A program made the translations under genes and the position numbers. Source: Rhodovastum atsumiense (GTDB lineage: Bacteria; Pseudomonadota; Alphaproteobacteria; Acetobacterales; Acetobacteraceae). Taken from it: 64,000 bases of DNA. The DNA lies in NCBI RefSeq assembly GCF_937425535.1, contig NZ_OW485601.1:1638501-1702500 (forward strand), written 5' to 3'. Shown here one piece after another: positions 1-64,000 of the stretch (position 1 is the first letter of the stretch; the number at the start of each line of letters is the position of its first letter). The notes beneath the pieces were generated by a model. The model ran no database searches, had not been told where the DNA came from, and saw only the letters and a list, made by a program, of their open reading frames with translations.

Positions 1-1
1 G

Positions 2-1729
2 CTGGCGCAGGAGACCGACGCGCAGCTCGCTGCCGCCGGCTTCGTGCTCGCCGACGGGCAGTTGCTGAGCGCCAAGGGCCGCTCCTTCGATCGCGAGCCG
101 ATCCAGATGCTGCGCATCCTGCAGGTGGCGCGCGACCGCAATCTCCGGCTGCATCCCCTGGCCATGCGCGCGCTGATCCGCAACGAGCGCCGCGCCGTCG
201 AGCTGCGCGACGACCCGGAGGCGGCGGCGCTGTTCATGGACCTGCTGTGCGGCCGCGAGAGCGAGCACCACCACGCCGATGGCGCGGTGTGGCTGAAGAT
301 CATGAACGAAACCGGCGTGCTCGGCCGCTTCCTGCCGGACTGGGCCCGCATCGTCGGGCAGATGCAGTTCGACACCTACCACGTGTTCACCGTCGACGAG
401 CACACGATCGAGGCGATCCACGTGCTCAACACGCTGGAACACGGGGAACTCGCGCAGATCGCGCCGGTCGCCTCCGACATCGTGCATAACCTGCAGTCGC
501 GGCGAGCGCTGTACGTGGCGATGCTGCTGCACGACATCGCCAAGGGCCGCGGCGGCGACCATTCCGAGCTCGGTGCCGAGCTGGCGCTGGATGTCGGACC
601 GTCGCTCGGGCTTTCGGCCGAGGAGACCGAAACGGTGTCCTGGCTGGTGCTGCACCACCTGCTGCTCAGCCAGACCGCGTTCAAGCGCGACATCGACGAC
701 CCCAAGACCATCCTCGACCTCGCCGAGGTGATCCAGTCGCCCGAGCGGCTGCGGCTGCTGCTGGTGCTGACGGTCGCCGACATGCGCGCGGTTTCGGCCA
801 AGGTGTGGAACGGCTGGAAGGCAACGCTGCTGCGCGAACTGTATGCGCGCGTCGGCGAGGTGCTGGCGGGGGGGCTGGCCACCACGGAACGCGATGTGCG
901 GGTGCAGCGCGCCAAGGAAGCGGCGGCGCTGCTGCTCGACGACTGGACCGCGGAGGAGCGCGAGCGCTTCCTCTCGCTCGGCTATGGCGGCTACTGGCTG
1001 GGCTTCGACCCGGAGACGCATGCCCGCCACGCCCGCATGATCCGCGACGCCGAGGCGCGCGGCGCGCCGCTGACGGTGGAAACCCAGCCCTTGCCGGCGC
1101 GCGCGGTGACCGAGGTCACGGTCTATGCCGCCGACCATGCCGGGCTGTTCAGCCAGATCGCCGGCGCGCTCGCCGTCGCCGGCGCCTCGATCGTGGACGC
1201 GCGCATCCACACCCTGACCAATGGCATGGCGCTGGATACGTTCTGGGTGCAGGATGCCGCCGGCGGCGCCTTCGACGCGCCGCACCGGCTGGCGCGGTTG
1301 TATGTGCTGATCGAGCAGGCGCTGACCGGGCGCATCAAGCTCGGCGCGGAGATCCGCAAGGCGTCGAAGGCGCTGCTCGGGCGGCGCATGCGGGCGATCC
1401 ATGTGCCGCCGCGCGTGGTGATCGATAATCACGCCTCCAACCGCTACACCGTCATCGAGGTGAACGGCCGCGACCGGCCGGGCCTGCTGCATGACGTGAC
1501 CTCCGCCATCAGCGATCAGGGCCTGCAGATCGCCTCGGCGCATGTCACCACCTATGGCGTGCGGGCGGTCGACTCCTTCTACGTGAAGGATGTGTTCGGG
1601 CTGAAGGTGGAGAACGAGCGCAAGCTGCAGAAGCTGCGCGAGGCGCTGCTGGCGGCGCTGGCCAATCCCGAGGACCCGCCGGCCCCGGTGCCGGCGCCGG
1701 CCAGGCGCAAGCGGGCGAACGCCGCCTGA
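2..1729 (+). CDS. glnD: [Protein-PII] uridylyltransferase / uridylyl-removing enzyme, 3' part
   Basis: Bifunctional nitrogen sensor that uridylylates and deuridylylates PII (GlnB/GlnK) according to glutamine level. The reading frame is open from base 2, so the N-terminal nucleotidyltransferase domain lies outside the window and this is a partial gene. Visible are an HD-type hydrolase domain (LLHDIAKGRGGDHSELG, about residues 170-190 of the visible part) and two C-terminal ACT domains, beginning near VTVYAADHAGLFSQIAG and IEVNGRDRPGLLHDVTSA, the expected GlnD order. The ACT domains are where glutamine is sensed. The stop codon is the first base triplet of a palindromic element (1727-1903). Confidence 0.96.
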   Translation: MAQETDAQLAAAGFVLADGQLLSAKGRSFDREPIQMLRILQVARDRNLRLHPLAMRALIRNERRAVELRDDPEAAALFMDLLCGRESEHHHADGAVWLKIMNETGVLGRFLPDWARIVGQMQFDTYHVFTVDEHTIEAIHVLNTLEHGELAQIAPVASDIVHNLQSRRALYVAMLLHDIAKGRGGDHSELGAELALDVGPSLGLSAEETETVSWLVLHHLLLSQTAFKRDIDDPKTILDLAEVIQSPERLRLLLVLTVADMRAVSAKVWNGWKATLLRELYARVGEVLAGGLATTERDVRVQRAKEAAALLLDDWTAEERERFLSLGYGGYWLGFDPETHARHARMIRDAEARGAPLTVETQPLPARAVTEVTVYAADHAGLFSQIAGALAVAGASIVDARIHTLTNGMALDTFWVQDAAGGAFDAPHRLARLYVLIEQALTGRIKLGAEIRKASKALLGRRMRAIHVPPRVVIDNHASNRYTVIEVNGRDRPGLLHDVTSAISDQGLQIASAHVTTYGVRAVDSFYVKDVFGLKVENERKLQKLREALLAALANPEDPPAPVPAPARRKRANAA

Positions 1730-1903
1730 ATGAACGGGATCCAAGGGCCTTGTGGCCCTTGGTCGGTCCAGGGCCGAAGCCCTGGTGGGGCGCGGGGCAA
1801 CGCCCCGCCAATCTGGCCGCCGGGGCTTCGCCCCAGACCCCACCAGGAGGCTTCGCCTCCTGGACCTCCACCAAGGGCTTCGCCCTTGGATCCCATTCAT
1901 TCA
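1727..1903. repeat. Complete-looking multi-hairpin palindromic element with terminal inverted repeats
   Basis: Six short hairpins lie end to end: 1741-1762 (9-bp stem, loop TTGT), 1768-1785 (CCAGGGC/GCCCTGG, loop CGAA), 1792-1808 (GCGGGGC/GCCCCGC), 1822-1834 (GGGGC/GCCCC), 1843-1863 (CCAGGAGGC/GCCTCCTGG) and 1871-1889 (CCAAGGGC/GCCCTTGG). The outer ends, 1727-1748 and 1882-1903, are inverted repeats matching at 21 of 22 positions. The left end starts on the glnD stop codon. Related hairpins recur at 7697-7843, 34573-34718 and 48995-49063. It could act as a terminator or mRNA 3'-end stabiliser, or be a non-autonomous mobile repeat. The structure is read directly; the function is inferred. Confidence 0.85.
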
Positions 1904-1946
1904 GGCGTGCTTGTGGCCATGAAACCACCGGCGTAGAGCAGCGCGC

Positions 1947-2723
1947 ATGTTCGCCATCCCCCCCGGCATTCCCCGCGCGGCCCTGGTCACCGGCAGCGCG
2001 CGTCGCCTCGGCCGCGCCATCGCCCTGGCCCTGGCCGATGCCGGCTTCGCCGTGGGCGTGCATTGCCTTGCCAGTTCCGAGGAAGCCGAGGCCACCGCCA
2101 CGGAAATCCGCGCCCGTGGCGTCGCCGCCGCGGTGCTGCCGGCCGACCTCGCCGAGGAAGCGGCGGTGCGGCGCCTGCTGCCGGCGGCGACCGCCGCGCT
2201 CGGCCCGATCGGCGTGCTGGTCAACAACGCCAGCAGCTTCGAACGCGACGAATGGCACGACGCCACGCGCGAAAGCTGGGACAAGCACATCGAGCCGAAC
2301 CTGCGCGCCCCCTTCGTGCTGATGCAGGATTTCGCCCGCGCCTTGCCGCCGGACGCGGACGGGGTGGTGATCAACCTGCTCGACCAGCGGGTCTGGTCGC
2401 TGACCCCGCATTTCGTCACCTACACCCTGTCCAAGGCCGGGCTGTGGACGCTGACCCAAACGATGGCGCTGGCCCTGGCTCCCCGCATCCGGGTGAATGC
2501 GATCGGGCCTGGCCCCGCCTTGCCCAGCCCCCGCCAGACCGAGGCGCAGTTCGCCCGCCAATGCGCCTCGGTGCCGCTCGGCCGCGGCACCGGCCCCGAA
2601 GAGGTCGCCCGCGCCGCCCTCGCCATCCTGTCGTTGCCTTCGCTGACCGGTCAGATGCTGGCGCTCGACGGGGGACAGCATCTGCAATGGAGCCCGGCGC
2701 ACCCCGTGCCGCCCGAGGAGTAA
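1947..2723 (+). CDS. SDR family oxidoreductase, possibly FolM-like pteridine reductase
   Basis: A 258-residue short-chain dehydrogenase/reductase. It shows the NAD(P)-binding TGSARRLGRAIA motif near residue 17, the NNAS motif and the YTLSK (YxxxK) catalytic pair. The arginine pair after the glycine (SARRLG) resembles NADPH-using pteridine reductases and dihydromonapterin reductase FolM. Only 4 bases separate it from folB, so the two are probably co-transcribed. That context favours a role in pterin metabolism, but the exact substrate is an inference. The ATG at 1947 fits the usual short lead before the first beta strand. Confidence 0.85.
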   Translation: MFAIPPGIPRAALVTGSARRLGRAIALALADAGFAVGVHCLASSEEAEATATEIRARGVAAAVLPADLAEEAAVRRLLPAATAALGPIGVLVNNASSFERDEWHDATRESWDKHIEPNLRAPFVLMQDFARALPPDADGVVINLLDQRVWSLTPHFVTYTLSKAGLWTLTQTMALALAPRIRVNAIGPGPALPSPRQTEAQFARQCASVPLGRGTGPEEVARAALAILSLPSLTGQMLALDGGQHLQWSPAHPVPPEE

Positions 2724-2727
2724 CCCG

Positions 2728-3162
2728 ATGGAAACCCCCCGCATCGCCGACGCCGTTCGCGGGCTGCGCCACGTCTTCATCCGCGACATGGTGCTGCCGG
2801 CGCGCATCGGCGTGCATCCGCACGAGCACCACGGCTCGCAGCGCGTGCGCATCAACGTCGACCTCGCGGTGGAGGACGAGGGCGCGCGCGCGGCCATCGC
2901 CGAAGGGATGCCTGCCCTCTCCCGCTCCGCCGTCGGGCGCGACGAATTGCCGCGCGTGGTGGATTACGAGGCGGTCGCCAATGCCGTGCGCGCCATCGTC
3001 GCGGCCGGCCATGTCAGCCTGGTGGAAACCCTCGCCGAACGCATCGCGCAGGCATCGCTCGCGGATTCTCGCGTCCTGTTCGCTCGCGTGAGGGTCGAAA
3101 AGCTTGACGTGTTTCACGACTCCGTGAGTGTCGGCGTCGAGGTGGAACGACGTCGGCGCTGA
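2728..3162 (+). CDS. folB: Dihydroneopterin aldolase
   Basis: A 144-residue FolB/FolX-family protein of folate biosynthesis. It converts 7,8-dihydroneopterin to 6-hydroxymethyl-7,8-dihydropterin and glycolaldehyde. Supporting sequence is the N-terminal strand with GVHPHEHHGSQRVRIN and the conserved block VVDYEAVANAVRAIV followed by LVETLAERIA, which carries the pterin-binding glutamate. It has an insertion (MPALSRSAVGRDELPR, about residues 70-85) compared with the usual 120-residue enzymes. It lies 4 bases downstream of the reductase gene. FolX epimerase activity is the main alternative. Confidence 0.88.
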   Translation: METPRIADAVRGLRHVFIRDMVLPARIGVHPHEHHGSQRVRINVDLAVEDEGARAAIAEGMPALSRSAVGRDELPRVVDYEAVANAVRAIVAAGHVSLVETLAERIAQASLADSRVLFARVRVEKLDVFHDSVSVGVEVERRRR

Positions 3163-3356
3163 TTTTTGTCCACCCCCCGGCAGAGGCTGCAAGGATTCCA
3201 GGGACATGGCACGTCAAGGCCGCCGATTAATCGCACTGAAACATAAATAGCTTTGATTTTCAGCAGCTTAATGGTCCTGCATGGAATTTGGGCAATTTCG
3301 TGAAAGGCAGGGATTCCGCCGCCTTGCACATGTTGGCCGACAGCTTTCCCACAAAG

Positions 3357-3365
3357 TTATCCACA
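3357..3365 (+). promoter_or_regulatory. Perfect DnaA-box-like nonamer in the folB-uvrC gap
   Basis: TTATCCACA matches the DnaA box consensus exactly. The 299-base gap (3163-3461) contains a markedly AT-rich stretch at about 3225-3300, unusual for this genome, and then this box about 100 bases before the uvrC start. I see no other perfect box nearby and no ORF in the gap, so it looks like a DnaA binding or titration site or a promoter element rather than an origin. A chance match cannot be excluded. Confidence 0.45.
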
Positions 3366-3461
3366 GGTTCGGTGGATCATTGGGATAATGGCGTGGCCGG
3401 TTCTGCCACCGAAAGCGACAGCCGCTTGAGAGGCGGGCAGCTTCTCCCCTAATGCCCTGAC

Positions 3462-5372
3462 ATGACCGCTCCGGACGAACAGGCCCCTCCCCCCGCGCGC
3501 GGCGTCGCCGTCATCGAGGCGGCGCTCACGACCATGCCGCTCGCCCCTGGCGTCTATCGGATGCTCGATGCCGGCGGAGAGGCGCTCTATGTCGGCAAGG
3601 CGCGCTCGCTGAAGAAGCGGGTGACCGCCTATACCCAGCTCGCCCGCCTGCCCGAGCGGCTGCGGCGCATGGTGTCGGAGACGGTGGCGATGGAGATCGT
3701 CACCACCCACACCGAGGCCGAGGCGCTGCTGCTCGAGGCCAACCTGATCAAGCGCCTCAAGCCGCGCTTCAACATCGTGCTGCGGGACGACAAGTCGTAC
3801 CCCTGGCTGATGCTGACCGAGGACCACGACTTCCCGCAGATCGCCAAGCATCGCGGCGCGCGCACCCGCAAGGGCGGGTATTGGGGGCCTTTCGCCTCGG
3901 CCTGGGCGGTGAACGAGACGGTGACGGCGATGCAGCGCGTGTTCCTGCTGCGCTCCTGCGCCGACACGGTGTTCGCCAACCGCTCGCGCCCCTGCCTGCT
4001 GTACCAGATCCGCCGCTGCTCGGCCCCCTGCGCGGGGCGCATCGACCGCGATGGCTACGCCGCCCTGGTCGCGCAGGCGCGTGCCTTCCTCTCGGGCCGG
4101 CAGACCGCGGTGCAGCGGGAACTGGCCGCCGAGATGGAGGCCGCCGCCGAGGCCCTGGAATTCGAGCGCGCCGCCGCCATCCGCGACCGTATCCGCGCGC
4201 TGACCCATGTCCAGGGCACCGACGTCATCAATCCGGCGAGCCTGACCGATGCCGACGTGATCGCCGCCTGGCAGATCGCCGGCCAGACCTGCGTGCAGGT
4301 GTTCTTCATCCGCGGCGGGCGCAACAACGGCAACCGTGCCTTCTTCCCCGCCCACGCCAAGGCCGACGAAGCCCCCGAGGTGCTGGCCGCCTTCCTCGGC
4401 CAGTTCTACGACGACAAGCCGCCGCCGCCGCTGCTGCTGCTCAACCACGACCTGCCCGAGCAGCCCCTGATCGAGGAGGCGCTGCGCCTGAAGGCGGAAG
4501 GCTTCGGCACCGGGCGGCGGGTGGAGATCGCGGTGCCACGGCGCGGCGAGAAGCACGCCGTGGTCGCCCATGCCGAGCTGAACGCGCGCGAGGCGCTGGA
4601 ACGCAAGCTCGCCGAGAGCGCCGGGCAGGCGAAGCTGCTGGAGGGCGTGGCCGAGCTGTTCGGCCTGCCCGGCCGCCCCGAGCGGATCGAGGTCTACGAC
4701 AACAGCCACATCATGGGCGCCAACCCGTATGGCGTGATGATCGTGGCCGGGCCCGAGGGCTTCACCCGATCCGCCTATCGCAAGTTCTCCATCCGCGGCC
4801 CGGTCACGCCCGGCGACGACTTCGCCATGATGCGCGAGGTGCTGGAACGCCGCTTTGGCCGGGCCCTGCGCGAGAACACCGCCCCGGACGCCCCGCCCCC
4901 CGGCTGGCCCGACCTGGTGCTGATCGACGGCGGCGCCGGCCAGCTTTCGGCGGCACGGGCGGTGCTGAGCGACCTTGGGGCGCACGACGTGCGCCTGGTC
5001 GGCATCGCCAAGGGACCCGACCGCGACGCCGGCCGCGAGTGGTTCCACATGGATGGCCGGGCGCCGTTCCAACTGCCGCCACGCGACCCTGTGCTGTATT
5101 TCCTGCAACGCCTGCGCGACGAGGCGCACCGCTTCGCCATCTCCACCCATCGCGCCGGCCGCTCGAAGGCCCTGGTCACCAGCGAGCTGGACGAGATCCC
5201 GGGCATCGGCCCCGGCCGCAAGCGCGCGTTGCTGAACCATTTCGGCTCGGCGCGCGGCGTGAAGCAGGCGGGCCTGCACGACCTGGAGGCGGCCCCGGGC
5301 ATCTCGCGAGAGATTGCCCGGCGGGTCTACGCGCATTTCCATCCCGGCGTGCGGGTGGAAGGCGCGGCCTGA
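3462..5372 (+). CDS. uvrC: Excinuclease ABC subunit C
   Basis: The 636-residue nuclease subunit of UvrABC nucleotide excision repair, incising DNA on both sides of a lesion. Domains in order: GIY-YIG endonuclease ([20 protein letters not shown], about residues 27-46); UVR domain contacting UvrB ([19 protein letters not shown], about 225-245); RNase H-like 3'-incision domain ([18 protein letters not shown]); and a C-terminal helix-hairpin-helix pair ([13 protein letters not shown] and [13 protein letters not shown]). The length is normal and all hallmarks are present. It precedes pgsA, a gene order common in alphaproteobacteria. The ATG at 3462 begins a normal short N-terminus. Confidence 0.97.
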
Positions 5373-5551
5373 GCCTGCAATCTGTCAAGGAGTGGCGCTT
5401 GTCGTGGCGGGTGAAGAACGCATAGAGGTTCAACCGGATGCCGGCGAAGGACATCCCGTTCCGGTTTGCCCCGCGCGGGTCGCATGACCGCCACCCTGCG
5501 ACCCGCGACCAGGGCTGACCCGGCGGCGGTTTCGTCCTAGTGTGAGGAAAG

Positions 5552-6142
5552 ATGCTGACCGATCTTCCCAACCTCCTGACCCTCTCGCGCATCGCCGCCA
5601 TCCCGGTGCTGGTGGCGCTGGTGGCCGTGCGCACCCCCGCAAGCGATTTCCTGGCGTGCATCGTGTTCAGCGCCGCCGCCATCACCGACTATTTCGATGG
5701 CAAGCTGGCCCGCGAGCGCCGGCAGCTCTCCGATATCGGCCGCATGCTGGACCCGATCGCCGACAAGCTGCTGGTCGGCGCGGCGCTGATGATGCTGGCC
5801 GGCATGAACCGGCTGAGCTTCTGGGGACTCTACCCCGCGATCGTCATCATGCTGCGCGAGATCCTGGTCAGCGGCCTGCGCGAATACCTCGCCGGCATCA
5901 GCATCGGCCTGCCGGTCACGCGGCTGGCGAAATGGAAGACCGGCTTCCAGATGGGCGCGCTCGGGACACTGCTGGCCGGGGACACCAGCGCGGCGTGGCT
6001 GCATCTGTCCTGGCTGCCGGTCTCCGGCATCGGCGAGGCCATGCTGTGGGTCGCGGCGATCCTCACCCTGGTGACCGGCTGGGACTACCTGACCGCCGGC
6101 GTGCGCCACGCGACCACGCCCCGCGGCGCCGTCAGCAAGTGA
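5552..6142 (+). CDS. pgsA: CDP-diacylglycerol--glycerol-3-phosphate 3-phosphatidyltransferase
   Basis: A 196-residue integral membrane enzyme making phosphatidylglycerol phosphate from CDP-diacylglycerol and glycerol-3-phosphate, the committed step to phosphatidylglycerol and cardiolipin. The CDP-alcohol phosphotransferase signature is intact: DYFDGKLAR, then GRMLDPIADK, giving the DG..AR..G...D...D pattern with all metal-binding aspartates. Several hydrophobic segments flank it. The uvrC-pgsA-moaD-moaE order supports the assignment over phosphatidylserine synthase. The 179 bases between uvrC and pgsA show no ORF. Confidence 0.94.
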   Translation: MLTDLPNLLTLSRIAAIPVLVALVAVRTPASDFLACIVFSAAAITDYFDGKLARERRQLSDIGRMLDPIADKLLVGAALMMLAGMNRLSFWGLYPAIVIMLREILVSGLREYLAGISIGLPVTRLAKWKTGFQMGALGTLLAGDTSAAWLHLSWLPVSGIGEAMLWVAAILTLVTGWDYLTAGVRHATTPRGAVSK

Positions 6143-6310
6143 AGGTCCGACTCGGGTGACGCCGCCCGGCCCGACCGGTGGGTCGGTCGGGATGGCCCCG
6201 CAACCGCCCGACAAGGCGGCCAATTGCGGCCTTGCCTCGCCCCGGGGACCGGTGCAATGCACATGACGCCTTGAAAATCAGGCCATTGCGGGGGCAGATT
6301 GGCCCCGACC

Positions 6311-6327
6311 GGGCGGTCGGACCGCCC
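6311..6327. promoter_or_regulatory. Perfect inverted repeat upstream of the lipoprotein gene
   Basis: GGGCGGTC and GACCGCCC flank a single G, a perfect 8-bp dyad 28 bases before the lipoprotein ATG. A second, similar dyad built on CCCGACC/GGTCGGG lies at about 6169-6190, just after pgsA. The spacing suits an operator or a short mRNA hairpin near the start. There is no T-run, so it is not a typical intrinsic terminator. Confidence 0.4.
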
Positions 6328-6354
6328 ATTCCCTTGCGCGACAAGGACAAACCC

Positions 6355-6945
6355 ATGCGGCGCATCGTCCTGCCCGGCCTCGTTCTGCTTCTGGCGGGCT
6401 GCGAGAGCTATGCCGGCAGCCCTTTCGTGGGCTTCGGCGGCTTCATCGCTGACACTCACAGCTTCCAGGCCAACCCGAATCGCCCGGTCGGCGACAGCCC
6501 GAATGTCCTGCGGGTCGAAGGCCGGACCGCCGAGGTCGAGCCACTGACCCCCGAGGCAGGCAATGTCTGGCCTGGCCAGGCTCCGCCGGAACCGACGCTG
6601 CAGGACATCCAGCACCAGCAGAACCAGCAGGACCAGTCCGGCCGGCCGGAACAGCCCGCGCCGCGGCGCGGCAGTTCCACCCCGCCCGGGGCACAGCCTT
6701 CCATCACCGCGCCGCCGCCAGCCCAGGGCCCCACGATACCCCCCGATCTGCCGGCCAACCCACCGCCGTCGGTGCGCAGCTATCCCGCCCCCGGTGGCGC
6801 CGTGCCCGGCACCCAGACCGGCAATGGCGTGCAGACCTATACCGATCCCAAGGGCCAGATCGGCATCATCGTGCCCAACGCGAACGGCACGAGCACGATG
6901 ATCGCGCCGGACGGCACGGTCACCACGGTCCCGAACCCACGCTGA
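6355..6945 (+). CDS. Proline-rich predicted lipoprotein of unknown function
   Basis: A 196-residue protein with a short lipoprotein signal ending in the lipobox LAGC (Cys16), so it is probably lipid-anchored in the envelope. The mature part has a Q/P-rich middle (residues about 80-150) that looks disordered, and a C-terminal stretch (GQIGIIVPNANGTSTMIAPD) that may form a small beta element. I recognise no family. It sits between pgsA and moaD in a cluster where many relatives have no gene. Codon use with strong GC at third positions supports real coding. Confidence 0.8.
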   Translation: MRRIVLPGLVLLLAGCESYAGSPFVGFGGFIADTHSFQANPNRPVGDSPNVLRVEGRTAEVEPLTPEAGNVWPGQAPPEPTLQDIQHQQNQQDQSGRPEQPAPRRGSSTPPGAQPSITAPPPAQGPTIPPDLPANPPPSVRSYPAPGGAVPGTQTGNGVQTYTDPKGQIGIIVPNANGTSTMIAPDGTVTTVPNPR

Positions 6946-6964
6946 ACGACGACGTTGCACCGCC

Positions 6965-7231
6965 ATGCCCCCTGGCACCATCCGCCTGCTCTATTTCGCC
7001 TGGCTGCGCGAGCGCGTCGGCACCTCTGAGGAAGAGCTGCCGCTGCCGCCGGACGTGGCCACCGTCACCGACCTGATCGCCTGGCTGCGCGGACGCAGCA
7101 GCGGCCACGAGGCCGCCTTCGCCGCTGCCCGCAGCATTCGCTGCGCGGTCAACCAGGATTTCGCCGACCCCGGCACGCCGGTCGCCGCCGGCGACGAGGT
7201 GGCGTTCTTCCCACCGGTGACGGGCGGGTGA
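6965..7231 (+). CDS. moaD: Molybdopterin synthase sulfur carrier subunit
   Basis: An 88-residue ubiquitin-fold protein carrying the thiocarboxylate sulfur that molybdopterin synthase inserts into precursor Z (cPMP). It ends in the required Gly-Gly after the conserved FFPPVTGG, and begins with the typical IRLLYFAWLRERVG strand. The gene overlaps moaE by 4 bases (GTGA), indicating translational coupling. Confidence 0.94.
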   Translation: MPPGTIRLLYFAWLRERVGTSEEELPLPPDVATVTDLIAWLRGRSSGHEAAFAAARSIRCAVNQDFADPGTPVAAGDEVAFFPPVTGG

Positions 7232-7695
7232 GCATGGCCACGATCCGCATCCAGGACGCGGATTTCGACATCGGCGCCGAGATCGCGGCCCTGACCGCGG
7301 GTCGCGCCGATATCGGCGGCATCGGCTGCTTCGTCGGCACCGTCCGCGACAGCGCCGGCGGCCACCCGATCACGGCAATGACGCTCGAGCACTATCCCGG
7401 CATGACTGAACGGGCCCTCGCCGCCATCGCCGCGGAGGCCGAGGCACGCTGGAGCCTGCTTGGCTGCACGCTGATCCACCGCGTCGGCACGCTGACGCCC
7501 GGTGCGAACATCGTGCTGGTGCTGGCCGCCGCGCCGCATCGCCAGGCGGCGCTGGACGCGACCGCCTTCCTGATCGACTGGCTCAAGACCCGCGCGCCGT
7601 TCTGGAAGAAGGAACGCTTCGCCGACGGGGGCGAGCACTGGGTAGAGGCACGGGACGCCGACGACGCGGCGGCGGCACGCTGGGAAAGGACCTGA
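7228..7695 (+). CDS. moaE: Molybdopterin synthase catalytic subunit
   Basis: The catalytic partner of MoaD in molybdopterin synthase (155 residues from GTG 7228; an in-frame ATG at 7234 is an alternative start). It contains GGIGCFVGTVRD, the MTLEHYPGM segment, HRVGTLTPG and the active-site lysine block (APFWKKE). The GTG start overlapping the moaD stop favours 7228. It ends 2 bases before a multi-hairpin palindromic element that also terminates the convergent ilvE. Confidence 0.95.
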   Translation: MSMATIRIQDADFDIGAEIAALTAGRADIGGIGCFVGTVRDSAGGHPITAMTLEHYPGMTERALAAIAAEAEARWSLLGCTLIHRVGTLTPGANIVLVLAAAPHRQAALDATAFLIDWLKTRAPFWKKERFADGGEHWVEARDADDAAAARWERT

Positions 7696-7696
7696 T

Positions 7697-7843
7697 CCGG
7701 GGCGCTGCCCCGGCCCAGGCAGGAGGCTCCGCCTCCTGCACCTCCGCCAAGGGCAAAGCCCTTGGAACCCATTCCTTGCCGCGCAGCGCGTCGCGGGGTG
7801 CAGGGGCCTTGTGGCCCCTGCCGGGTCCAGGGCAGAGCCCTGG
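7697..7843. repeat. Multi-hairpin palindromic element between convergent moaE and ilvE
   Basis: Five hairpins: 7697-7713 (CCGGGGC/GCCCCGG), 7719-7739 (GCAGGAGGC/GCCTCCTGC), 7747-7765 (CCAAGGGC/GCCCTTGG), 7801-7820 (CAGGGGCC/GGCCCCTG, loop TTGT) and 7827-7843 (CCAGGGC/GCCCTGG). The spacers match those at 34573-34718 almost base for base. It begins 2 bases after the moaE stop and ends 12 bases before the ilvE stop, so it probably acts as a bidirectional terminator or 3'-end stabiliser. The function is inferred. Confidence 0.85.
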
Positions 7844-7855
7844 CCTTGCTTCCGA

Positions 7856-8758
7856 TCAGATCGGGGCGCGCTGCTCGACCTCTTCCGGGCTCATCCGCAC
7901 CAGCGCCTCGTAATCCCCGAGCAGCGTCTCGGTGATCTGGCCCGGCGTGAAGTGCAGTTCGCCGATCTGGCGCACCGGGGTCACTTCGGCGGCGGTGCCG
8001 GCCAGGAACACCTCGCTCGCCCGCTTGATCTCCTCGGGCTGGATGGCCCGCTCCACCACCGGGATCTGCCGGCGGCGCGCGATCGACATCACGGTGCGGC
8101 GGGTGATGCCGTTGAGGAAGCAATCCGGCGTCGGCGTGTGCAGTTCCCCGTCGATGGCAAAGAACACGTTGGCGCCGGTCGCCTCGGCCACCTGGCCGCG
8201 CCAGTCCAGCATCAGCGCATCATCGAAGCCTTCGGACTCGGCCTTGTGCTTGGACAGCGTGCCGATCATGTAGAGGCCGGCCGCCTTCGAGGCACTCGGC
8301 GCGGTCTGCGGATGTGGCCGGCGCCATTCGGCGATGCCCAGGCGCACGCCCTTCATCCGGTTCTCACCGAACAGGTTCGGCCAGGCCCAGGTGGCGATCG
8401 CAAGGTGGATCTTGGTCGCCTGCGCCGAGACCGAAAGCTGCTCGGAGCCACGCCATGCGATCGGGCGGACATAGGCCTCGACCTGGCCGTTCGCGGCCAG
8501 CACCTGCTTGCAGGCGGCGTCGATCTGCTCGGCGGTATAGGGAATGTCGAAGCCGAGCAACCGCCCGGACTGGATCAGGCGTTCGGTATGGGCGCGGAGC
8601 TTGAAGATGTTGCCGCCATAGGCCCTCTCCCCCTCGAACACGCCGCTGGCATAGTGCAGCCCATGCGAAAGCACGTGCAGCTTCGCGTCCCGCCACGGCA
8701 CCAGAGCACCGTCATACCAGATGAAACCATCCCGGTCGTCGAAAGGAACCAGCGCCAC
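7856..8758 (-). CDS. ilvE: Branched-chain amino acid aminotransferase
   Basis: A PLP enzyme for the last step of Leu/Ile/Val synthesis and the first step of their breakdown (300 residues from the GTG at 8758). The fold-type IV features are clear: GLHYASGVFEGERAYGG, the lysine region KAAGLYMIGTLSKHKAE, the phosphate-binding GITRRTVM loop and GTAAEVTPV. A longer frame reaches a TTG at 8788, but GTG 8758 gives the usual N-terminus (MALVPFDDRDGFIWYDG) and has AGGAGAG 6-12 bases upstream, so I prefer it. It diverges from the MarR gene. Confidence 0.95.
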   Translation of the reverse strand: MALVPFDDRDGFIWYDGALVPWRDAKLHVLSHGLHYASGVFEGERAYGGNIFKLRAHTERLIQSGRLLGFDIPYTAEQIDAACKQVLAANGQVEAYVRPIAWRGSEQLSVSAQATKIHLAIATWAWPNLFGENRMKGVRLGIAEWRRPHPQTAPSASKAAGLYMIGTLSKHKAESEGFDDALMLDWRGQVAEATGANVFFAIDGELHTPTPDCFLNGITRRTVMSIARRRQIPVVERAIQPEEIKRASEVFLAGTAAEVTPVRQIGELHFTPGQITETLLGDYEALVRMSPEEVEQRAPI

Positions 8759-8777
8759 CGCGGCTCTCCTCGCAAGA

Positions 8778-8826
8778 TTGTTGCTCAAGTTGGCCTGACG
8801 TTATAATCGAGCTCATGATACGTCAA
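8778..8826. promoter_or_regulatory. Overlapping divergent promoters with an inverted repeat, ilvE / MarR gap
   Basis: On the plus strand, TTGTTG (8778-8783), an 18-base spacer and a perfect TATAAT (8802-8807) form a good promoter for the MarR-family gene. On the minus strand, TTGACG (8826-8821) faces it as a possible -35 for ilvE, with -10 candidates in the same AT-rich patch. An inverted repeat, TGACGT (8796-8801) and ACGTCA (8820-8825), overlaps both. The layout suggests shared control, perhaps by the adjacent MarR protein, which is an inference. Confidence 0.55.
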
Positions 8827-8899
8827 ACGGACTGTCCTAACCGGGAGGCAACCCAGCCATGCCAGCCCAGCCATTCCGGCCCACCAAGGTCCTGCGCGC

Positions 8900-9433
8900 A
8901 TGTCTGACCTGAAGACCCAGCCCCCCGCCCCTGCCGGCAGCAACCTGCTGTTCCTGCGCGAGGAGGAAATTCGCGCCGCCCAGGACCTGCTGTTCTTCGC
9001 CTATCGCGACTTCACCAACGCGGCCGACGTGATCCTGGACGAACTGGGACTCGGCCGTGCGCACCACCGGGCCCTGCATTTCATCGGGCGCAACCCTGGC
9101 ATCCCCGTGACCGACCTGCTCGCCATCCTGCGCATCACCAAGCAGAGCCTGGCGCGCGTGCTCGGCGCCCTGGTCGCGCAGGGCTACGTGGCGCAGACCC
9201 AGGGCCGTGCCGACCGCCGCCAGCGCCTGCTCACCCTCACCACCACCGGCGAGGCGCTGGAGCGCCGGCTGTTCGAGCGCCAGCGCGAACGCGTGGTCGC
9301 CGCCTACCGCGATGCCGGGCCGCAGGCGGTGGAGGGGTTCCGGCGGGTGATGCGGGGGATCATGGACGAGGCCGCCCGCAGCTATACCGAGCGGGCCGAG
9401 CTGCCGCGGCCGCGGCTGACCCGCTCGGCCTGA
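8900..9433 (+). CDS. MarR-family transcriptional regulator, PetP-like
   Basis: A 177-residue winged-helix regulator. The core runs from about residue 30 to 150, with recognition region LLAILRITKQSLARVLGALV and the wing RADRRQRLLTLT (the MarR D-R-R motif). It is followed by an OmpR-type response regulator and a histidine kinase with gaps of 11 and 3 bases. This order resembles the petP-petR arrangement of Rhodobacter, where the pair affects cytochrome bc1 expression. No petABC genes are in this window. The ligand and targets are unknown. Confidence 0.88.
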   Translation: MSDLKTQPPAPAGSNLLFLREEEIRAAQDLLFFAYRDFTNAADVILDELGLGRAHHRALHFIGRNPGIPVTDLLAILRITKQSLARVLGALVAQGYVAQTQGRADRRQRLLTLTTTGEALERRLFERQRERVVAAYRDAGPQAVEGFRRVMRGIMDEAARSYTERAELPRPRLTRSA

Positions 9434-9444
9434 CGGAGACGCCG

Positions 9445-10146
9445 ATGTCCGACGACGCGCTGATCCTGGTGGTGGACGACGATGTGCGGCTGCGCACGTT
9501 GTTGTCGCGCTACCTGACCGAGAACGGGTTTCGCGTGACCACCGCGGCCAGCGCGGCCGAGGCGCGGGAGAAGCTGCGCTTCCTGCAGCCCGACATGCTC
9601 GTGCTCGACATCATGATGCCCGGCGAGAGCGGCCTGGAGCTGACCGAGGCGCTGCGCGGCGAGGCCGCCGACATCCCGGTGCTGCTGCTGACCGCCCGCG
9701 GCACGCCGGAAGACCGCATCGCCGGCTTCGAGGCCGGCGCCGACGACTACCTGCCCAAGCCCTTCGATCCCAAGGAACTGCTGCTGCGCATCCGCGCCCG
9801 GCTGCGCCGCATCGCGCCGCCGCCCGCCCCCCCCGACGCGCCGACCGGCCCGCTGCCGCTCGGCGTGCTGGAATTCGATCCCGTCCGCTCCGAGCTGCGC
9901 GGCGCGGGCGGGCCGGTCCGCCTGACCGGCGGCGAGGCCGCGCTGCTGACGGTGCTGGCGCGCAAGCCCGGCGACGTGTTCTCCCGCGAGCAGATCGTCG
10001 CCGCGCTCAGCATGGACGAGACCGGCGAGCGCGCGATCGACGTCATGGTCACCCGGCTGCGCCGCAAGATCGAGGCCGACCCGCGCGAGCCCCGCTTCCT
10101 GCACACCGTGCGCGGCCGCGGCTACGTGCTCAAGCCCGGGCGCTGA
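9445..10146 (+). CDS. OmpR-family response regulator, PetR-like
   Basis: A 233-residue two-domain regulator. The receiver domain has the acidic pocket D11-D12-D13, phosphoacceptor D55 (LVLDIMMPGESG) and the PKPF lysine near residue 105. A proline-rich linker (PPPAPPDAPTGP) leads to the winged-helix DNA-binding domain with TRLRRKIEADPREPRFLHTV and RGRGYVL. It lies 11 bases after the MarR gene and 3 bases before the kinase, which is its probable partner. The PetR/RagA similarity is from memory of the family and context. Confidence 0.93.
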   Translation: MSDDALILVVDDDVRLRTLLSRYLTENGFRVTTAASAAEAREKLRFLQPDMLVLDIMMPGESGLELTEALRGEAADIPVLLLTARGTPEDRIAGFEAGADDYLPKPFDPKELLLRIRARLRRIAPPPAPPDAPTGPLPLGVLEFDPVRSELRGAGGPVRLTGGEAALLTVLARKPGDVFSREQIVAALSMDETGERAIDVMVTRLRRKIEADPREPRFLHTVRGRGYVLKPGR

Positions 10147-10149
10147 GCG

Positions 10150-11481
10150 GTGCGCGTCCACATCCCCAAGGGCCACCTGGTCAAGCGCTTCCTGCCCAAG
10201 ACGCTGCTGTGGCGCAGCCTGCTGATGATCCTGGTGCCGCTGGTCATCGTGCAGGCGGTGGCGCTGCAGATCTTCTACGGCACCCATCTCGACATCATCT
10301 CCCGCCGCTTCGCGCTCGCCATCTCCGGCGAGATCGCCACCACGGTCGAGCTGCTGCAGCGCTATCCCTCGCCGGAGGACCGCGTGTGGATCCTGCAGAA
10401 CGCCTGGCGGCAATGGGAGATCGCGATGCGCGTCGAGCCGGGGGCAAGCCTGCCGCGCGGGCGGCGCGCCAGCCTGATCGGGCCGGTGGACGACGACCTC
10501 ACCGGCTCGCTGCGCCAGCGCCTCAGTCTGCCCTTCAGCATCGACTGGGCCTCCGACCCGGTGTCGGTGCTGGTGCGCGTGCAATTGCCCGATGCGGTGC
10601 TGGACGTGCAGGCCCCGCGCAAGCGGCTGTACACCGGCACGATCTACCTGTTCTTCCTGTGGCTGGTCGGCTCGGCGGTGCTGCTGTTCATCATCGCCGC
10701 CCTGTTCATGCGCAACCAGGTGCGTGCCATCCGCCGCCTCGCGGCCGCCGCCGAGGCGTTCGGCATGGGCCGCGACATCGGGCCCATCCGGCCCGAGGGC
10801 GCCACCGAGGTCCGCCAGGCCGCCGCGGCCTTCAACCGCATGCAGGAACGCATCCGGCGTTTCCTGCAGCAGCGGACAGAAATGCTTGCGGGCGTATCGC
10901 ACGACCTGCGCACGCCGCTGACCCGGCTGCGGCTGGCCCTGGCCATGTTGCCCGCGCAGGAGGAGCTGCGCGAGGACATCACCGCGATGACCGCCGATGT
11001 CGAGGAAATGGAGCGGATGGTGCGCGGCTACCTGGCCTTCGCCCGCGGCGAGGCCATCGAGCAGGCGCGCCTGATCGATCTGTCGGACCTGCTGAAGGAC
11101 GTGGCGGCCGGCGCCCGCCGCAGCGGCACGGAAATCGGGCTCGACCTGCCGGGCGAGCTGACGCTGCGGCTGCGCCCCGATGCGCTGCGGCGCGCGATCA
11201 CCAATCTTGTCGACAATGCCTGCCGCCATGCGCAGCGTGTCATGTTGGCGGCGACGCCGATCGGCGTGCGCAACGTGCAGGTCACGGTGGATGATGACGG
11301 GCCCGGCATTCACCCCGACCATCGTGAAGGCGCCTTCCGCCCCTTCGAAAGCGGCAAGGATGGCGGCACAGGTCTTGGGCTGACCATCGCTCGTGACATC
11401 GTGCGCGCGCATGGCGGCGACATCACGCTGGAGGACAGCCCGCTCGGTGGGCTGCGCGCGCGCATCCTTTTGCCCGTATAG
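10150..11481 (+). CDS. EnvZ-type sensor histidine kinase
   Basis: A 443-residue membrane kinase starting at GTG 10150. Features in order: transmembrane segment about 20-43; periplasmic region about 44-160; second transmembrane segment about 163-187; HAMP; dimerisation domain with phosphoacceptor H251 (GVSHDLRTPLTRL); then the ATPase domain with the N box NLVDNACRHA, DDDGPGI and GGTGLGL. The periplasmic part is about 115 residues with no recognised sensor fold. It probably phosphorylates the adjacent response regulator. Its stop codon lies inside a perfect 22-bp tandem duplication. Confidence 0.94.
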   Translation: MRVHIPKGHLVKRFLPKTLLWRSLLMILVPLVIVQAVALQIFYGTHLDIISRRFALAISGEIATTVELLQRYPSPEDRVWILQNAWRQWEIAMRVEPGASLPRGRRASLIGPVDDDLTGSLRQRLSLPFSIDWASDPVSVLVRVQLPDAVLDVQAPRKRLYTGTIYLFFLWLVGSAVLLFIIAALFMRNQVRAIRRLAAAAEAFGMGRDIGPIRPEGATEVRQAAAAFNRMQERIRRFLQQRTEMLAGVSHDLRTPLTRLRLALAMLPAQEELREDITAMTADVEEMERMVRGYLAFARGEAIEQARLIDLSDLLKDVAAGARRSGTEIGLDLPGELTLRLRPDALRRAITNLVDNACRHAQRVMLAATPIGVRNVQVTVDDDGPGIHPDHREGAFRPFESGKDGGTGLGLTIARDIVRAHGGDITLEDSPLGGLRARILLPV

Positions 11482-11508
11482 ACCGCTCCTTTTGCCCGTA
11501 TAGACCGC
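11465..11508 (+). repeat. Perfect 22-bp tandem duplication across the kinase stop codon
   Basis: The unit 11465-11486 is repeated exactly at 11487-11508. The first copy contains the last codons and TAG of the histidine kinase gene; the second copy is non-coding. Identity of both copies suggests a recent slippage or duplication event with no effect on the protein. The rest of the 215-base gap to the chemoreceptor gene contains an AT-rich stretch and no ORF. Confidence 0.9.
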
Positions 11509-11696
11509 CATCGGCCGGATCAACCATCAGTGCCCGGCCACATGGCGAAGCTGTGGATCATCCGTCCTGTCGGGGGTACGGGTCGGATCAACCGGCCAAA
11601 GCATTTTCGTGCCGGAAATTAATAATTCATCTTGCGCATTAATTTTAAAATAATCCGCAACATGCTTTCATAAGTATATAGATATCGAAATTAATT

Positions 11697-13457
11697 ATGC
11701 GCTTGCACATCGAAACAAAATTCTGCGATAAATTATTTACCAACAACACAATTAGCGAAAGATTCAGCGTGGCATCTTTCTTCGAAAATTTGCCAACAAA
11801 TCGCAAATTCCTGATGTCGTTCGGCGCCATCATCGGGATTGTGCTCCTTGCCAATATCATGACCTATCAGCAACTTTCCACGATCCAGGAAAGCATCGGC
11901 TGGACACTGCATACCCAGGACGTTCTGCGTCAGGCCGAGCGGATACAGGCCTCCATGACGGATCAGGAAACCGGCGTCAGGGGCTATCTGGTGTCCGCCG
12001 ATCGGCGTTTCCTCGAGCCTACCGAATCCGGACGAACCGCCTACGCCACCGGCTATGCGCAGATCCGGCAACTGACTGCCGACAATCCGGCGCAGCAACA
12101 GCGGTTGCAGGAAATGAACCGCCTGGTCGAAATCTGGCAACGCGATATCGCCGAGCGCGAAATCACGCTGATGAGCCGTGCCGAGACCCAGGACGAAGCC
12201 CGCCGTCTGGAAGCCTCCGCCGCCGGCAAAGCCGCGATGGACGGCATTCGGGCGAAGTTGAATGAGATCAAACAGGTCGAGGAACAGCTTCTGGCGCAGC
12301 GCAGTGCCAGGCAGGGTGACGCGTTCTCGACCCCGCGACTCATCACCATTGGCGACACGATCATATCGATACTTGCGGCACTGGCAGCAGGCGCACTGTT
12401 GACCAAGGTGATCGCCGCCCCGCTCGCGGCCATGACCGCGGCGATGCGCCGGATGAGCGAGAACGACCTGACGGTCCCGATTCCGGGTGCTGACCGGCGT
12501 GACGAGATCGGGGCCATGGCTGGGGTGATGCAGGTGTTCCGCGACGGCCTGGCCACGGCCGGGCGGCTGGCCGCCGCGCAGGAAGCCGAACGCCAGGCCA
12601 GGGAACAGCGGGCCACGCAACTGACCCGGATCGTACGGGATTTCGAAGGGAAGGTCGCATCTTTGGTCGAGCATCTCTCCTCCGCCGCGACCGAGATGCA
12701 GGGAACCGCCACCTCAATGGCGACGACGGCGGAGCAGACCACCCGTCAGGCCACCACGGCGGCGGATGCGGCGCTGACCTCCGGCGCGGGCGTGCAGAAC
12801 GTGGCCTCGGCAGCCGAGGAACTCTCGTCCTCGATCAGCGAGATCAGCCGGCAGGTCTCGCAATCCGCCCGGATCTCCGAACGCGCGGTGGCCGATGCGC
12901 GCCGCACCGACACCACCGTCCGCGCGCTGGCCGACGGCGCCGGGAAGATCGGCAAGGTGATCGACCTGATCAGCAGCATCGCCGGCCAGACCAATCTGCT
13001 CGCGCTCAACGCCACCATCGAGGCGGCACGGGCGGGGGAAGCCGGGCGCGGCTTCGCGGTCGTGGCTTCGGAAGTCAAGAATCTCGCCCAGCAGACGGCC
13101 AGGGCCACCGGCGAGATCAGCGAACAGGTGGCCGCCTTGCAGGAAACCACCAACCAGGCGGTCGAGGCCATTCGCCGCATCACCGCGACGATCGAGGAAA
13201 GCAGCGCCATCGCGACCACCATCGCCTCGGCGGTCGAGGAACAGGGCGCCGCCACATCCGAAATCGCGCGCAACGTCCAGCAGGCGGCATCCGCCGGGCA
13301 GACGGTCACGCACAACATCTCCGGCGTGAGCGAGGCGGCACAGACCAGCGGCGCGGCGGCCGTGCGGGTGCTTGGCGCCGCGGGGGACCTGTCACGACGC
13401 ACGGGGGATCTGTCCAAGGAAGTGCAGGGCTTCGTCAGCGCGGTGCGTGCCGCCTGA
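11697..13457 (+). CDS. Methyl-accepting chemotaxis protein, CHASE3-type sensor
   Basis: A 586-residue chemoreceptor-like protein. Transmembrane segments lie at about residues 38-55 and 218-236, with a CHASE3-like periplasmic helix bundle between them ([19 protein letters not shown]). HAMP follows, then the signalling domain with hairpin tip [20 protein letters not shown] and [20 protein letters not shown]. No other chemotaxis or flagellar genes are nearby. The first 24 codons are AT-rich and lack a Shine-Dalgarno sequence; an in-frame GTG at 11769 gives the more family-like start [15 protein letters not shown] and may be the true one. Confidence 0.92.
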
Positions 13458-13485
13458 GATCGGGTGGCCGCGCGGGGAAAGCGCC

Positions 13486-13529
13486 GAGAAGAGAAAGGGC
13501 CGGTCATCCCTGGGCAGGACGGCCGGCCC
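13486..13529 (-). terminator. Intrinsic terminator of the phasin gene
   Basis: Read on the minus strand, GGGCCGG and CCGGCCC form a stem followed by TTTCTCTTCT. It starts a few bases after the phasin stop, in the 79-base gap between convergent chemoreceptor and phasin genes. The T-rich tract faces the minus-strand transcript, but the hairpin could also slow RNA polymerase coming the other way. Confidence 0.65.
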
Positions 13530-13536
13530 CGCAGGA

Positions 13537-14028
13537 TCAGCCGGCCTTGATGCCGGCCTTCTCGACGAGGGTCTTGACCTCGTCGAGCGCTTCCGACACG
13601 CGCCGGTTCAGCAGTTCCAGCGCCTCGGTGTTCGAACGCGAGATCAGGTCCGACAGCTCGCGGGTGTTCGCCACCGCCCGCTCGTAGGAACGCTTCAGCA
13701 ATTCCGTCTGCTTGGCGGCCTTGGCCTGCGGAGGCTCGCCGGCGTTGGTAAATGAGCGCACCGTCTCCGACAGTTCCGACACGGTCTGCTGGAGGATTTC
13801 CATGTGACGCTTGGCAACCGCCTGCGCCCCTTCCAGCGCGACGCGATTGGCGGCCGACAGCGTCTCAAGGTTGCGCTTGTGCGCATTCAGCAGCAATTCC
13901 AGGTCCGGCACGGCCGGGAACTTCAGTTCCGAGAAGATGCGGGTGAAGTCCTCGGCGGCGCTCTTTGCCTGTCCGAAGGCCTGGGAGAACGGAGAGTCGG
14001 CGCCCGTCTTGGTGGTTTCGTTCGCCAT
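13537..14028 (-). CDS. Phasin family protein
   Basis: A 163-residue, mostly helical amphipathic protein of the type that coats polyhydroxyalkanoate granules. The core (about residues 30-150) shows the phasin pattern: FPDLELLLNAHKRN-like spacing in LLLNAHKRNLETLSAANRVA, then MEILQQTVSELSETVRSF and a C-terminal helix rich in E, L and K. The frame is open further upstream, but ATG 14028 has AGGAG 7 bases before it and gives a normal N-terminus (MANETTKTG). The gene implies the organism stores PHB or a related polymer. Confidence 0.88.
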   Translation of the reverse strand: MANETTKTGADSPFSQAFGQAKSAAEDFTRIFSELKFPAVPDLELLLNAHKRNLETLSAANRVALEGAQAVAKRHMEILQQTVSELSETVRSFTNAGEPPQAKAAKQTELLKRSYERAVANTRELSDLISRSNTEALELLNRRVSEALDEVKTLVEKAGIKAG

Positions 14029-14201
14029 GGTCGGCTCCTGCTGTGCGTTGATAAGCCGCTCGGTCGCCATCGTCCCCCCGGTCGACAGCGGCCCTTCCCG
14101 CACCGTCCCGGCACGGGCCGATTCCGGTTTACGCGAGCGGAGGGGCCGACTCAATGAAGCCTCCCGTAAAAATCATGAAGCAGGAAAAGAGACGGTTTTG
14201 C

Positions 14202-14900
14202 TCATACCGGCGGGGAAGCGGGCGGAGGGGGTGGCGGCGGCTCCGGCGGGGGTTCCTCGGGCGGCGAGGTGGGCTGGGGCGGGGGAAAATCGGGCTCCCC
14301 GTCTGGCGGTTCGGGCGAAGGCCCGGACCGGTGGCCGCCCAGCCATCCATCGGCCTGCTCGGCCCGTGACAGCGCCGCATCCAGTGCCGCCATGGTCGCC
14401 GCGAGGTCCTGGCTGTCGTCACGCTGCCAGGCGCGCAGGGTCCACAGCCACACCCCCAGCAGCCCCTTGGTGCGCAGCAGGCCGCGCGGCCCGCTGGTGG
14501 AAATGCCGGAGGCCTCCAGCATCCAGCCCATGCTGGCCAGCACCTGCGTGCTGACCAGGAAGGCGGTGGGCGGATCGCAGGGCAGCGCCCGCAGGATCGC
14601 GAGGATGCCGGGCCGGTTGGCCTGGAAGTAATCGATCCGCCGCATCAGGTTGTCGAACAGCCGGTCGCGCCGGGAGCCTTCGCTGGCGGCCAGCGCCAGC
14701 GCCGCCTCGTCGGCCAGCCGACCGATGCGCAGCAGGATGGCGAGCCGGCTGGGGAAGCGGCGGCGGGCCCGGTCGAGCGGCAGGTCGGCATCGCGCGCGG
14801 CCTGCGCCACGCTCACGCCGGTCCAGCCACGCTCCGCGGCCAGCCGCAGGGCGCTGGCCACCAGCGCCTGATCGAATGCGGTATCATCCATGGGCTTCAT
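14202..14900 (-). CDS. TetR-family transcriptional regulator with proline-rich tail
   Basis: A 232-residue protein whose first 55 residues form a TetR-type DNA-binding domain (LAAERGWTGVSVAQAARDAD, then RRRFPSRLAILLRIG). The all-helical ligand domain follows to about residue 190. The last 37 or so residues are nearly all Pro, Glu and Ser, an unusual disordered tail for this family. It lies between proC and the phasin gene on the same strand. ATG 14900 and ATG 14891 are both possible starts. The target is unknown; the phasin or PHB genes are a context guess. Confidence 0.8.
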   Translation of the reverse strand: MKPMDDTAFDQALVASALRLAAERGWTGVSVAQAARDADLPLDRARRRFPSRLAILLRIGRLADEAALALAASEGSRRDRLFDNLMRRIDYFQANRPGILAILRALPCDPPTAFLVSTQVLASMGWMLEASGISTSGPRGLLRTKGLLGVWLWTLRAWQRDDSQDLAATMAALDAALSRAEQADGWLGGHRSGPSPEPPDGEPDFPPPQPTSPPEEPPPEPPPPPPPASPPV

Positions 14901-14954
14901 TCATTCCAAGAGCGCGCTCAACGTGGACAGGGCCAGGACGTTCGGGGCGACCGT

Positions 14955-15764
14955 TCAGCCGCCCGACAATTCACGGGAACGTTCGGTCGCCGCGGCAATG
15001 GCCCGCGGAACCAGGGCGGGCCAGGCATCCTCGGCCATCAGCACGGCGAGCGCCCGCTCGGTGGTGCCCTTGGGGCTGGTCACCGCGCGCCGCAGCGCCG
15101 CCGCATCCTCCGGGCTCGCCGCCAGCAGCGCGCCCGACCCCGACACCGTCTGGCGGGCCATCAGCCGGGCGAGGTCGGCGGGAATGCCCTGCGCGATCGC
15201 CGCCTGCTCCAGCAGCTCGGCCAGCAGGAAGACATAGGCCGGGCCGCCCCCGGAAATGGCGGTCACCGCGTCGATCAGGGCCTCGTCGTCGATCCAGGCC
15301 ACCTTGCCGATCGCCGAGAGCAGCGTGTCGGCCAGGGCGCGCTGCGCCGCCGTGACCCCGGGCCCGGCGCAGCCGACCGTGATCCCCTGCCGCACCGCGG
15401 CCGGGGTGTTCGGCATGGCGCGCACCACCGCCGCCTGCTCGCCGAGCACCGCGCGCAGCCCGGCAATGGTCCGGCCGGCCATGATCGAGATCATGACCGC
15501 CTTGCCGGCATAGCGGGCGTAGTGCGGCAGCACGGCGGCGGCGTTCTGCGGCTTGACCGCCAGCACCACCGCCGCGGGCGCGAAATCCGCCGGGATCGCG
15601 GCGGCGTCGGCCACCACCGTCACCTCCGGGCCGGGGGGGAGCGGAAGCTGCGGGTCAACCGCCACCGAGGGAGCCAGGCCGCGCTCGCGCCAGCCGGCGA
15701 GCATGGCCCCGCCCATCTTGCCGAAGCCAACCAGCAGGATGGGCGGGATCGCAGTCTTGGTCAT
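14955..15764 (-). CDS. proC: Pyrroline-5-carboxylate reductase
   Basis: The final enzyme of proline synthesis, reducing pyrroline-5-carboxylate with NAD(P)H (269 residues). It has the N-terminal Rossmann loop LLVGFGKMGGAMLAGW, the VVLAVKPQ motif, VRAMPNTPAAV, and the C-terminal dimerisation signature ISGGGPAYVFLLAELL with SPKGTTE. The frame is open well upstream, but ATG 15764 gives the standard start and lies 4 bases after the YbjN-like gene stop, implying co-transcription. Confidence 0.95.
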   Translation of the reverse strand: MTKTAIPPILLVGFGKMGGAMLAGWRERGLAPSVAVDPQLPLPPGPEVTVVADAAAIPADFAPAAVVLAVKPQNAAAVLPHYARYAGKAVMISIMAGRTIAGLRAVLGEQAAVVRAMPNTPAAVRQGITVGCAGPGVTAAQRALADTLLSAIGKVAWIDDEALIDAVTAISGGGPAYVFLLAELLEQAAIAQGIPADLARLMARQTVSGSGALLAASPEDAAALRRAVTSPKGTTERALAVLMAEDAWPALVPRAIAAATERSRELSGG

Positions 15765-15768
15765 CGCC

Positions 15769-16275
15769 TCAGGCTTCGCCCGCACATTCCAGCATGGCCG
15801 CGGCCAGTGCCTCGGCCGGGGACTTGCCGCCCCACAGCACGAACTGGAAGGCCGGGAAGAAGCGCTCGCATTCGGTGATGGCGATATCCACCATGTCCTC
15901 CAAACTCTCGACCGATGCCCCGGGCGCGCCGCGCAGCAGCACGGCGTGGCGGAACACCGGCATCCCGTCGTCGCTGTCCATCCCGAAATGGCCGATCCAC
16001 AGCCTTTCGTTGGCCAGCGCCAGCAATTCATAAAGGGCACCGCGCCGCTTCTCCGGAACCTTCAGGTCGAAGGTGCAGGTGAAGTGCATGGCGCTGATCT
16101 CGTCGGACCAGCTGAAATAGAGCCCGTAGTCGCACCACTTGCCGGGCGCCTCGGCCGCCATCTCGGCATCGTTGCGGCGGTCGAAGGCCCAATCGTTCGC
16201 GCTGGCGATCTGTTCCAGCATGTCGAGCGGATTGGCCGATCTTTCTTCGGTGATGCTGCTCATCAGAGCTGACAT
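15769..16275 (-). CDS. YbjN domain-containing protein
   Basis: A 168-residue protein of the YbjN family, which shares the fold of type III secretion chaperones. Visible landmarks are LYFSWSDEISAMHFTCTFDL, the ALYELLALANERLWIGHFG helix and a C-terminal acidic helix (TECERFFPAFQFVLWGG). In alphaproteobacteria this gene is often next to proC, as here with a 4-base gap. Start 16275 is chosen because GGAG precedes it; ATG 16263 is an alternative. The biochemical role is unknown. Confidence 0.85.
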   Translation of the reverse strand: MSALMSSITEERSANPLDMLEQIASANDWAFDRRNDAEMAAEAPGKWCDYGLYFSWSDEISAMHFTCTFDLKVPEKRRGALYELLALANERLWIGHFGMDSDDGMPVFRHAVLLRGAPGASVESLEDMVDIAITECERFFPAFQFVLWGGKSPAEALAAAMLECAGEA

Positions 16276-16467
16276 GCGAGGTCTCCCAACTGGAGGAAGG
16301 CCGGTAGGCACCTGGCCACACACCGGCAACCAGGGTCAGCGGGGCGCCGTCGGGAGTCACACTGTCGTGTAACCGCCCCGCGACGGCACGAGGCTAGCCT
16401 AGAAGGGCGCGGATTCGTGCCGCAAGGGGTCAACGCGGCGACATCCGAACTTCACGTCTCACTTCAT

Positions 16468-16495
16468 GTTGCAATGCAACAGCAATTGTTTGCAA
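16468..16495. promoter_or_regulatory. Clustered TTGCAA palindromes upstream of the YbjN-proC genes
   Basis: A perfect palindrome with one central base, GTTGCA-A-TGCAAC (16468-16480), is followed by another TTGCAA at 16490-16495. The two TTGCAA cores start 21 bases apart, about two helical turns. They lie in an AT-richer patch of the 237-base ubiK-YbjN gap, which has no ORF. TGC-rich dyads of this kind are bound by PhaR-type polyhydroxyalkanoate regulators, and a phasin gene lies 2.4 kb downstream; that link is only an inference. Confidence 0.4.
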
Positions 16496-16512
16496 CGCGA
16501 TACCGGCCCGGC

Positions 16513-16809
16513 TCAGGCGATCATGCCGGGACCACCCCCAACCGGAGCCTTCTTTTCCTCGAGCGCCGCAACGCGGGCTTCCAGCGCGGCCAGCCGGGAC
16601 TCGGCGGCTTCCTGGCCGACGCGGGCATTCGCCGCCAGCTCCATGGCCGCATCGAGTTCCTCGCGCTTGACCAGGTCGAGCCGGCGGATCGCTTCCTCGA
16701 TACGCGCGCGCACCAGCGACTCGACCTCGTCGCGCAGGCCGGTCAGCGCTGAAATGGCGCCTCCGGCCACGCCGGCCAGATCATCGAAGAAACGCGGTCG
16801 TTCGGCCAT
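16513..16809 (-). CDS. ubiK: UbiK-like accessory factor (BMFP/YqiC family)
   Basis: A 98-residue protein with the pattern FDDLAGVAGGAISALTGLRDE, a charged middle segment and a C-terminal coiled coil (ESRLAALEARVAALEEKK). This matches the BMFP family, trimeric membrane-binding proteins; UbiK helps ubiquinone assembly under aerobic conditions. Three ATGs are in a row; the third (16809) has AGGAG 6 bases upstream and is preferred. It diverges from lgt. Confidence 0.85.
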   Translation of the reverse strand: MAERPRFFDDLAGVAGGAISALTGLRDEVESLVRARIEEAIRRLDLVKREELDAAMELAANARVGQEAAESRLAALEARVAALEEKKAPVGGGPGMIA

Positions 16810-17045
16810 CATCATCTCCTGTCAGAATGGCGGCGGACGGCTTTCGCCCACCGCAGCCCCCCCGTATATCCTGCGCCCATGCTCCTGGACACCGCCGGCG
16901 CCAGATCCCTGGCCATGCATCCCACCGCTTCCCAGCCGCAGGTTCCCGTGACGCCGCCGCAACACCAAGGCGCAGCGGGGAACATGGGCGATCCAACCGT
17001 GTGGGAGAAGGGCAGGCCCTCGCCACTCCCCGTCATGTGGCCGGA

Positions 17046-17864
17046 GTGCCACTCTTGATCCCCGTCCTGCTGTTCCCCCAGTTCGACCCGGTGCTGCTCC
17101 AGGTCGGGCCACTTGCCATCCGTTGGTATGCGCTGGCCTATATCGTCAGCCTGGTGCTCGCCTGGCTGCTGGTACGCCGCCTTGCCGCCCTCGCCCCGCC
17201 GGTCGCCTCGCGCGAGCAGGTGGACGATTTCCTCACCTGGGCCACGCTGGGCGTGGTGATCGGCGGACGGCTCGGGTACGTCTTTTTCTACCAGCCCGGC
17301 CGGTTCCTGGGCGCGCCCTGGGAAATCCTGGCGCTGTGGCAGGGCGGCATGAGCTTCCACGGCGGCATGCTGGGCGTGGCGGTGGCCATCATCTGGTTCT
17401 GCCGCCGCCAGGGCATCCCCATCTTCGGGTTCGCCGACCGCATCGCCGTGGTGGCCCCGCTCGGGCTCGGGTTGGGGCGGATCGCCAATTTCATCAATGG
17501 TGAGTTGTGGGGCCGCCCGGCGCCGGACTGGCTGCCCTGGGCCATGGTGTTTCCCCATGCCGGCCCGATCCCGCGCCATCCCAGCCAGATCTACCAGGCG
17601 CTGCTGGAAGGCGCGGTGCTGCTGGCGATCATGCTGCTGCTGGCACGGCAGGAGCGGCTGCGGTCCCGGTTCGGCCTGCTCACCGGGGTGTTCCTGCTGG
17701 GCTATGCGATCGCGCGCAGCACCGGCGAATTCTTCCGCCAGCCCGACCCCTTCCTGGGCTTCCTGTATGCCGGCGCCACCATGGGCCAGTTGCTCTGCAT
17801 CCCGATGGCGGTCGCCGGCATCTGGCTGATCCTCCGCGCCCGCGCGCCCGGCCGACCGGGCTGA
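17046..17864 (+). CDS. lgt: Phosphatidylglycerol--prolipoprotein diacylglyceryl transferase
   Basis: The first enzyme of bacterial lipoprotein maturation, attaching diacylglycerol to the lipobox cysteine (272 residues). Typical landmarks: IRWYALAYIVSLVLAWLL, GGRLGYVFFY, the signature GGMSFHGGMLG, and the Lgt motif GRIANFINGELWGRP with IPRHPSQIYQALLEG. There are about seven membrane segments. The start is uncertain: GTG 17046 or TTG 17055, the latter with GGAG 8 bases before it. It overlaps the next gene (TGATG). Substrates would include the lipoproteins at 6355 and 19682. Confidence 0.96.
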   Translation: MPLLIPVLLFPQFDPVLLQVGPLAIRWYALAYIVSLVLAWLLVRRLAALAPPVASREQVDDFLTWATLGVVIGGRLGYVFFYQPGRFLGAPWEILALWQGGMSFHGGMLGVAVAIIWFCRRQGIPIFGFADRIAVVAPLGLGLGRIANFINGELWGRPAPDWLPWAMVFPHAGPIPRHPSQIYQALLEGAVLLAIMLLLARQERLRSRFGLLTGVFLLGYAIARSTGEFFRQPDPFLGFLYAGATMGQLLCIPMAVAGIWLILRARAPGRPG

Positions 17865-18841
17865 TGGAACGGCTCGACGCCTTCATGGCGCGGGCGAACG
17901 CCGCCTACTACGCCGCCCGCGACCCCTTCGCCGACTTCACCACCGCCCCGGAGATCTCCCAGGCCTTCGGCGAGGTGCTCGGGCTGTGGGCGGCGGTGAC
18001 ATGGCAGGCCATGGGATCCCCCGATCCGGTGATCCTGGCCGAAGCCGGCCCCGGCCGCGGCACGCTGATGGCGGACGCGCTGCGCGCCATCGCCCGCGCC
18101 GTCCCGGCCTTCCGGGCGGCGCTGCGCCTGCACCTGGTGGAGACCTCGCCGCGGCTGCGCGCGCTGCAGGCAGGGCGCCTGCCCGGGGCGGTCTGGCATG
18201 ACCGCATCGCCGACCTGCCGGCCGGCCCACTGATCCTGATCGGCAACGAATTCCTCGATGCCCTGCCGATCCGCCAGTTCCTCCGCCGCGGCGCCGGCTG
18301 GGCCGAGCGCTGGGTCGCCGACGGTGCCTTCGCCGAGCGTCCGGCCGATGCCCCCGAGCCCCCCTGCCCCCCGGCCACCGAGGACGAGGTGGTGGAGATC
18401 TGCGAGCCCGCCCGTGCCCTCGCCGCCGCCCTCGGGGCGAGATTGGTCGCGCAGGGCGGCGCCGCCCTGTTCGTCGATTACGGCCCGGCCGCCTCCATGG
18501 CCGGGGACAGCCTGCAGGCGCTGCGCGACGGCGCCCCCGCGCCCCCCCTGGCTGACCCCGGCACCGCCGACCTGACCGCGCATGTCGATTTCGCCGCCCT
18601 CGCCACCCTGGCCCGCGCGGCGGGCGCGGCGGCGCAGGGGCCGGTGCCGCAGGGCCTGTTCCTGGCCCGGCTCGGCCTGCCGCAACGGGTGGAGGCGCTG
18701 GCCCGCACCCAGCCGCCCGCCGCCGCCGCCGCGCTGCTCGCCGGCACCCGCCGGCTGACCGAGCCGCACGCCATGGGCCGGCTGTTCAAGGCCCTGGCGC
18801 TCTGCCACCCTGCCCTGCCTTCCTTGCCCGGATTCGCATGA
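17864..18841 (+). CDS. SAM-dependent methyltransferase, MidA/NDUFAF7 family
   Basis: A 325-residue class I methyltransferase. ILAEAGPGRGTLMADALRA is the SAM-binding glycine loop, and GNEFLDALPIRQF is the conserved block of the MidA/NDUFAF7 family. The mitochondrial relative methylates an arginine of a complex I subunit during assembly, so a role in respiratory complex I assembly is a reasonable inference. It starts on the lgt stop (TGATG) and overlaps pgeF by 4 bases, so all three are probably translated together. Confidence 0.9.
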   Translation: MERLDAFMARANAAYYAARDPFADFTTAPEISQAFGEVLGLWAAVTWQAMGSPDPVILAEAGPGRGTLMADALRAIARAVPAFRAALRLHLVETSPRLRALQAGRLPGAVWHDRIADLPAGPLILIGNEFLDALPIRQFLRRGAGWAERWVADGAFAERPADAPEPPCPPATEDEVVEICEPARALAAALGARLVAQGGAALFVDYGPAASMAGDSLQALRDGAPAPPLADPGTADLTAHVDFAALATLARAAGAAAQGPVPQGLFLARLGLPQRVEALARTQPPAAAAALLAGTRRLTEPHAMGRLFKALALCHPALPSLPGFA

Positions 18842-19614
18842 GCGACCTTCGCACCGACCCCGAGGCCCTCACCATCGACATCCTGCCGCTCCGCCACGGG
18901 TTCTTCACCCGGCGCGGCGGCGTGTCGGAGGGTCCCTTCGCCAGCCTCAACTGCAGCCTCTCGGGCCGCGACGATCCCGCCGCGGTGATGGAGAACCGTG
19001 CCCGCATCGCCGCCTCCCTCGGCGCCGCGCCGGCCGACCTGGTCGGACTGACCCAGGTGCATGGCGCGCTCGCGGTCACGGTGGAGACGCCCTGGGCGGC
19101 CGGCGCCGGCCCCAGGGCCGATGCCATGGTCACGGACCGCCCTGGCATCGTGCTGGGCATCGTCACCGCCGACTGCGCCCCGGTGCTGTTCGCCGACCCC
19201 GAGGCCGGGGTGATCGGCGCCGCCCATGCCGGCTGGCGCGGCGCGGTCGCCGGCATCCTGGAGGCCACCCTCGCCGCCATGGTCCGGCTCGGCGCCGATC
19301 CCGCCCGCTGCGTCGCCGCCATCGGGCCATGCATTGCCCAGGCGTCCTATGAAGTGGGGGCGGACCTGCGCGATGCGGTGCTGGCGGAGGATGCCACGCG
19401 CGAGCGGTTCTTCGCCGCCGGTGCCCGCCCCGGCCACTGGCAGTTCGACCTGCCGGGTTTCTGCGCGGCCCGGCTGCGCGCGGCCGGCATCGGCCGCGTG
19501 GCGGCGCTCGGCACCGACACCCAGGCCGATGCGGCGCGGTTCTTCAGCCATCGCCGCCGCACCCTCGCCGGCGGCGGCCCGATCGGGCACCAGATGTCGG
19601 CGATCGTGCTGTAG
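18838..19614 (+). CDS. pgeF: Purine nucleoside phosphorylase / multicopper-oxidase-fold protein (YfiH family)
   Basis: A 258-residue protein of the YfiH/LACC1 family. It shows HGFFTRRGGVSEGPFASLN, the metal-site block LTQVHGA, TADCAPVLFAD, GAAHAGWRG and the C-terminal CTxxDxxRFFSHRR-like AARFFSHRRRT. Family members have been reported as peptidoglycan-editing factor PgeF and as purine nucleoside phosphorylase/deaminase. The His and Cys metal ligands are present. It overlaps the preceding methyltransferase by 4 bases. Confidence 0.92.
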   Translation: MSDLRTDPEALTIDILPLRHGFFTRRGGVSEGPFASLNCSLSGRDDPAAVMENRARIAASLGAAPADLVGLTQVHGALAVTVETPWAAGAGPRADAMVTDRPGIVLGIVTADCAPVLFADPEAGVIGAAHAGWRGAVAGILEATLAAMVRLGADPARCVAAIGPCIAQASYEVGADLRDAVLAEDATRERFFAAGARPGHWQFDLPGFCAARLRAAGIGRVAALGTDTQADAARFFSHRRRTLAGGGPIGHQMSAIVL

Positions 19615-19626
19615 GGCCGGTTCATC

Positions 19627-19695
19627 ATGCCGTACATAAAGATGCTGCTGATCCTGAGCCTCCTGACCGCGCTGGTGTGCTGTGTCCTGGCCTGA
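19627..19695 (+). CDS. Possible 22-residue hydrophobic micropeptide
   Basis: ATG 19627 opens a 22-codon frame, MPYIKMLLILSLLTALVC followed by CVLA, ending at TGA 19695. It looks like a single membrane helix or a signal peptide fragment. Its last 14 bases overlap the start of the lipoprotein gene (GTG 19682) in another frame. It could be a real small membrane protein or a leader coupled to translation of the lipoprotein. There is no strong Shine-Dalgarno sequence, so this is only a candidate. Confidence 0.35.
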   Translation: MPYIKMLLILSLLTALVCCVLA

Positions 19696-20563
19696 GCGCC
19701 TGCTCGCCGCCCTGCTGGTCGCCCTGCTGGCGGGCTGCGGCGACCTGCCGCGCCCGTTCATGGGCAATCCCGGCGCCACCGCCCGCCGGCTGGCGCAGCC
19801 GCCGCCGGCGCGGCTTGCCGTGGCGCCCCCCACCACCGCCCTGCTGTCGGACGAGGCCGGAAGCCAGCTCACCAGGAATCTGGCCGAAGCGCTGCAGGCC
19901 CAGGAAGTCCCCGCGATCGCCGAGAAGCCCGGGGACGGTGACTGGCGCCTGGTGACCACCGCCGAACTGCGCGAACAGCAGGTCGTGCCGGTCTTCACCG
20001 TGCAGAACCCCGCCGGAGAGGACCAGGGCGCTGCCCAGGGAGCGCCGGTCCCGGCCGCCGCCTGGGCCCAGGCCACGCCGGCGCTGCTGCACGAGGTGGC
20101 TACCCAGGCCGCGCCGGGCATCGGGTCCCTGCTGACCCGCATCGAGGCGGCCCGGCGCCAGAGCGATCCCAACAGCCTGGTCAACCGCCCGGCCCGGGTC
20201 TTCTTCAAGGGCGTCGCCGGCGCACCGGGGGACGGCGACACCTCGCTCGCCCGGCAGATGCGCGATCAACTGCCGCGGCTCGGCCCGGTGGTGCAGGACA
20301 CGCAGGCCGGCGCCGACTACGTGCTGGATGGCCACGTCGCCGCCGTCCCCATCGCCGGCAAGATGACGCGGGTGGAGATCCAGTGGCTGATCAACGCACC
20401 CGACGGCCGCGAACTCGGCCGGGTGCTGCAACTGAATGAAGTGCCGACCGGATCGCTCGACGGCTACTGGGGCGACGTGGCGGTGGTGGTGGTGCAGGAA
20501 GCCGCCGGAGGCGTGAACGACGTGCTCATCCGGCAGTCCGGTGGGCGGACCTCCGGCGGCTGA
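19682..20563 (+). CDS. Predicted lipoprotein of unknown function
   Basis: A 293-residue protein starting at GTG 19682, with signal [13 protein letters not shown] (lipobox LAGC, Cys19). The C-terminal half (about residues 170-285) has an alternating strand pattern including [17 protein letters not shown] and a [15 protein letters not shown] stretch that resembles penicillin-binding-protein activator or CsgG-like lipoprotein domains, but I cannot assign a family. It follows pgeF on the same strand with a 67-base gap. It is probably anchored in the outer membrane. Confidence 0.8.
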
Positions 20564-20727
20564 AGGAAAGCCAGTCTGCCAGGGAGCACGGGACCGGGCC
20601 ATGCGTGTATCGTCGTGACCACATGCCGGGACTGTCGCGGAAGCGTCACGCGTTTCATGGACAGCACCCCGGGCCGTTGCTAGAAGCCACGCGTGCGCCC
20701 CGGGATCGACTGTCTGGATCGGACCTC

Positions 20728-21660
20728 ATGAAGATCGTTGCCTGCAACAGCAACCGGCCGATGGCCGAGGCAGTCGCTGCCGCCCTGAACCTGCCGCTGA
20801 CCCGCGCTTCCATCCGCCGTTTCGCGGACATGGAAGTGTTCGTGGAAATCCACGAGAACATCCGCGGCGAGGACGTGTTCGTCATCCAATCGACGTCCTA
20901 CCCCGCCAACGACAACCTGATGGAACTGCTGATCACGCTGGACGCGCTGCGCCGGGCCTCGGCCCGCCGCGTCACCGCGGTGGTTCCTTATTTCGGCTAT
21001 GCGCGGCAGGACCGGAAATCGGGCCCGCGCACGCCGATCAGCGCCAAGCTGGTCGCCAACCTGATGACCGAGGCCGGCGCGCAGCGCGTGCTGACCATGG
21101 ATCTGCATGCCGGGCAGATCCAGGGCTTCTTCGACATCCCCGTCGACAACCTGTACGCCGCCCCGCTGTTCAGCCGTGACATCCAGGAGCGCTACAAGGG
21201 CCGCAACGTGATGATCGTCTCGCCCGACGTGGGCGGCGTCGTCCGTGCGCGCGCCATCGCCACGCGACTGAATTGCGATCTGGCCATCATCGACAAGCGG
21301 CGTGAACGCGCCGGCGTGTCGGAAGTGATGAACGTGATCGGCGATGTCAGCGACCGCGACTGCATCATCGTCGACGACATCGTCGATTCCGGCGGCACGC
21401 TGTGCAACGCCGCCGCGGCGCTGATCAAGGAAGGCGCCCGGTCCGCCTCGGTCTACGTCACCCATGGCGTGCTCTCGGGCGGTGCCGTCGCGCGCATCGC
21501 CTCCTCGCCGATCGAGATGATGACGATCACCGACAGCATCCTCGCGACCGAGGCGGTGCGGCTGGCCTCCAATATCCGCCAGATCACCATCGCCCCGCTG
21601 ATCGCCGAGGCAATGCGGCGCATCAGCGACGAAAGCTCGGTCAGTTCGCTGTTCGACTGA
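20728..21660 (+). CDS. prs: Ribose-phosphate pyrophosphokinase
   Basis: Makes PRPP from ribose-5-phosphate and ATP for nucleotide, His and Trp synthesis (310 residues). Landmarks: [28 protein letters not shown] (ATP/flexible region), [20 protein letters not shown], and the PRPP loop [19 protein letters not shown]. The frame is open further upstream, but ATG 20728 gives the standard N-terminus [17 protein letters not shown]. The 164 bases before it show no ORF. In many alphaproteobacteria prs is adjacent to rplY; here three genes lie between. Confidence 0.96.
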
Positions 21661-21691
21661 TGCCGCCGGCGCGGCGGCCGAAGGGGAGACG

Positions 21692-22309
21692 ATGAACAAA
21701 CTCTACTACGCGCCGGGCGCCTGCTCGATCGGCATCCACATCCTGCTCGCCGAGATCGGCCGCCCCTTCGCGGCCGAAGCGGTCAACCTGCGCGAGCCGC
21801 CGGGGCACCGGGCGCTGACCGGGCTCAACCCGAAATCGAAGGTGCCCACGCTGGTGCGCCCGGACGGCTCGGTGCTGACCGAGTTCCCGGCGATCGCCTA
21901 CTGGCTGGCCCGCAGCAATCCCGAGGCCGGCCTGCTCCCCGAGGATCTGGAAGGCCAGGCGCGCGCCCTGGAGACGATCGACTACTGCGTCGCCACGCTG
22001 CACATGCAGGGCTTCGCCCGCATCAACCGCCCCGAGCGCTTCGCCCCGAACCCGGCCGACCACGAGGCGGTCAAGGCGCAGGGGATGGAGATCTTCACCA
22101 AGGGACTCGCGGTGCTCGACCACCAGCTCGCCGGCCGCGACTTCGTCACCGGCCGCTTCTCGGTCGCCGATGCGGCGGTGTTCTACATCGAGCTCTGGGC
22201 GAGCAAACGGCTGCAACTGGCGCTGCCGCCGCATTGCACGGCGCATTTCGCCCGGCTGCAGGCCCGGCCCGCGGTCGCCGCGGTGCTCAAGACCGAGGGC
22301 TTCGCCTGA
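21692..22309 (+). CDS. Glutathione S-transferase, beta-class-like
   Basis: A 205-residue GST. The N-terminal thioredoxin-fold domain begins LYYAPGACSIGIHILLAE with a cysteine at residue 11, matching the catalytic Cys10 of bacterial beta-class enzymes. The glutathione-contact segment KSKVPTLVRPDGSVLTEFPAI is present. The helical C-terminal domain contains FSVADAAVFYIELWA with the conserved N-capping Asp. The substrate is unknown. It lies 31 bases after prs. Confidence 0.93.
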   Translation: MNKLYYAPGACSIGIHILLAEIGRPFAAEAVNLREPPGHRALTGLNPKSKVPTLVRPDGSVLTEFPAIAYWLARSNPEAGLLPEDLEGQARALETIDYCVATLHMQGFARINRPERFAPNPADHEAVKAQGMEIFTKGLAVLDHQLAGRDFVTGRFSVADAAVFYIELWASKRLQLALPPHCTAHFARLQARPAVAAVLKTEGFA

Positions 22310-22317
22310 GCCCCCCG

Positions 22318-22881
22318 GTGCAGACGCTCGTCCCGCGGGCGTTCTGGTTCCTCCGCCACGGCGAGACCGACTGGAATGCCCAGGGGTTGTCGCAGGGCAA
22401 TGTCGATATCCCGCTGAATGCCAACGGCATCGCCCAGGCGCGCGCGGCCGCGCAGGTGCTGCGCAACCGCGGCATCGCCACGGTCATGGCCTCGCCGCTG
22501 TCACGGGCCAGGGCCACCGCCGAAATCGTCGCCGAGGCGCTCGGCCTGCCGGTCACCTTCGACCCCGAGCTGAAGGAGGTCTCGTTCGGGGTGCAGGAAG
22601 GCCAGTCCATGGGCACCTGGTTCGACGACTGGGTGGAGGGCCGCTTCACGCCGGAGGGCGCGGAGAGCTTCCCGGCGCTGCGGGCGCGCGGGGTGGCGGC
22701 GGCCAACCGGGCGCTCGCCCGTCCCGCGCCGGTGCTGATCGTCTCGCATGGCGCCCTGTTCCGCGCCCTGCGCGCCGAGATGGGGCTGCCGGCGCATGTG
22801 CGCACGCCCAACGGGATTCCCTTCCTCTGCGAGCCGGGCAGCCCCTGGGTGCTCAGTCCGGTCTCGACGCCGGCGGGATGA
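22318..22881 (+). CDS. Histidine phosphatase family protein
   Basis: A 187-residue phosphoglycerate-mutase-like phosphatase. It carries the phosphohistidine motif FLRHGETDWNAQG near residue 15, MASPLSRARATAEI, the acid FDPELKEVSFGVQEGQ and the second catalytic His in LIVSHGALFRALR. GTG 22318 is the most likely start, 8 bases after the GST stop. The substrate cannot be told from sequence; related proteins act on 3-phosphoglycerate, alpha-ribazole phosphate or other small phosphates. Its 3' end overlaps the convergent membrane-protein gene by 29 bases. Confidence 0.9.
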   Translation: MQTLVPRAFWFLRHGETDWNAQGLSQGNVDIPLNANGIAQARAAAQVLRNRGIATVMASPLSRARATAEIVAEALGLPVTFDPELKEVSFGVQEGQSMGTWFDDWVEGRFTPEGAESFPALRARGVAAANRALARPAPVLIVSHGALFRALRAEMGLPAHVRTPNGIPFLCEPGSPWVLSPVSTPAG

Positions 22882-25384
22882 CGAAGCGGCGGTAGACCGC
22901 GCCAAGCGCGATCAGGGCGAGCCCGAGGCCGAGGAAGGACAGCACCCGCCACAGCCCGGCGAGGTCGCCCATGTCCAGCAGGAACGCCTTGCCGGTCACC
23001 AGCGCGGCGATCGCCAGCGCGGCCCGCCGCAGCCCTCGCTGTTGCCGCCGGATGCCGAGCGCCAGCAGCGCCCCGCCATAGGCGAGGCCGGCCCCGGAAT
23101 AGGCCCATTGCTCCCCCTCGCCGACCGGCGGGGCCGCGAGCGCGCCGTCCGGATGGAAGGCCAGGCGGATGGCGAGCCCGATCCCCACGCCCGCCGCGAG
23201 CACCGCGTAGCCGCCGACAAGACTGGCCACGTCCCGCAGCGCCGGGCGGTGCAGCAACAGCGCGGCCAGTGCCGCCGGCAGCAGATAGCCCGCAACCAAA
23301 GCGGACCAGCCGGCCGGTGCGCCGGTGACAATCGGATTGGCAAGGATCAGCACGCCGCCCCCGGCCAGAGCCATCCCGCCCAGCACTCGCCCCGCTTCGC
23401 GCGGGACCGGCCGTTGCGCCCATCCCAGCAGCAACGCCGCCTGCAGCGCCAGCGCCGCCACCTGCCACGCGGCATCCAGGAATGTCACCCGTCCCGGCAA
23501 CGCGCCGCCGGCAAGCAGGTGGTGGATCTCCAGCGCCACCAGCGCTGCGGTCAGCGCCATCGCCCCGGCTTCCAGCACGGCGACGCTGCGGTCATCCGCG
23601 CGCCGGCGCAGCATGGCCGCGGCCAGCGCGAAGCCGGCGGCCGGAACGCCATAGGCGGGGATCAGGCCATTCAGCAGCGGGGTCGTACCATAATCATAAG
23701 AGAGTACCGCGGGATTGAGCAGCAGCCGCACCAGCACCACGGCGGCGATCGCCATCGCCAGGGAACGCAACGGCGGCAGATCCGCCTTCGCCTCCACCCA
23801 GGCGAGCGGCGGCAGGAACAGCGCAATCGCCAGTGTCAGCCAGTGCGCGCGCAGCAGCATCGCGCAGCCGAGGGCCAGCGCCGCCAACACGCCGGCCGCG
23901 TACACCCCCGCCCGCTGCAGGCTGTCCTGCCGCCGCGCCCGCGCCGCGGCGGCGGCGAGCCCCCCGGCCAGCAGGCCCGCCGCCAGGGCCCAGAGCGCAT
24001 CGCGCTGGAAACGGGCGACCTGCGCATAGGTTACCGCCAGCGTCAGCACCGGCATCGCCGCCGCCAGGGTCGCCCAGGGCAGCGGCCGCGCCGCCCGCGT
24101 CTCCAGCAGCAGTCCCGCGGCGGCATGGAACGCCGCCAGCAGCGCGGCGGTCAGCAACAGCGGCCGGATCACCTCGGGTGCCCAGGCTCCGGGCAGGATC
24201 GCCTGGACCACGCCCTCGATGCTGATGACCTCGCCGGTCGGCTGCCAGTCCGGCAAGGCCCAGAGCAGCAACACCAGCAATCCCAGCCCGGCGGCGAGCC
24301 AGGGCAGGCGGTCCAGGCGCGGCTCCGCCCACCCTTTCCAGACCGCGAGCGGTGAGAGCAACAGCACGCCCACGCGCGGCGCCGCCCCGCCCGCCACCGC
24401 TTCCAGCAGCAGGCCGGCCACGCCGAGCACGGCGAAGGGGATCCAGCTCAACCGCCGCCCGGCGACGTGGTCCAGCGCGGCCGCCGGCAGCAGCCCCAGA
24501 TGCAGCGCCGCCGCCGCGGGCACGAACAACGCCGGCGCCCAGGCGTCCATGCCGCCGGCCTCGCCCGCCATCACCGCCACCCACAGCGCCCCCGCGATCG
24601 TCGCCGCCCAACCGAGCCAGACCCAGGCCGTGCGGCGCATCACCGCCAGGGCGGCGGCGGTAACCAGCAGCAGATACGCGAAGAGTCCCGGCAGCGAGGG
24701 CGAGGAAGTTGCCACCAGCGCCGGCGTGGCGAAGGCGCCGGTCACGCCGATCGCGGCCACCAGGGGCCCGAAGCGCAGCGCGGCCAGCAGGCCGGTGGCG
24801 GCGGCCAGCGCCATCAGCCCAAACCCAACGAGCGGCGGCAACAGCCCATAGAAGGGGCCGGCGCCGTACGCCGCCCCGAACAGCACCGCGACCCCGCCCG
24901 CGGCCAGCGCAGCGGCGGCCCCGGTTTCCGCGCGCCGCCGCAACCACCCGGCCCCGCCCAGCAGCCCCGCCCCGAGCAGCAAGGCCAGCAGGCAGCGGGC
25001 CGCCGGGCCGAGCAGGCCATTGTCCACGGCGTAGCGGATCAGGAAGACGCCGGAGAGCAGCAGCGCCGCGGCCCCCAGCCAGGTCCCCCAGCGCTGGGTC
25101 AGCAGCGCCTCGACATCACGGGCGGAACCGGGTGCGGGGGCAGCGGTGGGGATCGGGGGCGGCTGTGTCGCGACAGGCGGCGGTGGGGCCACCGGCTGCC
25201 AGGGCGCGACCTGTGGCGGGACCTGTGGCGGGGCCGGGGCCGCTGCCGTCATCAGGCCCTCGACCTGGCGCCGCAAGGCGGCCAGCCCCCGCTCGGCGCG
25301 GGCGGCGCGGATGAAACCGAGGATGCCGAGCAGCCATCCCCCGATGACGACCAGGATGACGACCAGGCCGAGAATGATCTCCAT
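22853..25384 (-). CDS. Large polytopic membrane protein, DUF2339-like
   Basis: An 843-residue protein with an N-terminal membrane helix (ILGLVVILVVIGGWLLG), a short coiled segment, a proline-rich linker (about residues 50-95), and then more than 20 hydrophobic segments to the end. VEALLTQRWGTWLGAAALLL begins the membrane domain and is typical of DUF2339 proteins. The function of the family is not known. ATG 25384 is preferred to an upstream ATG at 25420. It is the only minus-strand gene in this stretch and separates prs from rplY. Confidence 0.85.
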   Translation of the reverse strand: MEIILGLVVILVVIGGWLLGILGFIRAARAERGLAALRRQVEGLMTAAAPAPPQVPPQVAPWQPVAPPPPVATQPPPIPTAAPAPGSARDVEALLTQRWGTWLGAAALLLSGVFLIRYAVDNGLLGPAARCLLALLLGAGLLGGAGWLRRRAETGAAAALAAGGVAVLFGAAYGAGPFYGLLPPLVGFGLMALAAATGLLAALRFGPLVAAIGVTGAFATPALVATSSPSLPGLFAYLLLVTAAALAVMRRTAWVWLGWAATIAGALWVAVMAGEAGGMDAWAPALFVPAAAALHLGLLPAAALDHVAGRRLSWIPFAVLGVAGLLLEAVAGGAAPRVGVLLLSPLAVWKGWAEPRLDRLPWLAAGLGLLVLLLWALPDWQPTGEVISIEGVVQAILPGAWAPEVIRPLLLTAALLAAFHAAAGLLLETRAARPLPWATLAAAMPVLTLAVTYAQVARFQRDALWALAAGLLAGGLAAAAARARRQDSLQRAGVYAAGVLAALALGCAMLLRAHWLTLAIALFLPPLAWVEAKADLPPLRSLAMAIAAVVLVRLLLNPAVLSYDYGTTPLLNGLIPAYGVPAAGFALAAAMLRRRADDRSVAVLEAGAMALTAALVALEIHHLLAGGALPGRVTFLDAAWQVAALALQAALLLGWAQRPVPREAGRVLGGMALAGGGVLILANPIVTGAPAGWSALVAGYLLPAALAALLLHRPALRDVASLVGGYAVLAAGVGIGLAIRLAFHPDGALAAPPVGEGEQWAYSGAGLAYGGALLALGIRRQQRGLRRAALAIAALVTGKAFLLDMGDLAGLWRVLSFLGLGLALIALGAVYRRFVIPPASRPD

Positions 25385-25461
25385 GCGATGATCGCAGACG
25401 CAGTCCTGCTCTCCGGTCAAGGGATTTGCGCCCCTGGCGCGGTGTTGCTACACCCCCGCCC

Positions 25462-25487
25462 GCGCCGGCACCCCTGGAGGCCGGCGC
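25462..25487 (+). promoter_or_regulatory. Strong leader hairpin upstream of rplY
   Basis: GCGCCGGC (25462-25469) and GCCGGCGC (25480-25487) form a perfect 8-bp stem with a 10-base loop, ending 21 bases before the rplY ATG. A weak promoter (TTGCGC 25426, 17-base spacer, TACACC 25449) precedes it. It could be an RNA structure affecting rplY translation. No T-run follows, so termination is unlikely. Confidence 0.4.
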
Positions 25488-25508
25488 TTGCAGTTTCAGG
25501 AGCGAACC

Positions 25509-26180
25509 ATGGCCAACTTCACGTCCATCACGGCCGAGGCGCGCGAGCGTGCAGGTAAGGGGGCAGCACGCGCGACCCGGCGGCAGGGCAAGGTGCCCGC
25601 CGTGATCTACGGTGCCCACGCGGACCCCACCCTGATCGCCCTCGACCCGCGCGCCGTGCTGCGCGAGATCTCCCAGACCGGCTGGCGCTCGCGCCTGTAC
25701 GAGGTCACGGTGGACGGGCAGACCACCCGCGCGCTGATGCGCGACGTGCAGTTCCATCCGGTGACCGACCAGCCCGAGCATGTCGACTTCCAGCGCCTCG
25801 CGCCGGGCGAGAAGATCCGCGTCGCCGTCGCCGTGCAGTTCCACAACGAACTGACCTCGGTCGGCCTCAAGCGCGGCGGCGTGCTGAACGTCGTGCGCCA
25901 CGCGGTCGAGTGCTACTGCGACCCGGACCACGTGCCGACGCATTTCGATGTCGACCTCGCGGCCCTCGACATCAACGACACGGTGCGCTGGTCCGACCTG
26001 AAGGGCACCGAAGGCATCAAGCCGACCATCACCGACCGCGACTTCGTGGTCGCCACGGTAGCGCCGCCGACCAAGATGGCGGAAGCCGCGCCGGCCGAGG
26101 GTGCCGCCGCTGCCGCCGCCCCGGCCGCCGCCAAGGCCGCGCCGGCGAAGGCCGCCGCCAAGCCGGCCGCCAAGAAGTAA
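25509..26180 (+). CDS. rplY: 50S ribosomal protein L25 (Ctc form)
   Basis: A 223-residue long-form L25 that binds 5S rRNA. The N-terminal L25 domain has ARERAGKGAARATRRQGKVPAVIYG, and the C-terminal TL5 domain has LMRDVQFHPVTDQPEHVDFQ. An Ala/Lys/Pro-rich tail (about residues 190-223) ends the protein. ATG 25509 has AGGAG upstream and is preferred over an earlier in-frame TTG/ATG-like start at 25488. It starts the conserved rplY-pth-ychF group. Confidence 0.96.
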   Translation: MANFTSITAEARERAGKGAARATRRQGKVPAVIYGAHADPTLIALDPRAVLREISQTGWRSRLYEVTVDGQTTRALMRDVQFHPVTDQPEHVDFQRLAPGEKIRVAVAVQFHNELTSVGLKRGGVLNVVRHAVECYCDPDHVPTHFDVDLAALDINDTVRWSDLKGTEGIKPTITDRDFVVATVAPPTKMAEAAPAEGAAAAAAPAAAKAAPAKAAAKPAAKK

Positions 26181-26189
26181 GATATCGCC

Positions 26190-26768
26190 GTGCTGCTCTG
26201 GGTCGGCCTCGGCAACCCCGAGCCGGGGATGGCCCGCAACCGGCACAACATCGGCTTCATGGCGCTCGACGCCATCGCGCACCGCCACGGGTTCTCCCCG
26301 TGGCGGCAGCGCTTCCGGGGCCTGGTGTCGGAAGGGTCCATCGCGGGCGTCAAGGTCCTGGCGCTCAAGCCCATGACCTACATGAACGCATCGGGCGAGA
26401 GCGTGCAGGCCGCCTCCGCCTTCTACAAGCTGGCACCCGGCGACATCACCGCCTTCCATGACGAGCTCGACCTCGTGCCGGGCAAAATGCGGGTCAAGCG
26501 CGCCGGTGGCGCGGCCGGGCATAATGGCCTGCGCAGCATGGACCGCATGCTCGGCTCCAATGATTACTGGCGCGTGCGGCTGGGCATCGGGCACCCCGGC
26601 AGCAAGGACCGCGTCACCGGCCACGTGCTCGGCGATTTCGCCAAGGCCGAGCAGCCGTTGCTCACGGCCATGCTTGACGCCGTGGCCGACGCCGCGCCAC
26701 TGCTGGCAGCCGGCAAGCCCGAGGACTTCATGACCCGCGTGGCACTGCTGACCGAGGATGTACGATAA
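26190..26768 (+). CDS. pth: Peptidyl-tRNA hydrolase
   Basis: Releases peptide from prematurely dropped peptidyl-tRNA (192 residues, GTG start 26190). Conserved: [19 protein letters not shown] with the catalytic His, [30 protein letters not shown] with the catalytic Asp, and [11 protein letters not shown]. It lies 9 bases after rplY, and its TAA stop overlaps the ychF ATG (TAATG), so the genes are coupled. Confidence 0.97.
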
Positions 26769-27862
26769 TGGGCTTCAACTGCGGCATCGTCGGCCTGCCG
26801 AATGTCGGTAAGAGCACCCTGTTCAACGCTCTGACCGCGACCGCCGCGGCGCAGGCGGCGAACTATCCCTTCTGCACGATCGAGCCGAATGTCGGCCGCG
26901 TCGCCGTGCCGGATGCGCGGATGGACGCGCTGGCGGTCATCGGCAAGTCGGTCAAGGTGGTGCCGACCAGCCTGGAATTCGTCGACATCGCCGGGCTGGT
27001 GCGCGGCGCCAGCCGCGGCGAAGGGCTCGGCAACCAGTTCCTTGCGAATATCCGCGAGGTGGACGCCATCATCCACGTGCTGCGCTGCTTCGAGGACGGC
27101 GACGTGACGCATGTGGAAGGCAGCGTCGATCCGATCCGCGATGCCGAGACGGTGGAAACCGAGCTGATGCTCGCCGACCTCGACAGCCTGGAGAAGCGCC
27201 TGCCCAACCTGCAGAAGCGCGCCCGCGGCGGCGACAAGGAAAGCGCCGCCCAGGCCGCCCTGATCGAGCCGATCGTGGCGGCGCTGCAGGCCGGCCGGCC
27301 GGCCCGCACCGCGATCGCCCCGGCCGACGCCGAGGCGGCGAAGCGCCTGCAACTGATGACCTCCAAGCCCGTGCTCTATGTCTGCAACGTCGAGGAAGCC
27401 TCCGCCGCCACCGGCAACGCCCATTCCGCCCGCGTGGCCGAGCGCGCCGTCAGCGAAGGCGCGCGCATGGTGGTGGTCTCGGCGGCGATCGAGGCGGAAG
27501 TGAGCCAGTTGCCCGAGTCGGATCGCGGCGAATTCCTCGAAGGTCTCGGCCTGCACGATTCCGGGCTCGATCGGGTGATCCGCGCCGGCTACGACCTGCT
27601 CGGGCTGATCACCTATTTCACCGTCGGGCCCAAGGAAACCCGGGCCTGGACCATCGTGCGCGGTACCAAGGCGCCACAGGCGGCGGCCGTCATTCATAAC
27701 GACTTCGAACGAGGCTTTATCGCCTGTGAGACGATCGCCTATGATGACTATGTCACCTACAAGGGTGACGTCGGTGCGCGGGATGCTGGAAAGATGCGCG
27801 TCGAAGGGAAAGACTACGTCGTGCGGGACGGTGATGTGTTGCTGTTCCGTTTCAACGTCTGA
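26768..27862 (+). CDS. ychF: Redox-regulated ribosome-binding ATPase YchF
   Basis: A 364-residue Obg-family P-loop protein that prefers ATP. It has GIVGLPNVGKSTLFNAL (Walker A), FVDIAGLVRGASRGEGLGNQ (switch/G3), a NKxD-variant region in KPVLYVCNVEE, a coiled-coil insert, and the C-terminal TGS domain (LITYFTVGPKETRAWT). The YchF signature NxxE in place of NKxD (CNVEE) is visible. It is translationally coupled to pth. Confidence 0.97.
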   Translation: MGFNCGIVGLPNVGKSTLFNALTATAAAQAANYPFCTIEPNVGRVAVPDARMDALAVIGKSVKVVPTSLEFVDIAGLVRGASRGEGLGNQFLANIREVDAIIHVLRCFEDGDVTHVEGSVDPIRDAETVETELMLADLDSLEKRLPNLQKRARGGDKESAAQAALIEPIVAALQAGRPARTAIAPADAEAAKRLQLMTSKPVLYVCNVEEASAATGNAHSARVAERAVSEGARMVVVSAAIEAEVSQLPESDRGEFLEGLGLHDSGLDRVIRAGYDLLGLITYFTVGPKETRAWTIVRGTKAPQAAAVIHNDFERGFIACETIAYDDYVTYKGDVGARDAGKMRVEGKDYVVRDGDVLLFRFNV

Positions 27863-27893
27863 CGGCTGAACAAACAGCGGGGACAGCAGCTTT

Positions 27894-29213
27894 ATGCGGA
27901 TCGCAATGATCGGGGGCGGCTATGTCGGACTGGTGTCCGGCGCATGCTTCGCCGAATTCGGCAACGACGTTGCCGTGGTCGAAGCCGATCCGGCCAAGCT
28001 GGCGGCCCTGCAGGAAGGCCGCATCCCGATCTTCGAGCCGGGCCTCGATCGTCTGGTCACCGAGAACGTGGCTGCCGGTCGCCTGTCCTTCGGCAGCGAT
28101 ATCGCCGCGGCCGTCGCGGACGCGGAAGCGGTGTTCATCGCGGTCGGCACCCCCTCGCGCCGCGGCGACGGCCATGCCGATCTCAGCTACGTCTATGCCG
28201 CCGCCGAGCAGGTGGCACGGGCGCTGCGCGGTTATACCGTCATCGTGACGAAATCGACCGTGCCGGTCGGCACCGGGCGGCGCATCGCCCAGATCGTCCG
28301 CGACACCCGGCCGGACCTGGAATTCGACGTCGCCTCCAATCCGGAATTCCTGCGCGAAGGCAGCGCCATCGGCGATTTCATGCGGCCCGACCGCGTGGTG
28401 ATCGGCACCGAGAGCGAGCGCGCCCGCGAGGTGATGCGCCGGCTGTATCGCCCGCTGTTCCTGATCGAGGCGCCGATCCTGTTCACCGGCCTCGAGACGG
28501 CGGAACTCACCAAGTACGCCGCCAATTCCTTCCTGGCGATGAAGATCACCTTCATCAACGAGATCGCGGACCTGTGCGAGCGGGTCGGCGCCGACGTGCA
28601 CGATGTCGCCCGCGGCATCGGGCTCGACGGGCGCATCGGCCGCAAGTTCCTCCATCCCGGCCCGGGCTTCGGCGGATCCTGCTTCCCCAAGGACACGCTG
28701 GCGCTGGTGCGCATCGCCCAGGATGCCGGGGCCGCCGCCCGCCTGGTGGAAACCGTGGTCGCCGTGAACGATGCCCGCAAGGCCGGCATGGCCATGCGGG
28801 TGATCGCCGCCTGCGGCGGCAACATCCGTGGCCGCACCATCGCCGTGCTCGGGCTGACCTTCAAGCCCGAGACCGACGACATGCGCGACAGCCCGTCGAT
28901 TCCGATCGTCGCCCGCCTGGTCGAGGACGGGGCCACGGTGCGCGCCTTCGACCCCGAGGGCACCGAACAGGCCCGGCCATTGCTGCCCGGGGCTGTCCAG
29001 TACTGCCAGGACGCGATCGATGCCGCCACCGGAGCGGACGCGCTGGTGGTCGTGACCGAATGGAACGAGTTCCGCAACCTCGCCCCGGCCAAGCTGCGCG
29101 CCGCCATGCGCGGCAACGTGGTGGTGGATCTGCGCAACGTCTACGACCCCGTGGCGATGCGGGCTGAAGGATTCGTCTACCATTCCATCGGCCGCCCCTC
29201 CACGGCCGAGTAA
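27894..29213 (+). CDS. ugd: UDP-glucose 6-dehydrogenase
   Basis: Oxidises UDP-glucose to UDP-glucuronate using 2 NAD+ (439 residues). The N-terminal Rossmann motif is MIGGGYVGLVSGACFAEFG; catalytic Cys263 lies in PGFGGSCFPKDT, with Lys207 and Asn211 in TKYAANSFLAMKITF. The C-terminal UDP-binding domain contains LGLTFKPETDDMRDSPS. It is followed 68 bases later by a UDP-glucuronate decarboxylase, so the two convert UDP-glucose to UDP-xylose for polysaccharide or LPS. Confidence 0.97.
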   Translation: MRIAMIGGGYVGLVSGACFAEFGNDVAVVEADPAKLAALQEGRIPIFEPGLDRLVTENVAAGRLSFGSDIAAAVADAEAVFIAVGTPSRRGDGHADLSYVYAAAEQVARALRGYTVIVTKSTVPVGTGRRIAQIVRDTRPDLEFDVASNPEFLREGSAIGDFMRPDRVVIGTESERAREVMRRLYRPLFLIEAPILFTGLETAELTKYAANSFLAMKITFINEIADLCERVGADVHDVARGIGLDGRIGRKFLHPGPGFGGSCFPKDTLALVRIAQDAGAAARLVETVVAVNDARKAGMAMRVIAACGGNIRGRTIAVLGLTFKPETDDMRDSPSIPIVARLVEDGATVRAFDPEGTEQARPLLPGAVQYCQDAIDAATGADALVVVTEWNEFRNLAPAKLRAAMRGNVVVDLRNVYDPVAMRAEGFVYHSIGRPSTAE

Positions 29214-29281
29214 TCCCATAGGGAACTTTCCTCCCCGCGGTGTGTCTTGCCTGGACGACGGCAGGCCCGCGGGGAAGGAGA

Positions 29282-30277
29282 ATGGTGAGAAAACGGATTC
29301 TCGTCACCGGCGGCGCGGGATTCCTGGGCTCGCATCTCTGTGACAGGCTGATCGAGGACGGCCACGACGTTCTCGCGGTCGACAACTACTTCACCGGACG
29401 CCGCGACAACATCGCCCATCTCATCGGCGAGCCAGGCTTCGAGGCCTTGCGCCACGATGTCTGCTTCCCGCTGCATGTCGAAGTCGACGAGATCTACAAC
29501 CTCGCCTGCCCGGCCTCCCCGGTGCACTATCAGTTCGATCCGGTGCAGACCACCAAGACCAGCGTCATGGGCGCCATCAACATGCTCGGGCTGGCGCGGC
29601 GCACCCGGGCGCGCGTGCTGCAGGCCAGCACCTCGGAGGTCTACGGCGACCCCACGTCCCACCCGCAGGCCGAGGACTACCACGGCAACGTCAATCCGAT
29701 CGGGCCGCGCGCCTGCTACGACGAAGGCAAGCGCTGCGCCGAGACACTGTTCTTCGACTATCGCCGCCAGCACGCGCTGCGGGTGAAGGTGGTGCGGATC
29801 TTCAACACCTACGGCCCGCGCATGCATCCCGATGACGGCCGCGTGGTCTCCAACTTCATCGTCCAGGCGCTGCAGGGCCGCGACATCACCATTCATGGCG
29901 ATGGCCGGCAGACGCGCGCCTTCTGTTACGTGGACGACCTCGTCGACGGTCTCGTGCGCATGATGGCGAGCCCGGAGGCGGTCACCGGGCCGATCAACCT
30001 GGGCAACCCGGTCGAGATCCCGGTGCGCGACCTGGCGGACCACATCGTGGCGATGACCGGTTCACGCTCCCGGCTGGTGTTCCGGCCCCTGCCCGTGGAC
30101 GACCCGGTGCAGCGTTGCCCGGATATCCGGCGCGCCCGCGAGACACTGGGCTGGGAGCCACGAATCGTCCTGGCCGAGGGCCTGGCGCGGACCATCACCT
30201 ATTTCGACCGGCTGCTCACGGCCCATGCCCCGGCCCCCCGCAAGCGTCGCCCCCGGCTGGCAGCGACCGGGAACTGA
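29282..30277 (+). CDS. UDP-glucuronate decarboxylase (UDP-xylose synthase)
   Basis: A 331-residue extended SDR enzyme. It shows the NAD-binding [30 protein letters not shown], the catalytic Thr/Ser in [10 protein letters not shown], Tyr-Lys in [11 protein letters not shown], and [20 protein letters not shown]. These are the hallmarks of UXS-type decarboxylases. ATG 29282 follows AAGGAG and is preferred to an upstream in-frame start at 29240. Its substrate is the product of the preceding ugd. The C-terminal 15 residues are Pro/Arg-rich. Confidence 0.95.
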
Positions 30278-30293
30278 CGCCAGGGCGCCGCCC

Positions 30294-30866
30294 CTATCGG
30301 TCGGCGGCGTGGTATTCGTGGTTCGGCATCATGTCGGTCGCCGCCGCCATCCGGTTGGACAGGTTGAAGAACGCCGCCGTCTCGGCGATGTCGAAGATGT
30401 CCTCGTTGGAAAAGCCGAGCGCCCGCAATCCCTCGCGGTCGGCCTCGTTCACCTCGTGCAGCGCCGTGGTCAGCTTGTGGGCGAAATCCAGCATCGCCCG
30501 CTGGCGCGGCGGCAGCTTCGCCACCCGGTAGTTGAACGCCATCATCTCGCCGAGTTCGGGATCGCCCGACAGGCGGCGCACCGCCGCCCCGTGCGCGACC
30601 AGGCAGTAATAGCAACGATTGGCGCTCGACACGACCACGGCGATCATCTCGCGCTCGAGCTTCGACAGCCCGGACGGCGCCAGCATGATCTCGTTGTACA
30701 TCTGCATGAAATGCCGCAGCCGCTGCGGCTTCAGGCTGTAGGCGGCGTAGACGTTCGGCACGAAGCCGAGCTTCTCCACGCATTTCCCCCAGATCGCCTG
30801 CAGGTCATCGTCCAGCGTCGCCGGATCGGGCACGCCGAGGGCGGAGATGTGGTCGGGTTGCGGCAC
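30294..30866 (-). CDS. AhpD-like peroxidase-related protein (carboxymuconolactone decarboxylase fold)
   Basis: A 190-residue all-helical protein with the AhpD-type redox motif CYYCLVAHG (CxxC plus His, about residues 92-100), preceded by KLEREMIAVVVSSANR. It matches the peroxidase-related branch of the CMD superfamily. GTG 30866 is the likely start, with GGGAG 7 bases upstream. It lies 53 bases after the ABC ATPase gene and ends 16 bases from the convergent UXS gene. A role in oxidative protection linked to the transporter is a guess. Confidence 0.88.
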   Translation of the reverse strand: MPQPDHISALGVPDPATLDDDLQAIWGKCVEKLGFVPNVYAAYSLKPQRLRHFMQMYNEIMLAPSGLSKLEREMIAVVVSSANRCYYCLVAHGAAVRRLSGDPELGEMMAFNYRVAKLPPRQRAMLDFAHKLTTALHEVNEADREGLRALGFSNEDIFDIAETAAFFNLSNRMAAATDMMPNHEYHAADR

Positions 30867-30919
30867 GTTGCGTCTCCCTGCGGTCCGGGCGGCTGATCCG
30901 CCGCCTCGGGATTGATGGG

Positions 30920-32236
30920 TCAGGCCTCGGTGTCGATGTCCTCCAGGCTGAACTGCTGGGCTTCCTCGTCGAAGCTGTACAGTTCGGCGTAGCGTCCCCA
31001 GGAGATCGCCGCATGCAGCGTCTCGTCCGCGTAATCGGGCGACATGTGGTCTTCCAGCTCGTCGCGGAAGCGCATGGCCGAGGCACGGTGGTTCCAGCGT
31101 TCGTCCACCGTGCGCCGGATCGCCGCCGCCAGCGGCACATGCGTGCGCAGTGCCTGGGCGAACAGTTTCTTGCGCTCGTCGATATCGCCCTGCACGAAGC
31201 GCCGCCCGGCCTCGGTCAGCTTGATGTCGCCTTCCTCGATCTCGGCGAAGCGCAGCATCTGCAGCGTCTCGCCCAGCGGCAGCAATTCGTCGAACTCGAG
31301 CTGCAAATGCGCGGCCAGCGCCGGCAGGTCGGCGCGTCCCTCGTAGGGTCGGTCCGTCAGCGTCTCCAGCAGGCCGGCCAGCAGGTTGGTCGAGACATGG
31401 TGCAGCGGCGTGGCGAAGCCGGTGTCCGGCGCGGCCGGGACCGCGGGGGCCGGGGCCGGGGCCCGCCGGGTCATGGTCGCGTAGATCTCGTCCACCAACT
31501 GGCGGAAGGCCGGGTCGAGGCGGTTGCGCGGATGCGGGAACGGCACCCGGATCTCCTTCGACACCCGCCCGGGATTGGAGGAGAACACCAGGATGCGGTC
31601 GCACAGCAGCACCGCTTCCTCGATGTTGTGGGTCACCATCAGGATCGACTTCACCGGCAGCCGTCGTTCCACCCACAGGTCGACCAGGTCGGTGCGCAGC
31701 GTCTCGGCCGTCAGCACGTCAAGCGCGCTGAACGCCTCGTCCATCAGCAGCAGATCGGGATGCACCACCAACGCCCGCGCCAGACCCACGCGCTGGCGCA
31801 TGCCGCCGGACAGCTCCTTGGGATAGGCGCTCTCGTAGCCACCCAGGCCGATCAGGTCGATCGCCGCCTCGGCGCGCTCCTCCCGTTCGGCCCGCGGCAG
31901 CCCCTGGGCCTGCAGGCCAAGCTCCACGTTCTCCTGCACGGTCAGCCAGGGAAACAGGGCGAAGCTCTGGAACACCATGGCCACCCCCGGCGCCGGGCCA
32001 TGCAGGGGCCGGCCCTGCCAGATGACCTCCCCCGCGGTCGGCAGCAGCAGGCCGGAGACGATGCGCAGCAAGGTCGACTTGCCCGATCCGGACCGCCCGA
32101 GCAGGCCGACGATCTCGCCTTCGTGCAGCGTTATGTCGACGCCGTCGAGCACCACCAGATCGGCGCTGCTGTCCTTGGTGTAGGCCTGCCGGCAGGCACG
32201 AACCTGCAGCAGCGGGGTGGCGAGGGTCGCGTCCAT
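30920..32236 (-). CDS. ABC transporter ATP-binding protein with AAA-associated C-terminal domain
   Basis: A 438-residue protein. Residues about 1-260 form a nitrate/sulfonate/taurine-type ABC ATPase: Walker A GRSGSGKSTLLRI, Q loop FQSFALFPWLTV, signature LSGGMRQRVGLARAL, Walker B LLLMDEAFSALD and switch His VTHN. Residues about 290-435 are an extra helical region (HHVSTNLLAGLLETL onward) seen in a subset of such ATPases and annotated as AAA-associated. ATG 32236 has GGAG upstream. The permease gene lies 11 bases before it. The substrate is unknown. Confidence 0.92.
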   Translation of the reverse strand: MDATLATPLLQVRACRQAYTKDSSADLVVLDGVDITLHEGEIVGLLGRSGSGKSTLLRIVSGLLLPTAGEVIWQGRPLHGPAPGVAMVFQSFALFPWLTVQENVELGLQAQGLPRAEREERAEAAIDLIGLGGYESAYPKELSGGMRQRVGLARALVVHPDLLLMDEAFSALDVLTAETLRTDLVDLWVERRLPVKSILMVTHNIEEAVLLCDRILVFSSNPGRVSKEIRVPFPHPRNRLDPAFRQLVDEIYATMTRRAPAPAPAVPAAPDTGFATPLHHVSTNLLAGLLETLTDRPYEGRADLPALAAHLQLEFDELLPLGETLQMLRFAEIEEGDIKLTEAGRRFVQGDIDERKKLFAQALRTHVPLAAAIRRTVDERWNHRASAMRFRDELEDHMSPDYADETLHAAISWGRYAELYSFDEEAQQFSLEDIDTEA

Positions 32237-32247
32237 CGGGATCTCCT

Positions 32248-33966
32248 TCACCCCAGGGCCCGGCGGCTGGCATAGGCATGCAGCGGGCGCCAGAAGAAAC
32301 GGTTGAACAGCACCACGAACAACGACATCACCACCACCCCCAGCACGATGCGGTGGAAGTCCCCGGCATCGGTCGCCGCCGCGATGTAGGCGCCGAGCCC
32401 GTGCGCGGCCAGCTTCGTGTCGCCCCAGGACGCCACCTCCGCCACGATCGCAGCGTTCCAGGATCCGCCCGAGGCGGCGATCGCCCCGGTCACGTAGTAC
32501 GGCATGATCCCCGGCAGCATGACCCGGCGCCACCACAGCCAGCCGCCGATGCGCAGGTTGCTCGCGGCTTCCTGCAGATCGCCGGGGAAGGCGGCGGCGC
32601 CGGCGACCACGTTGAACAGGATGTACCACTGTGTCCCCAGCACCATCAGCGGCGTCAGGAACACGTCCACGTTCAGGTCGAAGTGGACGATGATCAGCAC
32701 GAAAGGCGGGAACAGCAGGTTGGCCGGAAAGGCGGCGAGAAACTGGGCCAGTGGCTGGGCCCGCCGCGCCCAGGCAGGCCGCAGGCCCAGCCAGACGCCC
32801 ACCGGCACCCAGATCACCGAGGCCAGCACCATCATCACCATCACCCGCAGCAGGGTCAGGCAACCGAGCAGGAGCGTTTCCAGCAGATCGCCCCAACTCA
32901 GCTCCGCCGCCACGTATGCGGCGACCTTCGCCACGGCCAGCGCCACCGCCAGTCCGACCACGCCCGCGAACACGGCATCGCCCAGGCGCGCCGGTGCCGC
33001 CCGGGACGCCGCCGCCGGCGGCCGCCCCAGCCGCAGCCCTGTCACCATGCCGAACAGGGTGCCAAGCGCCTCGCTGGCAAGGCGCAGCACCGTGGTGCGG
33101 CGCGCCAACTTCAGCGGCCAGGGATCCCCCGCGGTGGCGCCGGCGATCGTTTCAACGCGGAACTTCGCCGACCAGGCCGTCAGCGGGCGGAACAGCAACT
33201 GGTCATAGACCAGGATCACCACCAGCATGGCCGCGATCGCCCAGAACACGGCACCGATGTCACGCTGTTCCAGCGCCGCCGCGACATAGGAGCCGATGCC
33301 CGGCAACTTCCAGGTCTGGTTGCCCAGCGTGATCGCCTCCGAGGCCACCACGAAGAACCAGCCGGCCGACATCGACAGCATGGCATTCCACACCAGGCCG
33401 GGCATGGCAAAAGGCACTTCCAGCCGCCAGAACCGCTGCCACGCGGTCAATCGGTACATGCGCGTCGCCTCGTCCAGGTCCGGCGGCACCGTGGTCAGCG
33501 ACTGGTAGAAGCTGAACGCCATGTTCCATGCCTGGCTGGTGAAGATCGCGAAGATCGCCGCCAGCTCCAGCCCCAGCACCCGGCCGGGGAACAGGCTCAT
33601 GAAGAAAATGACGGTAAAGGACAGGAAGCCCAGGATCGGCACCGACTGCAGGATGTCGAGCACCGGGATCATGATCCGCTCGGCCCGGCGGCTCTTGGCC
33701 GCGAGCGGAGCGAACAGGAACGTGAACACCACCGAAAAGAACAGCGCGATGAACATGCGCACCGTGGTGCGCAGCGCGTAGCCCGGCAGGACGCCCGGGT
33801 CGAGGTCGATCGGCGTGGCTTCCAGCGCCTGCAGCGGCACCAGCGAGCCGCGCGCGGCACTCCCGACCGCGACGATCACGCCCACCACGCAGAGCAGGGC
33901 GGCGATGTCCCAGACATTCGGCAGGCGTCGGAGCGATAGCGCGGCCGAGGTGATGGTGCGGGGCAT
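32248..33966 (-). CDS. ABC transporter permease, two fused permease domains
   Basis: A 572-residue protein with about twelve membrane segments made of two BPD-type permease halves. The first (about residues 65-290) has the coupling-loop pattern EATRMYRLTAWQRFWRLEVP. The second (about 365-570) has QEAASNLRIGGWLWWRRVMLP. Each half contacts one ATPase, so a homodimeric ATPase with this single chain would be enough. It is homologous to nitrate/sulfonate-type permeases, yet no periplasmic binding protein is encoded nearby. ATG 33966 is chosen; the frame is open upstream. Confidence 0.92.
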   Translation of the reverse strand: MPRTITSAALSLRRLPNVWDIAALLCVVGVIVAVGSAARGSLVPLQALEATPIDLDPGVLPGYALRTTVRMFIALFFSVVFTFLFAPLAAKSRRAERIMIPVLDILQSVPILGFLSFTVIFFMSLFPGRVLGLELAAIFAIFTSQAWNMAFSFYQSLTTVPPDLDEATRMYRLTAWQRFWRLEVPFAMPGLVWNAMLSMSAGWFFVVASEAITLGNQTWKLPGIGSYVAAALEQRDIGAVFWAIAAMLVVILVYDQLLFRPLTAWSAKFRVETIAGATAGDPWPLKLARRTTVLRLASEALGTLFGMVTGLRLGRPPAAASRAAPARLGDAVFAGVVGLAVALAVAKVAAYVAAELSWGDLLETLLLGCLTLLRVMVMMVLASVIWVPVGVWLGLRPAWARRAQPLAQFLAAFPANLLFPPFVLIIVHFDLNVDVFLTPLMVLGTQWYILFNVVAGAAAFPGDLQEAASNLRIGGWLWWRRVMLPGIMPYYVTGAIAASGGSWNAAIVAEVASWGDTKLAAHGLGAYIAAATDAGDFHRIVLGVVVMSLFVVLFNRFFWRPLHAYASRRALG

Positions 33967-34101
33967 CGGCGCATCCGATCGGTAAATGGAAAGGATCGGG
34001 CCGCCCCTTAGCGCAACCGCCGTGCTCCCGCCACCCGGCCAATGGTGTCGCTTCGATGACGCCGGTGTGCGAGACAGGCCCGGACTGACAAGGCTGCCGA
34101 C

Positions 34102-34569
34102 ATGACCCAACCGCCCTCGCCCGCCATCCGCTTCCTGCGCCTGGACGGCAACACCGACCTGCCGATCCCCACCTACGCAACGGCCGGCGCCGCGGGCTTC
34201 GACCTGCGCGCGGCCGTGCCCGCGGGGGAGCCCACCGTTCTGCTGCCCGGCCAGCGCCTGCTGGTGCCAGTCGGATTCGCGGTGGCCTTGCCACCCGGCC
34301 TCGAGATGCAGGTGCGGCCACGCTCCGGGCTGGCCGTGAACCACGGCGTGACCGTGCTCAACAGCCCCGGAACGGTGGATTGCGACTATCGCGGGCCGCT
34401 GGCGGTCTGCCTGATCAACCTCGGGTCCGAACCGTTCCCGATCCGGCGCGGCGACCGCATCGCCCAGGCGATCATCGCACCGGCACCGCAATATCCGCTG
34501 GTCGAGGCGGAAAGCCTCGATGCGACGGAACGGGGCGAGGGCGGCTTTGGCTCGACCGGGCTGAGCTGA
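34102..34569 (+). CDS. dut: Deoxyuridine 5'-triphosphate nucleotidohydrolase
   Basis: Hydrolyses dUTP to dUMP, keeping uracil out of DNA (155 residues, trimeric). All five motifs are visible: AGFDLRAA, PRSGLAVNHGV, NSPGTVDCDYRG, RRGDRIAQAII and the C-terminal ERGEGGFGSTG. The start ATG 34102 diverges from the ABC permease. It ends 4 bases before a palindromic multi-hairpin element. Confidence 0.97.
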   Translation: MTQPPSPAIRFLRLDGNTDLPIPTYATAGAAGFDLRAAVPAGEPTVLLPGQRLLVPVGFAVALPPGLEMQVRPRSGLAVNHGVTVLNSPGTVDCDYRGPLAVCLINLGSEPFPIRRGDRIAQAIIAPAPQYPLVEAESLDATERGEGGFGSTGLS

Positions 34570-34572
34570 ATC

Positions 34573-34718
34573 GCGGGGCGCTGCCCCGCCCCCGCCAGGA
34601 GGCTTTGCCTCCTGGACCTCCACCAAGGGCGACGCCCTTGGAACCCATTCTTTGCCGCGCAGCGCTTTGGGGGTGCAGGGGCCTTGTGGCCCCTGCCGGG
34701 TCGAGGGCAGAGCCTTTG
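34573..34718. repeat. Multi-hairpin palindromic element between convergent dut and DsbD genes
   Basis: Hairpins at 34573-34589 (GCGGGGC/GCCCCGC), 34595-34615 (CCAGGAGGC/GCCTCCTGG), 34623-34641 (CCAAGGGC/GCCCTTGG) and 34676-34695 (CAGGGGCC/GGCCCCTG), plus a decayed fifth at 34701-34718. Module order and spacers equal those at 7697-7843. It fills the whole gap between two convergent stop codons, leaving only 3 and 8 bases at the edges. Confidence 0.85.
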
Positions 34719-34726
34719 CCTTCCCT

Positions 34727-36757
34727 CTATTCCCCCATCCGTTCCAGCGCCGCGATCACCACCGCCTCGGTCAGGATCTGCGGCAACAGCACCGGCGTCC
34801 CCCCCCCGGACGGGTAAAGCACGTACAAGGGCACGCCATCCCGGCCATGGCTGCGCAGGAAGCGGGTGATCTCCGGATCGCGCAGCGTCCAGTCGCCCTT
34901 GAGATAGGTGACGCCGCGCTGGGCGAATTGCCGCCGCACCGCCGCGGGCGACAGTGCCACCCGTTCGTTGACCAGGCAGGTGACGCACCAGGCCGCGGTC
35001 ATGTTCACGAATACCGGCCGCCCTTCCGCCCGCAGGGCCGCCAGCCGGTCCGGGGAATAGGGTTCGATGCCGGCTTCGGAGACCTGTCCGGCCGGCGTGG
35101 CCGCCAGCCCCGACAGCACCGTCAGGGCCGCCAGCACGGCTGCCCCGGCCGCGGCCATTGCCAGGCGCCGCCCCCGGGCCTTGGCCCGCTGCCCGAGCCC
35201 GACCGCCCAGGCGGCGAAGCCGACCAGCACCAGCCCGGCGGCGGCGCCGACCACCCCGGTGGATCCGGCCTCCTGGCTGATCACCCAGAGCAGCCAGACG
35301 CAGGAGCCGTACATCGGGAAGGCCAGGGCCTGCCGCAGCACTTCCATCCACGCCCCGGGCCGCGGCATCAGCCGGCCGAACGCAGGCACCGCCGCCAGCA
35401 CCACGTAGGGCGCGGCGAGCCCGAGCCCCAGGGCGGCGAACACCCCCACGGTCATCAGGGCACTGGCCGAGAGTGCCGCGCTGATCGCCACCCCCATGAA
35501 GGGCGCGGTGCAGGGCGTCGCCACCAGCACCGCCAGCAGGCCGGTGAAGAAGCTGCCGGCATGCCCGCCCCTGGCGGCGAGATCCTGGCCAAGCCCCGCC
35601 GCGCGGCTCTGCACCGCGAACACGCCCGACAGGTTCAGCCCGACCGCGAACAGCACCCAGGTGGTCGCCGCCACGAAGGCGGGTGACTGGAACTGGAAGC
35701 CCCAGCCGACGGCGTCGCCGCCGGCCCGCAAGGCCAGCAGCAGGCCGCCGATCCCGAGGAAGGTGGTGATCACCCCCGCGGTATAGGTCAGTGCATGCGC
35801 CGCCGCGTGCCGTCGCGCCGCCCCGGACAGGCTGGCGAGCTTCACCGCCTTGATCGCCAGCACGGGAAAGACGCAGGGCATCAGGTTGAGGATCAGCCCC
35901 CCCAGGAAGGCCAGTCCCAGGACCCGCCCGAGTGGTAATTCCGGTTCGGCCACAGGCCCGCCGGGAGCGGCGGAAAGCTGCAGTGCCACCTGCTGGCCGC
36001 CGGCATCGCGCAGCACCAGCACGCCGGGCAGCGGCGCGTCCGGCCTGAAAGCCTGTCCCGGCGTCAGCGCCAGGGTCAGCACGCCCTCGCCCACCCGCAG
36101 CTTCTGCGGGGCCGGCGCTTCCACCGCCCCCGAGGTCTCCGGCATGAACCAGGCGTCACGGACCGCGGCGGGGGCGATGGCCGCGTCGGTCACGGTCAGC
36201 GTGCCATCGGGCCCGATCTGCGCGGTGCCCGGGAAGGGACGCGGCAAAGCCGAAGCGGCGGCGACGAACAGCTTCGCCTGCGCCGAGGGCGCGGGCGTGC
36301 CGGCCGGCAGGTCGAGCTGGAAATCGCCTTCCTCCGGAACGCAGATCTCCTTGCACACCAGCCAGGTGGCGTGCACGCGCACACTGTGCGCCGGACCGCT
36401 CACCGGCACGGCCAGCACCAGCTCGCCGCTGTAGCCATAGGTCATCAACGGCCCCTCGGCGTGGCGTTGCGGCGTGGGCCAGGCGATCGGGCCAGCGCTC
36501 GCCCCCGGGGGCAGGGTGAAGGACAGCTCCGGCGGTGCCCCGGCATCGCCGGGATTGCGCCAGTAGGTGTACCATCCCTCCGCCATGCGCAGGCGCAGCC
36601 CCACCTTGAAGGGCGTGCCGGGCGCGATGCGATCCGTGTCAGAGATCAGGGTGGCGGTCGCCCGGGGGCTGCTGACCGCGAGGCTTTCGGCGGCATGCGC
36701 CGGAACCGCCAGCATCAGCAGCAGGCCCGCGGCGAGACTCCGCAAGACTGGTGTCAT
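34727..36757 (-). CDS. Thiol:disulfide interchange protein, DsbD/ScsB type
   Basis: A 676-residue membrane protein that passes electrons from cytoplasmic thioredoxin to periplasmic thiols. It has a signal peptide (about 1-22), a periplasmic N-terminal domain with paired cysteines (VCKEICVPEEG), and about eight membrane segments with the DsbD cysteines in NLMPCVFPVLAIKAV and VATPCTAPFMGVAI. A C-terminal thioredoxin-like domain carries CVTC (TAAWCVTCLVNE). ATG 36757 gives a clean signal peptide. It may also supply reductant for the cytochrome c maturation genes at 49.6-54 kb. Confidence 0.92.
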   Translation of the reverse strand: MTPVLRSLAAGLLLMLAVPAHAAESLAVSSPRATATLISDTDRIAPGTPFKVGLRLRMAEGWYTYWRNPGDAGAPPELSFTLPPGASAGPIAWPTPQRHAEGPLMTYGYSGELVLAVPVSGPAHSVRVHATWLVCKEICVPEEGDFQLDLPAGTPAPSAQAKLFVAAASALPRPFPGTAQIGPDGTLTVTDAAIAPAAVRDAWFMPETSGAVEAPAPQKLRVGEGVLTLALTPGQAFRPDAPLPGVLVLRDAGGQQVALQLSAAPGGPVAEPELPLGRVLGLAFLGGLILNLMPCVFPVLAIKAVKLASLSGAARRHAAAHALTYTAGVITTFLGIGGLLLALRAGGDAVGWGFQFQSPAFVAATTWVLFAVGLNLSGVFAVQSRAAGLGQDLAARGGHAGSFFTGLLAVLVATPCTAPFMGVAISAALSASALMTVGVFAALGLGLAAPYVVLAAVPAFGRLMPRPGAWMEVLRQALAFPMYGSCVWLLWVISQEAGSTGVVGAAAGLVLVGFAAWAVGLGQRAKARGRRLAMAAAGAAVLAALTVLSGLAATPAGQVSEAGIEPYSPDRLAALRAEGRPVFVNMTAAWCVTCLVNERVALSPAAVRRQFAQRGVTYLKGDWTLRDPEITRFLRSHGRDGVPLYVLYPSGGGTPVLLPQILTEAVVIAALERMGE

Positions 36758-36833
36758 CTCGTTCTCCCGTCGGGTCTGTGCCAGCCGGTGCTGCGCCTGT
36801 CCAGGGTCATCGCCCGATGCTAAGCGGGGCGTC

Positions 36834-39254
36834 GTGAACGCCGATCCGCCCGACCTGCCCGTCACCGAGGCACTGCCCGCCCTGCTCCCGGCCCTGGCCG
36901 AGGGGCGCAACGCCGTCCTGATCGCCCCGCCCGGCGCGGGCAAGACCACGCTGGTGCCGCTGGCGCTGCTGGACGCGCCCTGGCTCGGCGGCGGGCGCAT
37001 CGTCATGCTCGAACCGCGCCGCCTCGCCGCCCGCGCCGCCGCCACCCGCATGGCGAGCCTGCGCGGCGAGCGGGCCGGCGAGGTGGTGGGCTATCGCACG
37101 CGCCTGGATGCCGCGGTGTCCGACGCCACCCGCATCGAGGTCGTCACCGAGGGGCTTCTGGTGCGCCGCCTGCAATCCGACCCCGGCCTGGAGGGAGTCG
37201 GCTGCGTCATCCTCGACGAGGTGCACGAACGCGCGCTGGAAGCCGACCTGGCGCTGGCATTCTGCCTGGACCTGCAACGGCATCTGCGGCCGGAGCTGCG
37301 CCTGCTGGCGATGTCGGCGACCGCCGACGCGGCCCGGCTCGGGCCGCTGCTGGATGCGGTGATCGTCGAGAGCGCGGGACGAGCCCACAAGGTAGCCGTC
37401 ACCCATGCGAAGCGCGACCTCGCCGCGGCGCGCGACCTGCCGGAGGCGCTGGCGCGGGCGGTACGCGGCGCCCTGGCCGAGCACGACGGCGACGTGCTCG
37501 CCTTCCTGCCGGGCATGGGCGAGATCCGCCGGGCGCAGGCGGCGCTGGAGGGCTGCGGCGCGCTGGTGCTGCCGCTGCATGGCGACCTGCCGCCGGCCGA
37601 GCAGGATCGCGCCCTGCGGCCGGCCGAAACCCGGCGGGTGGTGCTGGCCACCTCGATCGCGGAGACCTCGCTGACCGTGCCGGGCGTGCGCATCGTGGTC
37701 GATGGCGGCTGGCGGCGCGCGCCGGCACTCGACCCGGCGACCGGGCTGACGCGGCTGGTGACGCGGCGGATCAGCCGGGCGGCGGCCGATCAGCGGGCCG
37801 GGCGCGCCGGCCGCGAGGGACCGGGCGTCGCCATCCGCCTCTGGACCGAGGCGCTGCATCGCGGCCTGCCGGCCTTCGACCGCCCGGAAATCCTGGAAGC
37901 GGAACTGTCCGGGCTGCTGCTGGATTGCGCCGCGTGGGGCGCGGCCCCCGCCGACCTGCCCTTCCCCGACCCGCCGCCGCCCGGCGCCCTGGCCGCCGCG
38001 GCGTCGCTGCTGACCGAGCTGGGCGCACTGGCGGACGGGCGGATCACCGCGACGGGGCGGCGCATGGCCGTGCTCGGGGCGCATCCGCGGCTGGCGGCGA
38101 TGATGCTGGCCGCCGCCGACCCGGCGGAAGCGGCGCTGGCGGCCGACCTCGCCGCCCTGCTCGAAGAACGCGACCCGCTGCGCAGCCCCGACGCCCCCTG
38201 CGATGTCGGGCTGCGGCTCGCCGCCCTGGAAGGCGCTGCCGCGGAGGCCGACCGGGGCGCCGTGTCACGCATTCGCCGGGCGGCGAGCCAGTACCGCCGG
38301 CGCCTGCGGGTCAATGCCACGGCGGCGGGCGACCCGGCGCCGTTGCTCGCCGCCGCCTTTCCCGACCGCATCGCCCAGCGCCGTGGCGAGCCCGGCAGCT
38401 TCCGCCTCTCCGGCGGCGGCGGCGCCAAATTGCCGCTGGCCGACCCGCTCGCCCGCGCGCCGTTCCTGGCGGTGGCCAGCCTGGAGGCCAAGGGCGCGGC
38501 CCGCATCCGGCTGGCCGCGCCGCTCGATCCGGCACGGCTGCCCTCCTCGGTCGCCGCGCGCATCACCGAGACGGTGGAGAGCGGCTTCGATTCCGTCTCC
38601 GGCGCGGTGCTGTCGCGGCGACGCCGGCGGCTCGGCGCCCTGGTGCTGGAAGACCGCACCGAGGCCGCCGATCCGGCGGACCTGGCCGCCGCCCTGGCCG
38701 CGGCGGCGCCGATCGCCGGGCTGCCCTGGAGCGATGCCGCCCGCCAGTTGCAGGCGCGGGTGGCGCTGATGCGCGGGCTGGAAGGCGCGGACTGGCCGGA
38801 CCTCTCGGATGCGGCGCTCGCCGCCGACCGATCCTGGCTGGCCGCCCATCTGCACGGCTGCTCCCGGCTCGCCGAGGTGGACAAGCTCGACCTGCACGCG
38901 GTGCTGCGGGCGACCCTGAGCTGGGAGCAGACAAGCCGGCTGGATCGGGAGCTGCCGTCGCATTTGCCGCTGCCGGGCGGGCGCGCCACGGTCGACTACA
39001 CCCAGCCGGTGCCGGTGGCCGAGGCACGGGCGCAGTTCTTCTACGGGCTGGCCGAGACCCCGCGTCTGGCCGGCGGACGGGTGGAGCTGCGGCTGGCGCT
39101 GCTGTCGCCGGCCGGGCGGCCGGTGGCGATCACCGCCGACCTCGCCGGATTCTGGCGCGGCGCCTGGGCCGATGTGCGCAAGGACATGCGCGGGCGCTAC
39201 CCCAAGCATTTCTGGCCCGACGATCCCGCCACCTCGCCACCGCGGCGGGCTTGA
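36834..39254 (+). CDS. hrpB: ATP-dependent helicase HrpB
   Basis: An 806-residue DExH-box helicase, close to the roughly 809 residues of the E. coli protein. Motifs: Walker A APPGAGKTTL, motif II LDEVHERAL (DEVH), motif III MSATAD, motif V VLATSIAETSLTVPG, motif VI QRAGRAGREGPG, followed by the HrpB C-terminal domain ending in DMRGRYPKHFWPDDP. The start is taken at GTG 36834 because it gives the usual N-terminus; the frame is open upstream. The cellular role of HrpB is poorly known. Confidence 0.95.
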   Translation: MNADPPDLPVTEALPALLPALAEGRNAVLIAPPGAGKTTLVPLALLDAPWLGGGRIVMLEPRRLAARAAATRMASLRGERAGEVVGYRTRLDAAVSDATRIEVVTEGLLVRRLQSDPGLEGVGCVILDEVHERALEADLALAFCLDLQRHLRPELRLLAMSATADAARLGPLLDAVIVESAGRAHKVAVTHAKRDLAAARDLPEALARAVRGALAEHDGDVLAFLPGMGEIRRAQAALEGCGALVLPLHGDLPPAEQDRALRPAETRRVVLATSIAETSLTVPGVRIVVDGGWRRAPALDPATGLTRLVTRRISRAAADQRAGRAGREGPGVAIRLWTEALHRGLPAFDRPEILEAELSGLLLDCAAWGAAPADLPFPDPPPPGALAAAASLLTELGALADGRITATGRRMAVLGAHPRLAAMMLAAADPAEAALAADLAALLEERDPLRSPDAPCDVGLRLAALEGAAAEADRGAVSRIRRAASQYRRRLRVNATAAGDPAPLLAAAFPDRIAQRRGEPGSFRLSGGGGAKLPLADPLARAPFLAVASLEAKGAARIRLAAPLDPARLPSSVAARITETVESGFDSVSGAVLSRRRRRLGALVLEDRTEAADPADLAAALAAAAPIAGLPWSDAARQLQARVALMRGLEGADWPDLSDAALAADRSWLAAHLHGCSRLAEVDKLDLHAVLRATLSWEQTSRLDRELPSHLPLPGGRATVDYTQPVPVAEARAQFFYGLAETPRLAGGRVELRLALLSPAGRPVAITADLAGFWRGAWADVRKDMRGRYPKHFWPDDPATSPPRRA

Positions 39255-39339
39255 CGCAATCTTGTTGGGGTCGCACCGAGTCCCAACCTGCTACGTCTCC
39301 CCTCCGTACTCACCTTCAGGTTCATATGGAGCCGAACCC

Positions 39340-40413
39340 ATGAGTGCCCCGCTGCCTCGCCGTGCCGTCTTCGCCCTCGCCTGCGCCGGCCTTGCGGCGC
39401 CGGGCTGCGCCGGGCCGGCGGTGGCACGCTCAGGGCCCGAGAGTTTCGCCCCCCTGGTCCGGCGGGTGCTGCCGGCCGTGGTCAATATCGCGGTGGTGGA
39501 ATCGGTCACCTCCGGCAACGACCCGCTGTCGATGTTCCCGCCGGAGATCCAGCGCCAGTTCCGCGGCCGCTATCCGCAGCGCCGGCGCGAGGTGCGCGGC
39601 AGCGGCTCGGGCTTCGTGATCGACTCGTCGGGCTACATCGTCACCAACACCCATGTGGTGGGCAATGCCAGCCGCATCGTCGTCTCCCTGCTGGACGGCA
39701 CCGAGATGCCGGCGGAGATCGTGGGGGTGGACGACCTGACCGACATCGCGCTGATCCGGGTGCACCGCGCCACCTCGCTGCAGAGCGCGGTCTGGGGGGA
39801 TTCGCGCAAGCTGGAGGTGGGGGACTGGGTGGTCGCCGCGGGCAACCCCTTCGGCCTGGGCGGCTCGGTGACCGCGGGCATCGTGTCCGCGCGCGGACGC
39901 GACATCGGCTCGGGGCCGTTCGACGACTTCATCCAGATCGACGCCCCCATCAATCCGGGCAATTCCGGCGGTCCGCTGTTCAATGCCGATGGCGAGGTGG
40001 TCGGCATCAACTCGGCGATCTACTCGCCGACCGGCAGCTCGGTCGGCATCGGCTTCGCGATCCCCAGCGAGATCGCCAGCCGCATCGCCGCCGACCTGCG
40101 GGAGAAGGGGCGGATCGAGCGCGGCTGGCTGGGCGTGACCATGCAGGACCTGGGCGGCAGCGGCGAAGGCCGGCGCGACCGGGGAGTGGCAATCGCCGAG
40201 GTGGTGCGCGGCGGACCGGCGGCGCGCGGAGGATTGCGCCCGGGGGACATCGTCATCGGGGTCAACGGACAGACGGTCGAGGACGCACGGGGTATGCTGC
40301 GCTCGGTCGCCGCCATTCCACCGGGCCAGACGGCACGGCTGCAGCTGCGCCGCCAGGGACGCGAACTGGAGCTGCCCGTGACGGTGGGCCGGCGACCAAG
40401 CAACGAGGACTGA
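39340..40413 (+). CDS. HtrA/Deg-like serine protease with one PDZ domain
   Basis: A 357-residue envelope protease with an N-terminal export signal (RRAVFALACAGLAAPGCAG). The trypsin-like domain has an intact triad: H105 (VTNTHVVG), D135 (DLTDIALIR) and S209 (INPGNSGGPLF). One PDZ domain follows (about 250-345, GGLRPGDIVIGVNGQ). Having one PDZ makes it DegS-like, but it lacks an obvious permanent anchor. Cys23 follows an imperfect lipobox. It is 6 bases from a response regulator gene, suggesting joint envelope-stress control. Confidence 0.92.
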   Translation: MSAPLPRRAVFALACAGLAAPGCAGPAVARSGPESFAPLVRRVLPAVVNIAVVESVTSGNDPLSMFPPEIQRQFRGRYPQRRREVRGSGSGFVIDSSGYIVTNTHVVGNASRIVVSLLDGTEMPAEIVGVDDLTDIALIRVHRATSLQSAVWGDSRKLEVGDWVVAAGNPFGLGGSVTAGIVSARGRDIGSGPFDDFIQIDAPINPGNSGGPLFNADGEVVGINSAIYSPTGSSVGIGFAIPSEIASRIAADLREKGRIERGWLGVTMQDLGGSGEGRRDRGVAIAEVVRGGPAARGGLRPGDIVIGVNGQTVEDARGMLRSVAAIPPGQTARLQLRRQGRELELPVTVGRRPSNED

Positions 40414-40419
40414 AAACAG

Positions 40420-41097
40420 ATGCGAATCCTGGTGGTCGAGGACGACAAGGACGTCGCCGGCTTCGTGGTGAAGGGCCTGAAGGAAGCCGGACATATCGTC
40501 GAGCACGCCGATAACGGCCGCGACGGCCTGTTCCTGGCGGCAAGCGAGAATTTCGATGCGATCGTGCTCGACCGCATGTTGCCGGGCGGGGTGGACGGGC
40601 TGCGGCTGCTGGAAACCCTGCGCGGCCAGGGCAACGTGACGCCGGTGCTGTTCCTCTCGGCCATGGCGCAGGTGGACGACCGGGTGCGCGGCCTGAAGGC
40701 GGGCGGCGACGACTACATGACCAAGCCCTTCGCCTTCTCCGAGCTGCTCGCCCGGGTGGAGGCGCTGACGCGCCGCGGCAAGACCGAGGCGCCGCTGACC
40801 AAGCTGGCCGCCGGCGACCTGGAGATGGACCTGCTGTCGCGCACCGTCCGCCGCGCCGGGCAGAAGATCGACCTGCAGCCGCGCGAGTTCCGGCTGCTGG
40901 AATACCTGCTGCGCCACGCCGGCCAGGTGGTCACCCGCACCATGCTGCTGGAAGGCGTCTGGGACTACCATTTCGACCCACAGACCAACGTGATCGACGT
41001 GCACGTCTCCCGGCTGCGCCAGAAGGTCGACAAGCCCTTCCCGACCTCGCTGATCCATACCGTGCGCAACGCCGGCTACATGTTGCGGTCCGAGTGA
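40420..41097 (+). CDS. OmpR-family response regulator without an adjacent kinase
   Basis: A 225-residue regulator with receiver pocket E7-D8-D9, phosphoacceptor D51 (IVLDRMLPGGVDG), the TKPF lysine, and a winged-helix DNA-binding domain (SRLRQKVDKPFPTSLIHTVRNAGYMLRSE). It resembles the CzcR/CusR/QseB branch. It lies 6 bases after the HtrA-like protease. In many relatives a histidine kinase follows such a gene, but here the next gene is pmbA/tldE, so its kinase must be elsewhere or lost. Confidence 0.94.
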   Translation: MRILVVEDDKDVAGFVVKGLKEAGHIVEHADNGRDGLFLAASENFDAIVLDRMLPGGVDGLRLLETLRGQGNVTPVLFLSAMAQVDDRVRGLKAGGDDYMTKPFAFSELLARVEALTRRGKTEAPLTKLAAGDLEMDLLSRTVRRAGQKIDLQPREFRLLEYLLRHAGQVVTRTMLLEGVWDYHFDPQTNVIDVHVSRLRQKVDKPFPTSLIHTVRNAGYMLRSE

Positions 41098-41166
41098 GGG
41101 AACGCCGCCGCCGCCCCTCACCACGCCGGGGCATGGCGCCCATATTGCTGTCCGATCGCCTGTTCC

Positions 41167-41192
41167 CGTCCCCGCGCCGCCTGGCGGGGACG
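41167..41192 (+). terminator. Hairpin between the response regulator and pmbA/tldE genes
   Basis: CGTCCCCGC (41167-41175) and GCGGGGACG (41184-41192) form a perfect 9-bp stem with an 8-base loop, 70 bases after the regulator stop and 21 bases before the pmbA-like ATG. There is no T-run, so it is either a factor-assisted terminator or a leader structure of the next gene. Confidence 0.4.
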
Positions 41193-41212
41193 CATCGTCT
41201 GGGAGCCATCGC

Positions 41213-42544
41213 ATGGACGACCTCGACCTGCTTGCCGACCTGATCGCCCGCGCCCGCAAGGCCGGGGCGGACGCGGCGGATGCGCTGCTGGTGGCCGGGA
41301 CCTCGCTTGGCGTGCAGCGGCGACTCGGGCAGACCGAGCATCTCGAGCGCTCCGAAGGCCGGGACCTCGGGCTGCGGGTGTTCGTCGGCAGGCGCCAGGC
41401 CATCGTTTCCTCCACCTCCGTCGATCCCGCCGGATTCTCGCTGCTTGCCGAGCGCGCGGTGGCGATGGCGCGGGTGGTGCCGGAAGACCCCTATGCCGGC
41501 CTGCCCGATGAGAGCGTGGCCGCGCCGGACGGGGCGGTGCTCGACATGGACGACCCGACCGAGCCGGATGCCGAGGCGCTGATCGCCCGCGCTTCCGCCG
41601 CCGAGGAAGCGGCGCTGGCGGTGCCCGGCGTCACCAATTCCGAAGGGGCCGAGGCCTCCTGGGGCCGCACCAAGATCGGGCTGGTGACCTCCACCGGTTT
41701 CGCCGGCCGCTTCGCCCGCAGCAGCCATTCGGTCTCGGCGACGGTGTTGGCCGGCAGTGGCACGCACATGGAACGCGACTACGACTACGCGACCAGCGTG
41801 CACCTCGCCGACCTCGATGACCCGGTCCGCATCGGCCGCAGCGCCGGCGAGCGGGCGGTGGCGCGGCTGGATCCGCGCCGGCCGAAGACGGCGAAACTGC
41901 CCGTGATCTACGATCCGCGCGTGGCCGGCGGGCTGATCTCGCATTTCGCCGGCGCCATCAACGGCGCCTCGGTGGCGCGCGGCACCAGCTTCCTCAAGGA
42001 CCGGCTCGGGCAGCGCGTGTTCGCCCCCGGCATCGTGGTGATGGACGACCCCCGCCGGGTGCGCGGCCTGCGCTCCCGCCCCTTCGACGGCGAGGGCCTG
42101 CCGACCGAGGCCCGCAAGCTCGCCGATGACGGGGTGTTGACCACCTGGCTGCTGGATACGCGCAGCGCCCGCCAGCTCGGGCTGCGCTCGACCGGACATG
42201 CCAGCCGGGGCACCGGCGGGCCGCCGAGCCCCTCGCCCACCAATCTCTACCTGCAGCCGGGCCCGCTCTCCCCGGCCGAGCTGATGGCCGACATCAAGGA
42301 AGGGCTCTACGTCACCGAGCTGATCGGCATGGGCATCAACATGGTGACCGGCGACTACAGCCGGGGCGCGGCCGGGTTCATGATCCGCGACGGCGCCCTG
42401 GCCGAGCCGGTGGCGGAAATCACCATCGCCAGCACCATGCCGGAGATGTTCCTCCACCTGACCCCGGCCAATGACCTGGTGTTCCGCCGTGGCACCGACG
42501 CCCCGACGATCCGGGTCGACGGCATGACCATGGCTGGCGCCTGA
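41213..42544 (+). CDS. TldD/PmbA family metallopeptidase (TldE/PmbA subunit)
   Basis: A 443-residue protein of the PmbA/TldE branch, the partner of TldD in a heteromeric protease that processes modified peptides such as microcin B17 and CcdA. Conserved segments: ERSEGRDLGLRVFVGRRQA, the central GGLISHFAGAINGASVARG and the C-terminal ELIGMGINMVTGDYSRGAAGF. The zinc ligands belong to the TldD partner, which is not in this window. The N-terminus at ATG 41213 is normal. Confidence 0.93.
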   Translation: MDDLDLLADLIARARKAGADAADALLVAGTSLGVQRRLGQTEHLERSEGRDLGLRVFVGRRQAIVSSTSVDPAGFSLLAERAVAMARVVPEDPYAGLPDESVAAPDGAVLDMDDPTEPDAEALIARASAAEEAALAVPGVTNSEGAEASWGRTKIGLVTSTGFAGRFARSSHSVSATVLAGSGTHMERDYDYATSVHLADLDDPVRIGRSAGERAVARLDPRRPKTAKLPVIYDPRVAGGLISHFAGAINGASVARGTSFLKDRLGQRVFAPGIVVMDDPRRVRGLRSRPFDGEGLPTEARKLADDGVLTTWLLDTRSARQLGLRSTGHASRGTGGPPSPSPTNLYLQPGPLSPAELMADIKEGLYVTELIGMGINMVTGDYSRGAAGFMIRDGALAEPVAEITIASTMPEMFLHLTPANDLVFRRGTDAPTIRVDGMTMAGA

Positions 42545-42654
42545 CGCCGCCGCACGCGTTTCCTCTGTAACAGTACATCACGCGGCTTCCCCTTCATTAC
42601 GAAGGGGCGGCCCCCTATATTCGCGTTGGTATGTCGAGGAAACGTGAGCACCCC

Positions 42655-43608
42655 ATGCGTCGCACTTCGTCCCTGATCGCCGCCGCAGCGGCCCTGTCGC
42701 TCGCGCTTGCGCCCGGCTTCGCCTGGGCGAAGGCGGGCGGCGGTGGATCGATGGGCAGCCGTGGCAGCCGGACCTATTCGGCGCCGCCGCCCACCAACAC
42801 GGCCCCCTCCACCACCATGCCGATGCAGCGCAGCATGACGCCGCAGGCCGGCCCCTCGGCGCCGTCGTCCCTGGCATCATCGCCGGCGGCCGCGCCGATG
42901 AGTGGCCGCTCGGCCTTCATGTCCGGCCTGATGGGCGGGCTGATCGGCGCCGGCATCGGCGGCCTGCTGTTCGGTGGCGGCCTGTTCGGCGGCATCAACG
43001 GCATCGGCAGCTTCTTCTGGTTCCTGGTGCAGATCGCCCTGGTCGCGCTGCTGGTGCGGTTCCTGTACCGCTGGTTCATGCGCAACCGGGCCCAGACGGC
43101 CTTCGCCGGGCCGAACCTGTTCGCCCGCGGCAACACCGACAATGCCAGCCCTGGCCCGCGGCCGATGATGGGCGGCAGCGCGGGTTCCGCCCAGGCGCAG
43201 CGGCCGGTGCAGATCACCCCGGCCGATTACCAGAACTTCGAACACTTGCTGCAGACCGTGCAGGGCGCTTGGTCGAACCACGACCTGAACGCACTGCGCG
43301 CGGTCTCCACGCCCGAGATGGCCGGCTACTTCGCCGAGCAGATCGGCGAGCAGGCCCGCCGCGGCGTGCGCAACACGGTGTCGGAGGTGCGGCTGGAACA
43401 GGGCGACCTGTCGGAAGCCTGGTCGGAAGGGGCGCGCGAATACGCCACCGTCGCCATGCGCTTCTCGATGATCGACGTGACCCGCGACGGCAGCGGCCGC
43501 GTGATCGAGGGTGATCCGGCCCGGCGCACCGAAACGACCGAGATCTGGACGTTCCTGCGCGCGCCGGGCGAACGCTGGGTGCTTTCGGCGATCCAGCAGA
43601 CGCGCTGA
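42655..43608 (+). CDS. Tim44-like domain protein
   Basis: A 317-residue exported or membrane protein. A signal peptide (MRRTSSLIAAAAALSLAL, cleaved after about FAWA) is followed by a low-complexity Ser/Pro/Ala region and a glycine-rich hydrophobic segment leading into a membrane helix (IGSFFWFLVQIALVALLVRFLY). The C-terminal Tim44-like domain (about 175-315) starts ITPADYQNFEHLLQTVQGAW. In mitochondria Tim44 links Hsp70 to the import channel; the bacterial role is unclear. ATG 42631 is an alternative start. Confidence 0.9.
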   Translation: MRRTSSLIAAAAALSLALAPGFAWAKAGGGGSMGSRGSRTYSAPPPTNTAPSTTMPMQRSMTPQAGPSAPSSLASSPAAAPMSGRSAFMSGLMGGLIGAGIGGLLFGGGLFGGINGIGSFFWFLVQIALVALLVRFLYRWFMRNRAQTAFAGPNLFARGNTDNASPGPRPMMGGSAGSAQAQRPVQITPADYQNFEHLLQTVQGAWSNHDLNALRAVSTPEMAGYFAEQIGEQARRGVRNTVSEVRLEQGDLSEAWSEGAREYATVAMRFSMIDVTRDGSGRVIEGDPARRTETTEIWTFLRAPGERWVLSAIQQTR

Positions 43609-43660
43609 CGGCACGGCCGGGGAACACCGCTTCCCCCGGCATCTTCGGGTCCGACGACAC

Positions 43661-43701
43661 GGGCCGGATGAGGCATCGCCACGCCTCTCCGGCCCGTTTT
43701 T
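43661..43701 (+). terminator. Intrinsic terminator after the Tim44-like gene
   Basis: GGGCCGGA then GAGGC pairs with GCCTC then TCCGGCCC (one bulged T), followed by GTTTTTC at 43696-43702. This is a clear rho-independent terminator 53 bases after the stop. The rest of the 376-base gap to 43985 contains a strikingly AT-rich stretch (about 43775-43935) and three copies of GATCACGA (43908, 43926, 43987); I see no ORF in it. Confidence 0.8.
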
Positions 43702-43984
43702 CATTTCCTGCCCCCATGTGCGCCGGCTCACAGCCAGGATGACGGCCGCGCGCTATGGTTCCGGCATGAATTCAATCCTCACCAGACAATCCCAATCAAA
43801 CGAAAAAAATATCTACGCGAAATCAATTTTGGGTTAATCGACGTTTCTGGTTTTCTACTTCAGATGCCCAGGCCATGGCCTTGGCTTTACAATGGAATTC
43901 TTCACCGGATCACGATTTATCGTTTGATCACGAAGCCGTGAACATGTATGGTCCCATCATCGTGAACGCTTTGGAGTGCCCGCC

Positions 43985-44323
43985 ATGATCACGATGGCTC
44001 TGCAGGGTTCCGGATCGCAGCCTCTCCCGACCGCGGCAACCTTCGCGGCCATGGCGCAGGCCCTTTGCGAGAAGACATCGGACGTGGTGGCGCGGGTCGT
44101 GGCGATCGACGCCGATCTGGCCGAGCGGGCCGCCAGCGCTTCCGTGCTGCATCCCCTGCCCGACACCGACGCCCTCCCCATCGAAGACGGTGACGACATC
44201 GCCGACGAGACGGATGACCGGGCCACCCGCATCGTGCGCGAGCCGTCGGGCCGGGCCATGCTGCAAGCGCTCGGCATCGCCGCCAGCCTGCTGCTGACCT
44301 GGGTGGGCATGCAGATCGTCTGA
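43985..44323 (+). CDS. Small predicted tail-anchored membrane protein, unknown function
   Basis: A 112-residue protein with a soluble N-terminal part, an acidic centre (DTDALPIEDGDDIADETDD) and a single C-terminal membrane helix (LQALGIAASLLLTWVGMQIV) with almost nothing after it. That layout suggests a tail-anchored inner-membrane protein. Third-codon positions are strongly GC-biased, supporting coding. A GTG at 43976 is an alternative start. No family is recognised. It is flanked by AT-rich non-coding DNA upstream and 339 non-coding bases downstream. Confidence 0.7.
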   Translation: MITMALQGSGSQPLPTAATFAAMAQALCEKTSDVVARVVAIDADLAERAASASVLHPLPDTDALPIEDGDDIADETDDRATRIVREPSGRAMLQALGIAASLLLTWVGMQIV

Positions 44324-44379
44324 ACCGTCCCCGCATTCGCTGGCATGGCGACATGAAAACCGCGCTCCGCCGCCCCCGC

Positions 44380-44399
44380 GTTCAGGTCAGGTTCAGGTC
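44380..44399 (+). promoter_or_regulatory. 11-bp-spaced direct repeat upstream of the RND efflux genes
   Basis: GTTCAGGTC occurs at 44380-44388 and again at 44391-44399, exactly 11 bases apart start to start. Head-to-tail half-sites with this spacing are how OmpR-family response regulators usually bind. It lies 264 bases before the adaptor gene in a 339-base gap (44324-44662) with no ORF. The match could mark the regulator site of the pump; the binding protein is not known. Confidence 0.4.
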
Positions 44400-44662
44400 G
44401 GCAGCCTATGATGCGTCGCAGCAGATGATATGAAACGACTGAGCCACGCCCCAATGGCCCGTATTTTGTTTATTCATCCCCGCCAGCTCGCGTTGAATGG
44501 TTCGTGAGCGGGTCCATGTCACTGAGACCCATGCCGGCCGCGCCGGCCTGCGAATACGGGGGCTGAACGCGTGCAGGACGACGCCAACACCCTATCCGCC
44601 GGAGCCGGCCTGGATCCGGCCCCTGATGTTGCGGCGTTCCGCGCCATGACGACAGCCCGGCC

Positions 44663-45799
44663 ATGACAGCTTCCCCTGCGCGGCCGCGCCGCGCCCGCGC
44701 GATCGGGCTGGCGGCGGTGCTCGCCGCCGCCGTTCTGCTGCCCCGGCTGCCGGCCCAGGCCCAGCCCGCCCAGCCCAGCCCCCCCGCCGTCCCGGTAACC
44801 ACGGCCGCGGTCATCCGCCAGGACGTGCCCGTCCTGCTGCGCAATATCGGCACGGTGCAGGCCTTTCAGGCGGCCCTGATCCGCGCGCGCGTGGACGGCA
44901 CGCTCGAGCGCGTGTTCTTCAACGAAGGCCAGGAAGTGAAGAAGGGCGACCCGCTCGCCCTGATCGACCCGCGCCCCTATGCCGCGGCCCTCGCACAGGC
45001 CCAGGCGAAGAAGGCCTATGACGAGGTCCAGCTCGCCAATGCGAAGCGCGACCTCGCCCGCTACCAGTCGCTGGTCCGCAACGACTTCGCCTCGCGCCAG
45101 CAGGTGGACAACCAGACGGCGCAGGTGGGACAGATCAGCGCCACGCTGCAGGGCGACGAGGCGGCCATCGCGGCGGCCCGGCTCAATCTCGAATACTGCC
45201 ACATCACCGCGCCGTTCGACGGCCGGGTCGGGCTGCGGCTGGTGGACCCCGGCAACATGGTGCGCGCCACCGACACGACGGGGCTGGTCAGCCTCACCCA
45301 GATCCACCCGATCGCGGTCACGTTCACCCTGCCCCAGGCCGATCTGCCGCGGATCCAGACGGCGATGAAAACCGGCCCGCTGCCGGTGCTCGCCTTCGCC
45401 CCGGACGACAGCACCGAACTTGGCACCGGCGAGCTGCTGACCGCCGACAACGCGATCGACCAGGCCACCGGCACGATCCGGCTGAAGGCGGTGTTCCAGA
45501 ACCCCGACAGCCGGCTCTGGCCCGGGCAGTTCGTGAACGTGCGGCTGCAGATCGGCCTCAGGACCGCGGCGCTGACCGTGCCGAGCATCGCCGTGCAGCG
45601 CGGCGCCTCCGGCCTTTATGTCTTCGTGGTGAAGCCGGATTCGACGGTCGCGGTGCAGCGCGTCGAGATCGGCCAGGACGACGGCCGGATCGCGGTGGTA
45701 TCGCGCGGCCTCGACGCGGACACGCACGTGGTCGTGGGCGGCATGTCGCGACTGCAGGACGGGACCCGCGTGGCGGAGACCCGCTCCCCCGCGAGCTGA
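44663..45799 (+). CDS. RND efflux periplasmic adaptor, MdtA-like
   Basis: A 378-residue membrane fusion protein linking an RND pump to an outer-membrane channel. It has an export signal (AIGLAAVLAAAVLLPRLPAQAQ), the split lipoyl domain (RVDGTLERVFFNEGQEVKKGD and ITAPFDGRVGLRLVDPGNMV), an alpha-helical hairpin between them, then beta-barrel and membrane-proximal domains (RLWPGQFVNVRLQ). There is no lipobox. The next gene is the RND transporter, 69 bases on. No outer-membrane factor gene follows. Confidence 0.94.
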   Translation: MTASPARPRRARAIGLAAVLAAAVLLPRLPAQAQPAQPSPPAVPVTTAAVIRQDVPVLLRNIGTVQAFQAALIRARVDGTLERVFFNEGQEVKKGDPLALIDPRPYAAALAQAQAKKAYDEVQLANAKRDLARYQSLVRNDFASRQQVDNQTAQVGQISATLQGDEAAIAAARLNLEYCHITAPFDGRVGLRLVDPGNMVRATDTTGLVSLTQIHPIAVTFTLPQADLPRIQTAMKTGPLPVLAFAPDDSTELGTGELLTADNAIDQATGTIRLKAVFQNPDSRLWPGQFVNVRLQIGLRTAALTVPSIAVQRGASGLYVFVVKPDSTVAVQRVEIGQDDGRIAVVSRGLDADTHVVVGGMSRLQDGTRVAETRSPAS

Positions 45800-45868
45800 C
45801 CCCACACGATGACGCGGCCCCGATGACGCGCCGCCGATGATGCGGCACAGCAACAGGCACGACGGCGC

Positions 45869-48800
45869 ATGAGCATCTCCACCCCCTTCATCCGCCGTCC
45901 GGTCGGCACCTCCCTGCTGATGGCGGCGATCGTCCTGGTCGGCATCGCCGCCTATCCGCTGCTGCCCGTCGCCCCGCTGCCACGCGTCGAGTTCCCGACC
46001 ATCAACGTCTCGGCCAAGTTTCCCGGCGCGAGCCCGGAAACCATGGCGACCGCGGTGGCGCAGCCGCTGGAGCGACAATTCGCCCAGATCCCCGGCATCG
46101 CGCAGATGACCTCGACATCCGTGCTGGGGCAGAGCTCCATCACCATCCAGTTCGACCTCAACCGCAGCATCGATTCCGCCGCGCTGGACGTGCAGTCGCG
46201 CATCACCGCCGCCCAGGGCCAGTTGCCCAAGGACCTGCCCTCGCCGCCGACCTTCTGGAAGGTCAATCCCTCCGACAGCCCGATCATGATCTATGCGGTG
46301 CAGTCCGACCTGCACCCTCTGATCGATGTCGACGACTATGCCGACAACATCCTCGCCCAGCAGATCAGCCAGATCTCCGGCGTCAGCCAGGTCTTCATCG
46401 GCGGCGAGCGCAAGCGGGCGGTGCGGGTGCAGGTGGATCCGGCCAAGCTCGCGGCGATGGGCATCACGCTGGAAGACGCCCGCAGCGCCCTTGCCACCGC
46501 CACGGTGAACGCGCCGAAGGGCACGATCGACGGGGTGAAGCGCAGCTTCACCGTCTACGCCAACGACCAGTTGACCAAGGCATCCCAGTACCAGGACCTG
46601 GTGATCGCCTATCGCAACGGCGCGCCGGTGCGGGTGCGTGACATCGGCCAGGCCGTCGACGACGCCGAGAACGTGCGCGTCGGCGGCTTCCGCAACGGCA
46701 GGCCCGGCGTCCAGCTGGTGATCTTCAAGCAGCCGGACGCCAACATCATCGACACGGTCGAGCGCATCGAAGCAGCCATGCCGCGGCTGCGGGCGGCGAT
46801 TCCGCCCTCGATCGAGGTCAACAAGGTGATGGACCGCACGCAGACCATCCGCGCCTCGGTCCACGAGGTTCAGTTCACGCTGATCCTGACGATCGCCCTG
46901 GTGGTGATGGTGATCTTCCTGTTCCTGCGCAACCTGTGGGCCACCATCATCCCCGGCATCACCGTGCCGATCGCGCTGGTCGGCACCTTCGCGGTGATGT
47001 ACCTGCTGGACTTCAGCCTGGATAATCTCTCGCTGATGGCGCTGACCATCGCGGTCGGCTTCGTGGTCGACGACGCCATCGTCATGCTGGAGAACATCTA
47101 CCGCCATATCGAGGACGGCATGAAGCCGATGGACGCCGCCATCCGCGGGGCGGGCGAGATCGGCTTCACCATCGTCTCGATCAGCGCCTCGCTGATCGCG
47201 GTGTTCATTCCGCTGCTGCTGATGGGCGGCATCGTCGGGCGGCTGTTCCGGGAATTCGCGGTCACCGTCAGCGTGGCGGTGCTCGTCTCGGCGCTGGTGT
47301 CGCTGACGCTGACGCCGATGATGTGCTCGCGCTTCCTGCACCATGAAACCGGCCGGCACGGACGGCTCTACCGGGTGATCGAGAGCGGCTTCGACCTGCT
47401 GCTCGCCGGCTACCGGCGCACGCTCGACATCGCGCTGCGCCACCAGTTCGTGACGCTGCTGACCTTCCTGGCCACCGTGGCGCTGACGGTGGTGCTGTAC
47501 ATCCAGATCCCCAAGGGGTTCTTCCCCGAGCAGGACAACGGCCTGCTGCTCGGCGTCTCCGAGACCGCGCAGGACGTCTCCTTCAAGGAAGCGGTGCGGA
47601 TCAACCGGGAACTCGGCGCCGTGCTGCTGCAGGATCCCGATATAGCCAACTATGTCTCGCTGGTCGGGGCGGGCGTGTCCGGGCAGACCGGCAACAACGC
47701 GCGCTTCTTCGTGGCGCTCAAGCCGTTCGAGGAACGGCATGCCTCGGCGCAACAGATCATCGCACGGCTGCGGCCGCAGCTCGCACGCATCGAGGGCGGA
47801 CAGCTTTTCCTGCAGGCCGGTCAGGACGTGCGGGTAGGCGGGCGCATCTCCAAGACGCAGTACCAGTACACGCTGCAGGACGCCGACGCGAACGAGCTGT
47901 ACGAATGGGCGCCGAAGGTCTTCGCGAAGCTGCGCACCCTGCCGCAATTGCGTGACGTCGCCACCGACCAGCAGAACGGCGGCACCACGGTGATGATCAC
48001 CATCGACCGCGACGCCGCCGCCCGCTTCGGCATCTCGCCCCGCCAGATCGATGACACGCTGTACAGCGCGCTCGGCCAGCGCCAGGTGACCCAGTACTTC
48101 ACCCAGGTGAACACCTATGAACTCATCCTGGAAGTGCTGCCGGAGCTGCAGGGCGATCTGACTGTGCTGGACAAGCTGTACGTGAAATCCAGTGCCGGCC
48201 AGGCGGTGCCGCTCTCGACCTTCGTGAAGGTGGACACCACCCGGACGGCGCCGCTGTCGATCAGCCACCAGTCGCAATTCCCGGCGGTGACGCTGTCCTT
48301 CAACCTCGCCGAGGGCGTGGCGCTCGGCCAGGCGGTGGACGCCATCCAGGGGGCGATGCGCGATCTCGGCGCGCCGATCACCATCTCCGGCACCTTCCAG
48401 GGCACCGCCCAGGCGTTCCAGTCCTCGCTCTCCAGCCAGCCTTACCTGATCGCGGCGGCGTTGATCGCCGTCTACATCATCCTGGGCATCCTGTACGAGA
48501 GCTACATCCTGCCGATCACCATCCTCTCGACGCTGCCGTCGGCCGGGGTGGGGGCGCTGCTGATCCTGATGGGCGCGGGCTACGAGCTGTCGGTGATCGC
48601 GCTGATCGGCATCATCCTGCTGATCGGCATCGTCAAGAAGAACGGCATCATGATGGTGGACTTCGCCATCACCGCCGAGCGGCGCGACGGCGAAACCCCG
48701 TTCAACGCCATCCGACAGGCCTGCCTGCTGCGTTTCCGCCCCATCCTGATGACGACGATGGCGGCGTTGCTGTCCGGCCTGCCGCTGATGATCGGCACCG

Positions 48801-48991
48801 GCGCCGGGTCGGAACTGCGCCGCCCGCTCGGCTTCGCGATGGTAGGTGGCCTGGCCCTCAGCCAGATCCTGACGCTGTATACGACGCCGGTGATCTATCT
48901 TTACCTGGAACGCCTGCAACGCTGGCTCGCGCCGAAGCGGACCAGTTCCATGCCCGCGCTGGCGGAAAAAATGGGAGCAACGGCGGACTGA
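45869..48991 (+). CDS. RND multidrug efflux transporter, MdtB/MdtC-like
   Basis: A 1040-residue proton-driven inner-membrane pump with twelve membrane segments and two large periplasmic loops. The N-terminus ISTPFIRRPVGTSLLMAAI is typical, and the proton-relay Asp pair is present in AVGFVVDDAIVMLENIYRH (about residues 400-418). The second half repeats the fold, with LIGIILLIGIVKKNGIMMVD. It resembles MdtB/MdtC more than AcrB. Substrates are unknown. Its stop codon is 3 bases before a partial palindromic element. Confidence 0.95.
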   Translation: MSISTPFIRRPVGTSLLMAAIVLVGIAAYPLLPVAPLPRVEFPTINVSAKFPGASPETMATAVAQPLERQFAQIPGIAQMTSTSVLGQSSITIQFDLNRSIDSAALDVQSRITAAQGQLPKDLPSPPTFWKVNPSDSPIMIYAVQSDLHPLIDVDDYADNILAQQISQISGVSQVFIGGERKRAVRVQVDPAKLAAMGITLEDARSALATATVNAPKGTIDGVKRSFTVYANDQLTKASQYQDLVIAYRNGAPVRVRDIGQAVDDAENVRVGGFRNGRPGVQLVIFKQPDANIIDTVERIEAAMPRLRAAIPPSIEVNKVMDRTQTIRASVHEVQFTLILTIALVVMVIFLFLRNLWATIIPGITVPIALVGTFAVMYLLDFSLDNLSLMALTIAVGFVVDDAIVMLENIYRHIEDGMKPMDAAIRGAGEIGFTIVSISASLIAVFIPLLLMGGIVGRLFREFAVTVSVAVLVSALVSLTLTPMMCSRFLHHETGRHGRLYRVIESGFDLLLAGYRRTLDIALRHQFVTLLTFLATVALTVVLYIQIPKGFFPEQDNGLLLGVSETAQDVSFKEAVRINRELGAVLLQDPDIANYVSLVGAGVSGQTGNNARFFVALKPFEERHASAQQIIARLRPQLARIEGGQLFLQAGQDVRVGGRISKTQYQYTLQDADANELYEWAPKVFAKLRTLPQLRDVATDQQNGGTTVMITIDRDAAARFGISPRQIDDTLYSALGQRQVTQYFTQVNTYELILEVLPELQGDLTVLDKLYVKSSAGQAVPLSTFVKVDTTRTAPLSISHQSQFPAVTLSFNLAEGVALGQAVDAIQGAMRDLGAPITISGTFQGTAQAFQSSLSSQPYLIAAALIAVYIILGILYESYILPITILSTLPSAGVGALLILMGAGYELSVIALIGIILLIGIVKKNGIMMVDFAITAERRDGETPFNAIRQACLLRFRPILMTTMAALLSGLPLMIGTGAGSELRRPLGFAMVGGLALSQILTLYTTPVIYLYLERLQRWLAPKRTSSMPALAEKMGATAD

Positions 48992-48994
48992 CCG

Positions 48995-49063
48995 GACAGC
49001 CGCGCAGCGCGACCGGGGTGCAGGGGCCTTATGGCCCCTGCCGGGTCCAGGGCAGAGCCCTGG
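48995..49063. repeat. Partial copy of the palindromic element, RND gene / acidic-protein gene junction
   Basis: Only the right-hand modules are present: CAGGGGCC/GGCCCCTG with loop TTAT (49021-49040) and CCAGGGC/GCCCTGG (49047-49063), preceded by the same CCGCGCAGCGCG spacer as at 7.8 kb. It again fills the gap between two convergent stop codons, 3 bases from one and 6 from the other. Confidence 0.8.
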
Positions 49064-49069
49064 CCTTGC

Positions 49070-49363
49070 CTACTTCTCTTTCTCGCCGTCCTCTTCTTCT
49101 TCCTCTTCTTCTTCCTCGTCGTCGTCCTCGTCCTGGTGCTCGTAGTACCAGTCGAGCACCTCGTCATGGAAATCCGGATCCTTGAGCAGGCGCATTGCCA
49201 GCGCCAGCACGATTTCCGGCGCCGCGGAAAGATCGGTTGCGTCCGTATCCACGTCGGATGCCGCGACGACGCGCACCGACATGGAGCCGCTCTCTTCCCC
49301 TACGACAAGGGCGACTTCGCCCGGGTCGAGTTCGACGGCCGTGGTCTCGGTCTTGGGTGCCAT
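49070..49363 (-). CDS. Small acidic protein of unknown function
   Basis: A 97-residue protein beginning MAPKTETTAVELDPGEVALV, with a folded-looking first 70 residues (ALAMRLLKDPDFHDEVLDWY) and a C-terminal tail that is almost pure Asp and Glu (about residues 77-92) ending in Lys-Glu-Lys. No family recognised. ATG 49363 is chosen because the sequence before it looks non-coding. The 231 bases upstream hold only a terminator hairpin of the ccm genes. Confidence 0.65.
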   Translation of the reverse strand: MAPKTETTAVELDPGEVALVVGEESGSMSVRVVAASDVDTDATDLSAAPEIVLALAMRLLKDPDFHDEVLDWYYEHQDEDDDEEEEEEEEEDGEKEK

Positions 49364-49548
49364 GGTCGCTGCACTCCCGCTGTCTCGTGCCGGACCCCTC
49401 GCCCGGCAGCACCGCAACGCGTCGCCCCCGTCCTGGCTGCCACCGGGGGCCGCAGATTTTCCGCCGGCCGCAGGCGCTTTTCCATGCCGGGCAACGGCGT
49501 TGATTGGGCTGATGTAGCTGTGCTTCCCGGCCCAGATCAATGGCCAGG

Positions 49549-49577
49549 GGCACTGCCGGGGCGAAACCGGCGGTGCC
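49549..49577 (-). terminator. Hairpin terminator after the ccm cluster
   Basis: On the minus strand GGCACCGCCGG and CCGGCAGTGCC form an 11-bp stem (one G-T pair) with a 7-base loop, beginning 17 bases after the ccmI stop. No T-run follows, which is common in GC-rich alphaproteobacteria. Confidence 0.5.
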
Positions 49578-49594
49578 GTGCCCGAAAAGCCGCG

Positions 49595-50986
49595 TCAGTG
49601 TGCCTTCAGTGTCGCAATGGCCTCGGTGACCAGCCTGGACTCGTTGCTGCCCTCCGGCAGCAGGGGCAGCAGGCGCTCCCAGTAGCCACGGGCCTGGTCG
49701 ACTCGGCCGGACTGAGCCTCCGCCATGCCGAGATACCACAGGGTCTCCGGGAGCTTCGGATCGCGTTGCTCGGCCTCGTGCAACAGGGCGATGGCGCGCT
49801 GCGGCAGCGGTGCGCCTTCCTTCTGTGCCTGAGCCAGCGCCTGCACCCCCTGCAGCAGGGGCGTGACATCGCCGGGCCGCAGGGCAGCGGCCCGCGTAAA
49901 GGCATCGCCCGCCTGATCGTGCTCGCCCAGCACCGCATAGGCCCGGCCAAGCCGCAGCCAGCCGTCGTAATCGTTGGGCTCGGCCTGCAACTTCGCGGCA
50001 AGCTTCTCCACCATGCCGCGGATCATGGTGGCGCGCTCGGCTTCGGACATGTTCGCCGCGGCGGCGACATCCTGTCCGGTCGGCCCGGGTTCAGGCGCCG
50101 ACTCGGGCGCGGGCGGCGGCAATGTCGGCACCGGCACGCCGCTGAGCCGGGCGGCCTGGGCGATGCGGCGCCCGAGCTCGGCGCGCATGTCCGGATCGGC
50201 GATCTCGCCGGCGAGCTTCAGCCACGCGTCGATCGCCTTCTGGCCCTCGCCCGCCTGCGCGTCGGCCGCGGCCAGGTAGAATCGGGCGATCGGGTTGACG
50301 GCATCGGCCTTGAGCGCCTGTGCGAAGGCCTCGCGCGCGGCCGGCGTCACCGTGCCCTGGGCCGCCAGCACCTGCATCTCGCCATAGCCGGCATAGGCAT
50401 CGGCGTCAGCGTTGCCCAGGGCGATCAGGTTGCGCCAGGCGGCGGCGGCCTCCTGCCAGTTGCCGAGCGTCGCCTCGGTGCGGGCATAGAGCTGCCAGCC
50501 CTCGCGGTTGTTCGGATCCTGGCGCAGGCGCTCGGCCAGGGTCTGCGCCATCTTCGCCATCTCGGCGTGCTGCGGGTCGGTGGCGCCGCCCTTGCGCTCG
50601 GCGATCCGCAGCGCATAGGGGGCATCCGGGATGCCCGGCGCCCCCAGCATCAGGTAAAGCCCCGAGGCACCGGCCACGACCAGCACGGCGACCACGCCGG
50701 CGATCAGGGAGCTGCGGCGCAGCGGCGCCCGCGGCAGTTCCGGCTCCTGCCGATCCGACGCGGCAAGCAGGCGGCGCTCGATTTCCAGCCGGGCGGTCTG
50801 GGCCTCGGCCTCGCCGACGACCCCGCGGGCGATGTCGCGGTCCAGTTCCTTGAGCTGGTCGCGATAGACCGCCTGATCGAAGCGGGCACGCGAGGGCAGC
50901 GCCCGACGGACGCCGACCAGCGGCAGCACGACGAAGGTCAGCACGCCCAGCGCGAGCAGGGCGCAGGTGAAGACAAAGGCGGTCAC
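49595..50986 (-). CDS. ccmI: Cytochrome c maturation protein CcmI
   Basis: A 463-residue membrane chaperone that presents apocytochrome c to the heme-ligation complex. Two N-terminal membrane helices (about 3-25 and 95-113) flank a cytoplasmic leucine-rich coiled segment (VYRDQLKELDRDIARGVV). The periplasmic part has TPR-like helical repeats, including NREGWQLYARTEATLGNWQ and NDYDGWLRLGRAYAVLGEHD, separated by a Pro-rich linker. It starts at GTG 50986, overlapping ccmH by 4 bases. Confidence 0.92.
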   Translation of the reverse strand: MTAFVFTCALLALGVLTFVVLPLVGVRRALPSRARFDQAVYRDQLKELDRDIARGVVGEAEAQTARLEIERRLLAASDRQEPELPRAPLRRSSLIAGVVAVLVVAGASGLYLMLGAPGIPDAPYALRIAERKGGATDPQHAEMAKMAQTLAERLRQDPNNREGWQLYARTEATLGNWQEAAAAWRNLIALGNADADAYAGYGEMQVLAAQGTVTPAAREAFAQALKADAVNPIARFYLAAADAQAGEGQKAIDAWLKLAGEIADPDMRAELGRRIAQAARLSGVPVPTLPPPAPESAPEPGPTGQDVAAAANMSEAERATMIRGMVEKLAAKLQAEPNDYDGWLRLGRAYAVLGEHDQAGDAFTRAAALRPGDVTPLLQGVQALAQAQKEGAPLPQRAIALLHEAEQRDPKLPETLWYLGMAEAQSGRVDQARGYWERLLPLLPEGSNESRLVTEAIATLKAH

Positions 50987-51441
50987 GCCTCGGGCTCCTG
51001 CAGCAGCCGCGCGAGGCGTGCCCGCTCGGCCTCGTTCAACGGCGCCGGCAGGACGGCCGCCTGCGGCCGGCGACGCAGCCAGAGGACGACGCCGATGCCA
51101 CTGACCAGCAGCACCAGCGCCGGGCCGAACCACAGCAGCAGCGTGGCGCCCTTGAGCGGGGGCTTCAGCAGCACGAAATCGCCGTAGCGATCGACGATGA
51201 ACTGCCGCGCCTGGTCATTGGAATCGCCGCTGCTGAGGCGCTCGCGCAGCAGCACGCGGATGTCGCGGGCGAGGTCGGCGTTGGAATCGTCGATCGATTC
51301 GTTCTGGCAGACCAGGCAGCGCAACGTCCGGCTGACCTCGCGCGCCCGCGCCTCCATGGCCGGATCGGGCAGGCGCTCGCGCGGTTCCACCGCACCGGCG
51401 AGCCCCGGCAGCAGCAGCAGCAGCAACAGCAGCGCGCGCAT
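50983..51441 (-). CDS. ccmH: Cytochrome c maturation protein CcmH
   Basis: A 152-residue thiol oxidoreductase that reduces the CxxCH motif of apocytochrome c. It has a signal peptide (MRALLLLLLLLPGLAGA), the conserved LRCLVCQNESIDDSNADLA with active-site CLVC, and a C-terminal membrane helix (LLLWFGPALVLLVSGIGVVL). It starts on the ccmG stop codon (TGATG) and overlaps ccmI by 4 bases. It is the short CcmH/CcmL type; the TPR part is supplied by the separate CcmI. Confidence 0.95.
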   Translation of the reverse strand: MRALLLLLLLLPGLAGAVEPRERLPDPAMEARAREVSRTLRCLVCQNESIDDSNADLARDIRVLLRERLSSGDSNDQARQFIVDRYGDFVLLKPPLKGATLLLWFGPALVLLVSGIGVVLWLRRRPQAAVLPAPLNEAERARLARLLQEPEA

Positions 51442-51986
51442 CAGCCGCCCTCGAGCTGGCGGACCAGCGGCAACAACTCACGCTCGACCGAATCGGGATT
51501 GAGCGGCCCCACGAAGCGCTTGCGGATATGGCCGGACTTGTCGATCACGTAGGTCTCCGGGACGCCATAGACGCCGAAATCGATGCCGGTGCGCCCCGAC
51601 AGGTCCAGGCCGATGCCGCGGTAGGGATCGCCCGACTGATCGAGCAGCCGCTGCGCATCCGCCGGCTTATCCTTGTAGGCAATGCCGTAGAGCGCCAGTT
51701 TCTCCTGCCTGGCCAGGCGCATCAGCACCGGATGCTCGATCCGGCAGGGCACGCACCAGGAAGCGAAGAAATTGACCACCGCCACCTGCCCGGCGAGGCC
51801 CGCCCTGGAAAGATTGCTCCCCTCCCCGAGCGGCGGCAGGTCGAAATCGGGGGCGGGCTTGTCGATCAGCGCCGAGGGCAGCTCACGCGGATCGAAGCCT
51901 GGGCGCAAGGCCACCACGAAATAGCCGGCGACCGCGAGGAACGCGACGAGCGGCAGCAAGTACAGGACGCGCTTCACGACGGTCAC
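51441..51986 (-). CDS. ccmG: Thiol:disulfide oxidoreductase CcmG/DsbE
   Basis: A 181-residue membrane-anchored thioredoxin. An N-terminal helix (VLYLLPLVAFLAVAGYFVVA) is followed by the periplasmic thioredoxin fold with active site WCVPC in VVNFFASWCVPCRIEHP, and the cis-Pro region GVPETYVIDKSG typical of DsbE. It reduces CcmH or apocytochrome c. GTG 51986 overlaps the ccmF stop by 4 bases. Confidence 0.95.
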   Translation of the reverse strand: MTVVKRVLYLLPLVAFLAVAGYFVVALRPGFDPRELPSALIDKPAPDFDLPPLGEGSNLSRAGLAGQVAVVNFFASWCVPCRIEHPVLMRLARQEKLALYGIAYKDKPADAQRLLDQSGDPYRGIGLDLSGRTGIDFGVYGVPETYVIDKSGHIRKRFVGPLNPDSVERELLPLVRQLEGG

Positions 51987-53965
51987 TCTCCCGGGGCAGG
52001 CTGCAGCACCGCCTGGCGGGCGCGGGCGGCGATGCCGACCCGCCAGCGCCGGTCGCTCAGGCTGACGACCCCACCGAAGGCCATGACGAGGGCGCCGAGC
52101 CAGATCCAGGGAACCAGCGGCTTGTAGTAGGCCCGGATGGTCCAGCCGCCGGCGGGATCGGGATCGCCGAGCGCCACATAGAGATCGGCGAGCAGGTTGG
52201 TGCGGATGGCGGTCTCGGCGGTGGTCTGCTGCTGCAGCGGGAAGAAGCGGCGCTGCGGATGCACCACCGCCACCGTCCGGCCATCGCGCAGGACGGCGAT
52301 GGCGGCGTCGTCATAGATGTAGTTGGGGCCGTTGCGGCGCTCCACCCCGTCGAGCCGCAGCGTGTAGCCGGCCAGCTTCAGCTCGCCGCCGGGGCGGACG
52401 ATGTCGATGCTCTCGCTTTCGAAGGCCGAGGCGGCGATGCCGGCCACGGTGACCGCCACCCCCATATGGGCGAGCGTCATGCCCCAGGCCGCGCGCGGCA
52501 GGCCGATGGCGCGGCGCAGGCTTTCCCAGGCCGGGATGCGGAACAGCCGGATGCGTTCGGCGAACTCCACGGCCGCGCCGGCAAAGACCCAGGCGGCGAG
52601 GCCAAGCCCGAGCACAGCCAGCACCGGGCCGCCATGGCTGGCCCAGAAGGCGGCCAGCATGACCAGGATGGCAATGCCGAAGGCAGCCCACAGCCGCTGC
52701 AGAACGCCGAGCAGGTCGCCGCGCTTCCAGGCCAGCATCGAGCCCGGGCCGACCATCAGCAGCAGCGGCACCATCAGCGGCACGAAGGTCTGGTTGAAGA
52801 AGGGGAAGCCGACCGAGATCTTGTCGCCGCCCACCACATCGAGGAACAGCGGATACAGCGTGCCGATGAACACCGTGGCGGCGCCGCAGGCCAGCAGCAG
52901 GTTGTTCATCACCAGCGCGCCCTCGCGCGAGACCGGCGCGAACAGCCCGCCCCCCTTCAGCGCCGGCGCCCGCACCGCATACAGCGTCAGCGAGCCGCCG
53001 ATCGCCAGCGCCAGCAGCGCCAGGATGAAGGTGCCGCGCGCCGGATCGGTGGCGAAGGCATGCACCGAGCTCAGCACGCCCGAGCGCACCAGGAAGGTGC
53101 CGACCAGCGACAGCGAGAAGGTGATGATGGCGAGCAGGATCGTCCAGCTTTTCAGCGTGTCGCGCTTCTCCACCACGATGGCGGAATGGATCAGCGCGGT
53201 GCCGACGATCCAGGGCATCAGCGAGGCGTTCTCGACCGGGTCCCAGAACCACCAGCCGCCCCAGCCCAGCGTGTAGTACGCCCACCAGCTGCCGAGCGCG
53301 ATGCCGAGCGTGAGCGAGCACCACGACACCAGCGCCCAGGGCCGCACCCAGCGGGCCCAGGCCGGATCGACGCGGCCTTCGATCAGGGCGGCGACGGCGA
53401 AGGCGAAGGACACCGAGAAGCCGACATAGCCCAGGTAGAGGAAGGGCGGATGGAAGGCGAGGCCCGGGTCCTGCAGGATCGGGTTGAGCCCGCGCCCGTC
53501 CGGCGGCGGCGGCATGGCGCGCAGGAACGGGTTTGAGGTGAACAGGATGAACAGCAGGAAGCCGACCCCGATCATCCCCTGCACTGCCAGCACGCGGGCG
53601 CGCAGCTCGGGCGGCAGGTTGCCGCCGAAGGCCGCGACCGCGGCGCCGCAGAAGGCGAGCACGGCGACCCACAGCAGCATCGAGCCCTCGTGGTTCCCCC
53701 ACACGCCGCTGATCTTGTAGAGCAGCGGCTTGGCCGAATGGCTGTTCTGGAAGACGTTCAGGACCGAGAAATCGGACACCACGTAGGCGTGCATCAGCGC
53801 CGCCAGCGCCATCGCGACCAGCAGGAACTGCGTGACCGCGGCGGAGCGGCCGGCCGCCATCCAGGCGGGATCGCGGCGCGCGGCCCCGATCAGCGGCACG
53901 ACCGACTGCACCAGCGCCACCAGGAGAGCGAGGATCAGGGCGAAATGCCCGGTCTCGACGATCAT
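51983..53965 (-). CDS. ccmF: Heme lyase subunit CcmF
   Basis: A 660-residue polytopic membrane protein, the core of the heme-attachment complex. The tryptophan-rich heme-handling signature is present (GWGGWWFWDPVENASLMPW, about residue 230), as are multiple conserved His in or near membrane helices and a late periplasmic domain. It is the first gene of ccmF-G-H-I, all overlapping. The upstream partner ccmE, often adjacent, is not here. Confidence 0.96.
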   Translation of the reverse strand: MIVETGHFALILALLVALVQSVVPLIGAARRDPAWMAAGRSAAVTQFLLVAMALAALMHAYVVSDFSVLNVFQNSHSAKPLLYKISGVWGNHEGSMLLWVAVLAFCGAAVAAFGGNLPPELRARVLAVQGMIGVGFLLFILFTSNPFLRAMPPPPDGRGLNPILQDPGLAFHPPFLYLGYVGFSVSFAFAVAALIEGRVDPAWARWVRPWALVSWCSLTLGIALGSWWAYYTLGWGGWWFWDPVENASLMPWIVGTALIHSAIVVEKRDTLKSWTILLAIITFSLSLVGTFLVRSGVLSSVHAFATDPARGTFILALLALAIGGSLTLYAVRAPALKGGGLFAPVSREGALVMNNLLLACGAATVFIGTLYPLFLDVVGGDKISVGFPFFNQTFVPLMVPLLLMVGPGSMLAWKRGDLLGVLQRLWAAFGIAILVMLAAFWASHGGPVLAVLGLGLAAWVFAGAAVEFAERIRLFRIPAWESLRRAIGLPRAAWGMTLAHMGVAVTVAGIAASAFESESIDIVRPGGELKLAGYTLRLDGVERRNGPNYIYDDAAIAVLRDGRTVAVVHPQRRFFPLQQQTTAETAIRTNLLADLYVALGDPDPAGGWTIRAYYKPLVPWIWLGALVMAFGGVVSLSDRRWRVGIAARARQAVLQPAPGE

Positions 53966-54294
53966 GCCATCACGACATTTCTGTGATGAAGGGTGCCGCT
54001 TCCTAGCGGTTTCGGGAGAGGAAGGCCAGGGGCAGCGCCCCCTGGACGCCCCCCGTCGCGGCCGGGATTACCATTTGCAACGAAAATCCATCACGCCTGT
54101 TCGCGCAATGGCTTCGCCACGGCCTCGCGCCAGGCGGAAAGGCCCCTGGAATCACTGCCTTCCCCAAAAGGATTGAGACCACGCACCCCGGCCCCGATGC
54201 AGGGAGGGATTGCAGCCCGGGCAGATCGTGACACCGCCGCCACGCCCTCGGGTCGAGGCCAGGGAGCCACACTTGAATCGCGGGATCCTTCCTG
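53966..54294. other. Divergent non-coding region between ccmF and the MFS gene
   Basis: The 329 bases hold no convincing ORF. An inverted repeat ATCAC/GTGAT with a 9-base spacer (53969-53987) sits against the ccmF start. CCAGGGG/CCCCTGG (54026-54045) resembles one module of the palindromic element family, as an isolated remnant. A small hairpin CCTGATG/CATCAGG (54291-54311) covers the first possible MFS start codon. Confidence 0.5.
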
Positions 54295-55821
54295 ATGAAA
54301 GGACCATCAGGGAACCACTCACAGGCTGGACCGTTCGCCCCGCGCATGGACAGGCCCCCCGCCTCGCAGATCTTCGAGACCGACATCCCCGCCCGGCTGG
54401 ACCGCCTGCCCTGGGGGCGGTTCCACTGGCTGGTCGTCATCGCGCTCGGTATCACCTGGATCCTCGATGGCCTGGAGGTGACGCTGGTGGGCTCGCTGTC
54501 CGGCGCCATCGTGGAGAGCCAGACGATCAGCCTGACCGGCGCCCAGATCGGCGCCGCCGCCAGCGCCTACCTGGTCGGCGCCGTGTCCGGCGCGCTGCTC
54601 TTCGGCTGGCTCACCGACCGCTGGGGCCGCAAGAAACTCTTCACCATCACCGTCCTGGTCTACCTGCTCTCCACCATCGCCACCGGCTTCGCCTGGGATT
54701 TCTGGTCCTTCGCCCTGTTCCGCGCCCTGACCGGCGCCGGCATCGGCGGCGAGTACGCCGCGGTGAACGCGACCATCCAGGAACTCATCCCCGCCCGCCG
54801 GCGCGGCTTCACCGACCTCGTCATCAACGGCAGCTTCTGGCTCGGGGCGGCGCTCGGCGCGCTCGGCGCGCTGGTAGCGCTCGATCCCACCCTGGTTCCG
54901 CCCGAGATCGGCTGGCGCGGCTCCTTCGTCCTCGGCGGCCTGATTGGCTTCGTCGTGCTGTTCCTGCGCCGCTGGATCCCGGAAAGCCCGCGCTGGCTGA
55001 TGACCCATGGCCATCCGGAAGCCGCCGAGGCCGCCATGCGCGAGATCGAGGACCGCGTGCGTGTCCAGTTCGGGGACTTGCCGCCGGTCCCGCCGCAAAG
55101 GCTGCGACTGCGCAGGGACGTGAACGCCTGGTTCGGCCCCAGCGTGCATGCCCTGCTGCACAGGTATCGGGACCGCACCATCCTCGGCACCGCGCTGATG
55201 GGGGCGCAGGCGTTCTGCTACAATGCGGTGTTCTTCACCTACGCGCTGATCCTGACCAAATTCTACGCGATCCCGTCCGGGCAGGTCGGGTTGTTCATCC
55301 TGCCTTTCGCGATCGGCAATTTCCTCGGCCCCCTGGTGCTCGGGCGGCTGTTCGACACGGTCGGCCGCCGCATCATGATCACCGCGACCTATGCGCTGTC
55401 GGGCGTGCTGATGGCCGTCACCGGTTGGCTGTTTGCCCAGGGGTCGCTGACCGCCGTCGAGCAGACCGCCGCGTGGACCGGCATCTTCTTCGTCGCCTCC
55501 GCCGCCGCGTCCTCGGCCTATCTCACCGTGGGCGAAAGCTTCCCGCTGGAGATGCGGGCGGTCGCCATCGCCCTGTTCTATGCGCTCGGCACCGGCATCG
55601 GCGGCGTCGCCGGGCCGGTGCTGTTCGGCGCGCTGATCGAGGGCGGCTCGCGGACGGAGATCCTGTATGGCTACCTGCTGGGGGGCGGGCTGATGCTGGT
55701 CGCCGCGGCCTTCGAGGCCGCGCTCGGCGTGCCGGCCGAACGCAAGCAGCTCGAGGAAATCGCCCCGCCGCTGTCCGCGGCCATCGCGGAGCCTGCAACC
55801 GTCTCCGAGCTCAGCCGTTGA
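54295..55821 (+). CDS. MFS transporter, metabolite/sugar porter type
   Basis: A protein of up to 508 residues with twelve membrane segments. Family motifs: GWLTDRWGRKKLF (loop 2-3), IPESPRWLMTHGHPE after helix 6, and a second GRLFDTVGRR copy in the C-terminal half. This is the pattern of the sugar/aromatic-acid:H+ symporter branches. The substrate is unknown. The start is uncertain: ATG 54295 or ATG 54346 (MDRPPASQIFETD); the latter leaves a more usual N-terminus. It is not clearly linked to neighbours by operon structure. Confidence 0.92.
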   Translation: MKGPSGNHSQAGPFAPRMDRPPASQIFETDIPARLDRLPWGRFHWLVVIALGITWILDGLEVTLVGSLSGAIVESQTISLTGAQIGAAASAYLVGAVSGALLFGWLTDRWGRKKLFTITVLVYLLSTIATGFAWDFWSFALFRALTGAGIGGEYAAVNATIQELIPARRRGFTDLVINGSFWLGAALGALGALVALDPTLVPPEIGWRGSFVLGGLIGFVVLFLRRWIPESPRWLMTHGHPEAAEAAMREIEDRVRVQFGDLPPVPPQRLRLRRDVNAWFGPSVHALLHRYRDRTILGTALMGAQAFCYNAVFFTYALILTKFYAIPSGQVGLFILPFAIGNFLGPLVLGRLFDTVGRRIMITATYALSGVLMAVTGWLFAQGSLTAVEQTAAWTGIFFVASAAASSAYLTVGESFPLEMRAVAIALFYALGTGIGGVAGPVLFGALIEGGSRTEILYGYLLGGGLMLVAAAFEAALGVPAERKQLEEIAPPLSAAIAEPATVSELSR

Positions 55822-55856
55822 TAAAGCAGACGGCAAGAAAATGGAGGAAAACAGCA

Positions 55857-56039
55857 ATGGTCGACAAAGATCGCGTCGAAGGTTCGCTGAAACAGGCCAA
55901 GGGGGCGATAAAGGAAGGCGTCGGCAAGGTCACCGGCGATACCAGCACCCAGGCCGAAGGCAAGGCCGACAAGGCCGAAGGCAAGGTGCAGAACACGGTC
56001 GGGGGCGCCAAGGACGCGGTGCGCGACGCGACCGAGTAG
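55857..56039 (+). CDS. CsbD family stress-associated protein
   Basis: A 60-residue hydrophilic protein beginning MVDKDRVEGSLKQAKGAIKE, then a Lys/Glu/Ala/Gly-rich repeat-like body (KVTGDTSTQAEGKADKAEG). This is the CsbD family of small proteins induced by general stress in several bacteria; the molecular function is not known. GGAGGAAAA lies 5-13 bases before the ATG. A strong terminator follows at 56067-56099, so it is probably a short transcript of its own. Confidence 0.92.
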   Translation: MVDKDRVEGSLKQAKGAIKEGVGKVTGDTSTQAEGKADKAEGKVQNTVGGAKDAVRDATE

Positions 56040-56066
56040 CCAGCCTCAGGCCGCTCGGATGAACAG

Positions 56067-56099
56067 GGGCGTCGCAGTCGCCGGACTGCGGCGCCCTTT
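56067..56099 (+). terminator. Intrinsic terminator of the csbD-like gene
   Basis: GGGCGTCGCAGTC and GACTGCGGCGCCC form a 13-bp stem (one G-T pair) with loop GCCG, followed directly by TTTCC. It starts 28 bases after the stop codon. Confidence 0.75.
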
Positions 56100-56135
56100 C
56101 CTGTACGGGTCAGGCAATCCGGACGGGTGCGTCGC

Positions 56136-56369
56136 CTACCCCGCCGTGCCTTCGGACAGGCGGCGATTGTTGCGCTCGGCCTTGCGGATGCAGGATTGCA
56201 GGTCCCGCGACAAGGCCCGCGCCTGCTGCGGCGTCATCTCGACGAACATGCGGCGCAGGATATCCCCCCCCACATTGCGGCGCAGGCGCAGGAACACGGC
56301 ACCGGGCACCGCCTGGACGCAGGCTTCATTGGCCTCGGCATCGAAATCGAAGATCGGCGCTACGGTCAT
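56136..56369 (-). CDS. Small conserved-looking hypothetical protein
   Basis: A 77-residue protein: a beta-like first half (VPGAVFLRLRRNVGGDILRR) and a helical second half (TPQQARALSRDLQSCIRKAE). Third-codon GC bias supports coding, and it does not overlap any other good gene. No family recognised. It stands alone between csbD and the flavin reductase. The 201 bases upstream of it (to 56570) contain no ORF. Confidence 0.6.
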   Translation of the reverse strand: MTVAPIFDFDAEANEACVQAVPGAVFLRLRRNVGGDILRRMFVEMTPQQARALSRDLQSCIRKAERNNRRLSEGTAG

Positions 56370-56570
56370 CGGACACGCTCCACTCGTCGCGGCCCTTGCC
56401 GCTCACGGTTTCGCGAGTCTGTCATACGGCTGCGAAACGACGCAACGATCACGCATTCGTGAGGTCCATGTATTTGTTGGTCAGGGATGAAATCATTCTC
56501 AGTCCCCGATGATGCTTCCCCCTTGGGGAGCCGCGCTTTTCCGGGCATGATGCCAACCGGAGGCGCACAC

Positions 56571-57071
56571 ATGGCAGTAGATCGGCAACTCTATCGAGAG
56601 GCGATGGCGCGCGTCGGCGCAGCCGTGCATGTGATTACCACGGACGGCCCGGCGGGGCGCCACGGCTTCACCGCCTCGGCGGTGTGCAGCGTCACCGACG
56701 ATCCGCCGACGCTGCTCGTCTGCCAGAAGCGCACGAGCGACAGCAACGCCGCCTTCAAGCGCAACGGCGTACTCTGCGTGAACACGCTGGCAGATGCCCA
56801 TCAGGACCTGTCATCGGTCTTCGCCGGCCTGACCGAATGCGACATGGCCGGACGCTTCGCGGCCGGCGCCTGGGGCGAGGCCGTCACCGGGGCACCGGTG
56901 CTGCAAGGGGCGCTGGTCGTCTTCGATTGCCGCATCGCCCAGGTGGTGGAAGTCGGAACCCACTCGGTGCTGTTCTGCGAGGTCGCGGCCATCGTGCCGG
57001 GCGAGGGCAAGGCGGGGCTGATTTATTTCGGGCGCCGTTACCATCCCGTCGGCGCGGCGACGCCGGACTGA
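56571..57071 (+). CDS. Flavin reductase, RutF/HpaC-like
   Basis: A 166-residue FMN-binding split-barrel protein that reduces flavin with NAD(P)H for a partner monooxygenase. It matches the RutF type: GAAVHVITTDGPAGRHGFTA, SAVCSVTDDPPTLLVCQKR and GVLCVNTLADAHQDLSSVFA. ATG 56571 has GGAGG 7 bases upstream. No monooxygenase or other rut genes are in the window, so the partner is unknown and RutF function is only a similarity statement. Confidence 0.9.
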   Translation: MAVDRQLYREAMARVGAAVHVITTDGPAGRHGFTASAVCSVTDDPPTLLVCQKRTSDSNAAFKRNGVLCVNTLADAHQDLSSVFAGLTECDMAGRFAAGAWGEAVTGAPVLQGALVVFDCRIAQVVEVGTHSVLFCEVAAIVPGEGKAGLIYFGRRYHPVGAATPD

Positions 57072-57075
57072 CCCG

Positions 57076-57138
57076 CCCGGTGCTCCCTGCGCCGGGCAGC
57101 GGGGTACCCGCCATGGCCGGTCCGACCGGCCATGGCGG
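57076..57138. terminator. Bidirectional hairpin terminator with a 15-bp perfect palindrome
   Basis: CCCGG/CCGGG (57076-57096) is followed by CCGCCATGGCCGGTC (57108-57122), one base, and its exact complement (57124-57138). The gap separates the convergent flavin reductase and LivK-like genes, ending 23 bases before the latter's stop. A two-way terminator is the simplest reading; no T-run is present. Confidence 0.6.
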
Positions 57139-57161
57139 ATGCAACCTGACGCGGCGGGGCC

Positions 57162-58262
57162 TTACATCTCGCCGTAGCTGCCGGCGTGCCAGCGATACAC
57201 GACGTAGTCGGATTCCACGGGGTCGCCCTTCTTGTTGTAGGCGATCTTGCCCAGCACCGACTCCCACGGGCCGTTCGCCTTCAGCACCGCCGCGACCTTC
57301 TTCGGATCGGTGGTGCCGGCCTTCTGCGCCGCTTCCGCCCAGATCTGGACGGCGGCGTAGGTGTAGAGGACGTAGCCCTCGGGATCGATGCCCTTCGCCT
57401 TGAACTCCTTCACCACGGCCGCCGCGGTCGGGCGCGTCCGCGGATCGGAGGGGAAGGTCATCATCGTGCCTTCGCCGGTGTCACCGGTGATCTGCCAGTA
57501 CTCGTTGGTCACCAGGGCGTCGCCACCGATGATGGTCGGGTTCAGGCCCTGCTGCTTGGCCTGGCGCATGATCAGGCCGGTCTCGGTGTGGTAGCCGCCG
57601 ACATAGATCACGGTCACGCCGGCCTGCTTCAGGCGGCTGACCAGCGCCGAATAGTCCTTCTCGCCCGGCGTATACGGCGAGTACAGCGTCTCCTTCATCC
57701 CGGCGGCGTTCAGGGCCTTCCTGGTCTCGTCGGCCAGGCCTTTGCCGTAGGCTGAGTTGTCGTGCAGGATGGCGACCTTGCGGTCCTTGAATTCCCTGGC
57801 AATGAACTTGCCGGCCACCACGCCCTGCTGGTCATCGCGGCCGCAGGTGCGGAAGGTGTTCCAGCTGCCTTCATCGGTGTACTTGGGATTGGTCGAGGCC
57901 GGGGAGATCTGCAGGATGCCTTCCTCGGCATAGACCTTGCTGGCCGGGATCGAGCTGCCCGAACAGAAATGCCCGGCGACCAGCTTCACGCCCTTGGCGG
58001 CGAAGTCATTGGCGACCGACACCGCCTGCTTCGGGTCGCAGGCGTCGTCGCCCACTTCCAGCACCAGCTTCTGGCCGAGCACGCCGCCGCGCGCGTTGAT
58101 GTCGGCGACCGCCTGCTCGGCGCCCGCCTTCAGCTGCGCCCCGAAGCTCGCGTAGTTGCCGGTGATCGGGCCCGCGGTCGCGATCCGGATGTCCGCCTTG
58201 GCCGGCGCCAGGGCGCCGAGCGCGAGCAGCGCCACGCCGGCGAACAAAGTCCTTCTGATCAT
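57162..58262 (-). CDS. Branched-chain amino acid ABC transporter substrate-binding protein, LivK-like
   Basis: A 366-residue periplasmic binding protein. The signal peptide (MIRRTLFAGVALLALGAL, cleaved after about PAKA) precedes a type 1 periplasmic-binding fold: IATAGPITGNYASFGAQLKA, INARGGVLGQKLVLEVGDDA, VAGHFCSGSSIPASKVY and GKGLADETRKAL. The family binds Leu/Ile/Val or other small acids and amides. No Liv permease or ATPase genes are in the window, so it is an orphan here. ATG 58262 gives a clean signal peptide. Confidence 0.95.
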   Translation of the reverse strand: MIRRTLFAGVALLALGALAPAKADIRIATAGPITGNYASFGAQLKAGAEQAVADINARGGVLGQKLVLEVGDDACDPKQAVSVANDFAAKGVKLVAGHFCSGSSIPASKVYAEEGILQISPASTNPKYTDEGSWNTFRTCGRDDQQGVVAGKFIAREFKDRKVAILHDNSAYGKGLADETRKALNAAGMKETLYSPYTPGEKDYSALVSRLKQAGVTVIYVGGYHTETGLIMRQAKQQGLNPTIIGGDALVTNEYWQITGDTGEGTMMTFPSDPRTRPTAAAVVKEFKAKGIDPEGYVLYTYAAVQIWAEAAQKAGTTDPKKVAAVLKANGPWESVLGKIAYNKKGDPVESDYVVYRWHAGSYGEM

Positions 58263-58286
58263 GCTTCGTCCCTCGTTTTCTGGGTC

Positions 58287-58323
58287 TGCAGGAGTGCGTG
58301 TGCAGGTGTTTCGTATGCAGGAG
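58287..58323 (-). repeat. Three iterated octamers in the LivK leader
   Basis: TGCAGGAG (58287-58294), TGCAGGTG (58301-58308) and TGCAGGAG (58316-58323) lie in the same orientation with 14- and 15-base spacing, 25-61 bases upstream of the LivK-like ATG. The array may be a multi-site operator or an RNA element. The remaining bases of the 301-base gap to prfB hold a terminator and no ORF. Confidence 0.5.
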
Positions 58324-58522
58324 TTCTGCCGCAGGGGTCGCGCGGCTGACATGCAGCCTATGCGCATCACCCGCAACGAGCAAAGCCCCGTCCTGACAGG
58401 CAACCGGCAAGAAAACGCAGCAAAACCCAGGCAACGCTGCGGCGACGCCCGCGCGGGCATCGCGGCGAAACGCCGGGGCCAGACGAAAAAACGTCACACT
58501 GCCGAAATATCGTGCAGCCATT

Positions 58523-58552
58523 GCCCGCCGGGGGTCCACTCCCCGGACGGGC
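58523..58552 (-). terminator. Hairpin terminator after prfB
   Basis: On the minus strand GCCCG-T-CCGGGG pairs with CCCCGG-CGGGC (one bulged T), starting 12 bases after the prfB stop. A separate TTTTTT lies about 40 bases further on. Confidence 0.5.
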
Positions 58553-58563
58553 ATAGCCGAAGG

Positions 58564-59695
58564 CTATTGCGCCTGCGCGCTGGCCTCGCTGCGGGTCGCC
58601 CCCACGCGGGCGGCCAGGGCCGCGGCCATGAACTCGTCGAGCGCCCCGTCCAGCACGGCATCCGGGTTGCCCTTTTCCACCCCGGTGCGCAGGTCCTTCA
58701 CCAACTGGTACGGCGCCAGCACATAGCTGCGGATCTGGTGGCCCCAGCCGATATCGGTCTTGGCGGCTTCCTGGGCGCTCGCCGCCGCCTCGCGCTTCTG
58801 CAGTTCCTGCTCGTACATCCGGGCGCGCAACATGCCCATGGCGGTGGCGCGGTTGCGGTGCTGGCTGCGGTCGGTCTGGCAGGCCACCACGATCCCGGTC
58901 GGGATATGGGTGATGCGGATCGCGCTTTCCGTCTTGTTGACGTGCTGCCCGCCCGCCCCGGAGGCGCGGAAGGTGTCGACCTTCAGGTCGGCCTCGTTGA
59001 TCTCGATCTCGATATTGTCGTCCACCACCGGATAGACCCACACCGAGGCGAAGCTGGTCTGCCGTCGCGCCGCCGCGTCGAAGGGGCTGATGCGCACCAG
59101 CCGGTGCACCCCCGCCTCGGTCTTCAGCCAGCCATAGGCGTTCGGGCCGGAGACCTGCAACGTCGCCGACTTGATGCCGGCCTGCTCGCCTTCGCTCTCC
59201 TCCATCAACTGCACCTTGTAGCCGTGCTGTTCGGCCCAGCGGGTGTACATGCGCATGAGCATCTCGGCCCAATCCTGGGCCTCGGTGCCGCCGGCGCCGG
59301 AGTTGATCTCGACGTAGCAGTCGTTGCCGTCGGCCTCGCCGGAGAGCAGGCTCTCGATCTCGCGGTGCTTGGACTCCCCGGCCAGGGCCTTCAGGGTGGC
59401 GATGCCGTCGCCGACCATGGCCTCGTCGCCCTCGGCCTCGGCCAGGGCGATCAGCTCGATCGTGTCGGCGACCTCACGCTCCAGGCGCTGCACGCCCTCC
59501 ACCTGGCTGGCCAGGCGGTTGCGTTCGCGCATCACCGCCTGGGCGGCGGCGGCGTCGTTCCAGAGATTCGGGTCCTCGGCGCGATGGTTCAGTTCCGCGA
59601 GGCGTGCGATGGCGACATCCCAGTCAAAGATGCCTCCTCAGCAGCGCCACGGACTGCTTGATCTGTTCGTTGAGGGCGTCGGATTCCGTGGACAT
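58564..59695 (-). CDS. prfB: Peptide chain release factor 2, made by programmed +1 frameshift
   Basis: Terminates translation at UGA and UAA. The gene starts at ATG 59695 ([19 protein letters not shown]), meets an in-frame TGA at 59626-59624 after 23 codons, and continues in the +1 frame to 58564, giving about 376 residues. The second frame holds the UGA/UAA-reading SPF tripeptide ([13 protein letters not shown]) and the catalytic GGQ ([16 protein letters not shown]). The break is not a pseudogene: it carries the full RF2 frameshift signal (59623-59638). It lies 31 bases downstream of PBP1A. Confidence 0.96.
59623..59638 (-). promoter_or_regulatory. RF2 autoregulatory frameshift signal
   Basis: On the minus strand AGGAGG (59638-59633), a 3-base spacer, then CTTTGAC (59629-59623). 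The ribosome pauses at the TGA when RF2 is scarce, the internal Shine-Dalgarno pushes it, and CTT slips +1 so reading resumes at GAC. This is the same arrangement as the well-known E. coli prfB site. Confidence 0.95.
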
Positions 59696-59726
59696 CGTGT
59701 TTCCAGGAGCAACGGGGGAGCGGCGG

Positions 59727-62351
59727 CTAATACAGCCCGCCCAGGGCGCTGTCGACCCCGCCGGCGCTTGACGGCGCCGGCGCGGCGATGTCGGCGCCCG
59801 GCCCTTCGGCCTGCGGAATCCCGCCGCCGCCGACCGGACCCGAGGCACCCGGCACCTGGTCGGGCTTGAAGGCGTCGGTCACGGTGCCCCAGCCGGAATC
59901 CCAGGCGACCAGGGCGACGCCGGGCGGCGGCACGAAGGCCAGCTTCGGCCGCCCCTTGAGCGCCACAGCCATGTAATCGTGCCAGATCGGCGCCGCCAGC
60001 GCGCCGCCGGTCTCGTTGTTGCCGAGCGAAGTCGGGGTGTCGAAGCCGATCCAGACCACGGTGACCAGGTCGGGCGTGAAGCCGCCGAACCAGGCGTCCT
60101 GGAAGTCCTGACTGGTGCCGGTCTTGCCGGCGATGGCGCGATCGAGCCCCTTGGCGGCGGCGCCGCCGGTGCCCCGGCTCACCACCCCCTGCATCATCAT
60201 GACGAGCTGGAAGGTCGAGGCGGGATCGACCACCTGACGCCGGTCATCGGCCAGCACCGGCAGGTGCAGGGGATCCTCGCAGCCGTGGCAACTGCGCGCC
60301 CCGGCCCGCCAGATCACGTGGCCGTCGCGGTCCTGCACGCTGTCGATCAGCGTCGGCACCACCTCGCGCCCGCCCATGGCCAGCCCCGCATAGGCGCCGG
60401 CCTCGCGCAGCACCGTGGTTTCCACCGCGCCGAGCGCCGCCGGCAGCACCCGCGGCATGTTGTCGAACAGGCGGAAGCCGATCGCGGTCTGCGCCACCGC
60501 GTCCATGCCCACCTGGTTGGCCACCCGCACTGTGACCAGGTTGAGCGACTTCTCCAGCGCGATGCGCAACGGCACCGCGCCGAGGAAGTCCATCTCGTAG
60601 TTGTTGGGCCGCCACTTCCCCGCCGCCCCCTGGTCGAGCACGAAGGGCGCGTCGAGGAAGCGCTGCGACGGGGAAATCCCGTTCGCCAGCGCGGTCAGGT
60701 AGACGAAGGGCTTGAAGCTCGACCCGGGCTGCCGGCTGGCCTGGGTGGCGCGGTTGAACTGCGACATCTCGAAGCTCCAGCCCCCGGAGAGCGCCAGCAC
60801 CCGGCCGGTGGACGGCTCGATCGAGACCAGCGCCCCCTGCACCAGCGGGATCTGCCGCAGCAGCAGCCGCTCCGGCCGGCCGGCATTGCGCCCCTGCCCT
60901 GCCGTCGCCGGCGCGAGCTCGGCCATCACCACGTCGCCCGGCTTCACCACGTCGGCGATGCGCCGCGGCGTCGGGCCGAGCTGCAGGTTGGGCGGCGGCA
61001 CCAGCGCCCCGGGCGGCAGATGCGCGACCCGGGCCCAGCCGAGATCGGCCATCTGCATCGGCAGCACCCGCGGCACCGCCCCCGCGGCCCGGTCGACGAA
61101 ACCCAGCTTCGCCTCGGTGTCCGAGGCTTCCAGCACCACCGCGAGCTTCCAGTCCGGCAGCATGCCGGGCGGACGCTGCACCTGGCCGAGCTGGCCTTCC
61201 CAGCCGGTGCGCAGCGCCGGCCCCGCCGGCAGCCGTGCCACCGGGCCGCGCCAGCCGCCGCGGCGACGGTCGTAACGCATCAACCCCTCGCGCAGCGCGG
61301 TGTCGGCCGCGGCCTGCAGCACCGGATCGAGCGAGGTGCGCACCACCAGCCCGCCCTGCGTGGTCTGGTCGGCGCCGAAACGGTCGATCAGCCGCCGGCG
61401 CACCTCCTCGGCGAAGTAATCTGCCCCGGCCACCATGTCCGGACGCCGGTACTGCGCCGGCGCGATCGGCTGCGCCTTCGCCGCCGCCGCCTGCTCGGCG
61501 GTGATCACCCGGTCCTCGGCCATGCGGTCGAGCACCCAGTCACGCCGCGCCTTGGCCGCGTCGGGGAAGCGGAACGGGTTGTAGTTGTTCGGCGCCTTGG
61601 GCAACGCCGCCAGGAACGCCGCTTCCTGCACGGTCAGCTCGTCGAGCGGCTTGTTGAAGTAGCTCTGCGCCGCCGCGGCGACGCCGTAGGACTGCAGGCC
61701 GAGATAGATCTCGTTCAGATACAGCTCGAGGATGCGCTCCTTGCTCAGCGACTGGTCGAGCCGGATCGCCAGGATCGCCTCGCGCGCCTTGCGCGCGAGC
61801 GAGACCTCGCTGCTGCCGAGCAGCATGTTCTTGGCGACCTGCTGGGTGATGGTGGAGGCACCGATCGGGCGCCGTCCCTGGCGGTAGGTCATCAGGTCGG
61901 TGACCGCGGCCCGCGCGATCGCGATCGGGTCGACGCCGCCATGGAGGAAGAAATTCTGGTCCTCGGCCGAGACGAAGGCCCGCTTCACGATCTCGGGGAT
62001 GGCGGTGTAGGGCACGAAGATGCGCCGCTCCACCGCGAGTTCCGAGAGCAGACGGGAATCACCGGCATAGATGCGGCTCATCATGCGCGGCTGGTAGTTG
62101 CGCAGGCCGGTCACGTCCGGCAGGTCGGCGGCAAAGCGCTGATAGGCGATGAACCCCGCCAGCACCGCGCCCGCCACGCCAAGCGTGAGCAGCCCCGCGA
62201 ACAGGCCCATGATCCGCCCGATCCAGGCCAGGGCGCCCCGCGGCTTGCCCTTGCCCTTTCCCTTCCCCTGGCGCGGCGGCTGCGAGGGGGGAGGCTGCGG
62301 CGTGGGAGCCGGTGGCACGAGCCTTGCACCCGCGGTCAGCTTGTCGGTCAT
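59727..62351 (-). CDS. mrcA: Penicillin-binding protein 1A (transglycosylase/transpeptidase)
   Basis: An 874-residue bifunctional peptidoglycan synthase. A cytoplasmic Pro/Lys-rich tail precedes a membrane anchor (about 45-68). The GT51 domain has the catalytic Glu in FVSAEDQNFFLHGGVD, with GASTITQQVAKNMLL and ELYLNEIYLGLQSYGVA. The transpeptidase domain has the acyl-serine motif SSFK (RQPGSSFKPFVYL), the SxN-type motif and KTG (IAGKTGTSQDF). It lies between the amidase and prfB, a typical alphaproteobacterial order. The C-terminal 35 residues are low-complexity Pro/Gly/Ala. Confidence 0.95.
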   Translation of the reverse strand: MTDKLTAGARLVPPAPTPQPPPSQPPRQGKGKGKGKPRGALAWIGRIMGLFAGLLTLGVAGAVLAGFIAYQRFAADLPDVTGLRNYQPRMMSRIYAGDSRLLSELAVERRIFVPYTAIPEIVKRAFVSAEDQNFFLHGGVDPIAIARAAVTDLMTYRQGRRPIGASTITQQVAKNMLLGSSEVSLARKAREAILAIRLDQSLSKERILELYLNEIYLGLQSYGVAAAAQSYFNKPLDELTVQEAAFLAALPKAPNNYNPFRFPDAAKARRDWVLDRMAEDRVITAEQAAAAKAQPIAPAQYRRPDMVAGADYFAEEVRRRLIDRFGADQTTQGGLVVRTSLDPVLQAAADTALREGLMRYDRRRGGWRGPVARLPAGPALRTGWEGQLGQVQRPPGMLPDWKLAVVLEASDTEAKLGFVDRAAGAVPRVLPMQMADLGWARVAHLPPGALVPPPNLQLGPTPRRIADVVKPGDVVMAELAPATAGQGRNAGRPERLLLRQIPLVQGALVSIEPSTGRVLALSGGWSFEMSQFNRATQASRQPGSSFKPFVYLTALANGISPSQRFLDAPFVLDQGAAGKWRPNNYEMDFLGAVPLRIALEKSLNLVTVRVANQVGMDAVAQTAIGFRLFDNMPRVLPAALGAVETTVLREAGAYAGLAMGGREVVPTLIDSVQDRDGHVIWRAGARSCHGCEDPLHLPVLADDRRQVVDPASTFQLVMMMQGVVSRGTGGAAAKGLDRAIAGKTGTSQDFQDAWFGGFTPDLVTVVWIGFDTPTSLGNNETGGALAAPIWHDYMAVALKGRPKLAFVPPPGVALVAWDSGWGTVTDAFKPDQVPGASGPVGGGGIPQAEGPGADIAAPAPSSAGGVDSALGGLY

Positions 62352-62403
62352 TGTGGTTCGTCACACCTGTCTGGCTCCGCGCCACTGGCCGGCGCGGCGG
62401 CGG

Positions 62404-63288
62404 TCATCCGGCCATGCGCCCGCCTTGCGGCGGTCCGGCCGGCGCCCCGTTGAAATAGGCATCCACGGCACGTTTCATAGCAGCCGCGATGCGTGCGCGG
62501 TACTGGGGACGACGCAGGGCCGCCTCGTCCTCACGATTTGACATGAACCCCATTTCCACGAGCACGCTGGGGATATCCGCCGCCTTCAGCACGACGAAGC
62601 CGGCATGCCGGGCGGGATTCTGCAGCAGGCGAAGGTCGCCCTGCAGCGCGGACACCACGCCACGCTGCATGCGCGCCGATCCGGCCCGGGTCTCCTGGCG
62701 CACCAGGCTGGCCAGGATGCGCGCGACGTCGGGGGGAGCGTTGCGGAAAGCCGGGCCGCCGAAGCGGTCGGCCGCGTTTTCCCGGGTCGCGAGGGCGGCG
62801 CTCTGCGCGTCCGAGGCGGTATCGGCCAGGGTGTAGACGCTGGCGCCGCGCACCCCATGGTCGCCCACCGCGTCCGCATGCATCGAGACGAACAGGCCGG
62901 CGCCACGGCGCTGGGCGATCGCCACCCGCTCCTCAAGCGGAATGAACACGTCGCCCGTGCGGGTCAGCTCCACCCGGTAGCGGCCCGAGGCGAGCAACTG
63001 GCGGCGCAATTCCAGCGCCGCGGCCAGGGCGATGTGCTTTTCATAGGTGCCGGAAACGCCGGTGGCCCCCGGATCCTTGCCGCCATGGCCGGGATCGAGC
63101 AGCACCAGGGGCGGCGACAGCGTCCGCGGGGGCTGGCTCCGTGGAGGCAGGGGGGCGGAGCGCGGCAGCGCCAGGGTGGGCGCCCCGCCGAGCGCGGACC
63201 CCGGCCGGGGCGCGGCAAGCGCGTGCGCGGCCGGCAGCAGGAAGCTGGCGGCCACACCGGAACCGAGCAGGAATCGGCGGGTGATCAC
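62404..63288 (-). CDS. N-acetylmuramoyl-L-alanine amidase (Amidase_3)
   Basis: A 294-residue secreted zinc amidase that cuts the glycan-peptide bond of peptidoglycan during cell separation. The N-terminus MITRRFLLGSGVAASFLL has a twin-arginine-like signal. Zinc and catalytic residues are in LLDPGHGGKDPG, TYEKHIALAAA, FVSMHADA and SVLVEMGFMSN. A Pro/Arg-rich linker (about 45-62) separates signal and enzyme domains; there is no full AMIN domain. It is the first gene of the amidase-PBP1A-prfB run. Confidence 0.95.
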   Translation of the reverse strand: MITRRFLLGSGVAASFLLPAAHALAAPRPGSALGGAPTLALPRSAPLPPRSQPPRTLSPPLVLLDPGHGGKDPGATGVSGTYEKHIALAAALELRRQLLASGRYRVELTRTGDVFIPLEERVAIAQRRGAGLFVSMHADAVGDHGVRGASVYTLADTASDAQSAALATRENAADRFGGPAFRNAPPDVARILASLVRQETRAGSARMQRGVVSALQGDLRLLQNPARHAGFVVLKAADIPSVLVEMGFMSNREDEAALRRPQYRARIAAAMKRAVDAYFNGAPAGPPQGGRMAG

Positions 63289-64000
63289 GGGCTGAACTTC
63301 CGATGGAAGCGAGTATCTACTGCAGGTCTAACATGACCGTTCGATAACCGCAGCTTGCACATTGATGACGGCAGATTCATGTCGCGGAAATGGCATTGCC
63401 GCCATGGCTCTCCACGCTTTGCTTGCGATATGCCGGCGTTTGCTTCATCGTCTGGGCTCGCTCCGGCGCCGCGCCGGGGGGCGGCATGCCCTCCGGGTTA
63501 CGATCGGGGCTGCCTCGCCCCGTGGCCCATTGGCCGAGCAAAGGGGCACGACGGCAGCCGGATCCGTGTCGCCGCCCGTGCCGCCCCCAGAAATCCAGCC
63601 TCGTTGGACGGTCTGGGGCGACGCCCAGGTCTTTGCGCCGGCAAGATGCTCGCTATCTGCATCAGCAGGCCGCGCGGCGGGGCGAAGGGGACCGACGGAC
63701 GACGGTCGACGAGCACAGAACAACCGGGGCAGCGCGCCGTCTGGCGCGCACGGCCCGCAGACACAGGGTTTTCATGACCGCCTTCCCGCCGCTTCACCCT
63801 GAGAGGATTGCCGCCGCAAGCGGTTATCCTGCCTGCCATGCGCGCGTCGCGCGCGCAGCGGCGCCAGGGATGACGCGCGGCCGGCCGGTCAGTGCGCCCC
63901 TGCTTTCCTCCGTCCTGCCTGGTCTGCGGTCCTGCCCCCTCCCGCCCTCACTTGATTCCCGCCCCGATCGGCGCGCAACCGCGCCCGGGGCGGCGCACCG
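63289..64000. other. Non-coding region upstream of the amidase, reaching the window edge
   Basis: No convincing gene in these 712 bases: open frames exist on both strands but lack codon bias and recognisable sequence. A 27-base imperfect hairpin lies at 63804-63830. In many alphaproteobacteria the gene divergent from amidase-PBP1A-prfB is rne (ribonuclease E), which has a long leader, so this may be the rne promoter and 5' UTR with the gene starting beyond base 64000. That is an inference from gene order only. Confidence 0.5.

Follow-up and report, generated by a model that had tools for sequence, protein, structure and literature searches.

In the window, by which we mean the whole 64-kb stretch of Rhodovastum atsumiense DNA analysed here, palindromic elements occupy the gaps between three pairs of convergent genes (Table 1). 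The window is part of a 6.48 Mb contig (C1) of a genome that totals 7.42 Mb in nine contigs; for R. atsumiense G2-11, a chromosome of 6.48 Mb accompanied by eight plasmids is described (PMC9938234). The first-pass annotation listed these three copies as wedged between convergent stop codons, and all three are real. The stop codons on their left (moaE, a TGA at 7693-7695; dut; and an acrB-type gene) lie 1, 4, and 7 nt away, and those on their right (an ilvE-like gene on the other strand, 7856; a dsbD-like gene, 34727; and an ORF, 49070) lie 12, 8, and 6 nt away. The right flank of the third copy is less certain, because the ORF on that side (49070-49363) has no Pfam match. The list was also incomplete: a fourth copy, located behind an HD/ACT-domain gene, had been overlooked. 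These features are copies of a REP-like, many-copy, multi-hairpin repeat family.

Table 1. Repeat copies in the window, parts of the first copy, and CGTC dimers in the genome sample (M1 and M2, modules of the element).
Feature	Position	Strand	Description
Full copy 1, 147 nt	7697..7843	+	Convergent gap; M1 (three hairpins), spacer, M2 (two hairpins, inverse order)
Hairpin 1 of M1	7697..7713		7 bp, loop GCT
Hairpin 2 of M1	7719..7739		9 bp; ACCTCC behind it duplicates part of the 3' arm of hairpin 2
Hairpin 3 of M1	7747..7765		8 bp; followed by AACCCATT
Central spacer	7778..7789		GCCGCGCAGCGC, between M1 and M2
First hairpin of M2	7800..7821		9 bp; preceded by GGGGT
Last hairpin of M2	7827..7843		7 bp; preceded by GGGT
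Full copy 2	34574..34718	+	Convergent gap, dut versus dsbD-like gene
Half copy 3, M2 only	48999..49063	+	Convergent gap behind acrB-type gene
Fourth copy, rearranged	about 1735-1900 (limits approximate)		Co-directional gap, directly behind stop 1727-1729
CGTC dimers	L090:3286, L109:8030, L114:9981, L132:1310, L133:7565, L062:886, L068:2702, L081:12015		Consensus search

The elements are built from hairpin units of approximately 17-22 nt, most of which adjoin a partial duplicate of one of their arms (CCTCC or CCC on the right in M1, GGGG or GGG on the left in M2). The inward end of M1 often reads CCCATT (40 such strings among the 75 copies of the genome sample described below), and M2 in reverse reading can show an end of the same type; the element therefore resembles an inverted pair of related modules. 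Both modules are present in 40 of the 75 copies, only M1 in 20, and only M2 in 15, mostly as an inverted pair around the spacer or as a single module. The RNA of copy 1 has a computed folding energy of -103.8 kcal/mol (z = -4.76), and that of the opposite strand -102.3 kcal/mol (z = -3.96). One sampled copy (L138:4372-4545) carries a T-tailed two-way terminator hairpin in its middle, between M1 and M2, an arrangement that looks as though the modules had gathered around a native terminator.

Stem conservation was assessed in an alignment of 42 full copies (41 from this genome and one from a relative, G004), most of them chosen as best search matches. Standard base pairs occupy 1603 of 1606 pair cells, and 42 of the 45 changed pair cells still pair. 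Two-sided changes are found in 8 of 40 pairs, a number reached in none of 500 shuffles and by no slide control; the further pair types, 12 in number, are not above the shuffles (149 of 500 reach 12). Deviating letters make up 118 of 3280 in stems, 166 of 695 in loops, and 277 of 2115 at other unpaired positions. The third hairpin of M1 has an invariant stem and a variable loop, and the first hairpin of M2 switches its stem type between copies, with both arms altered together. The stems of this stop-anchored, REP-like family are selected or copied; conservation within one genome can also reflect recent copying or gene conversion.

To place the family in the genome, we examined the window together with 80 stretches of 20 kb (20 contiguous, C1:1-400,000, and 60 taken every 100 kb), in all 1.664 Mb with 1362 genes called by a self-trained coding model. 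A profile built on 27 copies yielded 75 clusters at E <= 1e-5, which amount to 3.7 per cent of the sampled intergenic DNA; the element is thus, as REPs are, a short extragenic palindrome in high copy number. By context, 35 copies are co-directional, 29 convergent, and 4 divergent, against 34.4, 12.6, and 21.0 expected from gap length; 4 more overlap called genes and 3 lie at stretch ends. A wider search of the same genome gave 83 clusters, of which 42 are co-directional, 33 convergent, and 4 divergent; 1 is located in a gene and 3 are at an edge. The first-pass annotation would have counted copies equally common in divergent gaps or inside genes as a refutation; with 4 and 4 of 75, such copies are rare.

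Among gaps of at least 60 nt, the element occupies 29 of 103 convergent (28 per cent), 35 of 417 co-directional (8.4 per cent), and 4 of 182 divergent ones (2.2 per cent). Because the element itself lengthens the gaps that it occupies, we recounted occupancy on residual gap length. When the count is limited to gaps that contain 20 nt or more of other DNA, 32 of 556 co-directional, 11 of 125 convergent, and 4 of 189 divergent ones are occupied, so that the rate per stop codon is similar in convergent gaps, which have two stops each, and in co-directional gaps, which have one. The special standing that the annotation had given to convergent gaps is therefore unsupported, and convergence as the defining context is ruled out by this similar rate and by the 35 co-directional copies, the fourth copy of the window among them. 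Co-directional copies have no uniform orientation: 15 point the same way as the upstream gene and 20 the opposite way. Two of the gene-overlapping copies cover a called start, with the upstream gene ending 3 and 9 nt away, and the other two contain the stop codon of an ORF; two convergent copies likewise contain the stop codon of the left gene. In this way four ORFs enter an element by 41-76 nt and stop inside it. These four ORFs and the four divergent-gap copies are as expected from insertion. An element lies within 100 nt of 97 of 1294 gene ends; since most gene ends carry none, termination does not generally depend on it.

The stop codon, and not convergence, is the anchor of placement. Co-directional copies start a median of 5 nt behind the upstream stop codon and end a median of 62 nt ahead of the next start; the upstream stop lies within 15 nt of the copy in 32 of 35 cases (36 of 42 in the wider set). 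Among the 28 co-directional copies whose gaps leave more than 30 nt of slack, 27 have the stop no more than 20 nt away (7.6 would be expected under uniform placement), and none of 20,000 permutations was as extreme. At convergent copies, both stops are within 15 nt in 18 of 29 cases (two of these copies reach 41 and 54 nt into the left ORF). When null insertion points were drawn in element-free convergent gaps of 1-400 nt, such a fit was expected in 29 per cent of cases with one point per gap and in 5 per cent with points drawn by gap length. Even against the milder null the observed number is too high (binomial P-value = 2e-4), and random insertion thus fails to give the fit, as the annotation had argued. 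Short native gaps account for part of the convergent fit. The residual DNA in occupied convergent gaps has a median of 14 nt, compared to 41.5 nt in element-free gaps (P-value = 0.017).

T-tailed terminators, which the annotation had called rare in this genome, are indeed so. In gaps of at least 20 nt, a simple scan found them at 30 of 748 gene ends that lack an element (7 after shuffling), compared to 9 of 33 in a 49-kb Escherichia coli control. Ends that bear an element have them no less often (4 of 97), and the data therefore do not show a replacement of T-tailed terminators by elements. At element-free convergent ends, a T-tailed terminator is present at only 6 of 226, and a perfect 7-bp hairpin with any tail at 69 of 226 (8 after shuffling), compared to 17 of 193 divergent control sites. 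Gene ends of this genome thus commonly carry hairpins with few Ts, some of which the repeat supplies. The element is not itself an intrinsic T-tailed terminator, as only 4 of its 148 outward tails are T-rich (at least four Ts in the first six positions); TTTT or AAAA occurs anywhere in 13 of the 75 copies. Membership in a known RNA family is unsupported, since the window gave no Rfam match at gathering scores.

Hairpin ends of a comparable kind have been mapped elsewhere. Among 1,427 mapped 3' ends of the GC-rich Streptomyces clavuligerus, 353 are reported as structured without a U-tract and 182 as U-rich (PMC8269248), and in Zymomonas mobilis the ends mapped to intrinsic terminators are reported to be enriched between convergent genes (PMC7566282). 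The U-less, or I-shaped, terminators share with the element the GC-rich hairpin at a gene end that lacks a U-tract. They differ in that they were mapped by RNA 3' ends, whereas the element is known from DNA sequence, and in that the element is a dispersed repeat family, a trait that does not figure in the account of U-less ends in PMC8269248.

Among the closest likenesses are REPs and BIMEs of the GTAG and CGTC types (Di Nocera et al. 2013, PMC3733652), which are described as many-copy, short intergenic palindromes, often in inverted pairs, located in convergent and co-directional gaps and mostly near stop codons. The element has the same downstream placement in such gaps; in P. entomophila and S. 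wittichii, REPs between convergent genes are given as less than 20 bp from both stops (PMC3733652). In contrast to the REPs and BIMEs of that description, it joins its units into arrays of several different hairpins and has neither a conserved GTAG or CGTC tag nor an adjoining RAYT gene. In the 42 aligned copies, GTAG is not conserved at the unit end (3 loops contain GTAG or CTAC, and the spacer that separates hairpin 1 from hairpin 2 contains CTAC in 5 cases), and CGTC is not conserved there either (CGTC or GACG is merely sporadic). The genome's single Y1_Tnp (RAYT-like) match (L058:1330-2060) is flanked by GTAGGGCGGA-type REPs, with no element in the part of its flanks that was read, and mobilisation of the element by this gene is thus unsupported. 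The GTAG-type REPs of the genome form 19 clusters, of which 13 are convergent, 4 co-directional, 2 in genes, and none divergent; the placement bias is therefore common to another palindromic repeat here.

A 30-nt palindromic dimer with CGTC tags was also observed. All 8 of its matches in the sample sit inside element copies (Table 1), and the consensus searched for was derived from those same 8 matches. CGTC repeats are given as missing in Acetobacteraceae and, in another species, as nested in target palindromes (PMC3733652).

Judged by its sequence, the element looks like a family of its own, with an array architecture and without a GTAG or CGTC tag or a RAYT. Among alphaproteobacteria, the RIME and ABC elements of Rhizobiales are mosaic palindromic intergenic elements, which the element resembles in this respect. 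No paper was found that prints any of four unit strings, a result that would miss sequences given only in figures or supplements or in papers outside the library searched, and no title on this family was found among the listed matches of literature searches on palindromic repeats in Acetobacteraceae and on such repeats between convergent genes.

Of 39 related genomes, 14 contain a match to the 147-nt query, all of them in the same family (14 of 23; 0 of 16 outside it). One unit junction has 70 exact matches in this genome (the 50 listed are all on contig C1), 2 in one of 79 other genomes, and none in the remaining 78; as this junction is almost private to the genome, other species carry other forms. 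Plasmids of other organisms gave one partial match (37 per cent of the query) in 72,556 records, and the single-gene neighbourhoods of 80 loci from named species gave no model match. In 40 stretches from two relatives of the same genus, mostly chosen around element matches, the wider search found 80 clusters, of which 32 are co-directional, 23 convergent, and 5 divergent, while 2 are located in genes and 18 at stretch ends. Anchoring is looser in these relatives: the stop is no more than 15 nt away at 22 of 32 co-directional copies, and both stops are that close at 9 of 23 convergent ones.

Elements recur at orthologous gene ends. Among 133 reciprocal-best ends, the ortholog has an element at 8 of 14 element-bearing ends and at 5 of 119 other ends (Fisher's exact test; P-value = 1.6e-6), in a table that is small and in which two genes are counted in both relatives. 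These figures were obtained with models rebuilt on both genomes after a first table had been seen (4 of 13 versus 6 of 122; P-value = 0.008), in which forms of the relatives that are visible by eye had been missed. At transcript-end-like sites only, concordance is 8 of 13 versus 4 of 51 (P-value = 1e-4). The downstream neighbour has changed at 7 of the 8 concordant ends. At the other 6 of the 14 element-bearing ends the ortholog has no element of the family, and by eye no other hairpin is present in 4 of these 6. The concordance of gene ends between species is the least expected part of our results.

Taken together, its position next to stop codons suggests that the repeat probably shapes mRNA ends. 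In the reading that we prefer, and to which we assign a probability of roughly one half, REP-like, U-less hairpin arrays would set the 3' ends of RNAs or shield them, and between convergent genes would do so on both strands. The array would fold in the RNA directly behind the stop codon and block 3'-to-5' exonucleases, and RNA from Rho-dependent or leaky termination would be trimmed back to it, leaving a stable 3' end. Since each strand folds, a single copy could serve both convergent genes. Several hairpins in series might preserve a folded barrier while the first of them is covered by a terminating ribosome, and some direct pausing or termination at U-less hairpins is conceivable.

The concordance at orthologous ends permits a more far-reaching and rather doubtful version: U-less, multi-hairpin 3' cassettes may belong to particular genes, and not to gaps, throughout the genus and be kept while their sequence is exchanged for a species-specific version and the neighbouring gene changes. 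Equally tentatively, the repeat family might then provide standard, exchangeable ends for transcripts in a lineage where T-tailed terminators are scarce.

The strongest rival, a serious possibility if not the one that we favour, is a selfish palindromic repeat of no use to the host, spread by a mobilising enzyme or by gene conversion. Its copies would land near terminator-like hairpins or be purged elsewhere, and their position would reflect target choice plus purifying selection. Such a repeat would account for the many similar copies of an almost private form (a junction found 70 times here and twice in 1 of 79 other genomes), the use of modules as a mosaic (40 copies with both, 20 with M1 only, and 15 with M2 only), the four ORFs that end within an element, the median of 14 nt of other DNA left in occupied convergent gaps compared to 41.5 nt in native ones, and the placement bias shared with the GTAG REPs. 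However, avoidance of promoters alone leaves the proximity to stops (15 nt or less) in long co-directional gaps unexplained, and neither the concordance at orthologous ends despite a changed neighbour nor stems that are held while loops drift would be expected. A search for a mobilising gene of the Y1_Tnp family found the single match that lies among the GTAG REPs.

Alternatively, hairpins within 15 nt of the stop could stall terminating ribosomes and so lower the yield of the upstream gene, as is reported for E. coli REPs. The 32 of 35 co-directional copies at such distances (for E. coli REPs, 260 of 496 are cited, and 446 of 4,072 are given in the study's own wider set; PMC12306157) agree with attenuation of this kind but also fit mere stop anchoring, and it is not obvious why attenuation would be needed at genes as unrelated as moaE, dut, and ilvE; we consider it improbable. 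Least probable of all is a device at the DNA level (a gyrase or nucleoid-protein site, or a barrier to polymerase collision between convergent units), which the excess of convergent copies (29 versus 12.6 expected by length), the palindromic DNA, and the description of E. coli REPs as gyrase targets (PMC3733652) would suit, but which is at odds with co-directional copies that outnumber convergent ones, with a similar rate per stop codon, and with a tight stop anchor that has no evident rationale in DNA.

Since stop-adjacent REPs and U-less 3' ends have already been published, the finding is a well-founded case of a known phenomenon. If the arrays do set RNA 3' ends, a repeat family can assume a housekeeping role at many genes, which would suggest a stand-in for T-tailed terminators in a GC-rich lineage. 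The thing to explain becomes the stop-codon anchor instead of convergence, and the comparison of orthologous gene ends opens to testing a long-standing question, namely whether REP-like repeats are of use or are simply tolerated.

Variant elements are present at the ilvE end in three relatives (in one of them about 80 nt off), another relative has a different hairpin repeat there, and one has a T-tailed terminator. Across 30 ilvE loci, that of the window included, a 6-bp hairpin is found within 60 nt of the stop in 15 and is absent in 15, and at two loci (L208 and L209) the hairpin may belong to the next gene. Synteny is broken at all 20 ortholog pairs in convergent gaps of at least 60 nt (8 with an element and 12 without), so these gaps offer no contrast by which the element could be seen as a cause of the breaks. 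In co-directional gaps of at least 60 nt, synteny is broken in 4 of 6 pairs with an element here and in 10 of 28 with none in either genome, which are small numbers. Gene ends in one relative (G006; L142 and L216) are occupied by a hairpin repeat of another kind, whose arms resemble TCTTCTTT..AAAGAAGA, downstream of the orthologs of the window genes at 45869-48991 and 7856-8758.
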